DNA of 64,000 nucleotides. Source: Terebella lapidaria (taxonomy: Eukaryota; Annelida; Polychaeta; Terebellida; Terebellidae). Positions 1-64,000 of this stretch are shown in pieces. A model generated the notes under the pieces. The model did not search any database. It was not told the origin of the DNA and saw only the letters and a program-made list of their open reading frames with translations. The stretch covers positions 22,380,165 through 22,444,164 of the forward strand of contig OX424564.1 in NCBI GenBank assembly GCA_949152475.1, in the 5' to 3' direction. The position numbers and the translations under genes were made by a program. Each line of letters starts with the position of its first letter. Position 1 is the stretch's first letter.

Positions 1-412
1 TTGGGAATCAATTGTGGACATATAAGAAATGATATATGCTGAATATTCTTGTGACCTTGAATATGACCTTTGACCTCATTTTCAAGGTCAAAGCGCAAAA
101 TGGCCTAATATCTCGCTTATTATCGACTTTACAGCTTAGGAATCAATTGTGGACATATAAGAAATGATATATGCCGAATATTCTGATGACCTTAAATTTG
201 ACCTCATTTTCAAGGTCAGAGCACAAAATGGCTAATACATGTATCTCGCTTATTATTTACTTTACAGCTTGGGAATCAATTGTGGACATATAAAAAATGA
301 TATATACTGAATATTCTCGTGACCTTGAATATGACCTTTGATGTCATTAGCTTAAGAAACAATTGTGCACATATAGGAAATGATTATGCTGAATATACTT
401 GTGACCTTGTAG
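1..412. repeat. Tandem repeat, ~134-bp unit, truncated by the window start
   Basis: Units begin at about 1, 136, 269 and 352, each with a variant of 'ttgggaatcaattgtgga' followed by 'catataagaaatgatatatg'. Spacings are 135, 133 and 83 bp, so the third unit has lost about 50 bp. Each full unit carries several TGACCT/AGGTCA half-sites ('gaccttgaatatgacctttg', 'tcaaggtca'). The array probably continues to the left of position 1. It lies within the intron preceding the CUB exon. Confidence 0.85.
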
Positions 413-899
413 TTACCAGACGATCGGTCCGATCACCTATTGGCTAGCCGGTAAGTTACAGGTCCCTTGGGCCTATGTTTTAGTTTTCGAGATAGAAGTC
501 TGAAATTTGGTGAAAAAATATGGTTTTGTGCCAAATTGAAACATAGAAAACTTCAAATTGATCCGACCATCCAAAATGAAGTTATCGCCAAAATCATATG
601 AGATTTTGTGTTGAACTTGAGTATAGTGTTCATAAGGTTCGCAAAGCACTCACGAAAAACATTTGAAAGTGTTTGCTAGATACGTGGATGTTTTTCAGTT
701 TACAGTACTGGTAATTTTGCCATTGTCATTTGTATGATGAAGACCGATCAGGTTTATTAATGAACACTAATGAAAATTAGCACAAATTTTTTTTTATAAA
801 GGTAAATTTCCCTAAAATTGTTCTTAACTGATTTCCAGCACATTTCCACGTTCATTCACATTATAATGTTTTCCTGTCCATTTTTACATGTAATTGCAG
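1..899 (+). other. 3' part of the intron upstream of the CUB exon
   Basis: No coding signal is visible. After the tandem repeat, 413-817 is AT-rich unique sequence. The 3' end looks like a normal acceptor: a branch-point-like 'cttaactga' near 823-831, a pyrimidine-rich stretch, then 'taattgcag' ending at 899. The following exon begins in phase 1, so at least one upstream coding exon (signal peptide and protein start) must lie before the window. Confidence 0.65.
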
Positions 900-1559
900 A
901 ATGCACCGAGACCTTGACTGAGCCGGGTAACATCTCGAACAAGGCCGCTGTCGTGGATCGTCGTCGTCAATCCGGGGCTGCGTCTACCGCCTCACCACCC
1001 CCACCGCCACCGCATGTCTCCTACTGCGAGTACTTCATTCAGGCGCCTAGCAATTCCTACATTGAGTTCAACTTGACGATGCCCCGGCGCCCACGAGATG
1101 GCATCAACGGAAGAAAACAACAACTATCGCTGCCACGGGACGCCGCCGGGCCCGTCTACGAAACCACCGTTACCACGACAACTGCACCACTTGACGACCT
1201 GCAGCAGCAGCTTCCATCATCATCATCTTCTTCATCATTAGCATCATCGTCATCATCATTATCGACGCCTCTTCCCGCTTCGCCCTCATCGTCCTCATCC
1301 CAGAACTCATCAGTGAGGAAAGTCCTTGACTCTCCGAGCTCAGCCTTCACGAACTGTCCGACAAAGCTGATGGTGGTCGAGGTGCGGGACGGCGGACTCG
1401 AGAAAACTCTGCGACGGTTCTGCATCGAGGAGAACGTAGAACTGTCGTTGCCACAAGTCTTTCACTCGAAGTCTCCTCTAATCAAACTCAACTATAGCTG
1501 GGAGAACGGCGGCCAGGGACCCAGCTTCGAGCTAAGCTTCGTTTTCCACAAGTGGCCTA
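900..1559 (+). CDS. LDLRAD4: CUB-domain exon of an LDLRAD4/PMEPA1-like membrane protein (internal exon)
   Basis: This internal exon gives about 220 residues of the ectodomain and has no start codon of its own. It follows the acceptor 'taattgcag', enters with two bases finishing a split codon (phase 1), and leaves in phase 1 at 'ccta|gtgagt'. Four cysteines fit a CUB domain: C1 at 902, C2 at 1025, C3 at 1355, C4 at 1421. C1-C2 is 41 residues apart and C3-C4 is 22. CUB-like strands are seen around 'YCEYFIQAPSNSYIEFNL' and 'KLMVVEVRDGG', with a final 'FELSFVFHKWP'. C2 and C3 are 110 residues apart, much longer than usual, because of a Gln/Thr/Ser-rich insert with poly-Ser runs (about 1201-1310). 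A Pro run lies near 996-1013. An N-x-S/T glycosylation site (N-L-T) is present. CUB assignment rests on cysteine pattern and strand motifs, not on a search. Membership in the LDLRAD4-like gene rests on phase and order with the next two exons. Confidence 0.7.
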
Positions 1560-1607
1560 GTGAGTATTTGTCACCTTTAGGTGTGTCCCATATCAAAAAT
1601 GTGAGTG
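1560..1607 (+). CDS. Optional 16-residue extension of the CUB exon (alternative donor)
   Basis: The reading frame stays open past the first donor to a second, perfect 'gtaagt' at 1608-1613. Using it adds 48 nt, exactly 16 codons, and again ends in phase 1, so the LDLa exon would still be read in frame. The added residues include N-V-S, a possible N-glycosylation site. If neither donor is used, translation stops at 1619-1621. Which donor is the main one cannot be decided from sequence alone. Confidence 0.4.
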
Positions 1608-2382
1608 GTAAGTGTTCCTAATAGCAGTATTTGTTGTTTTGTCTGGAAGTGTGTGGAGAGTTCACCTTCATGAGTGATGATATGGATGTAACAGGCCAAC
1701 ATGTATACAACATATAGGTACATTCAATCAACAAGTTGCACATGGAAACACATAAGACATTTTATATTCACATCCAGCTTGGGAAAGGGATGCATTAAAA
1801 CCCATTTTGGCCATCCATACATGTGCTCTGGGTATGATGTCATGGTTGTCTGTCTTGCCATATTAGAGAACTAACGTGTCGATAAAAAATAATCCTTTTC
1901 TTGGACGAAGCATTTCAGGACATGCGAGAATTGTGTCGAGGCTCACAAAAGCAGGGCCTTTCAGACAATACCAGTCAAGTTTAATTTCTATCTGGCACCA
2001 GTCCCTGGGCACCTCTTTTCAACTCTGACGATGAACTTCGTCTGGAGCACTTTGTGGGGAGTTAACCATATTATGGGGCAACATTTTAGGCACTAGGTTC
2101 TTGTGTGTTGTACCAGGGATGTCCAAGGCAGTCCACTCGTGGCAGGTGCGAGGTGGAAGTGTTGTCATATTTCAATGTTTCGTTGAAAATGTTCTCCTTT
2201 TCACTACATGTATGGTGTTTTGTGTTGCCTTGGGATGTTTTTGTGTAGTCTTCTGAATTTTCAGACTTCATACATGTACATGTACTCGTATAATGAAGAA
2301 TACAGGACTTTAGTTCCTTCCAATATTTCTGGTTATCAAGGTCAGCAGAAGTAACTTTTTTGGATGATATTATTATCGTCGG

Positions 2383-3013
2383 GTGACCAAAGTTCGGGAT
2401 AGCCCTAAGTTCGGGAGTGAGGCTGATGCTTGGCTTTGCACGCTGTGTTGACGCCATTACCATCATTGTTTGTTTACATGTTGTTGTAGACACCTGACTC
2501 AAGTTCCATAGAAGAAAACAGTCAAATGCAAAATTGAAAATATTGTCTGTACAGCACACAATACCTAATAATAACACCAGCAGCGTCTGCTGGGAAATTT
2601 TCGTCGCCATCTTGATTATGATAATTAGTTGGGCATAAGCCACACCTATTATTTGGTATGGCACGCCATATGTCTGATATTGCGAAAGTTATTAATATTG
2701 GAATTGATCACCTACCTTATGAAGCTTAAATTGTTCACAATCTTTCGAATGAATTGTATGGTTGAATAGACATATTAGAATGATGGCTTGCCATATCCCG
2801 AACTTAGGCACACTTTCACTCGCTAGGGGCACTGCATACATTGTCAGTAAACAAACTTGCTGCTATTCGAAATCTCGTGGAAGATTTTCATGAAACACAT
2901 CACTGTCAGCGTAAACAATTGTAGTTCTGATTTTCATTTGACATTCATCAAATATTTCAGACATATTCTTTAGATACAGATTGAAACAGCTTAGTATCCC
3001 GAACTTTGGTCAC
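2383..3013. mobile_element. Candidate non-autonomous DNA element with 19-bp terminal inverted repeats
   Basis: The left end 'gtgaccaaagttcgggata' (2383-2401) is the exact reverse complement of the right end (2995-3013). Subterminal copies of the same core ('cctaagttcggga') lie near 2403-2415 and, inverted, near 2798-2812. No transposase frame is present and no clear target-site duplication was found, so the superfamily is not assigned. The 631-bp length and the inverted ends fit a MITE. Confidence 0.6.
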
Positions 3014-3673
3014 ACAATGCTACTACATGTAGTACAACAGGGTTATCGGGGGACACATTTCTGCATTTGTCTGCAACTCAACCCTCTAGTCACTGTGGGT
3101 TTTTTTTCTCAGGGAGGTTCATGTTTTTTCGGGGTATGGTCAACGTGTCAGTCTACATTATTACAATTAGAAACCCATTTATTCTCTTACGGGTTTCCGT
3201 TACAATGCATATTATCATGATTATGGGAAGTGCACTTCAAAGTAAAACTTGAACTGTAACATGACAATTTGTACAAGTTTGCAAGGAGACTTGTAGATTT
3301 GTCTCCTGTAGTCACGATGTATTTATGCCCTCAAAGTCTCCTACTTTTAAATTATGAGGGTAAAATCATGTACATGTACTTGATGCCTGTGTCATTATCA
3401 TACATGGTAATCAGGTAATCGTTGTAATGAGTATACATCTAACATGTACAATCGGAGTGTTGAGGAAGTTGTCCAGACTTGGCAATGGCATGGTCAGAAA
3501 ACCCCTATATATACTGTGTCTACTTGCAAACTTGTGGCTGTTGTCCAAGCGTGCAGATCAGATCATACCATATCTAAAGATCGGCTGTCCGATTTCCATG
3601 ATTTCAAACTTTCTGAAGACACCTGCATGTAAATGTACCGGTACATGTACCGGGTAATACTTTTTGGAGAAAG

Positions 3674-4097
3674 GTAACATTGATGCAAAAATCACGGCAA
3701 TCATAGCAATCTTCACGGCCAGCTCGATGGCAGCTAGAAATTAATTAGTATATATGTGGATGTATCGATGAGGTAAGTCGCCAAATTCGCTCTGAATTTC
3801 ATGGTAACACTTCAGATGTTCACTTTGGTCATTAGCGCCATGATTACAGTAGCGAATTAAGATTGCCCTTCAGGATCAACATGATCAAGTGAAGGTCAGC
3901 CCGCTTTGGCAAGTGGACAGCAATCATAGTGCCTCGTCATGGTAATCATGTCCAATGTCGGCTTAACTTCCAATAGCTACGCATCTGTATAACAATAGAT
4001 CTTTCATCATGTTCATGTTTTGGGGAATTTTTATCAGGGGGAATATGTAGTAACTCAGATGCTATTTCTGCAAGGACGATTTCATTCTCAGGACCAT
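3674..4097. repeat. Direct duplication, copy A (pair with 4742-5155)
   Basis: It begins around 'aacattgatgcaaaaatc' and ends near 'gatttcattctca'. It aligns with 4742-5155 in the same orientation with many substitutions and small indels. A stretch of roughly 55 bp at 3866-3920 is unchanged between copies and contains a hairpin-forming core ('cttcaggatca' and 'tgatcaagtgaag'). Either an old segmental duplication or two copies of an interspersed repeat. Confidence 0.75.
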
Positions 4098-4741
4098 GTT
4101 GATAGGGATGTACACATGTTAAATACAACATTGTACGAGAGACGATAAACATTCGAAAGAACATAAGCATACAGTGTTGATCTTACATAGTATTTGGAAG
4201 TAGTGATTCCCCTCGTGTTGGCAGTTTGGCAGACATTAGGCGAAAAACACGATGCCAATACAATGTCCTGTTCTATAGGGTACATTTAATGCTTCTCAAT
4301 GTACTTGTTATACAATGTGAGGAATAAACTATATATGATAAACACATAGATATATAGGTATAAAAGCAGTTGAATGTCTCTCGTACAAATGTAACTTGCA
4401 TTTCTCTGGTACAATACAATGAGAAATCCAAACTTACGAGATTGGTGTTGGAGTCTCCCTCATACCCGAGACTGCGGCTGAGGTGTGTCTGCAGCTGCAC
4501 ACGTATCAATAGCTATCAGTCTGCAAAAGTAACTACAAGTCTGACATGCAATGTTAAGTCATGTTAACTGTTAAGGCTCCAAAAATATGACTGAAATCTG
4601 AGGTGCATTGATAAGGCTCTTAAAATATGACGACAATGATAAAATCTGACGTGTGGGTGACACAGTGATGGTGTACCATCCCTTTGGGAGGCCTATATAT
4701 AAAAAATGTACTGTGTCTTCTAATACTATCTGGGAATGCAT

Positions 4742-5155
4742 GGTGACATTGATGCAAAAATCGCAGCAATCGCAATTAATCAAGCTCACGGCCAGCTCGA
4801 TGGCAGGTCATGATTACAGATACTAGTATGTGGCTGTATCATTGAGGTAAGTCACCATATTCGCTTTGAACTTCATCATGTTCATGGGAATGCTTCTGAT
4901 GTCATTAGCACCATGATTACAGTGGCGAAGATTACCCTTCAGGATCAACATGATCAAGTGAAGGTCAGCCCGCTTTGGCAAGTGGACAACAATCATATGC
5001 CCTGTTGTGGTTGTCCCAATGTCGGCTTTACCTTCCAGTGGCTACGAATCTGTCATTACACATAGATATAATAATAGATTTTTGGTGATTTCTGTTGAAG
5101 GGAACGCGTAGAACATTGATGCTATTTTTATGAGACTGATTTCATTCATGAAACC
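4742..5155. repeat. Direct duplication, copy B (pair with 3674-4097)
   Basis: Same-strand partner of 3674-4097, about 1.07 kb downstream. Matching landmarks include 'cacggccagctcgatggcag', 'ccatgattacagtggcga' and the conserved block at 4935-4989. The 640 bp between the copies shows no duplicated partner. Confidence 0.75.
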
Positions 5156-5907
5156 AGTCTCGGTTCATCATCCAGGAGTATATGTGTGTGTGCTGGTCAA
5201 GTTTTAGGTCAGGGGATTGTTTAGTCTTGGTGATTTTGTTACCTTTACTTTCACATTATAAGGTAATGGAAAAGTGCCTCAATGCAGTCACCGGTATGTT
5301 ACGTGCAATCAGTCCTTAATTGGTACCAATGCTAGACATCAGATCCAGATCCAGCCTTGCTGAGCAATGTTATTGAACCACACTGAGGAAGATCACTAAT
5401 TCCTGACCAGTGCGTGGATGTACATGTATAGAACACAATAGGAACCGGATCTGATTTATGTCTGAATCAAGGAAGTCAACATGTGGTTTGGGATATTCAC
5501 ACTGTCTGGACATGCTGCTGGTGGCTGGAATGAAAGTATGTGTATTTAATATTTTGTATTGTGAGTTGCTTTCTTTGCTGTGGTAAAATATTGGGTACCT
5601 TTTGTGCTCAAAGGTATTCAATTTTGTGGATATTAATTTTTCGCATTTTTGCAGACAGGCTAGTTTCATAAACATTTAAAAGGCGTGGACTTCAATTTAA
5701 CGTCTTATAGTAGTATGCCCAATAATACCAGTAGCTTTTATACATGTGCGATATTCACAGTAGTTTGTGTATACTAATATATGTTCTCAATGTTTGTTGA
5801 GCACTTTGAAAGACACGAAAGATGGCAGGATTACAGGGACGGGAGCGTTCCTCATACATCCAAACTTTGGACTGCATTTTGGATGAAATGATTTCAGTAA
5901 CCTGTTA

Positions 5908-7474
5908 TTAAGGCATTTCGGCAGAAATGCCTTTATGGTTTTAGCAGAATTTTTTTTTTTTTCTTCTTCTTCTTCCGCCGTTTTGGTTTCTGGACGATAA
6001 CTTTAGATTGCCTTGATGGATCCTTATCAAATTTTCACCACCAGTCAGAAATGATATGTGGAAGAACCCTATTTTTTTTTGAGCCGGGTCCGAGGTCCGT
6101 GAGGATGAAATCAAGGTTTTTGGTTTCCGGACGATAACTCGAAAAATATTCAGGCAATAGATGCAGAACTCTGCATGGAGGTTCATATACTACCAGGGAA
6201 GAACCCTATTGATTTTGGGATCAATCCGTCAAATGACCTTTGACCTAGAGGTCAAAATAATTTTTTGCTGATTCATCCTTGAGGCTTTCTGCATATCTCA
6301 GAAACGGTGCGTCGTAGAGCGAAACAGACGTTATTTTCGGACTCGTCACTCTAGACAAACATGTCTATGGGTTTTTTTTTTTTTATTCGACTCCGAGGTC
6401 CATGAGGTCCGTGAGGATGAAATCAAGGCCGATTATGAGACTTGGTTTCCGGACGATAACTCGAAAAATATTCAGGCAATAGTTGCAGAACTTTGCATGG
6501 AGGTTTATATACCACCAGGGAAGAACCCTATCAATTTTGGGATTGATCCGTCAAATGACCTTTGACCTAGAGGTCGAAATAACTTTTGGCTGACTCATCC
6601 TTGAGGCTTCCTGCATATCTCGGAAACTGTACGTTGTAGAGCGAAACGGACGTTATTTTCGGACTCGTCGCCCTAGACAAACATGTGTAAGGGCCCATAG
6701 TAAGGGGTATTATGGATGAACTTTGACCTTGACCCGAAATTTTTTTGCCGAGTCGGCATTTTTCGTTTTCGTCGATATCTCGGAAACGGTGCGTCGTAGA
6801 GCGAAACGGACGTTATTTTCGGACTCGTCGCCCTAAACAAACATGTCTAACGGGTATTATGGATGAACTTTGACCTTGACCCGAAATTTTTTTTGCCGAG
6901 TCGACATTTTTCGTTTTCGCCGATATCTCGGAAACGGTGCGTCGTAGAGCGAAACGTACGTTATTTTCGGACTCGTCGCCCTAGACAAACATGTCTAAGG
7001 GGTATTATGGATGAACTTTGACCTTGACCCGAAATTTTTTTGCCGAGTCGTCATTTTTCGTTTTCGTCGATATCTCGGAAACGGTGCGTCGTAGAGCGAA
7101 ACGGACGTTTTTTTCGGACTCGTCGCCCTACACAAACTTGTCTAAGGGGTATGATGGATGAACTTTGACCTTGACCCGAAATTTTTTGCCGAGTCGGCAT
7201 TTTTCTGTTTCGTCGATATCTCGGAAACGGTGCGTCGTAGAGCGAAACAGACGTTATTTTCGGACTCGTCGTCCTAGACAAACATGTCTAATGGGTATGA
7301 TGGATGAACTTTGACCTTGACCCGAAATTTTTTTCGCTGAGTCGACATTTTTCATTTTCGTCAATATCTAGCAAACGGTGTGTCATAGAGCCCGTGGCAA
7401 ACATGTTTCAAATATTACGAATTAGTCCTAACACGAAATGCCTCCAAGGCATCTTTAGGCCTTGACGTCTAGTT
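5908..7474 (+). mobile_element. Composite satellite-bearing element, copy 1 (pearl/Helentron-associated type?)
   Basis: It starts with the hairpin 'aaggcattt' (5910-5918) / 'aaatgcctt' (5924-5932). It continues through a T-rich tract and two ~300-bp units containing 'ccggacgataactcgaaaaa', then five or so ~147-bp monomers with the core 'gatatctcggaaacggtg'. It ends in 'aggccttgacgtctagtt'. The same left and right ends bound two other copies at 9264 and 11524. Central tandem monomers between fixed ends, without coding capacity, are typical of bivalve pearl-like and Helentron-associated elements, but the family call is inference. Confidence 0.7.
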
Positions 7475-9263
7475 GGAGTACGATGGTTACTATAGATTAG
7501 CCAGTATGACAGGAATAATTGGGAGATCACAGATCACACAACGTGCAAAAGTCAAATTTTTGCTACCAGACTCTCTAGAATTTCAACGAAAACAATAGAT
7601 GTGATAGGTGCCATTCTGTACAAATTTATGCAGATTTGTGCATCATGATATCATGGATGTACATGTATAATCAATGTTATTTCAGATTCTCACCCTGTAC
7701 CATTATGTGTCTCATAAATGTCAATAAATCTACTACTACTAGTGTAATCGATGTTGACATAAATGGATTTTAACTTCAAACAAAAACTTACATGTACCCA
7801 ATAAATTCACAAGACTCTGAAATCAGAAGATAGTGATAAGCAACAGTACATGTATAGAGTTTTTGGAAAGAAATGACGGTAAATCAGAGACCGGGTGACA
7901 CAGGCATAACGTTCCCTCTCCTGATACATGATGTGTACCTTCTTGCCTATCGCAAGTGGCCTACATAGAACCGCGGCGGTAGAGAAAGAAAGATTTGATG
8001 ACAGTTAAATTGCAGTAGTGCTGATCCGTGGGAAATGAAAAACTGTCAAAAAGGTGAGAATTATAGTCTTTGAGCAGCTGGGTTCAAGATAGTAGTATAG
8101 TAGTATAGTTTATCGACATAAACAATCATACTTTAAATTGGCTTATAATTGACATTTACTAAGTACTCTGTTTGGCATAGATATGCGTTGATACATGTAC
8201 TTGTTGGGATGCAATGGTTCAATAGTAAGAAATGTGCAATGGTTGAGAATGAACCAACTTCTTATAATTCTAATCATAAACATTGTAGTATTAGTATGCT
8301 AGGTGGTCCAAGTTTCATCAAACCAAGTCTGAAAACTTTTACACAAATGCCATCAGTCGACTGTCTACCTACAAACACGATAAGAAAATGGTTCCAAGAA
8401 ACCATAGTCTCTGCAGGGTCCATGTACATGTAAAACTAGCTTTTGATACAGAGCTCCAATGTCAGTAAACATGTCAAAACTTATGTCGTTTCCCAATAAT
8501 CATGACAAAATAAGAAAGCTTGCATCTGAAAGCGTAACGGCAGATCTAATTGATGCAAAAGTCTGGTAGTTCTCCACTGTTTCGTTGCCTTTAGGGTATC
8601 ACGGCACTTGTAATATCAGACCGCGGCACCTAATTGGCTATATTTTTCATGGATACAAGGCTTTTCCCCCCTTTTCTGTCATATAATTCCTGGAAAAGGA
8701 TCGCCGGCAAACATGTACAATGGTCTTCTTTCACTCGGCTTCAATGTATCACCACGGAGATCAATGTGTCTAGCGTTGGAAGACGTTGTCCTCCAGATTT
8801 TTCGGTATTTTCTCTCGGCGGAGTCTTCAAGTTAGAGTTATGTGTCTCGATCCACGTTCGGTACAGACTACAGAGCCATTGCAATGTTTTTGCGCGGTGA
8901 CATCAGCAGTTGAAGTCAGTACTCGACAGGGACAGACATTCGGACGTTAGAAAGAAAATGTGCTAAGTCTCGGGATTTCCCCCTTCGGTTTTCCCACCAC
9001 ATCCCCCCCACTCACCTACATGTACACTGTACATGTACATGTAACCTGAAATACATACCTGACCAAATCGTTGGTCTCATAATATTTTCTGATGTTAACT
9101 TAGCATGTCCATGCATCATAAAATGAAGACATTTTAATATCAATACATCATATCGTGGTCCTTTCAAAAGTGATGAAATGATTGTTGCTGAAAAAAGATT
9201 TACCAATATATTGGGTTGCATCAGACAACTACTACATGTATGAGACAGTATGACTACAGGATG

Positions 9264-11197
9264 AACTAGACGTCAAGGCCTAAAGATGCCTTGGAGGCAT
9301 TTCGGTGTTAAGACTAATTTGTAATATTTATAAAATGTTTATCATGGACTCTACAATGCTCTACGACACACTGTTTCCAAGATATTGACGAAAACGAAAA
9401 ATGCCGACTTGGCGAAAAAAATTTAGGTCAAAGTTCATCCATAATACCCCCTTAGATATGGTTGTCTAGTGCCACGAGTCCGAAAATAACATCCGTTTCG
9501 CTCTACGACGCACCGTTTCCGAAATATCGACGAAAACGAAAAATGCCGACTCGGCGAAAAAATTTGAGGTCAAGGTCAAAGTTCATCCATAATACCCTTT
9601 AGACATGTTTGTCTAGTGCCACGAGTGCGAAAATAAGGTCCGTTTCGCTCTACGACGCATCGTTTCCGAGATATGGACGAAAACGGAAAAATGCCGACTC
9701 GGCATTTGAGGTCAAGGTCAAAGTTCATCCATAATACCCTTTAGACATGTTTGTCTAGTGCCACGAGTGGGAAAATAAGGTCCGTTTCGCTCTACGACGC
9801 ATCGTTTCCGAGATATGGACGAAAACGGAAAAATGCCGACTCGGCAGAAAAATTCAAGGTCAAGGTCGAAGGTCATCGTTAATACCCCTTAGACATGTTT
9901 GTCCAGGGCGACGAGTCCGAAAATAACGTTCCGACTCGGCAGGAAAATTCAAGGTCAAAGGTCATCCTTAATACCCTTTAGACATTTTGTCTAGGGCGAC
10001 GAGTCCGAAAATAATGTCCATTTCGCTCTACGACGCACCGTTTCCGAGATATCGATGAAAACGAAAAATGCAGACTCGGCAGAAAAATTCAAGGTCAAGG
10101 TCAAAGGTCATCCTTAATACCCTTTAGACATTTTGTCTAGGGCGACAAGTCCGAAAATAATGTCCGTTTCGCTCCACGACACACCGTTTCCGAGATATCG
10201 ATGAAAACGAAAAATGCCGACTCGGCGAAAAAATTTTACGTCAAGGTCAAAGTTCATCCATAATACCCCTTAGACATATTTGTCTAGTGCCACGAGTTCG
10301 AAAATAACAGCCTTTTCACTCTACGACGCATCGTTTCCGAGATATAGGCAAAAACGAAAAATGCCGACTCAGCAGAAAAATTCAAGGTCAAGGTCGAAAG
10401 TCATCCATGTGAGTGTGTATGTGTAGGTCAGGGGTTGAGGATTTCACATGAAGCCTTAATATATTGTAAGAATGTAGAGTAAGTAGTATTTAAATGTTTT
10501 TGTATTGATTATTTTTTCTTCGAGCTGTGGGATGCCTCTTTGTGTATATGTTAAATATTATTACAATCATTATCTGTGTGTTAGAGGTTATTACAATCTG
10601 CTGAGACTTCAATCCCACAGCTCAGAACCATTTAACTGATATTGGCATTGTATTGTGTAATTTATATGTGGTTCTGAAATAAAATGTAATGTAATGTAAA
10701 TGTAATCCTTAATACCCCTTAGACATGTTTGTCTAGGGCGACGAGTCCGAAAATAACGTCCGTTTCGCTCTACGACGCACCGTTTCCAAGATATGCAGGA
10801 AACCTCAAGGATGACTGGGCGAAAACTCTTCCGACCTCTAGGTCAAAGGTCGTTTGACGGATTGATCCCACAATCAATAGGGTTCTTCCCTGTTGATATA
10901 TAAACCTCCATGCAAAGTTCTGCAGCCATTGCCTACATACTTTTTAAGTTATCGTGCGGAAACAAAGTCCAAGAAACAACATTGATTTCATCCTCACGGA
11001 CCTCGGATCCGGCTGAAAAACAATAGGGTTCTTCCACATAATATGTCTGACCAATGCTGAAAATTTGGTGAAGATACATCGATGCAAACTAAAGCTATCG
11101 GTCGGAAACCAAAACGGCGGAAGAAAAAAAAAAAAAAAAAAAAAGGAAAAAAAAAATTCTGCTAAAACCATAAAGGCATTTCTTCCGAAATGCCTTA
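9264..11197 (-). mobile_element. Composite satellite-bearing element, copy 2 (inverted)
   Basis: Reverse-orientation copy: it opens at 'aactagacgtcaaggcctaa' and closes at 'gaaatgccttaat', the reverse complements of the right and left ends of copy 1. The centre holds about seven ~147-bp monomers, several internally deleted. A ~300-bp unrelated insertion sits at 10407-10708. A poly(A) tract at about 11124-11156 corresponds to the T tract of the other copies. Confidence 0.7.
10407..10708. mobile_element. Nested ~300-bp insertion with a repetitive 3' tail
   Basis: The satellite sequence is interrupted after 'tcatcc' (10401-10406) and resumes at 'ttaataccccttagac' (10709). The insert ends with '(atgta)n'-like 'aaatgtaatgtaatgtaaat', and 'atcc' flanks both sides as a possible short target duplication. 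A perfect 12-bp inverted repeat, 'gagctgtgggat' at 10522 and its complement at 10612, lies inside. The tail suggests a truncated retroposon 3' end, but no reverse transcriptase remains. Confidence 0.5.
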
Positions 11198-11523
11198 ATA
11201 AACACAATGTCATGTACATTGTACATGTAGGAAGTCTTGTGGTGTTATGGGAAAAATACATGAGATGGAGGGATTAACTGTTGCTGGTTCGAATTCAAAT
11301 CCAGTTCCTAACTTTTCTGTCACAATTTATTTGCTACCTTTAATTCAGAAAATAACCTTCCATTATACACCAGTGCATTTTCATATACCATGTTTCACAG
11401 TAGACCTACAATTATAACATATATCCCAATTGAATTTAAGCGGATTACACTTTCTGGTCATGATTGCAAACTGTTTCATTTATTGGATTTTCATCATACT
11501 ATTAAAAAAGGTAGAACACATAA

Positions 11524-14092
11524 TTAAGGCATTTCGGCAGAGTTTTCTTCTTCCGCCACTTTTGGTTTCCGGAAGATAACTTTAGATTGCCTTGACGGAT
11601 CCTCATCAAATTTTCACCACAAGTCAGAAATGATATGTGGAAGAACCCTATTCTTTTTGAGCCGGATCCGAGGTCCGTGAGGTCCGTGAGGATGAAATCA
11701 AGGCTAATTTTGAGACTTGGTTTCCGGACGATAACTGGAAAAATATTTGTGCAATAGTTGCAGAACTCTGCATGGAGGTTCATATGCCGCCAGGGAAGAA
11801 CCCTATTGATTTTGGGATCGATCCGTCAAACGACCTTTGACCTAGAGGTCAAAATAATTTTTTGCTGGTTCATCCTTGAGGCTTCCTGCATATCTCGGAA
11901 ACCGTGCATCGTAGAGCGAAACGGACGTTATTTTCGGACTCGTCGCCCTAGACAAACATCTCTAAGGGGAATTTTTTTTTTTGATCCGGCTCCGAGGTCC
12001 GTGAGGTCCGTGAGGATGAAATCGAGGCTGATCTTGAAACTTGGTTTCCGGACGATAACTCGAAAAATATACAGGCAATAGTTGCAGAATTTTGCACGAA
12101 GGTTTATATATCACCAGGGAAGAACCCTATTGATTTTGGGATCGATACCTCAAATGACCTTTGACCTAGAGGTCGAAATAATTTTTTGCTGAGTCATCCT
12201 GGAGGCATCCTGCATATCTCGGAAACAGTGCATTGTAGAGCAAAACGGACGTTATTTTCGGACTCGTCGCCCTAGACAAACATGTCTAAGGGGTATTATG
12301 GATGAACTTTGACCTTGACCCGGAATTTTTTTGCCGAGTCAGCATTTTTCGTTTTCGTCGATATCTCGGAAACGGTGCGTCGTAGAGCGAAATGGACGTT
12401 ATTTTTGGACTCGTTGCCCTAGACAAACATGTCTAATGGATATTATTGATGAACTTTGACCTTGACCCGAAATTTTATTGCCGAGTCGGCATTTTTCGTT
12501 TTCGTCGATATCTCGGAAACGGTGCGTCTAAGAGCGAAACGGACGTTATTTTCGGACTCGCCGCCCTAGACAAATGTGTCTAAGGGGTATTATGGATGAA
12601 CTTTGACCTTGACCCGAAATTTTTTGCCGAGTCGGCATTTTTCGTTTTTCGTCGATATCTCGGAAACGGTGCGTCTAAGAGCGAAACGGACGTTATTTTC
12701 GGACTCGGCGCCCTAGACAAACATGTCTAATGGGTATTATGGATGAACTTTGACCTTGACCTTAAATTTTTTTGCCGAGTCGGCATTTTTCGTTTTCGTC
12801 GATATCTCGGAAACGGTGCGTCGTAGAGCGAAACGGACGTTATTTCCGGACTCGTCGCCGTAGACAAACATGTCTTAAGGGTATTATTGATGAACTTTGA
12901 CCTTGACCTTAAATTTTTTTGCCGAGTTGGCATTTTTCGTTTTCGTCGATATCTCGGAAACGGTGCGTCGTAGAGCGAAACGGACGTTATTTTCGGACTC
13001 GTAACCCTAGACAAATGTGTCTAAGGGGTATTATGGATGAACTTTGACCTTGACCCGAAATTTTTTGCCGAGTCGGCATTTTTCGTTTTTCGTCGATATC
13101 TCGGAAACGGTGCGTCTAAGAGCGAAACGGACGTTATTTTCGGACTCGGCGCCCTAGACAAACATGTCCAATGGGTATTATGGATGAACTTTGACCTTGA
13201 CCTTAAATTTTTTTGCCGAGTCGGCATTTTTCGTTTTCGTCGATATCTCGGAAACGGTGCGTCGTAGAGCGAAACGGACGTTATTTCCGGACTCGTCGCC
13301 CTAGACAAACATGTCTTAAGGGTATTATTGATGAACTTTGACCTTGACCTTAAATTTTTTTGCCGAGTTGGCATTTTTCGTTTTCGTCGATATCTCGGAA
13401 ACGGTGCGTCGTAGAGCGAAACGGACGTTATTTTCGGACTCGTAGCCCTAGACAAACATGTCTAAAGGGTATTACTGATGAACTTTGACCTTGCCCCGAA
13501 ATTGTTTTGCCGAGTCGGCATTTTTCGTTTTCGTCGATATCTCGGAAACGGTGCGTCGTAGAGCGAAATGGACGTTATTTTCGGACTCGTCGCCCTAGAC
13601 AAAAATGTCTAAAGGGTATTATGGATGAACTATGACCTTGACCCGAAATTTTTTTGTCGAATCGGCATATTTCGTTTTCGTCCATATCTCGGAAACGATG
13701 AGTCGTAGAGCGAAACGGACGTCATTTTTGGACTCGGCGACCTAGACAAACATGTCTATGGGGTATTATGGATGAACTTTGACCTTGACCTTAAAGTTTT
13801 TTGCTGAGTCAGCATTTTTCGTTTTCGTTGATATCTCGGAAACGGTGCATTGTAGAGCGAAACGGACGTTGTGTTCGGACTCGTGGCTCTAGACAAACAT
13901 GTCTAAGGGGTATTACAGATGAACTTTGACCTTGACCTGAAATGTTTTTTTGCTGAGTCGACATTTTTCATTTTCATCCTTATCTAGGAAACGATGTGTC
14001 ATAGAGCCCATGGCTAACATGTTTTAAATATTACGAATTAGTCCTAACACCGAAATGCCTCCAAGGCATCTTTAGGCCTTGACGTCTAGTTT
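11524..14092 (+). mobile_element. Composite satellite-bearing element, copy 3 (longest)
   Basis: It begins 'ttaaggcatttcggcag' and ends 'aggccttgacgtctagtt', the same boundaries as copy 1. It holds two ~300-bp units and about eleven 147-bp monomers. The last monomers are the most diverged, as in copy 1. The minus-strand open frames here are only translated monomers: 147 is a multiple of 3, so a frame open in one unit stays open across the array. Confidence 0.75.
12575..13455. repeat. Higher-order duplication of three 147-bp monomers (period 441 bp)
   Basis: Diagnostic variants recur in the same order 441 bp apart: the 'ggactcggcgccctag' variant at 12701 and 13142, preceded both times by 'cgtctaagagcg' and followed by the 'cttgaccttaaattt' and 'atgtcttaagggtatt' variants. 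Three times 147 is 441, so a trimer block was copied recently within copy 3. Confidence 0.75.
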
Positions 14093-15630
14093 TATTCTCG
14101 TCTGACTTCGAAATGCTTGGTTTTTTTCATCACTGGCTGTGCTCATTGACCTTTTCACAGATTGTGTTTTCCTACCTTCATATTTGTCTGAAATAGTGCA
14201 ACTATTGGATTGTGTTCATATTTCCATGTACTTCCTGTGCCTTTTCTTGATTTACCTGACTTTAAATCATTCGTTCATGTTAATGTAACTGACCCCCCTT
14301 CCCAGTTTACATGTGTTGTCTTACTTCAAATTCGTACGAAACATCCCAAATTATAGTCTAGACTAGACTCCTCCAATAATTCTGTTTTGAAAAGTGGCCC
14401 CCTAATTTGTAATTCAAGCATTTTTTGCACGGAACAACCCGGTCAAAGGAGTCATATTTGATCGACAAATCATCTCGGATGAAAAACAGAAAATTTGGGG
14501 CTTTTGATCGTCAAGTAACTTGATATTCGTCCTATTCAACGCGGCCGTAATTCAGCATGTATTAACATGATTAATAATTTGTCATTTTATCCGACTGCCC
14601 CGGCTGTACGTTTGTTATGTTTATTAACGTGTCTGGGAGAAGACGGGCTGCTGGTCAGTGCCCGGGGCGGCATATTGATTGGAACCCCTGACATAACGAC
14701 GTTTCATCGTTTCACAAAGGCGTTTGCTTGAATTTCTGCTCGGAAAATTTCAACTTGCAAACTGGTGTCAATTAGTGCATTGGGTTCACTCGGTGCAGAC
14801 TTCTGTGAGTTGCGCAAATGCTTGATGTTGGCATTGTCGGGTGTTTCCCAATTAAAACATTATTTTGTTTTTGTAGTGGGATTGATTTGGCGCCATTTGC
14901 TGTTTTTCGGGAGTGAGAGGTGTGAGTCGAGTGGTCAACTCGGTGTATTTCTGTGGAAAAGCATTTATATAATCGTCCTGATTGCCTGGCCAGAAGCAAT
15001 TTGTCTGAAGTGAGCCATATTGCGCGTGGAGGCCCCGTATCTCCATGATGGGATTCTAACATATATATTTAGAACTAGTATTGCACAACTGGGTGATAAT
15101 CATGACAATCTCTTCGTATTACGCTGTCCTCAAAATTAATCCCTCTTACAAAAAGTCTTTCAAGTATCACATGAATTTTGTTGATTTTTGTCAGGATATC
15201 TGGACCACTCCTGATTTAGTTCGCGAGACAAACATGTAAAACTTGTATCATTTCAGCAATAAATTACATGTAATATAGCCCATACTGAGACATGGATACC
15301 GGTAAGGCCTGGTATGAGTGATTGATACTGATTTTATTCATTAAAAATTATACATGCACATGAGTTAATGTATCAAATTATATGAAGACTTCATATCAGC
15401 AGTCATTTTATGTTTACATTTTACTAAATACCAGTACATCTTCCTCACATGTCATGTTCAAGCATGAGTTTTACAATACCGATGCAACCTCCATTCTAAC
15501 AATAATATTTAAATACAGCACTACTGTAAAATCTGATATACTTTTGTGTCATATTCGAACATGTATTTGATAATTACGTTTCAAGCTCTGTTCCAACATT
15601 GATGTTTGACTATTATTGTGTATTTTGCAG
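14093..15630. other. Unique intron sequence before the LDLa exon
   Basis: 14400-15060 is somewhat more GC-rich than its surroundings, free of recognised repeats, and contains one GTCTAGAC palindrome (14356-14363). It could hold regulatory DNA. No conserved coding frame is evident; the overlapping frames near 14765-15062 on both strands look like chance. The acceptor for the next exon is 'tattttgcag' ending at 15630. Confidence 0.35.
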
Positions 15631-15756
15631 GTCCATGCGAGCACCGGTGTGACGATGGTAGTTGTTTGCCAGATGGCGCTCTAGTCTGTAATTACGTCAG
15701 TGACTGTTTGGACCAGTCGGACGAGAATAACTGTCCTCCCAGGGACAAAAATATAG
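15631..15756 (+). CDS. LDLRAD4: LDL-receptor class A module exon of the LDLRAD4/PMEPA1-like protein
   Basis: The exon lies between 'tattttgcag' and 'gtcagt', phase 1 on both sides, and encodes one complete LDLa module. Six cysteines run C-x3-C-x4-C-x7-C-x5-C-x8-C. The calcium-binding acidic cluster 'SDCLDQSDENNC' is intact. The short C1-C2 gap of three residues and the 'LVCN' before the last cysteines are unlike a typical LDLa repeat, but match my recollection of vertebrate LDLRAD4. The split serine codon joins 'KWP' of the CUB exon to 'PCEHRC'. The last codons (P-R-D-K-N-I) lead directly to the transmembrane exon. The last ~20 bases of the exon are the seed of the minisatellite that follows. 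The module would lie outside the cell or in the endosomal lumen. Confidence 0.85.
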
Positions 15757-16790
15757 GTCAGTAACCACGGAAACTTTGATATATAACTTTTCCTGCAGTC
15801 ATGAAATGGTAGGTCAATAACCACAGAAATCTTGAAATATATAACTCCCCGCAGTCACAAAATTATAGGTCAGTAACCATGGAAACCTCGATATATAACT
15901 CTTCCTGCAGTCACAAAGATATATATACTTGGTATATAACTTTTCCTGCAGTCACAAAAATATAGGTCAGCTACCATGGAGACCTTGATATTTATATAAC
16001 TCCCTGCAGCCACAAAAAATATAGGTCAGTTACATCGGAAACCTTGATATATAACTCTCCTCGCAGTCACAAAGATATAGGTCAGTAACACCGGAAACCT
16101 TGATATATAACTTTTCCTGCAGTCACGAAATGGTAGGTCAGTAACCACGGAAACCTTGATATATGACTTCGCAGTCACGAAAAAATAGGTCAGTAACCAC
16201 AGAAATCTTGATATATAACTCCCCGCAGTCACAAAATTATAGGTCAGTATCCACAGAAATTTTGATATATACTAGTATAACTCTTCCCGCAGTTACAAAG
16301 ATACAGCTCAGTAACCATGGAAACCTTGATATATAACTCTTCCCGCAGTCACAAAGATATAGATCAGTAACCACGGAAACCTTGATATATAACTCTCCCC
16401 GCTGTCACAAAAATATAGGTCAGTAACCACGGAAACCTTGATATATAACTCTACTCGCAGTCACAAAGATATACAATGTAGGTCAGTAACACCGGAAACC
16501 TTGATATGTAACTTTTATTGCAGTGACAAAAATATAGGTCAGTAACACCGGAAACCTTGGTATGTAACTTTTCCTGCAGTCACAAAAATATAGGTCAGCT
16601 ACCACGGAGACCTTGATATATATAACTCCCCGCAGTCACAAAATATAGGTCAGTTACCACGGGAACTTGATATATAACTCTTCCCGCAGTCACAAAGATA
16701 TAGGTCAGTAACCACGGAAACCTTGATATGTAAGTTTTCCTGCAGTCACGAAAATATAGTTCTCTCCACAGTCACAAAAGTACCATTTAA
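15737..16790. repeat. Minisatellite of ~17 units (~56 bp) that copies the exon end, its donor and an acceptor-like site
   Basis: Units follow the plan 'gtcagtaaccacggaaacct', then 'tgatatataact', then 'cttcccgcag', then 'tcacaaaaatatag'. The first unit starts exactly at the donor of the LDLa exon, and the last bases of the exon ('cccagggacaaaaatatag') align with the end of each unit. About 17 full units and one partial unit are present, with length changes (one has a 40-bp internal partial copy). Each unit therefore carries an acceptor-like pyrimidine-AG and, 14 nt later, a donor-like TAG|GTCAGT. Similar unit orders recur (unit 2 resembles unit 8; units 3-5 resemble 14-16), showing block duplication. 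Confidence 0.9.
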
Positions 16791-19700
16791 TCCGTCTCGC
16801 ATTTTTCTAATCCTTATCAAAATTGAAATATTATTGAAAATAGAGGAAGCAGCACACTGACTTAGGCCAATGTTAGATTTACATGAATTCTGCAGGAATT
16901 TTCTTAAACAGGTTCTGAGACCGGAATTTCATAAAGGCCCTATTCTCCATCCGAAATAAGGATATTTCTTCCCAAATTTACTTTATACTTTCCCAACTCC
17001 AAAATGTCTTGGGCAACAGGTGCAAGAATTCGATCACTTTAAAAATATTCAAATAAAAATATATTTTCCCGAAATATGACATGACATTTCACGAATAAAA
17101 AATATCGATTGAAATGGGCAAGGCCTCAAAAATATATCAGGCAGGAAAATCTCTGAATTCTGTAACTATATGAATATTGACCAGCATTACATATGCCTAG
17201 CTTCCAGGCACACATCTCATAAAGGAACGGAAATTTCCTTTCTCGGAACTGAGAAAAAAAGAATTTCACAATACATGTTGTGTAATAGTTCCGATTACAT
17301 GTTGCATAACTTCCATGTCTAGACAGTAACGTTTAAATCACCTGGGAAAATCCCCTAGCGGCCATTACAAACACACACAAAAACACACACAACATTCAGA
17401 TCTATTGTGTTTTTATGGTAAAGCCAGACTTAATACCCCCCCCCCCCCCTGCCCCCCCTCTCAATAAAAAAATGAAAGAAACAAAGTGACAAACAAAATG
17501 TCACTATAACCCGGCTCTTCGGCATGCCAGGTAAACAAGACATAATCCAAAAAAACGATTCCTACTCGTCCACTACAGCAGAAACATGAGTACCTGCATG
17601 TTTCATGCGCACTTGCATTCACATTAAGCCTTCACACCTTGCATGGCGGGCACTTACGAAACACGAGCAACAGTTTTTACGAGAGAGAGGTGCAAACAAC
17701 AGGCCAGTGTGATGCGTGATTCGAACACAACGCGTTAGGGACATGGACACCTCAAGAGACAAAACAGTAGGCAATATAAACACGCAGTCATGCTGTGAAT
17801 TGGCAGTCCGCAAATTGCCGTCTTTCTACTGCCCACCCACATTGCAGACGCGCACCGCGCGACTAGTCGACAGAGCAGAAGACTAGATCCGCCGTCTATT
17901 GTTACAGTATTTACTGCTAACGCGTCATAATACTTGACGATAAAAGGTTATCGATTCGGCGGAGCAGTCGTTCTGTGATGCAATGGCACATGCGGCCGTG
18001 CGATTGGTCGACCTGCAGCTCGTGTTTCAGTCTGAGCAGTTTTTACGGTTCAGTCGCCGCGTCACGGTTGATTGGTCACAGTTGGTAGCTGTTGCTCAGA
18101 GATGGAAGACCCTGCCTCTGTGTGGGTTGGGTTGTGCGCTGGTGTACGTGTGGGTTGGAAATGGGGTCTTTCAGTTACATAATGTACAGTATAACATTTG
18201 TAGAAACAGTTGAGAAAAAAAATACAGAACAAAAAGAGGAAAAACCAAGGTCCTCAGTACCAGCCATAAAAGAACATGTCTAGGGCTCATGCACTGGAAT
18301 ATCCTGGAAAATTCACACAAAAGGAACACAAAAAACACCAGTCTGAGTCCTAATTCTCTGGCATTAGGTCACGGAAATACAATACTATGGTGGAAGAACA
18401 TTTATACATAACTTCCCTGCTGAAATTCATGACATATTACATGTCGTTTCACTGATCGTAAGTGTACTGTTACATGTCAGATATCTATATATTTTTAATT
18501 ACACAAAGTAAATGTGTTTTGATCGATGTCCATCAAGTGCAGGATGGATTAGATTTAAAGGTCATGAATCATAAGTACACTTTGCTTCACAATAAGGAAT
18601 ATGATAATGTGGGAAAAAAATTAATATATGATTTGCAGAGGTATTAATTGCTACACTTTTGAATGTCATGCAGTGTGTACCGGGGGTAATATGAATATGT
18701 TGATATGATAGTACTTTTTACCAGAATGTTTTCTTCCTCCCATTTTGTTGCTAATTAATCTTGTCCAAATGTCCAAATAAACAATCTCACATTAAAAGAT
18801 CATAAAAGTATATAAAATATATGTGTATTAAATTTATTATGCACAGCATTACTACTTTCAGATATAGCAAACACAGCATAAAAAAAATACTGTGCAATAT
18901 ATTTTAGGACTGCATGTAGGTATCTACTATGATGTTTTGATGTGAACTCTATGTATATTGAATAAGTTTTCAAAGCGCACTCTATAGTGTGCAAGCAGTA
19001 TAATGTTACAGGGTTGTTTAGAGTAATTATCGGACATTTTTCACTTATGTAACTAGCTTTTGTGAGTCAGCAGACAGGTCAAAGGGTGTATTTAGTTTGA
19101 AAATAAACTTCACACCGTGTGGGCTGGTAACTGCTATTTATAAATTTGTACTTGATGAATTTACTTGATAGAAGTGCAAAGTTATTATGCATTGAATATC
19201 TTCCGCAGCTAACCACCAACAACAACAAACTCATTAAAAAATTTGCTTGTGTGTAGAGTTATTGCAAATAACGCCCACGGTCCATACGGTATGATATAGT
19301 GAAAATACAAGTGGCTGAATATGGGGTCGCTTCACATGTTCTTTGTTCACATAATCAAGTAATTCTCAAGTTATATCCTTACATGGTATTGGTGTTGGGC
19401 AACGATGTGCAAAGACAACTCGCAAAAAAAATTATATGATAAAATGTGTCCATCCGCGGGGCATCTCGAAATAAGTTCAACAAGTGACAACGACTTAGTC
19501 TGTCATGGGATTTCCAAACGAGGTGTGACTGATCATTCTTAGGCAATAGCTTGGATATGAGCCTCCTATATATATATATATACACATACATATACATACT
19601 GGCAGGTAGGGTGTCAATGAAATGACGGCCCTGCCCTGGCTATAATTAGCCGCAGCTCTCACACCCCATGGCCCGTCTCTGGGACACGACTATCGTCACC

Positions 19701-20506
19701 GTGACAGCCATCGCTAACCAACGATCGTCGCGCGGCCCTCGCCAGCCGATACAATGATACATGTGGACATTATCGATGTTTTAGAGTTAATTTATTCGGT
19801 CGGCGAGTTTTTACCTCCCTTATTTTCATCTAGGGGTGGATATGTCTGCAGACGCGCTGAACTTTTCGCTCATCGTCTGCCGTCGGAATTAACACACCTG
19901 TGATGTTTATAGGGATCAGTTGTGAAGCTATTACTAGTAATGCACTGACTTTTTATTGCATAAATGCCTCATCACAACAATCATATGGATATACCCCCCA
20001 TGTATAATATGCATGTATGTGTGCTCATTGGGGAGAGACGGTTTCCGAAAACAATCCATCCACTTAAATTAATGAATGTCTGTTCGGTATTTCAGAAATT
20101 TTGTTCTAACAACAACAGTGTGATTTTAATAATAGAATACTATTTACCATTTATGTATATAAGTTCAGAACCATGCACATTAAAACTTTCATCCAAGTAG
20201 AAATTATCAGTCAGATCCAGAGTTGCATGTTTACAAATCTTAAAAACATGAGCATAAATTATTTTGACAATAATCCATTCGCCATTGTTACGAAGAGACG
20301 GTCAATATTGTAAATACGGCAGAGGATAAATCATCATGATCAATTGGTTTGCTACTCTACACCATGGTTGATCCGATAACAATCAATTAATGTTTTGAAT
20401 AAAATGAATAAAATTGATCACGAGTTAGTCGGTATATTGAGTATATTATTATACTCTACCAATTAGCATTAATAAATATCTTCCCCCCTTTTCCTGTATC
20501 CCGCAG
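16791..20506 (+). other. Remainder of the intron between LDLa and transmembrane exons
   Basis: Contains a 14-bp C run (17436-17449), a GTCTAGAC palindrome (17317-17324) and a TA/CA microsatellite near 19567-19595. A GC-richer stretch at about 17840-18130 has two 'gattggtc' inverted-CCAAT motifs and could be regulatory. AT-rich unique DNA fills the rest. No coding exon is recognised. The acceptor for the next exon is 'cctgtatcccgcag' ending at 20506. Confidence 0.6.
17436..17457. repeat. Poly(C) tract
   Basis: A run of 14 C, then 'tg', then 6 C or more. One of many G/C homopolymers in the window. Confidence 0.9.
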
Positions 20507-20682
20507 AAAGCAGCCACTTCATGGAGGTGGTAGTGATAGTTGTAGTCGTTGTGTTCACGCTGGGCGTCGTCTCCTGCGTATTTTTCCACTACCGGCTGAC
20601 GTCGAGGTTCTACCGACAGAGGGAGAGCAGCAGTAGCGCAGAACATCACCATCTAAACCCTCAGACCCCGCAATCCGGAGAG
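20507..20682 (+). CDS. LDLRAD4: Transmembrane and juxtamembrane exon of the LDLRAD4/PMEPA1-like protein
   Basis: The exon runs from 'tatcccgcag' to 'gagag|gtaagg'. It enters with two bases that complete a Glu codon begun by the LDLa exon (phase 1) and ends exactly on a codon (phase 0). After 'ESSHF' comes a hydrophobic helix of about 22 residues, 'MEVVVIVVVVVFTLGVVS' plus 'CVFF', then 'HYRLTSRFYRQRE', a Ser run, His-His-His and a polar tail. The valine-rich helix, the cysteine near its cytoplasmic end and the following His-Tyr-basic motif match the family's membrane segment. The order implies a type I protein with LDLa outside. In vertebrate relatives the tail binds SMAD2/3 and NEDD4-type ligases through a SMAD-interaction motif and PPxY; neither is in this exon, so they should lie in later exons. 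Confidence 0.85.
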
Positions 20683-20727
20683 GTAAGGGAAATCACATGG
20701 TCTATGTGCCGGTAGGTGTATGTGTGA

Positions 20728-20745
20728 GGGGGGGGGGGGGGGGGG
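20728..20745. repeat. Poly(G) tract
   Basis: 18 G in a row, 46 bases after the transmembrane-exon donor. Its closeness to the 5' splice site could affect splicing through G-quadruplex formation in the nascent RNA; this is inference. Confidence 0.9.
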
Positions 20746-23590
20746 ATTCAGTGTTTGGTGTGTATGTCTGTGTTCGTGTGTTGGTACGTATGGTGTCAAA
20801 TGCCTTGTGTTGATCAAGCAAGTACGTGGGACTTCCTAAAGCAGTGGTCATGATGATAGCAGACTGGGTGTATCTTTGTAACACTCCATGCAATGCCAGG
20901 CGTGGTACAGTAATGATGATGATAAATGAAGAAACATGCAATATACATGTACATAACAAAATGACTGTCATAGTAGTATTAAATACTACTTTCTGCATTC
21001 TTTACAACTTTTATACCGAGAAAGTGCTTGTACTTCAGCCTGACACCAATCTTTTACCTCTTTGATGTGTGTTGATTCATTTTACATAATTAAATCACAA
21101 TCCATTTCACTATATAATTATATGTTGAAAATATTGCTGGTACAATGTAGTTAAAATATTTCATGTTGTTCTGTGGATTTGTCGTGGTCATTGTGTAAAA
21201 CTGGAATTGGATATGATGGAACAAAAAACATCGAACAAGAATACGTAAGAACAGGATTTTCACTTGGGGCTTCAATGTTTTGCTAGGGCAAAGATGCCAG
21301 CGTTTCTCGGAAGAAGTCACTTAATTTCTGTCTCATGTTCTTTGTCTATGTTTCGTTGTCATCACGCATGTTTCCATATAGATCTGTACCGAGCTTTATT
21401 CCATTTAGAATGCGGAACGGAATTTGAGTTCAGCGACTGTTGAGTTATGAGGACTGAAGTGCATATTTTATTCGAAACAAATTGCATAATTTCCTGCGCT
21501 TGAAATCTGTGAAATTGACAGATGCATATTATTGTTATTTAACGACAACAATTCGTTGAGATGGCTTGACAAATGCTGCAAAAAATAACCCCTCAGTCGA
21601 GACTGAGCCAACTTACTGGTAGACGGAATGGAGATCTCACTATATGAAGGTTCAATTGCCTCTTGCTGAATATGCCGGGAATGCATATAAATAAAAGTCT
21701 TATCTTCGGAATTAAAATGAGTTTTTCCCAGTGACGAGCATGTTTGCAGAGTTTTATCAAATTTATGGCAAATTATATCCGAAGGATCATGAGGATCGAA
21801 GCAAGTTAATCAATATGATGAAATAAAAAAATAATGCTATATTGAGGAACACTCGTCTAAGTTGTGTGTTTACTTGATCGTCGTTAATCAAACGAAGAGG
21901 AATTTGACGTCTAGTAGGTCTGGGCAATCTTACTGGTTACTGTATTCATATATATTTGTATTTGCCTATGTATCTAATAATACTGGCTAAGTTTGATTAG
22001 AAACAGGAGACAGTTATGCAAACTTACGAAGCATGTTGAGAAGTTTGAAGAGTATTTCAATCATGGTTTTTTTCATGCAATTGGTTCCAATATGACACCG
22101 TGTAGATAACATTACATGTATCATATGAACTTAAATTTCAAATGATGTATATACATTTTTCATGATTGGTTCATACGTTATCATTATTGGACAGTAGTCC
22201 AAGACTCATTAATCAGCTTGCCTCCCTCCAGTGTGTCCAGGGTTTTCAGGGTTTCAAGTGGCTGATAACATTTTTACAGTATGTGTAATATCTAATGGGA
22301 ACAATGACATAATGATAATAAACGTTTTTTTTCCAGGTTTGTAGTCCAGACATATATATACGGTATATTGTCATAATTGTCCTCATTGCATTTTCCTAAC
22401 TTTGTGTTTGCTTTGTACGTTGGTGTTTTAATTACGACACAGCGTCGTGCCCTCGGACATCTCAGGAGTGCGTGTGGGCGGGAACACACTGGGGCGAGTA
22501 ATATCTGCCGTGGAGATTGACGGCTGCTAATCTATTATGCATTGTGCTGTTTTTCGTACGAGGCCCTGACGTCATGTCTGTCCAGATTACTGCACGCAGG
22601 GAGGAAGTTCGATATTTTCACAAGCGGTGGTTTTTAGTTTGGAATTGAGTGAAATGGAAGATGTGTGTAAAAACAAAAAGGTCATGGAATATTATTTCAG
22701 TGAAATATTTCTCGTGAAATGTCACCAACTTGTACCGAATGAACTGGTGTCTGTTTTAGCTAAAAATATTTGAATTATAAGAGTAACATCTATCTGAAAC
22801 CCCCGGTCAAACTTTGCACCGACCCAGACAATAATGCATATATCATTGATCAACAAAATAATGGCATTGTGTCAGCAAATATGAACGCATTGACTTGTAG
22901 CTCGATGAAGGAGCCGGAAAAAGGGTCCACAGCCTGGTGGTTAATATAATATTTGCTCCCTATTGCATCAGATGTTGCTATGTATGGTCCTGGGCTTCGT
23001 GCGAATCGGTCAACAGTAATGTATTGACGTGTAATATGTTGAAGGTACAGTTGTATTGTGTACCTAGAATTCGATATAGTCTTTGCTTCGACCTTCACCT
23101 TGATAATCTCGCTGACGTCGCGACGACAACCCAGTGCATATTATTGATGAAAAATTAAAAACCTAAACCTAGACACATTCGTTATGCTGTCACCGTATGC
23201 GATATCGGATTCGGCTCAGTTTTCACCTACCCTCAGGCATCGCGACGAAGTCACAGTCGTTCCTGTCATATAACTTTACATGTTATTTTCAAGAATAGGT
23301 ACCAGGTGTGTGTATATGTTTATGTTCTGAAGTACAGTGTTTCAGACGTCATTCTGGGAAGTACTTGATAACCTCGGAGGTAAATTTTGTCACACTGTCA
23401 CATATTTTCCTGATACAGATCACTTTGTGTAGCTAGGCACGTACGATGTGTTGATATATATGTTAAATTGTTGCATGATGCAGTCATCTATATAGATATA
23501 TTCACTGAGCATGCTCAGCAGGGTAGAAATCAATCGGCATATGTGTTTCACGAAAAAATATTTTTCCATTTAGTCTTTAGTTTAGATATA

Positions 23591-23878
23591 TACCATATTG
23601 GTCCTAATAGTGGCACATACCCTAATAGTAGAGTGCCCCCTTCTTTTTCCCAAGAATGTTGATTTTTGTAACCTTGTACTTCACTTGTAACTCATCATTC
23701 TAATAAAATCTTGGTAGTGTTCTAATCTACATATTTATGCTATTTGAATCATAATAAATGGGATTGAAGGCTATATATATTATTCAGTGATTTTCTTAAA
23801 TTTGACCAAGTTTTTGCGCACACTGCTGCCGGAAGTCTTGCTTTGGCTCACTGTGACACTATTAGGAACAATACAGTA
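23591..23878. mobile_element. Tc1/mariner-like MITE with 27-bp terminal inverted repeats
   Basis: 23591-23617 and the reverse complement of 23852-23878 agree at 23 of 27 positions and share the core 'TCCTAATAGTG'. The outermost bases are TA on both sides, fitting a TA target duplication. The element is 288 bp with no transposase. Confidence 0.65.
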
Positions 23879-24469
23879 CATATGTCCACATACATATTAT
23901 ACAATTTCTCAGTTAAAGTTGGAACCATTTTTAAAATCAGCCAAATATAGCAGTCTTGTTTGTCATGCAAACCTGGAATTACATCTGGAGATTGTCAGGA
24001 ATATACAGGAAACATGCACAACTCGACGACAGAAAATCGCTGTTAACTGTGCATGAAAACATCGGATAGAGAATGATCGGCCTCAATTCATTGAGGGATG
24101 CCATAGTATCTACACTGATACCAATGACGTGGGCAGCTTTGAGGAAAAGTGGATGCAACCCGAGTTTGAATCTTGATTTTGGCGATTCAATTTAGCAGAC
24201 CAGTATTTGCACGAATTCTCATTCTATAGACAAAATAAAGCTATTGCACACTGAATGAATTTCGTCTATCCTAAAAGTGATTATAGCTTCAGTTCCAATA
24301 CAGGTGCTATTTAAGACGAACAGACGAATTGATTACCGTACTCGCGCGCATACAGTCGCATGTGCGTATAGTCGAAATTTGATGACAGGGTCATCGTACT
24401 TCAACATGTATATGTATTCTGTCAATAACGTGAGAAATTCTAGATAATATATTTATATAAGACTATTTC

Positions 24470-24489
24470 CATGTATATATATATACATG
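24470..24489. repeat. Perfect 20-bp AT-rich palindrome
   Basis: CATGTATATATATATACATG reads the same on both strands. It belongs to the ATGTAC/ATGTAT palindrome class scattered through the window (for example 9022-9046 and 11211-11227). Confidence 0.85.
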
Positions 24490-25119
24490 TAGGCATAACA
24501 TTTTATCATACTATATCCCAGTATATCCTAGCATGTCAGACTGCGACTCAAGCCTTGCAAAGGTCACTTGTACCAACTACCGATGTTCCCGTGAGATCTG
24601 GCGCCATATTTTGATGACAATGCGATCATTGAGATTGATACCATATTAAAATGTCTCATCCAGTTTCTATTTCTGGAACTGGGACATTACTCTCTATTTC
24701 CACATCGACAAAGTTCAGTTTACACTGGTTATTGTTTGCAAATTGCGATATATGCATTCTTATCGTTTATCGATGTTGCTTTATTGTCGCTAATTTCATC
24801 GTTATCAAAGTAATTATTGTAAATTCCAAATCAGTCAGTTATTCAATATTCAATATGGTAGCATCTGTTTCTGTCATCTACTTCGCTATAACAAACCACT
24901 TAAACTGATTTAATAACATTGATCAAAGTTTTATGATAAGGTGAATTTCTAGATAGGCCTACGTGTATACCTTGTTATGTATTTGTATGTGTGTTTACAC
25001 ATGTTTTATGTCAATAAACTACTACTGCTACTAGTAACCAGCTCAACACAGCAGTAGTCCCCCCCTCGAATACATGTACATGTAAGAATCCCTTCTATTT
25101 TTTGACATTCCTAGCTGTA

Positions 25120-25290
25120 TTGACTGTCCTAATGAACCCCTATAATAAGACTCCTTTGAGATAAGACCTCAATGTAACATGACTTTAACGATAATTTCAA
25201 CATGTAAATTAACCCCTCCAATAAGACTCCACTTCAGATAAGACCTCAATTTTGTATCAGAAGGGCAGGTCTTATCTGAGGGGAACCACT
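25120..25290. repeat. Repeat fragment with a 13-bp inverted repeat
   Basis: 'ataagactcc' followed by 'agataagacctcaa' occurs twice in direct orientation (about 25143-25172 and 25220-25249). 'tcagataagacct' (25234-25246) pairs perfectly with 'aggtcttatctga' (25267-25279) across a 20-base loop. Possibly the end of a DNA transposon; no complete element is delimited. Confidence 0.55.
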
Positions 25291-25355
25291 GTAGTTGGAT
25301 CATTGCCCTGCAAAATTTATATCTATTTTCACCTGACAGTGTGATATTTGTAGCA

Positions 25356-25394
25356 AGACAGACAGACAGACAGACAGGGAGACAGACAGACAGA
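25356..25394. repeat. (CAGA)n microsatellite
   Basis: About nine tetranucleotide units of AGAC/CAGA with one interruption ('gggaga'). Each unit contains an AGAC SMAD half-site sequence. Confidence 0.9.
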
Positions 25395-27220
25395 ATATAA
25401 ATTTATATTCCTGGCTATTGGTCAATTTCTAAGTATATTGATTTTCCCTTTGTCATGTTTGTAGTGCTTTGATTTTTGTGTTGTTTTCCATTGCATTCTG
25501 CATGTCATGCCGTCCAAAAACTACTGGTAAACGGCAGACATCCAAGTGTTTCCCCGACGGTCTCCGCAAATGGATAGAAAAACATCCATTTCCTCGCACA
25601 ATACTAGTATACCACAGACTAGGAGCAAAGGCGAATCTCCCACTTTAGCTGAAAGAAACAGAGAGGGAAATATGAAAACATGATTTTCTCGAACGGGAAG
25701 TAGGCCTCTATGATAGACTTGTTCGCAATTATCCTACCGATGATAAAGTTTTACAATTGAAGTAAGTCTTCTCCATGGATCAACGTTTGTTTGTTCTCCG
25801 ATAGGCGGAAAAAATAAGTCATACCAACGTGTGGATGGACATTTGGAAGTGATCGACAAGTGAACATGAAATATCGCAGTGGGAAAGAAAAGTAACTAAC
25901 TTTTGCCGATCGCCCCGTGCTTTGATCAGTAGTCCAGACGGTAACCGATAATGAGTCGGAAATTGGCTCGCGAACACCTCCCGAGATAAACACGTGAATT
26001 ATAGTTGGATATCCAAATGATAAATTCTGTATAGGTTTTGTGTGAGGCTGTAAATTTATACAATAAATTTTGTATGAGTTTTTGTTTGAGCACAGTTCTG
26101 TATACAACATGCTTCGTAAACGACATTGACAGCTTAATATAAAGTTTGTGATATATCATATAGTCAATATTATGTTAATTATGATATTCCGATATATATG
26201 AAAGTTTGAAATATTCAAGATTTATTTTGAATTACCAGGCATTTATTCAAATTTTTCACACACTTCATCTTGATTGATATTCAGTCATAATGCATTTCCT
26301 AATCCCATTTTCTGTAACAGTACTGTTGTTAGTAGCATCCACCATCCCTTCCCTCACAACCACAAGTCATTGTTATTTTGTCGACACTGTTCAGCAGACA
26401 TTGTTGGTCACTCCTGACCTGTTTCGATCCCGCTATAAAGTCTGGCTGCGGAGATTCGATACAGGCGTGTTCTGTCTTTTTTTTTATCGTCTGGGAAACA
26501 GCCTTCAATTTGCCGGAATTCCCTGGAAATTACATGTATGGATCACTCCCGACACATTGTTGTTGAAGGCATGTTGTATCAGATGATGAACAGTCATATT
26601 GTACTGATATTAAACCAGTACATTTATATCTTTTCTCATAAGTCAGGATCTAATAATAATAATTTCCAAACTTTTGCCTCAGAAAAAAAAAAAAATATTT
26701 AGTTTGGATCATTGTTAATGTTGTACCATTATGGCATTTAATTCTGGTTTGGAAAATTTTCGTTTTGTTTTCCAGAAGCATCTTTAAATAGCAGAAAGAA
26801 GTGTCATATATATGAATCTAAAACAGTGTCACGAATTGTAGGATGACAGAGCCATGTCATTGTTTCTATTGGGAGTTTATGCGAAAAACCTTTTTTATAC
26901 CATCACCATAATCACCAGGTCACTGCCCTTGTTTATCAGACATGAATGCAAAATTTAGCTCTGTGCAGGAGAGAGGAAAAAAAAACCTCAATCGAACTAC
27001 AGCAGGATATTATCCTTGTAGAGGTTGAACAACACGCCCAGTTCTGTTGCAGGCGAGCCATGTAATCTCATTGAGTTGATGTCCCAGCCGATAATAAATG
27101 AGGAAATTACATTAGAGATGTTCACTTGATAGTACTAGTATTAATAGCATTATACAACGTGTGACAACAAATTACTAGTAACAGTCATATCGGTTGACAA
27201 AAATTGTGTCTTTGTAAGAC

Positions 27221-27975
27221 TAATACCCCGTTTACATCAGATAGCGATATGCATACCGCTATGAAACCGATACACAGACATAGCGACATGGAAGCGCTAT
27301 GGGTGTTTACACTACAAATTTGGTCAGGATCACTTGAAAATGTTGTGTTTGAGCTTGGCCCTTCCCGATAATGTTATTTTCTCTTCTAATTTGTAGCCAC
27401 ACGTGTAGAAATACATAATGTATTTCTGCTATCACGGGGACCTGGGAATTGCTCATTTAGCAAATCGGTGTTCCTTTGATCCCGACAAATAATCTCTACT
27501 TGTTCATGTGTGTGGAAACCAGCTGTTCTCGTACCTCCACATCTGCTCACAAATATACACATAGGCCTAGTAGTATACTTGTTGTCACACTTCAACACAA
27601 ATTGGACATTTTCTTGGGCTTTAGTTGGTAATTAGTATACTGTAGATTGTAGTGCATGTATGATGGCAAACTTGCAGAGGGCAGGGGATGCTACATCTGG
27701 ATCTGTGCCAGTATAGGTATGTCCTATGACTTGAATGGGGACACTGGGAGCGGTATCATAGCGACTCAAGTGTTTACATCTGGAATCAGTTGAAGCGATA
27801 TGGACCAAGTCGCTTTGATATCGCTTCCAAACCTACTCTTGAGCAGGAATCAATAGCGCGATGGATAGCGCTATCATGCCGACTTGTTTCTGCTGATGTG
27901 GACTGCTATGCCGCTAACTTAGCGGCTTCATAGCGATACCATAGCGACATAAAATCAGATGTAAACGGGGTATTA
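27221..27975. mobile_element. 755-bp MITE with subterminal TAGCG repeats
   Basis: The left end 'taataccccgtttacatc' (27221-27238) is the exact reverse complement of the right end (27958-27975). Inside each end, the pentamer TAGCG/CGCTA recurs in both orientations, about ten times in all, clustered at 27240-27305 and 27750-27960. The central 400 bp is unrelated AT-rich sequence. TA dinucleotides at the two outer edges fit a TA target duplication. No transposase frame exists. Subterminal motif arrays of this kind are usually transposase-binding sites. Confidence 0.75.
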
Positions 27976-30900
27976 GTTGAGAAGTGAGAAAAATAACTGT
28001 CTGCTATATCATTTTCTGTACACACAGCAATGCATAGAGTCTTATGTCGTACTGCCGAAATGTATGAAGAGTTGAGTAATTTAAAAAAAACATATCATAT
28101 GCTTACTTTTTTAAGCATTCAGAATTTTGTGAATATATGGGAGAGCACATGGTATTATCGTTATTTTATATCACTATAGTATGTATAGTTTCCAGTTTTA
28201 AGACAACCCATGTACTATAATAGATCATGTATATTATATATATACGTGACATACACTACATGATGGTAATAAAACAGGTACATACCAACTACCAGGGTAA
28301 TTTGTAATTAGTATCAATTAGTGATGAGATCAACCATCGATTGTCTTTGATGATTGATCTTCAATTGTCTCTGATGCTTGGTCTTCAATCATGTCAATTA
28401 AATTATCGATTACGTTTTTGCAAAAATCAATAAATTATTCCAATCAAACATGACCATAATTTTTTTTACTATAACATCCTCCGATAATTTCAAGATCCAG
28501 GAAGCTGTTTGTTTTCATCTCTTTTCGACAGTGTTAAAAGTACATGCATGGTGGGCTTGATGATGGAATTCGAACAGGACAAAGATATTGAAATTGTCGT
28601 TAGGTTTTTCTTCGGACATCAGGGCAAGCAAAATAATGTGACTATACGTACAATTAGGTTTCAAATAATAATCGATGATCGATTTGTATCAATCATCAAA
28701 CATGGTCAAACATTTCAATTTCCAACACTAGTATAAATTATGACTTTCCGGAATATGTACTTTGAAATTATTATGGTGTGTTATGTAAAGTTCACATATA
28801 GGATCCTAAGCTGTTGAAAGGAATTTCCATGACGGAATTTCCGTTTTCAAATGGTACATATCATTTGATTTCTGGCAGCATGTATCCATATTTCAGGTCA
28901 GTATTACACATGTCATGTGACATAAGGTAATAAAGTAGACCAGAATTATTTATTTAGAAGATAAACCCGTAGGTCGATCAGACACGACATACATATTCTG
29001 TATGGAAGCACTCTATGCCACTCATTCAGACCGGTCACATTCAACATGAAGTGTTCACGTTTTAAGCGTTACTCAACTCAGGATATGTGCAATGTTCAGC
29101 GTCCGTGCATCGAGTGTTCATTCCACTGGCAAGTTTTTATCCGCCGCCACCAACACACCTGCATCAGCAGAATTCGATGCTCACTGGCTCGACATGGGTT
29201 TAATATGTACAAGTTTATTGATTGTCCGTCCGTCTGTCTGCGGCGATGTTTTATTTGTCAATTTACGAGCTCTGACGTTAACCGTTATGTAGCCACGCCG
29301 AGGTCGAATGAATGTCTCCTCTATCGGCTAGATTATTAATTTCTTTATTCTCAATTTTAAGGACATGAAGATTTGAAATCTTGCAAATCTCTAAGCAAAT
29401 CTCATTGTGTTTATTGTACTATTAATTTATTATATAGTCTAGTTCGCATCATTCATCTGCCAGAAATCGTTTGCCTATTGCCGTAAATAATCACGCTGAG
29501 ATCACGTGCGGCACCACACTGGGTAACCTGGGAACTCATACGCAGACATCAACGTGCACAACCTCGGGGCATCATGTCTTAAATTGAAGCCACACATGCA
29601 TTTAATATCTGGGCATCTGTCTGGTCTTCTATATGTACAATACGGTGTGGTTATTATCATTAGATCTGTAAATATGTATGATTTCAAGACAGTTAAACTT
29701 ACTTCGAAGACCTGTCTTGAGAAAAGATGTTCAAGGTCTACATGTAACTATAAAATGCCATACATGAAAATGTAAATATTATGTTATATAAAATTTTTTA
29801 TGAAAAAAAGTTATTCATAACATAAGTTGATCTGATATGGAATATTATCTCTAAATCTGTTCATAATGATGAATGATCCTAAATAATAGGTTTTACTAGA
29901 CATGTGCATGCTTTACAACAAGTATTGTCATTGGAACTTCAACTGTGGATCCGAAAACCCATGACACATATTGGTATTATAAATTGTCTTTCGTTTATAC
30001 CCGTATACTATACATGGTATCTATGATATAGAAAAGGAGAAGACAAGAAATTAAACCAAGTTCTTGACGTCACTGGAAAGTGCAATTACCTTGAAATAAA
30101 ATCTTAAATCTGAAATAGGATCCGAACAGTATCAGTTCTTGACGTTGTGTAATTTCCTTCCTGGCGAAAAACAGCCATATTCTGGATACATTGAACCAGA
30201 TATCAGGAAATAGGTCTATAAAAATGAGCCCATTGTTCGAGATGGTTCTGGCTTTGGTCGCGCTTTATGAAGGAGGCAGACAGACAAACCGATCTTCATA
30301 CTCCCCAAAATATAGTGCTACATGTTCCCGTCTCACAGTGTCCAGACGATGTCAGCGTCACCGTCCATTCATCTTCCCTAATGTTCCTGTCTCGGGTCTT
30401 GTTGGAATTAACAAAGAGCTGCAGAGTTTTGTCGACTAGACGATGCCGTGCCACAATTTTTTTTCATCTCCAGTTTTATACGTGACAATGAGTTCCCCAC
30501 CCCTTCACACCCCCAGAGTGTCTCGTCTACACCCTCCTATCATACAATTTTCCCGGTTGGGTGTCTCCAATTTGGTTTTCATATTTTTCTTCGTTCGACC
30601 TATGCACGTTAAAGTTGCCCTACCCTAGACTTGAATATACCTCCGAATCTTCCAGGCTCTTCCGCACCTTGATTTTTTCCGGTTTTTCCTCTGACATCAT
30701 GCGCAGACGTGCTCCGTTATCATGCAAAGTTGGTACTGAGACGAGAGGGCGACGAGCGGCGAAGGTGAAAGGCAATAAGGATCAGTACCGTTCACCTCGC
30801 CCCAGGGGTATCCCAGCCCTGCCCTTGCCCCCTGCCCCACCCCTGCCTAGAATACCAGCCCCCTTCCCCCTCCTGAACCATCCCTGCTGTCAGAGCTCTC

Positions 30901-33133
30901 ATAACCATGTCTAGACAGAGACAATTAATTTGTCTCCTCTCAGATTGCGCCATCATCACAGTCCATCGATTAATATTAATAAGCTTAGGGACTGTCACCA
31001 ATGATTCGTCCAGAAAATGTTAATATTCCCAGCCAAATTTATGCCGTCAGCAGCTGACTCCCAGCTCCCTCCCCACCCCAGTGTCTACGACTCAAATCAC
31101 AACTGAAAATCAACTGATTAAACAGACTCATAATTGTCCATATAAGGTTAAAATTTGACTCTTGTCATCAATATTTCCGACTAGAAACCCAAGTGTATTT
31201 TCCTGTAATCCCATCAGTTGGCATTCTGTGAAATTCGGTGGCAGATGGATGTGTTCAATTCGATTGCAATTTCCTTCATTTTTATTCAAGGTAATAGAAA
31301 TCTACTCAATTTTCTGCCATAATCATGACAAATATCACCTCAAAATAGTAAATATCATAATGGAGCAGTACATTGGTAAAGCTTAAATTGCGTTCAACTC
31401 GACAGAGTTTTTCTGACAGAGTTTGCAAAGTTTTTGTCCCTTGCGAAACCCTTATTATGTAAGTTTCCTGGTGCAGTAAAGTGGCAAAAATTTGATAAAC
31501 AATTATGCTGATGATGATGTGTGGTATCCTGTGTGGAAGCAGTATGTATGACACTGGTTTTCACGAGGGCTAGCCAGACCTTTTGTTTAGTACTCGGCTG
31601 GGACAGGCAGCCAGACATTTTTGTGGTCAGACGACCGACCAGCCGACGGTTCGAGTGTTACATCATCAGCGTTTTTCCTTCCGGCAGGCGCAGGGTGCAT
31701 TGTCACTGCCGAGGACCAATGGGTCAGTGGACATTTTATCTTTCTGCTCGCAAGTGGACGGCCGTAAAACAAACAATTTCCTGTGCTTAGGCCCCGCTGA
31801 GAGTGTTTATTGCCCTCGTAAACCCTCCGACTGCCCGCTATAATGTAAGGACTCATTGATGACGATAATGACCATCGCACTTTTTTCCCCACCCGCTCGA
31901 TGCTTGCTTGGCCCCTCTCTATGGCCGTCTGGTGATTGAGTGACAATCGTTCCAACGTTTTGCATCTGTCCAACTCACATTAGGTGCAGAATCAGGGGTG
32001 AAAGTTCCTCGAAGTTCAGAATGTGACATTGGTGAATCCATGCAGGTCTTCCCATGGAAAATCTCTACTGGAAATAAAATATTACGTGCAGCGAGTGGTG
32101 GCCCGCCTCGAAGCTGTTAGAGGGTCAAAGTTGACCGGTGATTCCAAGGAAGTGCTGGCTATTTTATTGAGATATAAATGCCAACAGAGGGTGTTGGATG
32201 TTTGATGTACGATCAACATTACCCACTTCACGATTAGACTGTTTCACACTCCCATCCAGATCGAGAGTTATGAGACTCACCCGCAAACTGCAAACTCAGG
32301 TGTAAGGGTGAAGTACTTACATGTGGGAGGGGGGCAGGACAGGGAATGGCAGGAGTAGAAAAAGTTTTACTTGCAATATCCCATCATAACACAACAGAGG
32401 TCCGCAGAATATACGGTGCCGGGGTTGCCAAGGTGTGCCGCCGCATAAAAGTTGTGGCGAGTGAAAGTTCTGCAAATTGACAGACTACTGCCCATCCGAG
32501 AACAAAAGACTGTATTCATGATCATCCTACTACTGGGGTAAGAATGGGGCTGGAGGGGGGTAAAGAATACCTCTGTGGGGATTATACGACCGTCTGTGAC
32601 ATCCTCTTGCCCAAGCGTGTCCCCTCGAGTGTAGATGCGACGTCGCGTCTCGCCTCTTTGCGGAACGAGAGCAGCTTATGGATGTGCCAGTGTGATCATA
32701 GTCCTGCTCCAGACCGACTTATCACCCATATATTACCGCTCCCAGTGCCGGACGACTATGTGCGGAATAGTAATAACGCTAGTGCCTCTGTCGATGGACT
32801 GCCGTTATTTCATGTCCGTGGCGGATAGAGCGACAGGGCATGAATAATATTTTCTGGTCCCTCCGTGAAGTGTCTCGTCGTCCTGGCCAGCTCGTAGAAG
32901 TGATGAAGTGGAGTCCCTCGTTGCTAAAAATGCTTTGATTTTTGGGGGATCCAGCCTGAAAAATTAATGCCGATGATGCTGTATGCATATATCTCCCGTT
33001 GACGAGAATAGCTTAGTCTTCATGCCATCCCTCTCGTGGCCTGTCACGTCGCAAATCATTGCCACCCACAACTTTTATAATTTAACCAAAAATGGACAAA
33101 TTATGCTCATCTGCAGATGAAATGTGGACCATT

Positions 33134-33184
33134 CCCCCCCCCCCGCTCCCCCCCCCCCCCACACACACACACACACACACACAC
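33134..33184. repeat. Poly(C) runs followed by (CA)n
   Basis: C11, 'gct', C13, then twelve AC units. Confidence 0.9.
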
Positions 33185-33486
33185 GAGAACTGGTCTCGTC
33201 ATTATTTTCTTGACCTTATGAAGCAACAAATTTGTTTTGCATTTCGATTTTCCAGTTAGGTTTGTATTATGAAAATATTAAACTGTGTAATGTTTAGTAA
33301 GTACTTTCCAAATAGTCCAAAGCTCAGCTTGGACAACTTGGCCATGTCATAAACATCTCAGGTATGTACGACTCTGGGGTGGACAGGGAAGGCTGGACAC
33401 TGCATTCATATAGGAAGGTACTGGACCATAGTGGTCCTGAACCCTAAATTGTTGACCTTCTTTCCTGTATGTGGCACCTGCTGACA

Positions 33487-33501
33487 CCCCCCCCCCCCCC
33501 C
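33487..33501. repeat. Poly(C) tract
   Basis: 15 C in a row. Confidence 0.9.
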
Positions 33502-34106
33502 ACCTCTTCAGCATGGGGATTCCAATGATGGATTGTGCCCAAACTTTGTACCGAGTGACCCCTTTTTGGGGGGGCTCTTCTATACCTCTCTGACCCTTTT
33601 CCACGATTGTGGTCATGTCGGAAAGTAGGCCTCGGTTTGCAGGGTGTCCATGTTTTTCAGACGGGTTCTTTCATCACACACATATATACATAATATATAT
33701 GGATGAGTCAGTGGGTCAGGATGAATGAATGAGTATGTCTCGGCTTTGTTGCTGGTGTTTGCCTTCTGTCTCCTGCTCTGTTCGGCAAACATCCCCACAC
33801 CTACACGTATAAAACTTGCTATTAAATTTCAATGTACTCATACATGTCATCAGAAATACATAAGACTGTCGTACAATGTATGTATTTCTGATGTCATGTA
33901 CTTACATTGTGCCAGTCAGACTCCTCCCCTAACTGTGTCGATCCTCCCCATTGGAAATTTATCTAGGACATTCGTTATTACCTTTTCTCGCTTGTGAATC
34001 ACTAATGAGCTGAGCGGTGATACAAGTTGACAAGTGACAGTAATTTATGCAAGCAAGGATGTGTTCCACTGACAGGCAGGCCGCTGGACAAGGCAATATC
34101 GAGTAA

Positions 34107-34123
34107 GGGGGGGGGGGGGGGGG
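34107..34123. repeat. Poly(G) tract
   Basis: 17 G in a row. Confidence 0.9.
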
Positions 34124-36647
34124 TTTGGTCCTGCGAGGGCAGGGTCAAGGGTGAATCGTAAAGTATTGGGAGTACACGAGTTGCTTCTGGAGAGAACTAA
34201 CTGATTTTGCAAGCGGTGGCAATCGCTGCCAAATATGTCATGGCTTCACAGCTAGGGGTTTATTGTGAAGACCGTGCCTCGCTCCCGCAGGACATTGGCC
34301 ACAGAGTCCGTAACTAGTGAAAGTCTCGTGTCAGGTACAGCATTCCCCTCGTCCGTCACCGAGTCCTTAGAACTCCTGTGTTTATGGATCGAGACATTAA
34401 AAATTGGATACCTCAATTATAAGCAACACCTGTAGCTGGACCCATAACTTTTGCACTCGCTGTCTGAGCGGATGGATGTCGTTTCTCGCAGGTCTTGCGC
34501 AGAAACAAAGGGCATAAAATGAGTGATAAAATCATTTTACTATTGGCAATAATCATGTTCATGTATGTTACGTAACTTTGCAATAGTAAACCTAGCTATC
34601 AAGTCGGTCATAAACTTTTACATCTTTTGGAGTCCAGCCCAGAAATTATATATTTTTTTTATATTGTTGTCAGACAAATGAGACGACTATTCGGTTGAGA
34701 CACCTTGTCTCAGTTTGAAAAGTTCAACAGTCACCTCCCTACCGGACTGGCCACTGCAGTATCGCATACGATGTGAACATTCTCAGGAATCGTGGGAAGG
34801 GAAGGGAGAGCGGGAAAAAGACGATATAGGACGACACTCAGTAAGCCACATTGACAGGTTGGCTTTTTCCACGGCACACCGCCTGACGTTATCGGTAATC
34901 CTATGTCACTCAGCGTGGAGCAAGATGATGCCCCTAGTGTTAGTATATCCATCAGTCTGTGTGCTTGGACCTTCCCACTGGTGCATCCTAGACAAGCTTA
35001 TATGGTGACAACAAGACTTGTCTATTTGAATTAGCTTATTTATTCATCATTTTCACAATTTCGAAAATTACTCTCGAGATTAATTTACCAGGCAGTTGAG
35101 AAGACTTATACAATGCAGCCAGTCAAGTCGATGTTGTGCGGATAACTCACAGGCAAGATCTGTTCATATTCATACAGACTTGGCATAAAGTGAAGGTAAC
35201 TGCTGGATCTAATTTGCAGATAAGAGAATTTAGAGTTATGACATTTAAGAGGACCAACAGTGGAAATAGACTGATAGGCCACCCAACATGCCCAGCAATG
35301 AAACAAGTACCGGTACAACTGCCCGACCAGAACACCCGTCTAGATGTGAAAGGTCTCATCATGTTGCCGCGTTTAATGACGTCACCGTGCTGTAGCAGAC
35401 GGACGGCGGCCAAGCACAGTGGTTGGGCTCAGACGACCTATTGGCCGCTGACGCACACACGCCACTTGCCCGTCTCGTCCTGTTCGGCGTCCCGTCCCGA
35501 CAGGGACTCCCTTCATTCGCCGTCCCAGACGAAACAACTTCACTTCCCCCACTTATCCCAGTTTTGCATTGTCTAGAAAAGCACTGTAAAGCGCTTGGAC
35601 GGGATTTTTTCCATCTCTCCTTCGCGTATTTTTCACCCCCCTTTGCCAGCGTTGAGGGTAGCATGCACGTTCCCCGTGCTATTCCCGGGTCGATCGCTGT
35701 GCTTCGGATATGTTTATTGCCCCTAGTTGCTAACAGCTGCTAGTTGTTTTTGAGAATTTATAAAGCGACGTGAAAACCACGGGACAACAGCTACCTTTCC
35801 ACGGGCCAAGGAGATTTTTGGAAAATGCGCGTCTGTCGTTCATTTGTGTTGTCTCGCTACCTCGTTGGATGTTCGTTTTATTATTGTCAGTGATGGTTTC
35901 TGTGTGCAGGGAAATTGCAACCATTGTTTGCCCCTGATGGACGTATTTGTGCTTTTCGTCTTTTTTTTCCCCCAGCCAGTTGTTCATCAGATTTTGTTGG
36001 TAGTTTCTCGTTACTTGGTTATTTTTTTAGCTCTGTTGCCCAGAGAAATACATTTGTATGATCTGCCGATGTGGATTGCCTGGCCGGGGAAAAAACAAAA
36101 AGTAATTTTGAGCCTTTCCTTGATTACCATAACTTGTTTTGCTACGTATCGGCAACATTCATAATACCAGAGGGCCTGCTATCTATCGCAAGTTTGCCTC
36201 CTGGTCGGAAAAGGTATATCAGTTTTGTTTTCACAGAAACACTCGGGAACTAGCAAAAAACAAGCGATCATAAAACTTATCTTGTCTGGTGTTCAGCCAT
36301 GTTACGTATGGCCCTCATTAACGCTTATATCCTGCTACAGGGTATTCGCAAATAAATGTGCTGCCTGCATGCGCGAAAAAAAGGTTGGTTTATGCCAGAC
36401 GGGAATCCTGTGTACTGTTTACAAATTACCGAAATCGTAAAACGGAAATAGCAGGCTTTTTTTTGTAACAGGTAGTAAGTCCACCACAAAAGTTTATTGG
36501 AAATATCCGTCCAGTACCGGTACATATGGCTGCCGTCATCAACAACAGTGTGTGAAAGCTTTGTCTCATCCAGGCGCGAGCACAGGGAAACGTCTAGCTG
36601 CATGGGGTGACAAGTGCCCTTGTGGGACCCGGGAAAGAGGCGCGCGC

Positions 36648-36657
36648 GTGTGTGTGT

Positions 36658-36688
<31 letters not shown>

Positions 36689-36689
36689 G
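36648..36689. repeat. (GT)n followed by poly(G)
   Basis: About twelve GT units run directly into 18 G. The two are probably linked in origin, G-run growth at the edge of a GT microsatellite. Confidence 0.9.
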
Positions 36690-38716
36690 AGAGAGGATAG
36701 GGTTGCTAGGGATGAGGCTCATGCTCCAGGGCTGACACCCTTGCCATCACCCTCCCTCCAGTCCCTGTTCCATGGCTCGCCTAAGCTTGAGCTGAGAGAG
36801 AGCGAGGGCGAGCAGCCACCTCGGACTACAAACAATGACGTAAGACAGGCGATGATGTAATGCCGACAGTTTGGAGTCCCGACAGGCACTACCCCCTCCC
36901 CCTTCCCATACTGTCCCTGCCAGTCGCGCCAGCCACTAGCCGTATTTTAGCGTATGTAGGCTCCTCTCCGGAGACGACAAGACTCTTCCGTGCTCAATCA
37001 AATGCGGCGTCCACCTTTCAACGAGCAGGCGCGACTCGGTCCACACACAAATCCACGAGGTGGCGTGTATTTAAATGAGGGTAGACGAAAGTCTCAAATT
37101 GTGAAAAATCTCGGTTAGGCTCAATGGTGAATTCGGTCGAGATTTGTTCTCGAAAAGCCTTCCTTTCCTATTGGTGGCGTCAAAGTGAAGATCCAAAGGG
37201 TATAATTTGAGCGAATTTCCCTGTCGATCTGCATTGGCTCGCCAGGTTCACCACCTTCCCAATTTCCACTATCACTATCTTCTGACAGACCCCCATAACC
37301 ATGATGACACTCATCAACTATTCACTTTTATACAATTAAATATATATACGCCTTCACCCAAACTCATGCAGTCATTGTAGATATTTGATTATGTTGATAT
37401 GGCACTGATTTCCTAAATATTTAGCATACTGTTGTAATTTCCTGGTATTTTTCGATATAAATTTAAACAATAAATATTCCAAATCATGCCAATGCCTTAT
37501 ATAGACTCTAAAGACAGAAAGTTTGTTTCAGTTTATCTTATGGATACCGACAATTGTGTTATACCTCGCTGTTCAAAATTCTCAATTAAATGTCTCGGCC
37601 ACTGTGTGAAGATTAGTATACATGTACGGTACTTTCAATCGAAAAATTCGACTCAGAGGGTCATGACAATGTATAGGTTTATAGTGGTATAGGTTTCTGG
37701 TAAAAATTCATCAAAGAGCTAAGAAAGGGGAATGAAGATATTAAATTTTGATATATGTCTCCGCTTCCTTACATGTACCAGGGTATGATAGCCGCACTTG
37801 GCAAACATTTCATAATATTTCAATTCTGGGGAGACAGAAATATAATATCTCAGACATCATTGACATAAAACACAAAACAGACAGCTACAATGGGATGGAA
37901 GTGGCACAGACATGAAATATTATAGCCTTGAACGAACGGCAAAATTCAAGACCAGACATTGAATTGTGTATACCGGTATATTATATTCTCTTTTGCTTGT
38001 TAAATTACATGCATGCGGGATGTAAAGTTTTGCGCTGTGTTAGTTTCGAGTTCACAGTTGGATATTAATTAAGATAGTCTCGCCAATTCGGAAGTCAAAA
38101 ACATTAATTTTTTTCAGCATCTCAGATTAAAAAAATCGTGCACATGTGTGCGTGCATACATATGGGCGTGTATCTTTATGGGCCTACAGTGTATTTAACA
38201 TGTTTGACTATGGGCATATTTAACATGTTTGAGTATAGCCGATTCATACTAAGTTTGATTTCATTTTGTTGTTCTGAATGTTTCACTTTAATACCCGCTG
38301 ATTCTTTCCATTTTTAGTGCACATTCAAATTCTAAAACCTACCAGCTGCGTAGACGAACGGTGAAATTTGTTCAAGATCATGTTCCGATTTTTGATTGGG
38401 GTTCACAAATACAATTGCAATATTTTTTATTTTAAACATGTTTAAATGTTGAGATCTTCGATGTCTGACGCAGTGTCTACCGATTTTTGATGTCTGGTTG
38501 GAAGATGTTGTCTTGAAGTTCCCTCAAGTCTGTGTCGACAGTATTGGAAAAATCATGGTTCAGCCTCAGACTGCTCACTCGCTCGCTGGCCCCGAACTTC
38601 ATTCACAAAACTCATCAAAATCACTGTGGTGTAGACATTTACAATTCCACGTTGTCGAGATCTATGATGACCCAAATTCCAACCAATCAGGAGAGAGCTT
38701 CAGCAGTTCGCAACCT

Positions 38717-38735
38717 CCCCCCCCCCCCCCCCCCC
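38717..38735. repeat. Poly(C) tract
   Basis: 19 C in a row. Confidence 0.9.
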
Positions 38736-40186
38736 AACACTAAATACGAGGGCCAAGTTTCAAAACAACACTGCTCTGTTCATGCCATTGGAAGGCGAAC
38801 TTTGTTTTTCTCTGAATCCTTGCTCTGTTCAATTAGTATTTAGCATGGGCCGGGCAATGCTGTCTGGAAACTAGAATGAACTTTTTCATGCATGTACGAT
38901 ACGTGGAGGACTTATATAACTACCCTCACTCATGCAGCGGCCTGAAAAATTACATGCATGATGCAGACGAGATTCAATCATCTGTTGCTTAGTCAAGTGC
39001 AGTGTTTACCGTTTTTAGTGGAAATCAATTTGTCATGACATCTTCACCATCACAAGCGGACAACGGCCCTGTTTGCATGTTTTGACAGGGCGCATGATTG
39101 TGATAAGTACCTGTTTTTATTCCAACTGTGAATTTCGTCCATTAAAATGAACTGCATGCATGTGATCTAATTTATTGACATGTGTATTGTGGATGGGAAT
39201 TCAGCGGAGTACAAAACCATATTGTACTGACACCACTTGTGCAAATATCTGTATTCATCATTATGCATTTCTCATGTTTTATTCAGCTGGATAATCGATA
39301 CATTCAAAAGAAAATGATGACTTCTTTTTAGAAAACCTTCTGAATTCATATATTGTATTTGACTAAAAACAATGTTTTTCATTTTTTGGTGGGGTTTATG
39401 GATATGAATACATACTATGTACTTGCAACTTTTGAAAAAAAATATTGGATATTTGTCAGTGAACACTGGTGAACCAGACATGTCGGACTCCACGCTCAGA
39501 CGATACGCAAACTACTATGATGATGAATTATGGGGGATATATCCTGCTGTCTGGTCATGGTGTAGAGACAACTTGGTGACCATGGTGACAGCGAGACTGT
39601 CCCCAAATAACCAAGATTATGTACAGAGAGCCGCCAGGTCTCCTTGGTAATGAAAAATAGTACTACGCTCCATTAATAATTCCCAGAAACGAGCTACCAT
39701 TGTCGGGAATTTTCTCCAGGCTTTTCACTGCATTTTTGGCATTCGGGACCATTTGGAGCTGGGTTATAGTGGCGCGCAACTTCTGTAGTAGACCACTTTT
39801 CCTAGAAGCAATCAATTGTTATCCACAGTCAAAGAATGAGCTGGGGTGTTGAGTCTGGGATTATCTCTGTTCAAATCAAATATATCAGGAATGGCATTTA
39901 GATTTCAATAATAAATGCGAATGGGTATATATTCAAGGCGATATTGCCACACTGCAGAAACTTTCGAGGTTCGTTCATTCGTATGGTCGCTGCTCACTTG
40001 TGCTGATAAGCTCTTCGTCCCTTTTTAAATAATGTACAGTACTATTTTTTGGGGTCCGCTGGGCGAATGTTTTCCGGGTTTCCGGCAGAGTTTGTAGCCA
40101 GTCTGGTGCGATGTCAAATTGTGATGATGGATGAGTTGACATTGCGACTAGTTTGATGAATATTAGAAAGAACGGCCAGTGTGTTT

Positions 40187-40311
40187 GGGGGGGGGGGGGG
40201 GGGAGGTGTCCGGGAGGGTGAATGACCTCTATAGCTGGATCTGTGATGTATGGAGTCTGATGACGGAGGGACGGACGTTGCGGGATGAGGGGTTGGGGGG
40301 GGGGGGGGGGG
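40187..40311. repeat. Two poly(G) tracts
   Basis: 17 G at 40187-40203 and 17 G at 40295-40311, about 90 bp apart. Long minus-strand frames here are just translated poly-Pro and flanks. Confidence 0.9.
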
Positions 40312-41667
40312 TCCTGCAGATGACAGTGGGAGATATCGGCAAGTGACCACTCCAGATGAACAGTTTTGCCTCGAGTCAACATCGACTTTGACTTCGTCTT
40401 CTTCGTGTGTCTCGTGGATTATTTATCAGAAAGAACGAACAGGAAGATAAACTGTGGGGTGGAAGTCACCAATGACGTAAATTTAATATGCAATTTTGTT
40501 CTGATTAAGTTGATTGACATGAGTTGATGTAACGCAAATGAGGCCTGTATAATTTTCTAGATTATATTCGTGACTTATATATATGATATAGCGTACATCA
40601 GCAAGATGTCGCCACCATAACTTCATTCATGTAATTACATCCTTTGTGTCATGAAAATTCATGCAATGATTCAAGAAACGTGAGACGAGGCTGAAATATG
40701 GATGTGAGTATACATAGCGAACATTTACTCTCATCTTTCTATTGCTCGAAGACATCTTAAATATCTCCAATGTCATGCAAATTATGCTGAATAATAGGAC
40801 CACAAAGCCATAGAAAGCAAAATTATGACTCGTCTGGCATTTCGAGAGGCATAAAAATTGAAAAATTTGTCTGGCAATGTCTTCCATTTTTGTTTTCCAA
40901 TGAATACTTATTAGCTATCAGCGTTATCTGACTTATTGCTAGATTTTTGTTGCCCGTCTTGACGTCAAGTGCTGCAGAGAGAACTCAATAACAAAAGATC
41001 GGCATCATCATATCGACCGGGCGACCACCCATAAAATTTGTCCCCTAAAAACTGGCCAGTCGAGATGAACTCGAGCTAGACATCCTGTGTTTTCTGTCCT
41101 GAGTAAACAAGAATTGAGACGAATAAATATCGCTGAAAAATCAAGCGAATTTATGTACTTTTATTTTTTCCAAAAAAAAAAAGATTGCCCAGTGCTTGCA
41201 ATTTTGAATTTGAATGTGGTAACACGAGCAAGAGAGAAGGTAGACACAGCTTGTTTCCCTGCCACCGTTCATCAAAGTTTGACGTAGCCAAAGTGCGACT
41301 GACGGACGACAAAGTTCCGCACATGGGGAGGGACATGGCTGAGCACAGCATCACGCAGAAACGCTAGCTGATATCATCCATCGATCGGCTGTCGCTCTGA
41401 TCTGTGTCGCGCCCGGCCGTGTGCAGACATTAATTTAGCGGAGTCGCAAGTTAAGTGAGTGATCGAGAGATAGATGGACATAAAACGATAAGTGACAAAC
41501 CGTAGACAGTGTCAATAAAAATGTTCCGTGGCCACTTGTTTTCTGTTCGGCTGCGTCTCTCAGGTGTTTCAGAGGTGATAACGACCACCGAGTTTGTCTG
41601 TGTGTGTGCTGATTAATAAATAGAGAGTGGGTGTTGGCGAGGATCTGACTGTGTTTGGATGGAGGGA

Positions 41668-41682
41668 GGGGGGGGGGGGGGG
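41668..41682. repeat. Poly(G) tract
   Basis: 15 G in a row after 'ggaggga'. Confidence 0.9.
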
Positions 41683-42093
41683 CGGTGGAGGTCCGTTTTA
41701 CTTAAGACATATACAGGTGGTTACCAATTAGGCCAAGATGACACTTCCATATATGTCTACAATTGGTCTTGTTGGACCCCGTCAGTACATTGTACCTGCT
41801 GCGTATCTGTCTGTCCGTCCTGTAAGTTGCCAGACTGTCGATCGTCACTTTGGAAGAAAGTCGGCAAACATTCGTAAAAGAAACATTGATTTCTGGAGTT
41901 GGCCTGGGCGACTTCAGAGTCCTCGCAATCTATCGAAGTCTGTTGGAGTCTGTCGAGTCTGTGGCAAGTGGAGGACTGGCCTATTTCTTCACCTGGTGTC
42001 GCCTGAATGCTGCGACCACCCTGGAAGATCTTCCGATTGCTCTGAGGCAAGAGACGAGATGGTGGAATCACTCCAATAGACGGACGGACGGGG

Positions 42094-42116
42094 AGACAGA
42101 CAGACAGACAGACAGA
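42094..42116. repeat. (CAGA)n microsatellite
   Basis: Six tetranucleotide units next to 'ggacggacgggg'. Confidence 0.85.
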
Positions 42117-42487
42117 ACGGTCAGGAACTGGTCAAACTCTCGGCAGATGCCCAATTTAACGATTGTCTACATGCGATCTATACCTGCCTAGAGCTGCGTT
42201 TCTCATCTGTTAGGATTTAGCTGCTGTTTATGCAGTGTTCTGTCTCAGTTTTAGGCCAGGTCGTGTTTCAATGCAGCATCTGACGGCCAGGTGGCTTCCA
42301 TAGACGCTGATCAAAGCAAGATCTGTCCTTTCCCAGTAAATCTTGGAAAAAGTGAAAATCACTTGCTCCATGTTGGTTGACTCATCAGACTCATTGGGAG
42401 ATAGATTTGTTGTGCAATAAGAATAAGTTTGTTCCAGGAGCTGCTGTCATAAACTTCAAATGATTGTTTTTGAATGGTGGAGGAAGA

Positions 42488-42530
42488 GGGGGGGGGGGTT
42501 CACAGGTAATCCTGGGGGAGGGGGGGGGGG
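42488..42530. repeat. Two short poly(G) tracts
   Basis: 11 G at 42488-42498 and 11 G at 42520-42530 separated by 21 bases. With the shorter G5 between them this is a good quadruplex-forming arrangement. Confidence 0.85.
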
Positions 42531-45500
42531 AGTAAAGGAGGTTCTCTTGAATGTGTTGAAAAGTAGAAAAGGCAGACATCTGACATAATAAAAACAATCA
42601 CTGTCATTTTAACAAACACAGCCAAGAAGAGCCATGTTTTTTGGAGGGTAGAATGCACCCCAACACACCCCAGTTGAAACTGGAAAAGAAGTACTTTCAA
42701 GAACAGATTTTGGGATATTTGATTTTCTAAACACAACACCTGATGGTTTTCATGGAAAATTTGCTTTCTTGGATGGTAAGTAAGAACAGTCTAATACCAC
42801 ACAGTACATGACATTGTGGTAATACGATAAAACAGAAATACATAAGGCTTGTGTATTTCTGGTTCAAGTTTTGTGTGTTATCTTGGAAATTGGAGAATTG
42901 CAGAATTAATTCTAAATGACATAAGAGTAAATTAATGTTTAATAAGGTGAGAACACTGTAATGTAAATTCCGGATCCGTTGCTGGAACAGCATGTCTTTT
43001 ATATGGAGCAAAATTAATATCCTCTACCTTTTCAAAATGAAATACCATTCATACAACAGATAAAAAAATGATATACATGTATTGTATGATGCAAATTGCT
43101 AAGTTATTGCATAGATTCTCGAGAAAATCAGCCAATTTCCTGGAAATAGCTCTCAATGAACATAATGAAAAATATTGTCCATTATTATTACCCTCATATG
43201 TCACTGACAACAAAAATGAAAGCATGTCGCATAAGTCAATTGAACTGAAGTGGTGCTCGGAATTTTATCGAGATCAAACACAGGCAATGACCTGATATCA
43301 AAAGTTGAATGTTTTTTGTGCGTCTACTCTGTACATGTACTTCGTATCAGACAAACAGTATTGTGAAACCATGGCCAAGCACAGCATAATGTGATATACT
43401 GGTATACACGAATACACGTATATGCAAATCTTGCACTGTGATATGTCAATCATTTGATCGGAGATCAGAGCGAATGGAACTGTCTATTATTCATACTAAT
43501 GCAGGTTGCTGGTTGTTATGATACCTGGAGAAAATGATTAAAAACGCCCTTTCAGTTGTACATGCGCATGATGTATACAGCAGGATAACTTCCAGATCAT
43601 TGAACCTAAAACATACTCACATATGAACTGAGATAATATTACAGTGTCCCATAGCTGCACCTAAACATTACTCTATGTTTTGACTTCCCAAAATACATAT
43701 GACACCAAAAACAATTGTTTAAAAATAACAATACATGTACTTTCCCTAAATTGGAACCTACATGGATAGAATAGAAAACACTTCGTGCAGAGGGGGCTAC
43801 ATTCTTATGAGGTCATGTATGATATTATCATGATTACAGGTTGCCACTTGTCAATGATTGGGCATTTGAACCGTAATCATAATTGCCTTATCAAGTGTGT
43901 TTAGCTTTGACTGGCCAAATTTGGGTGCACAACTGAATCAGAAACCTTCGAATGCGGGGTACTAGGTGGCTTGCCAGAAAGCGCGTTGGTGATTCGAAGC
44001 TGGCTTCCCATTGCGGAAAGCTGTGGGAGGAGTGCAAATTTCCAGGCCGAGTGAGAGAAAAATGTTGGCATCTCTCACTGATTCACCGTGCCATCATCTA
44101 TATTGAATTTGTTGGTGAAGCCATTGCGGTCTGCCCCTGAACTGACAAAGTAATTTAAATAATTGGAAGTACTCGTATACCCGGGTTCAAAATTATTGAT
44201 CTTGGTCAATCTCCAAATGGTTTGATGTACATTTCATACATGTACATGTTGGACGGAGTATTGGGAAGTTAACTCAAATTTTTTTCCCATCTACAGATTC
44301 CAGATTATTTCATAAAAGCTACTAATTGCTTAGCATGAGAGGAATTTTCATACGTGTACATGTATCATGTGTCTAGCCTTCATTAATTTTATTGCTTTTC
44401 AATTAAGATTGAATTGAATACTTATATACCAGTAATTTAGCTACTGATTTGAACTTATCAATATACCACATGATATACCCAGTAATTATAATATTATAAC
44501 AAATTACATTATTTGTATAATGCATAAATGTAACACATGTGATATCCTGATTCACTGGGTTCACTGGGAAATGGGACATTCTTTCCTGTCACATAATCAT
44601 GATAATGAGCCTAGATCATAAAATATTACTGCATCATATTCAGAAATGCAATATTATCAAAACAAGAAAATTTGAGATGAGACCAGGTACCAGCAGCCCT
44701 GCTGCAACAAGCTCGAATATTAATATTGATGTACAATAAACTTGCACATTCGTTTCCGAATACTCAACGATATGCAGCATACCAGTAGTATTTCCGAGAC
44801 TGAGACAATAAAATGCGACAGTCCCCCAGTGCGACATTTCTGCATTAATAAATACACGGACGTTGCTCCCAGGTGCCCTGAGTATATTCACGCGACTCAT
44901 CTCCCCCAATCCCCAGGGACTTCCCACAGGTTGCTCTGTTCGTTTCGTGTGCGGCTGTTCAATAATTTCATATCAGGACGAGACATCTCTGCCCAAAAGA
45001 TGAGGAGATAGTGGTATATTGATATATAGCCATTGCAAGTCTGATGTAAATAATACTACACGTACATACACCAAAAATGCTATTATGTCAAAACAATAAA
45101 ATTTGATCAAAATGCTTTCTTTCGAAATGCTCAAAATCATTAGTTGCGTAGAGTTTGATAACGTTACGTGTACAAGATTGTATGGTTAATTCATTTTCTG
45201 GGCATGTCAACAATGATGATACAATGTCGAGTAAAAGATTGTGTCACCCCGTGTATCATATGAATGAATGAAATTGAGGTTGTTCTTTGAGCAAATGAAA
45301 CTCATGTCGCATGTCCTTGATATTGGCCTGACCAATATTTTTCTCCAGCTGAATCGTACTTCAAATTTCATGAACATCGTCCCTGGAAGAAACTTCCAGT
45401 ATGATTACACAGTAGGGAAGTTTGCAATTGGAGTTCTCAAAAATTAGTTCAAATTGAAGTCAGGGGGGTTCCAGACGAAACTCTCAAAGAACGTGGACAA

Positions 45501-47886
45501 TTCTGACATGTTTTAAAACATAAAAAGTACGAAACGAAACAAGCGAAAAAATTTATTGCCTTGTCAAAATCTCGCACATAGTTAGCACCACTGAGGTAGG
45601 GTAACTTGTGATCTAAGAACCGTGCAGCCGACTGTTCAGGCTGTCGCTTTTTCACATGTTTTGACGAGCTTTACACGTGCCAGCAACTGTTTCCCAAACT
45701 TTACGAAAGTATGCCATCCCCGGTGAAACTTTGAACAAGCCATGAGTGATCGCGTATTTAGTTAGGAAGAGTTGCAAAAAGCTTGCAAAATGTGATCTCC
45801 TGCTTACAGCTTATGCACCAACAGCCTCAAGTGTAGTATTTGCTGAGTTTTTATCGTAACTATTGCCAAAGTAAGCAAAAGACTATTCACTTCTGTCGGT
45901 AATAAAATGTTGTTAGGGACTAGCAGAGGGGATGTCTTCCGTCACGTAGGCACAGAAATGCCAGCAATACATGACATTGTCGAGGGGATATAAGCATCTT
46001 GTTGTGTGGATGTCAGGAATGAAATAATAAAAAAAAACACTTGTAGAAATTTATGTGTTGAGTTATGATACAGATAATTGGCTTGTCTAATACTGCAGCC
46101 AAGATAAGGGCATTCCCCTCTGGTTTATAATATTGTCGGAGGACCGTAAACAAAGATTTTTTTTCCAGATTGCTTGCCGCTATTTATCATCATGCGTTAA
46201 TAATTCCACAAATCAATTCATATTCAAACTGTAACTCATTGAATTAAATTTATATCAGATGGAACTATTCAAGTGCACTTTTAAGGTGGTATGTTGCCAC
46301 TAATTTTAGATGATATTTTGAATTATTCAGTTATTGATATATATGTTAGATCGGTAAATAACTCCATGACATTTCAAGAAGAAATCAAAAACTTATATGC
46401 AGAAGAAAATGCTGACCAGCTGATAAATGCAACTTCCAAGGCAAAATATGTGTACATGTAAATGAGACGAATAGTACTTGTGCAACAATATAATATAGAA
46501 ATCCACGAAACTAAAGATCACAAAATCTACAAAACGATCGAGATTATGTTGAAACATCTTGTTTAACTTCACTGATCTAATAGAACAACTAAGCAAATGA
46601 AATAAAACTTGTGAAATGACAAGTCAAGCCAGCTGATTATGAACGATCTCTGTCGTGAACACGAGTCGTCTGTAGGAAGTGTGGGGGCGCAATTTCAACT
46701 TTTTCATCATATTGACTTCCTGTCAGTACATGTAGTTGCGTCACCATGGTCATGCGCGATATCTGTAGTTACATAATTTTTGTCGAGTTCCAGACAATTC
46801 CTTATCGACCTGCTGAGCTCGACTGCACGTGTAAACAGACGTTTCATATCGCACCCTAGCTTGCGGCGCTCCGATTGTAGACGTTCACATGTCAGACCTT
46901 GTAGCTTGGAACATGTGCTGGTATATATTAGGATTTAATCGTAGCTATATTAGGAGAAACTACTTCATTTAGCTAAGGAGAACATGATAAAAATAAGTTT
47001 ATATATTTATCCGTTCGTTGGTGAATTCTGTTTGTTCTAGTGAAAGAATTCGTTTGGTTAAACAAGTCATGTAATCACAAAACTTTGTCTGATTATATTC
47101 ATGATATTGATAGGGAGTGAACAGAAAGTCAAACAGAATGGCGACTGCTTGAGTTCAATGACCAGACATTTATCCAATAGCTCAGCAAGAAAAAAAAAGT
47201 GTAAAACTTTCGCTCAGTGTGTGTTATATGTTGCCCGAGCTGATAACAACAACACAATGGCCATATGCAACTGCATTCTCGTCATGCACATGCCTAGTTT
47301 ACGGTGTATATTTTATAAATATCGGCTCCGGCGCAGAGCTAGGCGACAAATAAATCTGTCTGATCGCGTGCTTGAAAATATACTTCTCTTTCATGCATTC
47401 GAATGATGATCGTCTCTCTGTATGTGCGCTGGTGGAAATGAATCGAAATGTCTGGCTACGATAGTTAAGGGGCGAGATTTAGGGCTCGTGCACAATCACA
47501 ATTAGAAAAGTAAGCAAGCTCTCCATTTAATAATAATAAAGTATATACATGTAGGTTACAGACTGTCTGAGTCTCTATCATTGTGTGAATTTACATGCCC
47601 GCGGGTAGAGTAGGTTGGGATATAGGTCACAGAACTTTACACCCTGCAGCCGTTAATCATGAATGAATGATTTTTTCCACCATATTTGCTTGCCTAGCTT
47701 TATTTTGCCAACAGGCACAGACCACCCTACATGATATAGGCAGACACGCCATTTCATTTTACTGCTTTTTGTACTGACAAGGGGGAAGGGGGGGGGGTGT
47801 TTATTGAGTGAAAGATCAGATAGCATGCAATGGGTCAATTGCTGCAAGTGCCATTTTCATTTGCCTGAATTGACTGACATGTTGTG

Positions 47887-48799
47887 TTAAGGTAGAGTCA
47901 CACTATATATTTTGAAGAATCACAGAAAGGAGCAGGAAATGCTATAAAAATCCTACTTTGCAATGTGTTTTTTTCTTTCTTTCTGATATACTTTGAGGAT
48001 GTTTTTGAGTCCAGCACACACGATCGTGATATTTCCCAGATTTTCAGAGCATTCATTTGCTTTCTATTGGCTGAGATGAACTTGGTTTACTCTCGGAAAA
48101 TTAGGTGCAGTAGAGGCCATTATTTAGACCAACTCAAGTTATTTAACAAGTACTTTTACACATAACATATATGTGTGGGCCGACTTGAGCTAACTCTGCA
48201 CATGTCATTAGTCCAGCATTCAGTAACTTTTAAGGCCAATGATGACTTTGAGGGCTACATTTTTGCATTCAAGGATATCTTTCAGAATTTGATAGTTTGT
48301 TGCTAACGATATCCATCTTAGTGACCAAAATTTGAAATTTGAAGTAAATTTACCGTTTGGTTCAAGGAATATTAAATTTTGAACGCATTTTGCAAGTAAT
48401 CCCCTCAAAAATCGGCCAATTATATGGCATACCGTATATAAATTGAAACATTATTTGGTGTTGATCGGATAGTTTCTGACAGAATGCTGTTTGAACAACC
48501 CAACCCCTATAGTTTGTGCGCTCTTCAACCATTGGTTTCAACACCACGCTATTCCGTGCACAATGTTGTGACGGGGTTTTCCTCGAAACGGCTATTGTTA
48601 ATCACTTATACAGTGCACTAATAAACGGCATGATAAGTGATGAGTGATGACATGATATATAATTAGGAAATATTCAATACATAGACCACAAACGTTTGTT
48701 TGCACAATTTACTCACTAGGGGCGCCCCCATTCGTCATCCTTGGCGTCTGTAAATGTAGTGAACGTGTACCCAAACTTTCCAGTGTGACTGTAGCTTTA
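47887..48799. mobile_element. Candidate 913-bp DNA element with imperfect 18-bp inverted ends
   Basis: 'ttaaggtagagtcacact' at 47887 and the reverse complement of 48782-48799 ('taaagctacagtcacact') agree at 15 of 18 positions. There is no coding frame for a transposase, and no target duplication is evident. The 'ggTAnAGTCACACT' terminus is the main support, so the call is tentative. Confidence 0.45.
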
Positions 48800-50299
48800 G
48801 GCAGGTCTGATCAGCTGATCAGACTGTCTGGGTTCTGGTTTAGGTATAGGTCATATAGACAGGAGCATATTGGGCAAATAACCTTTGCAGGCTCTCACCC
48901 CCCTAACCATGCAGCCATAAATCTGCTTATTTGGTGGTTAATATTTAGGGTGGTTCCCTAATCACTTTTAATTGCAATCTGGCTGTCCAGCATGCAAACA
49001 GTACAACAAAAGCTGATTGAATTAGACAGTATTGAACATGCTTATTGAAGCATTCAAGTGATCACTGTTGAATTTGCAGGTGGTATTTAATGTTCATCAA
49101 CTAATCTTATTTGTGTTACATAGAAAATGCTACATGTATAATCAGAAGACGGCTACAGAATTAATATTCAACAGAATTGTTTATTCTATCAGCAAATGAA
49201 CCGAGCAGCCAGACAGACAGCTTGCAATTTCTAGTCTTCCATTTGGGATGTTTTAATTACTCATTTATTGTTGCCATTTAATGAAGCAGACATATCAAAG
49301 ATTGGACCTGCAAGTTCAAACAGTTTCCTTTATTGTCGTGTCTAGACTACTGAGGCACTCAGACATTCATTCCACTGTAGGGGTCTCTCACTGAGCCACC
49401 ACATTGTGTGAGGCCATCTGAATGCAGCCTATCACCACCTGTTCTCCGTCATGTCTCCTGTCAGAAAAAAAATCCCCCATGTTACATACCTTGGTCATAA
49501 CATTTTGATATCAAAGGGTTTCCGGAGAGAAAATTTTGTGAATGTCATATGATGGAGTAGAGACATGCGGTGCTGATCGTAATTATGATGAATATGGTCG
49601 TGTAATGGTTTCATTGGCCGTGTTTTCCTGTTGTCATGTGATTATATAACGATTTGTCTGCAATTTGGGCAAAATTGAATTACATATCTAAAATTAAATG
49701 AAGCAAAAACGTTATGATGGGTCGCAGATGTTCAGTGCACTTTAACTGGTTATGTAATATTTACGCACTGTCTACGCAATGCGTGCTGTTTGCCAGCTGC
49801 ATGTTTTGGGTTTGGTTTCACTTTCATATTTGCGGTCAGTCTGGACTTTCCCAGACGGACAAAGATGCACCCCAAACATGTCAGTGTAAACAAAATCACA
49901 TGTGCGGATCAGACAAACACAACTCGACCATGTGCTACGACATGACTGCTCTACTCTGCTCTGCCAGTCAGCAAAGCTGGTTATGTATCCAAGTCACTGA
50001 TGAAATATCCCAAAATAGACATTAAATTCATGACAAATATTTATCACATTTAATTTCGATTTGAGACAGTGCACAGGATTCTACAAACAAGGGCAATAAC
50101 ATGATGTTATTGCCCTGTACCCCATGTAGTAGAAACTAGAGCTGTCCTGATGAGTGCATTCACAACACACACCCAACACAGGCAAGCATGGCTCCTGCTA
50201 GCCAATGTGTAGCTAGACTGTAGACAAACTGGGGGAGGAGCAGGGCCCAGGCAATCTGCTGGCTGGCATGTTTATGTAATTCCTAGCTGCACCTTGGTC

Positions 50300-51738
50300 T
50301 AAACTGGGGTAGCGACCCCCCCCCTCCCCACAGCCTGTCTACCCTAGCATTGGCAGTAGGAGGTGTGGGGGGGTGGAAGTCTAGTCTGGGCTGGCTGGCT
50401 GCCTAGCTGACTCTGTAGTAGACCTCCCCCCACCTAGTCATGGCGGAGTATACATAGAGGCATGGATTGTTGGGGTCCAGTCAGTCAGTGTGGCAGATAG
50501 CTGACAAGCACTGGGATCTGTCTGTCTATACCTAGAGCCTGTCCGTGCCAGGGAGCAACCTGCCCCCATACATGATACAATACATGGTGTTCCAAGGACC
50601 AGGAGTAGCAAACGGCTACCAGGACTCCCCGAGAAAGTTTTGACAGCGCAGCCACAGAAACAGAAAGCTTGGAGCTGCCTCGGCTAGTGAGGAGAGGAAT
50701 GAACCGAGGAAGAAACATGACGAGAAAAGAATAGAAAATTGTGGCTTTTACGTAACGTTTCATCTCGCGAGGACAGGAGATAGCAGCAGGCAAGCTACAC
50801 GTAGGAGAAAAGCATCATTACGTATATATTTATACTCTCTCATTTATGTGTGATAGGGAGTGACAGATCTGTAACAACGCCACTCAGCGATCGAGGTTAG
50901 TCTCCTGTAGTTGTACGTGCTTCACTCCGGTGTGAACCAACGAACGGTGTTGAGTAATCGTTGTCGTCTTGCTGGCCGGACGGACGGATGGACGGACGAA
51001 GATAATAGTTGGCCACGTGAGTGTGTCGGATGGTTCGTCTGTCTGTCTGGCAGGACGTGTGCAGTCAATATTTTGACAGACTAGGGACCGCCAAGGGCTT
51101 GTTTATGAGCTACGCAAATCATTGTCACATCGCTGGTTCGTTTTCGAAACACGTGTGTGTCCAAACACTGTACGAGGATTGAGCTGGGAGAGTAGCTAGA
51201 CAGAACTGCATGAAGTAAATTATGCGGGGATTATGCGCGGTTCCTGTTTCATAACGGATGGCGATGATGTCATAGTCTCCTGTGGATGCCCCGGGAAGGC
51301 AGGCAAATAAGCCGAGCAGATAGGAAAGCCGCTAGAAAAAAGGTTATACAGGAGCAAGCACAGGAGAGGGAGGCTGTCTGGCAGACCATAAAGTACTGAA
51401 ATAGAGGCCAGTCTGTGGAGAAAACAACAGATATCGGAAGGAGGAAGGAACGAGAGAGACTGGCAGTGTGAGTGTGTAGTAAGGGACCACTGTACTCCTC
51501 ACGGTACTTCAGTACTAACTGACACTGCAGAGTAGAACGTCTGTGCCAGACTGATGATAGAAAGGCTTTCATGTGATATATTATGCAGACAGCTTGTCTA
51601 GATGACATAGAATCTTTCATGTGACCGGAGATCTGATTGGGATCCAGTGTCTCCGCGAGTGTACATATTCCAGACGAGGAATTTGAGTGGCAAATTCTGA
51701 TGTTGTTCTAATGTGAGGACAGACACCGTCAATAATAA
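50300..51738 (+). promoter_or_regulatory. GC-richer candidate promoter / 5' leader of the 51739 exon
   Basis: This block is richer in GC and CpG than the introns around it. It includes a TATA-like 'tatatatttata' (50823-50834), CGGA-type repeats (about 50975-51000), a 'gattggg' inverted CCAAT (51634-51640) and many CAGAC/GTCTG words. Its location directly before an ATG-initiated open exon with in-frame stops suggests a transcription start within it. The exact start site, and whether an untranslated intron lies inside, cannot be read from sequence. Confidence 0.35.
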
Positions 51739-52170
51739 ATGCCTGCAAACGAGATGTGCGCCGGGAAACTGCTCACTCTCATCAAGAAATGTCTGCACCG
51801 CGAGAAAGCCGGCCAGAAATGTGACTGCAACGGGAACGGCACCGGCAAACCCGGGCAGAAAAGCCCGCCCTGTACGTCCAAAAAACCCCTACCCCCGGGG
51901 AAAGGGTCAAGCGTGCCATGCTACGCTTGCCACCCACAGTACAACCCCAGTACAAGACGTCACCCGTCTGGACCTGGGGCCTCCGCGGGCAATAACATGG
52001 ACACGACCAACGGATACAATCCCTGGGCCGCACAGCGGGCGTGTTCCAGCGGGATCCATGGTGGGGGTGCGGAACACCCTGCCTCCGTGCCTTCGCACGG
52101 TCACGGTGCAATGACAGCACACGTCGGTGGCGCCATGACGTGTTGTTCGCATTCCTGTGTGGGGAACCCG
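51739..52170 (+). CDS. Putative alternative first exon: cysteine-rich, Gly/Pro/His-rich N-terminus
   Basis: 144 codons open from ATG at 51739 to a strong donor 'cccg|gtaagt' at 52171. Two in-frame TAA codons sit immediately before the ATG, so this cannot be read through from an upstream exon. A second Met at codon 6 has a better start context (G at -3). The N-terminus 'MCAGKLLTLIKKCLHREK' could form an amphipathic helix; about a dozen cysteines follow, including 'CDC', 'CYAC' and 'CCSHSC'. There is no signal peptide or transmembrane helix. The exon ends in phase 0, exactly as the transmembrane exon does, so both could splice to the same tail exon. GC is clearly higher than the surroundings. 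I recognise no domain. It could instead begin an unrelated gene; a chance phase match has odds of about one in three. Minus-strand frames overlapping it are shadows. Confidence 0.5.
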
Positions 52171-53117
52171 GTAAGTTTTCGTTTTTTGTACGGAATTAGC
52201 ATTTGACATGCATGCATATGTGCGGGCATGCAGACATGCAGGGAGATTTCGGTCGTGTGGGAGAGTTCGGCAGAGGTCTATTGGTGCAGTTTTCATGACG
52301 ACACGGAGGGATGAGGGTGGCATTCATAGTTTATAGATGGGTGCTTGTCTCTCAAGTGCTGTCCCGGGTTCTCAGGATTTATTTTCGTGGTGGAGTGGGG
52401 AGACGCAGGAAAGAGAGGAGTCGCTGACATTTTATGCTGGTCCTCCTCTGGCTAAGATGCCAACGTTTTTGTCACATTTCATCTGGAGTAGCAGCTCCCT
52501 AAAGCTGAGAGGAGGTGTAATCAGTTATTCTCTCTCAGACTGTCTAGCTCATTAATACAACATCGGGAGGGAGGGCCTCCCAGTCCAAGGCAGTTGCTTG
52601 GGAAGGACGATGGAAGCATTAAAATTTATCGTGAATTGAGTGCTAAACGCCTAGCAAGGCCCTGATAGAGTTCGGCCATTACTCGTAAACCACCAGCCAT
52701 CTCCGCTGTTATTATCCTCAATGACCTCAGGTCCGGGAAGACGTTTTACGAGAGGCCAACGTAATCAGTCTAGCTCCGCTGCTGTGACTCCAAACCCCCT
52801 ATAGTTACCAGGTAACATCGGTCGTTGTCTACCCGTCTATGTCGTTTGGTTGGTCTATCCCAACAGCAATCCCGAGCCCCATTCCACTCCTGGACCTTGC
52901 GTTATACATCTTGGCCATGTTCGTTGGCAACCAAGGGCAAGGAGATCGGGTTGTTCTTGGCCCAGTTCCTAGAAAACAAGTAAGCATGTCTGGCTGGGGC
53001 TCTGCAAGGCAGACAGTGAACTGGAAAAAACGGATAAAAAGGACATAAACAACCGCGGGGCATGGCTTGAGACTTGTATAGTGGTGCTCCACCCTCACAA
53101 CTAAATCCTCAACCATT

Positions 53118-53136
53118 CCCCCCCCCCCCCCCCCCC
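53118..53136. repeat. Poly(C) tract
   Basis: 19 C in a row followed by CCA repeats. Confidence 0.9.
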
Positions 53137-53605
53137 ACCACCACCTCACGCATTTTCTCTGTCTCCCAGAACAATTCACACAATCTATATCTTCCACTGA
53201 ACAACAATTGGTCCCATACTTCGCCATTCCCCCATCCAACGGACAGTAAATGTCTTCAACCCAAGCATCCAACTCGATCATTGATCACTGGGAAATCTCT
53301 ACTAGAATCGAACATATTTCAGAATTTTTTCCTTGGCAAATCTTACGGAAGTGAAATAGTTCAGGATCACTGGCCATGGACAGGACTTCCCTCAACGGCC
53401 ATCGTCATTGGCAACCCAGACAGGAAGGTTTCTCCTTCAGGCCACATGAAATTGTCAATCTACCATAATCAATTTCAACTTTGAATATGTCTGGGAGAAG
53501 ACATGGATGGAGGGTCGTCTTTGTTGTTTGGGAGTTTTTCTGATGAAGTACTTTCTTCTCATAGACAGTCTGAGTGATACCTTGGCAACAGACAGACTCT
53601 GGTTT

Positions 53606-53686
53606 GGGGGGGGGGGGGGGGATGGTCGTGACCTTTGTGACAGAAATCAAATAGCACCTGGTTGGTCTTTGGGGGGGGGGGGGGGG
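53606..53686. repeat. Two poly(G) tracts
   Basis: 16 G at 53606-53621 and 16 G at 53671-53686. Each is preceded by a similar 'ctggttt'/'tggtcttt' context, which hints at a short local duplication. Confidence 0.9.
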
Positions 53687-56518
53687 AGGGGAGTTGGGAA
53701 ACAAATTGAAATCTAATAGCAGTCCCTGTAGCCAGATAGTAGCACATGGTCTCTAGGTACTTGACAAATGTACCTCTGACCTACAAACATGACACAACTT
53801 TGTGAATGAAGAAAAAAGAAAGATCCTTTGGCACCAGTTACGTGTACATGAACTGCGCTATCAATTGGACGAATCTGTAACTTTCTATCTCGTAAAGGTG
53901 TTGCTTAATATCTGTGCCTATTATATTCTATTACACCAGACTAATTAAATGAAGTTCTGGGAAACACACACGCAAAGTTAGTAGACTATTTGAACACTTA
54001 ACACCTGAAGCAGGCGTTTCCATTATGCGAGTCATACTGATCATGTTTTCGTGTTGAAGTTGTTCATTCATTCACACTTGTGATAAATTGTGAGGCAGGT
54101 GTTTGATTGTAGTGTCTGTTGATTGTTGCATCATGGTTCAAGTAGATATTCCCTGTCAATTTCCAGGAATTCCAGTCGACTATCTTTAATAGAAATCTGA
54201 TAAAAACTCTTCAAATATCCTAGTATCTACCTGAATATCTTGCAATGAGGTCACCCGGCCAACCCTTGCTGCCCCCCTCCCCCCTAACTTCCTCTATGTG
54301 TTCAGAAACGTCAGAGCATAAAAACAGACAATAATGATCACACATGTACTCCTGTACTGATGTATCAGATTCTGCGATGTATCGATCTATACTTTTTTTT
54401 GTTCATACCCTCGTTAGTCGTGACATAGAATGTGACCTGAATGCACCGTGGATTGTTTCTGTCATCAGCAGATATTGGCTTGTTGAATCAGATGTCGCAA
54501 AGATTGGAAACTTTCAGTCATGTTCACTGCGCCCCATTAATACCGGCAGCTAACCTCAATTTTGGACTATGTTCAGTCAAAGTCATCTTTCTTTCTTCCT
54601 CATCTTGAACATGTTGAAAACATTTTTAAATTTTTTTTTTCCTAAATTGAGTGAGGAAATTTTGTAGGGTAAAAATTTCAAGGAGTGGTTAATGAATCAT
54701 ACATAGCATGTCTATGTGCAGTAGTGGCCTATATGTCAGATAAACATCTAATTTATCAGCTACATGCACAGTCATAGTGTGCCATGGGAGTATTTTTAAA
54801 TGGCAGGAGAAAAAATTCAATAGCTGTACCGTACATAGTAAGTGCTATGGCTATATGGCACGGCCAGGATTTCCAAATGAAAAAAAAGCCAGACTGAGTA
54901 GAGTGAGACAATTGTGGATTGTACTTTCCTTTATAGCTAAGTTCTTCAGACGATTACTTCAAATGTAATCTAGACAACTGCCACTCTCCGGACTACTTTT
55001 AACCGACTTGCTGAGAGCGACAGTCCAACCATCTACTAGTCCAGGCCGTTATACAGGAATATCATGTATTATGGGGTAGACATAGAATACATGAGCAGGA
55101 TTATTGATAACGCTGTGGGGCATTGATTCAACATTGCACTGTGCAGGTTTATAATGTATGTGCAATGGTAGACATCTACGCAAGCACATAGTACATGGAA
55201 GAAAGTTCGTCTTCAGACAGACCAACCGATCGATCGATGTGACCACAATAGACATCCCGTACATGCACGAGTACTCCATAACATTACAGTATCTACTGGG
55301 CTCGAGCTCGGCCTAGCCATTTCTGCATGTGCTTGTGTGCGGTTGCGTGGGAGAGTAGGCCAAGGATGTTTGCTTGCTAGTGATATGGCTTGCTAGCATA
55401 TTGAAATGTGTGCCACGCTGTCTGTCTGTCTGCCTGTCTGGGATGTCTGTCATTGTGTGTACAGGTACGAAGTTCTCTACAGTGGCAACTTGCTTACAGA
55501 GGCAGTTGCCTGCATGGTCTAGGCCAATGTCTTTAATTGCAGGTATTTATTAGTTGATCATGTTGATTGTCAGGATCACAGAGCTGATCAGTGTACAGAA
55601 TAGAATTTATTAACTCTTGAATTTATTAATGCTTGTCGGATTTGTCAAAAAAAAAAAAAATCATTGATATATTAGCAAAAGTTTTGTTCTATTTAACAGG
55701 GTAACTGCAGTTGTGACATACATGTATGATGAACCTACCATCAGTTGCGTGACTGTTATGATCACATTTTAACATCAGTATCGACATTCTGTGCATCAGA
55801 AATAGATCTTTATTGATTCGTGCACTTTATGAATAACATGAATAAAGCCAATGTAACTGGGGTATGGAAATAAGCCATTGCTATTTAAAACTGAAGTTTG
55901 AAAATGCATAAATATCCATATTGTGCATACATAAATACAATGGCTCTTTTACAAAAAATAATACATGTAGGAATGGAAATCATATTTCTGCAATATTGAA
56001 TTTGCCTGTTTCGTTGCTATATCTAAGACAGGCAGACACATACAGTAATGTAGTGGCCAAACTTGGTTCAAGTTGATTCATTCACTGATCTGATTGACCC
56101 AGCACTAGAGGCCATGGTTCATTCAGTGTCATGTCGCTATTTCCTTCCCTCTTCCTCTATCTGCCCATGCAGACTCCCCGATAAATTTCATGAGAGGAAA
56201 AAGACATTCCTCAACTGGCAAATATTGACTGGGTTTCAAGGAATTTTTTCTCCGACTGGACTGAAATCTGCTGCATACATGTAAAGATTCCTCTTCTTTT
56301 TGACCAAATTAGATATCTTATACAAGTGTTGCTTCCATTGCAAGACCGTGGGTTTGACTTTGGGAGATAGACCCCGAAAGCAGGTCACTTCTTGTGGTCC
56401 CGTCGCAAATTGGTTGTGCGGATTTCGAGATTGGAAAGGACTCGTGAAGAAAGTCGAACCTTGAGATATTAATGGTATCCATCAAAATCTCCAGAGAACG
56501 TAAAATTGGGAAGAACAT

Positions 56519-56563
56519 TCCCTCCCCCCCTCCCCCCCCCCCCTCCTCCCCCCCCCCGCCCCC
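56519..56563. repeat. Poly(C)/(CCT) tract
   Basis: About 45 bases almost entirely C with single T or G interruptions. Confidence 0.9.
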
Positions 56564-59500
56564 TTCTTCTGACAAGCTCACCTCTCTCACTATTATATCA
56601 CTCAGTTGGTTCTTTTTCGTATTGTGAAACAATCATATTCATTCAGCGTTCAGCTACATTTTCAGCTGATATCATCGGAGATTTGACATTTTCCACTCCT
56701 CAAAATAAACTCAACCTGCTACGGCGATTTACCAGAGTAATCATGCTGCCATGGGTGCACCAATACTTACAGCGGCTCCGCAGTGAATGATTACCTGTGC
56801 GATACAGGATTCGTACCGGACAATCCCTGCTTGTGTGGATGTCAAGGTCAAGGTCGCAGATTTCTTGCAATTCGTATCGTGCTGATACATACAGATGATT
56901 AGTCGGAAGTGTCTGACCAAGTTCCAAAGCCTTTGTGTTTTTTGACACTTTTGAGATGCAATAAGAAGTTCTCTGATGAGGTCTTGTGGATTTGTACAGT
57001 TGTTTTCTTCAGGAAGTGAACTATTGGTTTGATTTATGAACATCTTTCTATTTATTGAAATTACTGGAGTAGATTTACCTTAGCCTGAAGTTCATCTAAA
57101 TTGCAGACTCGAAAAATAGATTCAACCTGTTTTTGAAAGTGCTCCTACACATACTGAAATAAAACTATTTCTATATAAGTATCTCGAAAACAATGAAATT
57201 ACGTCATTCGGATAAAACGGAAGTAATATTGATCGATTCATCATGGTTTGAATTTTGATCCAGGCATGCCAATAAAAAGTAGGCGAAGTCTTCTCGTGTT
57301 TATAGAAGACCCCGTCTGTCTCGACTCTATTCAAACAGCATTATACATGTGGAATATTCCCAGATCCATTGACATTAATTCGGCAGCATTCGCCAGTGTT
57401 TGCCTCCGTTTGCCGAGACTTCGTTGAACTGCACTTGCACCCCAACAAGTGTTGTTACGTGACTCTGACGTATTTCAGTCGATACCAAAGAGCCGATTCT
57501 TCAGACAAGGAAAGCACTTTGAGGACGGGGTCACGAATTCTACTTGGATTTGTAAATGGCTGCTGCGCGCCCACATGTGTTCAGGCTCAAGGGTAGGCTG
57601 AATTTTAGTTGTCCGTTGTCGGACAGGAAGACCCCTCCCTCCCCCCACAATAGGTGTATACAGGTTTGAAACACCTTCATTAATGAGTGGCTTTAGACGA
57701 ACTTGTTTGCCCCATAATTTTTGCAATCCTCTTTTTCGCATTCTATTGGATTTTTATTTGGTCAAATTTCAGTCTGCTGGCTGTCTTTACTGGTTGAACT
57801 TTGATGGAAGTCTTTTGATAAATACTGGTAAGGTGTACTTCATTCTACCAGACATGATATTATATAATATTCATATGATACATTGAACACGTAGGCTGTG
57901 ATATCAACTACAAAATGTACATGCTTATACACTAAGACTTGCATGTATTAACCTAGATCAAGAAATCATATTTGTAGTAAAAAAAACGTGTTGAATTTAA
58001 AGAATAAATATATCAGTGATGCTTAAATTTGTTGGATACTGAGTAACATTTTCTACAGACGAATTTTGTTCTCTCACGTTGACGATACAGGGGAGGATTT
58101 TTGTTGCAATATGGCTACCATGGTTACAGTACATGCAGTGTATCTAACAAATCCAAGGGGGGTATCAGAATTTTCAAGTTCGTTAAATAAATATTTTGTG
58201 TGGTCACATTTGCCTTTTTGGTGGTCTTCAGTCCAGGAAGAACAGAGGAATACAGTTAAAAAAATATCAAATGTAGAAGTTACTAGTAAGTAGAAAAATA
58301 TTTTTAAAAAGAGGCATATTGCCTACTGCATTGTACTGGGGGTACATCAAGTTTGATCAACGCAAAATGTCAGTCTTGTAATTTAACACAATAACACAGT
58401 CCCATCATTGTTTACGATGACAGGTTCGCAGTGAATTTGTTCAAGTTGCCTTGGTTACGTGTTGTTTATGCCCCTGTGTGCACAGGTGTAGTAAATGTCT
58501 CCTTCTTGTTCTCTTCTCGACAATACATGTACAAGTTCAGAATTTTCTCTCGTTCATACCTCCTTTTGTGGTATAAAATATCCGCATTGAGTGCGTATAC
58601 ATTAGACAGAAATCACAGAACGCCACTTGCGTTCACTGTTGCTATCAGTTTCTCGAGGAGAAGTGCAGAGAAAATATGGGTTAATAAAATTTCTCGGGGC
58701 GAGAGTTGGAGTGACTTTTTGCAAAGAGAACAGTGACCCGCCGGTGGGAGCAAAAATTCGCAGCAGCGTGTTGGAACATTTTCTCTCGTTCTTTTGTGGG
58801 GGTTTTTCCCCCCTCTCTGTGGTATTTTATTGTTCCCGTTTTTCTTGATCTCTTCATATCACCACGGGCATCGAGTTGTGCCAGATATTCTGTTCGACCA
58901 AACGCCACCAAAGTGCACATTTATACGGAGGCTCCTTGTCGGTCTGACGGCAGTAGGTAAACTCAATAAAATCATGCAATCAGGGCATGCGATGTCCTCT
59001 GACTACATGTATAAAAACAATTGATCGGAAAGGTTTTGATCAGAGATATTAGCAAGGTGCGATCAAAAAACATTCCAGATAAAAATTTCAGCCGGTTGCA
59101 AGTAATTCCCGTTAAATAATTAGTCAGTGATATGCGTCTAGACATCTGGCAGACGGAAGGGACATAAATAGACGGCACAGAGACATAACAAGTTTCCTCA
59201 AGCCTTGACTGCAACAAATTATGCACAGTTTCCTGAAAGTAAAGATGGAAAATGTCCTGCAACGTGCATGAATCTACCCATCTGTTCCGGGATTTTTTCC
59301 CGGACGTTTTCGAGCAATCAAAATTCCACCATGCATTCACCCCACCTCTACTGTATACAATATTCGAGACGAAGAGTTCCGAGTGTTAACAACTCACTGG
59401 CTTTTCAAAAAATACTAAAATTTGATGGCTCTGGTGAAATCTCCAGCCGACATTTGTACATGTGCTGTCGAAGGATCCCCCCACCCCCCTCCCCGATAGT

Positions 59501-60183
59501 TGTGTAACAGTAAAATATGATTTATTGTCTGCTGTACCCGAGTTATTCAATATATCGCATTTATTGTTGGACTTTGCTACCCCCTTCCCCCTGCCAGAAC
59601 AGTGCACACACAGAGACGTGTTGTACCTTCACCCACATACTTGGTCTATTACTACAGCCTGTACTCTAGCTGTCTGACAGACCAGTGTTCCACAACCACT
59701 CGGGTCTCCGATCTAGGGGAAAGCAAACATTTTTCTCTTAATCCTAATGTAGTCATGTGCTATTAGTTATTGAATTATTTCAAAATGATCCCTTTTATCC
59801 CCCATTATACTGGCAGACCAATTAATCATTTGTTTAGTGGTATGTCTGTGAGTCATTCATTTCCGAGTGTAACTAGCAATTTTAATTTATAGCCTTGTTT
59901 ACTCTCAGTCGCGACTAAATTTTTAAATTATGTTTATTCTGTGCGATACAATAATTATCATAATTGCGTAATAATAAAATTTTTGCACCAAATACATGTA
60001 TGTTGAAACAAATTTCAAAATGTCTGATGGTGTCAATTTATTGTGCCAAATAACTCGGGCATCATTGAAGTGATGCAGTTGAAAGTTTGTAGTGACATAT
60101 TAAATACATTTGATGTGCTATAAATTCAATGCTAATGCCATATAAAATGATACGAGATTGCATCTGTCACAGTGGTGGGGTAT

Positions 60184-60200
60184 GGGGGGGGGGGGGGGGG
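60184..60200. repeat. Poly(G) tract
   Basis: 17 G in a row. Confidence 0.9.
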
Positions 60201-60891
60201 TTTGTGAGGCAAGACTAAGTTTTGCAAATGAATGATTTCAGTCTAGACAGTATCAAAACTCATGATTATTTTATCCCAACAGGAACTTATAAATGAGCTA
60301 ATAGTTCTATAAATAGCATAAAACCAACTCAAATTCAAGGTCAGTAGTCATAATGCATACAATACTAGCGATTGGTGGTGAATAATCAAGACGAGAGTGA
60401 ATGCAAATTTAACAGTGCAAAATTTGAAATTAATTTGTCCATACTTGAATATGCAGAAATACATGTAAATCATGAATATTGACAGGGCAGTATTTGGATT
60501 ATTGACGAAGTGGAATTAATGCTGATTTCAACGGAGACAGAATGCCGCCATTGTCTTGGAATGATGATGTCTGGGGACTGATCGTCTATTGCACTGTTTT
60601 CTGCTCGATCAGCCGCGGCAAGAATAGGCATTTCACAGTCAACATCAACATGTGTAAATGACTAGGCTTTTTGATATACGGTATATGGCCCAAACCATTC
60701 CAAAAAATAAGGGGTCAAGATGAAGAGACAGTGTTAAAATTGATATAGGCTGGCTAAAGTGTGTAGGAGGAAGTATTAATACATATGTACTTTTGTGAAT
60801 GGAAATAGATTCAGTCAGGTCTCAACAAACATCCATCTTTTTAAAAATTTACTACTAGCAATTTCCCAGTTTGATAGCCTGGTGCAATCCT

Positions 60892-60908
60892 CCCCCCCCC
60901 CCCCCCCC
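60892..60908. repeat. Poly(C) tract
   Basis: 17 C in a row. Confidence 0.9.
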
Positions 60909-62255
60909 ATTCCTTGGTATTCCCCCATCGGTCTTTCCCATGAATTCCTGTTAGTCCGTCTGGGTGATATTTCCTGGGGGATAGTCTGGTCCTACGTCTG
61001 GCGCGAGCAGAGGCTGCTTCGGACGCAACCTGGACTTCAGCCGGACAACAAGACCATAAAACGGCATCAGACGTGGCCAATCTCAGGCTGGCGCATTGGG
61101 CGACAACGTCGGGAAGTGAACTGACTGACCGACTGGCTGTCAACGCACTTTAGCGGAATATCTCTCGCCGTGTGAATATATTCCAGTCGCCGGGAGATGC
61201 CTGGGGTCAGTCTGTTAGTCGGGGGTTTGGATAGCTTGGACAGCGCGCGGGGATTTGCAAGGTTTGGGGGCGAGATTGTCTATAGTTAGACGATGTTAAT
61301 GCCCGCTGGGTACTGGTATGTTTTCAGGAAGAGTTAAATAAAATGAAAAGCTTTTCGGCTTTTTCCCTTTCGTGGAAGGGGGATCCATTCAGTTCCCACA
61401 TGATATACCGAGGCAGTGTCTACTCCGAAGAACAAATTCCAGTCGAGGAAACGAAATGTAAGTCTCTCGATCTGAGCGACCAGTCGAGTCGATTGTCCTT
61501 GCTGAACTCTCCATGGTCAGTCGACAGGGCGGGCGGGTGAGGAGTAATGCCCCCTCTGGGGAAAATCAGGAACAATATGGTCTGGGCCTGATAGCTCATG
61601 TACCCGCTAAACTTGTCTGTTACTAGTGGTGTTGTCGTTGCCATTAGGGTGGGGGGGAGGGTGGGGGGAGGGGGATATCTATAGAGTAGTGTATATATGT
61701 ATAAGTGGTGGAGAATCCGCTTGTGTTGACAGGAGTGGAATGTGTCTGGTAATGGGGCTAAAATTTACAAAATTACATTCCATTGGAGTAAATTTCACTA
61801 CCGGGTATTTCAAATGTTTTTGGTTGTAGTAAGTGCTTTATCTTGTCAGATAGATAGACATGGTCTGCTAGAGTGGGACTTGGCCATGTAATGTGGTTTA
61901 TGTGACTGTTGAATTGAAACCCACAAAACATGACGTACCGAGACACTCGCTACCTCAGCGATCATCACAATGCTCTCAGAATGGCTAACTTGTCGTCAGT
62001 GTAGTAATACGCCATTCCGTAATAATGTACCACACCTACGTGAGTGAACTTTATGACCGTCATTACCCTTTTTAGGTCTTTCAAACACGGCAGACAATTA
62101 TTTTTTCGGCATTAAACCAAGCCCTTCCTCACTTCGAGAAGCAGGCAGAATGCAAATGAGCAAGTGATAAGTTAGCGGGACATGTCAGACAGTTTTCACG
62201 TTGTCTAGACACACTGCGTATAGATCAACTATGACAAAGCCTTCATGCTCACCTA

Positions 62256-62320
62256 CCCCCCCCCCCCACTATCTGACTGACTGTATTTGGGTGTGTGTGG
62301 ATTGAGGGGAGGGGGGGGGG
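62256..62320. repeat. Poly(C) and poly(G) pair
   Basis: 12 C at 62256-62267 and, after a (GT)n stretch, 9 G at 62312-62320. The opposite polarity could allow the two runs to pair. Confidence 0.8.
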
Positions 62321-62879
62321 TGAGGCTTGGTGTTGTGCGGAATTGTCTGGAGAATAAATGTGGCCATTTTTGAAATCCAAGCAGAATTTTATCATCGACA
62401 CCCTTCGTGACTGTGACTCAACTCACGTACTTGACTATGGGATGGAGGGACGGCTAGACAGACGGATGAACACACCGTTATAGGGAAGGGTCGGATGCCG
62501 AATGCTGAGTCCGTCTGGGAAGAAAAAAATCACCAGAACCTGGAATTGTCTCTTTAATATCTGTCTAGCCTCGTGGGTTCCCACCTGAAATTCAGTTGGA
62601 TAACTGGGATCTATATAGGCACACAACACATTTTTATGGCGGCCTGGTCAAGTTGGTCAGTGTTTTCTCTATTTCCATCACTTCATTCATGCTTCCAGGA
62701 TGTCATTGTTGGTTATGGAGAGGGGGTTCTGTTGTCACGTTTGCGTGACGCGCAGAGCAGTGAACCAGTCCTCTTGGCCAGGTGTCTGGACTCGTGTTTA
62801 TCTGACGGGTCTCAGACGTGACAGAAAAGTGGTCAGTGCTCTCCCCTAGGAGCGCACTCCAACTTGTATAAACACACTC

Positions 62880-62904
62880 GACACACACACACACAACACA
62901 CACA
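62880..62904. repeat. (AC)n microsatellite
   Basis: Imperfect AC repeat of about twelve units. Confidence 0.8.
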
Positions 62905-64000
62905 GGGGGCAAGCCGCTAATGAAGATTTATATAATAGAGTCAGGCAGTCTGACAGTCGTGTGCATGTTGATCGCTTTGATCAGGGCGGGTTTAAGTGGT
63001 CTGGTTTACCGTGTAGACTGAACAGGTGCAGCAGGTACATGTACTTGCTTGGGGATAATATACCATGTATACTTTATTATTTTACCTTTAACATGTACAA
63101 TCTAACATGTACATGATATACTAGTAGGCAGCTTTGAGAGTGAATGTTCCTCGACATATAATCAGAGAAATTGAAACCATAAGCACAGTGAGTAAAGGGT
63201 TTTAGTGCAAGTGCAATTAGGATATACATGTGCCTCATATCATGCATATATTGACATAATATTCATGATATTAGTACACGTGGTCCAGTTCAGCTATGTT
63301 TATATTACATGTATGATTATTCACTAATGTTTCGGTGCATGTTGATGTGATCGTGTGACATACTATAGCACAAATGCACAAAAATGTGTCATTGTTCGCA
63401 TTGTTTGGAAAAAAACTCTGTCAATGCTGTTCAGACAAAACAAATTACAATGGGACCGATCTCTTACGCAAATGTTGTCGAAAGCTGCACAAGTCCGACA
63501 CCGCACGTGCTTGTGAATCTGACAGCCACAGGTAACCAGTTACGCAACCCATATTGCACAACAAAATACCAGAAAATGGAGGAAAGGAAAAAAATAGGTC
63601 ATAAAAATAAACTGCTGCTGGTCCAAAGTGCTTCTGCATCTCTGTTTGTGGCCGTGCAAAAGCGATTCAGCAAAAACCTAAACGGTGAACGAACGAGTGA
63701 GTGTGTGTGAGCCAGCCAGCCAGCGGAACATTGTGTCTGGACGGCCGTGTGTATTACATGGTCAGACCTATGACGTCGACCAGTAGTCTCTGTCTAAGTA
63801 GTGAAGTACTCTTACAAACTGTCGGGTGTTACCCAACAGGGAATAACTGGTATCAGAACAATCCCCCACCCCCTCCCCCACAGGATTGTATTACTTGTAC
63901 TGGGTGGAGCCTGCTAACAGGATGTCCACCCGGACCGACCGCGGCCTGCCCGCTTGGCAAAGTAGTCCACACAAGCTCTAGGCGAGCATATGTTACATAA

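Follow-up and report, generated by a model that had tools for sequence, protein, structure and literature searches.

Among the closest described systems are the lancelet "mirages", which are located in Adh3, the globins BflGb6 and BflGb9, troponin C and PGBD5 (PMC3087553, PMC3902484). According to the accessible parts of these two papers they occur at 5' as well as 3' boundaries and carry AG/GT signals in many copies; regular splicing is reported to be undisturbed, with support from RT-PCR, and length instability is reported as well. In humans, a 31-bp VNTR of the CBS gene is described as c.1444_1467+7(16_21) with 16–21 units in the available text of PMC2630376, and internal tandem repeats at exon-intron boundaries of genes in segmental duplications are stated to be able to change splicing (PMC2812944, in part). 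Tandem duplication has also been discussed as a route to intron gain, the cases given in the accessible section of PMC4974935 being the Rogers model, potato RdRp and ATP2A1. For annelids, the available part of a paper on earthworm metallothionein genes mentions intronic minisatellites and exon duplications missing from the transcript, and gives a donor consensus of GTYAGK (PMC12783039). A minisatellite paper on C. elegans deals, in the portion at hand, with intronic motifs and not with junction copies (PMC4039745).

Here we describe an array in the polychaete Terebella lapidaria which, like the lancelet mirages as far as their sources go, is a minisatellite-like tandem duplication of an exon-intron boundary with splice signals kept in many units.

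Gene context and structure of the array

The window, i.e. the whole stretch of 64,000 nucleotides that was analysed (contig OX424564.1, C11 in our numbering), belongs to a genome assembly of 761.6 Mb in 438 contigs. All features below are given in window positions.

900..1559, + strand: upstream exon of the same gene, within an open frame at 806–1621; limits and phase inferred by eye
15631..15756, + strand: LDLa exon (Pfam PF00057), with the copied segment at its 3' end
15727..15756, + strand: final 30 bases of the exon, with homology to the units (25 of 30 shared with unit u06)
15757..15762, + strand: inferred true 5' splice site GTCAGT (U1 duplex −8.3 kcal/mol)
15757..16757, + strand: 18 tandem units with a 56-bp consensus, GTCAGTAACCACGGAAACCTTGATATATAACTCTTCCCGCAGTCACAAAAATATAG (TRF and splitting at the donor)
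15813..16709, + strand: region holding the 14 decoy donors that keep GT (unit-by-unit donor check)
16758..16790 (end approximate), + strand: incomplete 19th copy (TCTCTCCACAGTCACAAAAGTA) (splitting at the donor)
20507..20682, + strand: next exon with, by eye, a transmembrane segment and the start of the cytoplasmic tail (in-frame translation with exon 2)

The upstream exon ends in phase 1 at a GTGAGT donor (GT at 1560, U1 duplex −7.6). It appears CUB-like by eye; a Pfam search with it returned no family at E 1. When exons 2 and 3 were joined as query, PF00057 matched with an E-value of 1.3e-5 and 25.8 bits against a cut-off of 24.1. The LDLa exon runs in frame into the transmembrane exon, which itself ends at a GTAAGG donor (U1 duplex −10.1), while its phase with exon 1 was read by eye. 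The array occupies the start of the 4.75-kb intron between these two exons, and among 15 donors tested only the one at 15757 holds the frame into the transmembrane exon. A paralogue search for the receptor gene gave five matches; four were its own exons and one was weak, over the LDLa part (E 9e-4).

TRF reported the array at 15748–16759 with a period of 56, 18.2 copies and 72% matches. With up to 3 mismatches allowed, a junction probe, CACAAAAATATAGGTCAG, had 13 matches in the window where 0.07 would be expected, and 12 of these were the exon end or the array. Cutting the array at the donor yielded 18 full units of 44–64 bp, eight of them exactly 56 bp long. The preliminary description had counted about 17 copies of the junction: the duplication of the 5' splice junction is confirmed, the count becomes 18 full units plus the partial 19th. 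It had further assigned the exon end followed by GTCAGT to every unit. The junction is indeed copied, but GT is kept in only 14 of the 18 units (15813, 15869, 15966, 16025, 16081, 16137, 16189, 16243, 16419, 16482, 16538, 16594, 16649 and 16704); the units ending at 15921, 16306, 16362 and 16757 have no GT at the donor place. A search of the genome with 170 bp of the array (E ≤ 10), which skipped very common words and scored the best candidates only, gave eight matches, all inside the array, with no copies elsewhere and no second haplotype. A dispersed repeat or transposon-borne satellite is therefore not supported by this search.

Exon sequence in the repeat unit

The exon and the unit consensus share the terminal 12 exon bases without a mismatch. 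In the 22 bases before these, 12 match in register (P 0.002 by shuffling, P 0.001 after correction for scanning), and for the extension of the homology past the 12 bases we obtained P-values of about 0.001–0.003 from shuffles and from the window background. When the last 30 exon bases were compared with single units, matches ranged from 9 to 25 over the 18 units, u06 being the best with 25 of 30; as this count is ungapped, units with indels score low. Among the ends of control LDLa exons from the same genome, the in-register score is attained by one of 102 and the best-unit score by none. Over the remaining 18 positions, without the 12 identical ones, the best unit still has 14 matches, a value equalled by none of 97 control exons (maximum 11, ungapped). 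Homology of the unit to a whole stretch of about 60 exon bases was rejected: local gapped alignment of the longer stretch to the consensus was not significant (P 0.06–0.11), with three of 102 control exons aligning as well, and we claim only about 30 bases.

The copied segment thus probably extends 30 nt into the exon, as judged by sequence comparison, with moderate support beyond the terminal 12 bases. The 30 bases code for N-N-C-P-P-R-D-K-N-I, a peptide that contains the last LDLa cysteine. The array had been described as starting exactly at the 5' splice site; instead, the homology takes in at least 12, and probably 30, of the last exon bases, so that exon and intron bases of one junction are found together in the unit. 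Since the segment probably extends this far, the acceptor-like pyrimidine-CAG ("CGCAG") of the units is probably a decayed copy of the Cys-Pro-Pro-Arg codons. A second GTCAGT is present inside the LDLa exon at 15696.

Decoy donors and micro-exons

The strength of the decoy donors was assessed by the energy of the duplex with U1. Seven of the 14 GT-bearing decoys pair at −8.3 kcal/mol or better, the value of the true site, two at −8.2, and five are weaker; the decoy nearest to the true donor (15813) is weak at −5.1. Out of 270 GT dinucleotides in the intron 12 reach the value of the true site, and only two of these lie outside the array. The GTCAGT motif itself agrees with the earthworm consensus GTYAGK, as given in the accessible part of PMC12783039. 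The idea that units offer a decoy donor is thus borne out for 7 of the 18 units, in which local strength is on a par with the true donor. Donor scores far below that of the true site, as the preliminary description expected of an inert repeat, were not what this crude U1 score gave. Since seven decoys equal the true donor locally, a faithful choice of donor needs context beyond the local match.

All 14 decoy donors lead to the reading NIGQ-stop at most 8 bases past the exon end (TAA at 15762–15764). Micro-exons between an acceptor-like CAG and the following donor were located by script in 12 cases: ten are 14 nt long and carry an in-frame stop (TAG), one of 13 nt shifts the frame and one of 21 nt is open. 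Reading by eye added an open 15-nt micro-exon in unit u05. A 14-nt micro-exon in each unit, as first proposed, therefore holds for ten of the 12 found and not for those of 13, 21 and 15 nt. The proposed disruption of the frame before the transmembrane segment becomes sharper, as the usual 14-nt micro-exon closes with a TAG in frame. In the 20 bases before each of the 17 acceptor-like CAG sites, pyrimidines make up 55–65%; the corresponding values for the true acceptors are 60% (exon 2) and 85% (exon 3).

These features would be expected if the array tuned splicing, with 14 decoy donors and poison micro-exons competing with the true donor and the copy number setting the ratio of membrane-bound to truncated, soluble or degraded product. 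Half of the GT-bearing decoys equal or beat the true donor in U1 pairing, the same stop follows from all 14, ten of 12 micro-exons contain a stop, and the CAG of the units is very well kept. Furthermore, the number of CBS repeats in humans is reportedly linked to reduced CBS activity, to go by the title of Lievers 2001. Against competition of this kind stand the gap from GT to CAG in neighboring consensus units, which is only 42 nt, the reported silence of the lancelet mirages in the accessible text (PMC3087553, PMC3902484), and the column conservation described below. We consider such a tuning role unlikely.

Conservation, folding and age of the array

Selection on the splice motifs was sought by circular shifts of the unit columns, and no clear signature was found. 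The donor columns are conserved at 0.907 compared to 0.854 overall, a value reached by 30% of the shifts, and the polypyrimidine tract shows the lowest conservation of any stretch of its length (0.715); both speak against tuning. The CAG of the units is conserved at 0.981, with 5% of the shifts as high, which weakly hints at constraint. The RNA of 15700–16600 folds less stably than shuffled sequences (z +4.1), all 20 shuffles being at least as stable; the decoys are therefore not hidden by unusual structure, and their sequestration in the RNA was rejected.

Mean pairwise identity between units is 76%, and neighbors are on average no closer than other pairs. The best unit pairs occur at lags 1, 6 and 7 (93–95%), whereas the top mean identity is found at lags 7 and 11. 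From the unit sequences the array seems to have grown partly by multi-unit blocks, and the units look old, a pattern that does not suggest rapid current slippage or a fresh expansion. Altogether the results on conservation, folding and unit identity argue for a near-neutral repeat and are compatible with low-level use.

Exon edges elsewhere in the genome

A search for the LDLa family scored 150 matches out of 1,248 candidates, and the best 30 of these were taken as loci of about 3.1 kb each. In these loci a regular expression identified 103 LDLa stretches with 108 testable sides on both strands; as the ends were set by the regular expression, not every one of the 108 is a splice junction. With a threshold of z 6, same-side repeats were detected at four of the 108 sides: an acceptor at L012, an acceptor and a donor at L015 and a donor at L036. 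A fifth side, the donor at L027, was recognized by TRF and a separate screen (28 bp, z 8.0). Junction duplication is thus present at 5 of 109 sides, in 4 of the 30 loci. The earlier TRF/self-similarity screen is meaningful for plus-strand loci only. Locus L028 (z 20.9), where coding LDLa repeats lie in a giant coding exon, was set aside, and cases with z 3–5 (L015, L016, L032, L038) were not counted.

L012 (positions 618–1554 of the locus, contig C17 of the assembly, around 295701) contains about 12 copies of 78 bp with 95% matches, comprising the acceptor and the first half of the LDLa domain. This array is mostly one open frame (303 aa), and use of inner acceptors could add modules of 26 residues in frame. 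The duplications in L015 are located at 2606–3105 and 1378–1535: LDLa codons plus donor are repeated in an array with periods of 47 and 128 bp, and another acceptor is duplicated once, giving two copies. L027 carries LDLa codons followed by GTGAGTA in decaying copies (1585–1720), and in L036, on the minus strand, the exon end with GTATGT is repeated imperfectly (2219–2467).

The recurrence bears on the direction of copying. The opposite direction would place an intronic minisatellite first and let the exon end slide into its first unit, the last exon codons being derived from the array. The residues PPRDKNI that follow the final LDLa cysteine have the look of a linker free of constraint, and the 12 terminal bases fit either direction; however, the homology continues into the LDLa motif codons AAT AAC TGT in u06, and the copies at the L015 and L027 exon edges contain LDLa codons, so that we regard this order of events as improbable.

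For comparison we analysed random non-exon positions, where same-side repeats with z > 6 were found at 42 of 224 positions, in 11 of 28 loci; this control covers the downstream side of one strand, leaves out L011 and L028, and uses positions that are not independent within a locus. Random positions are therefore repetitive more often than exon edges (5 of 109), and exon junctions as a hotspot of duplication are not supported. In the genome regions sampled, tandem arrays are frequent, TRF arrays covering 14% of the 30 LDLa loci, and arrays seem to start anywhere, some of them catching a junction. Together with the unit columns, in which splice motifs are not clearly better conserved, this finding weakens the suggestion that the array buffers or tunes splicing, and of the functions initially considered it favors that of a near-neutral by-product.

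Another tandem repeat, a satellite of about 147 bp (nucleosome length), is located in the preceding intron of the gene (12214–14007, 6701–7391 and 9358–10406 of the window), and one with a consensus similar by eye lies near LDLa exons on contig C1 (L027 1–915, L038 1–665).

Other observations on the assembly

The mitochondrial contig has 15,973 bases and contains TGA inside COX1. The protein genes recognized on it by eye lie on one strand as cox1-cox2-cox3-nad6-cob-atp6-nad5-nad4L-nad4-nad1-nad3-nad2, which we take to be the annelid order. Small contigs of the assembly, among them C235, C363, C255, C110, C25 and C149 (G000; loci L052–L054, L062, L065 and L067), code for many protein-kinase domains with in-frame TAA/TAG. 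Genetic code table 6 lengthens the longest open frame 2- to 6-fold in six of six such loci analysed, compared to 5–19% in three chromosomal controls, and a ciliate, perhaps a commensal, seems to have been co-assembled with the worm. A second COX1 (L041, G000:C417:44633–46450) is in two pieces with TGA codons and 24% GC; its longest open frame is 717 aa under table 4 and 138 under table 1. It possibly represents a ciliate mitochondrial genome.

Discussion

We consider it likely that the array is a largely inert mirage and at most a source of low-level splicing noise. According to this explanation a segment of about 56 bp across the junction, made up of about 30 bases of exon and about 26 of intron, would have been duplicated in tandem and then amplified by unequal exchange of single units and of several units at a time. 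Fresh copies would land on the intron side and be spliced out along with the intron, while the real exon edge would remain the outermost copy, alterations there being harmful to the receptor. Exon definition can govern the choice of splice sites, and the spliceosome most likely stays with the outermost copy, given that exon definition would favor the short real exon of 126 nt and that the lancelet mirages are reported as harmless to regular splicing. If splicing keeps to the outermost copy, a junction-spanning duplication does not alter the coding region, and further copies can therefore accumulate in the intron. Occasional use of a decoy would produce a premature stop before the membrane segment, and the transcript may then be truncated or degraded.

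A ladder for recursive splicing, in which each TATAG/GTCAGT would be a zero-length ratchet point shortening the intron stepwise, is extremely improbable: AG does precede GT immediately in the units and a pyrimidine stretch lies upstream, but 4.75 kb is short for an intron spliced in this way, steps of 56 nt are very short, and the CAG 14 nt upstream would as a rule be used first.

The serial decoy donors of equal strength represent a natural competition experiment on how the spliceosome chooses the outermost of several near-identical sites; no paper on competing 5' splice sites was found in the open-licence literature. The recurrence within one annelid genome provides further test cases for the birth of introns and exons by tandem duplication. 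It is doubtful, however, that junction-spanning arrays in this annelid lineage are frequent enough at exon edges to form a permanent supply of decoy donors and poison micro-exons, of in-frame inserts (the 15- and 21-nt units; at L012 the half-LDLa modules) and of new introns, and that at the same time the number of decoys sets the proportion of membrane-anchored to truncated receptor.

Comparison with known systems

As far as the literature searched shows, mirages were already known from lancelets and human CBS; annelids add a new phylum, and the recurrence is the most useful addition. No report of annelid mirages was found in the open-licence literature, relative to which the recurrence extends mirages beyond cephalochordates. 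Rogers-model intron gain shares with our array a duplicated segment carrying splice signals, as far as the accessible section describes it (PMC4974935); unlike there, no new intron is evident here and the copies lie within an existing one. The boundary repeats in human segmental-duplication genes are similar in that a minisatellite is located at an exon-intron boundary (PMC2812944, in part). The human CBS repeat, by its name, joins coding bases to the initial 7 bases of the intron and so has a 5' splice junction in each unit, as here. In the available text its units are invariably 31 bp long, differ by single-nucleotide substitutions and show known length polymorphism, compared to 44–64 bp in our array (PMC2630376). 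The lancelet systems are cephalochordate and not annelid: two BflGb6 haplotypes have 6 and 3 units according to the parts at hand (PMC3087553, PMC3902484), whereas the array in T. lapidaria comprises 18 old-looking units.
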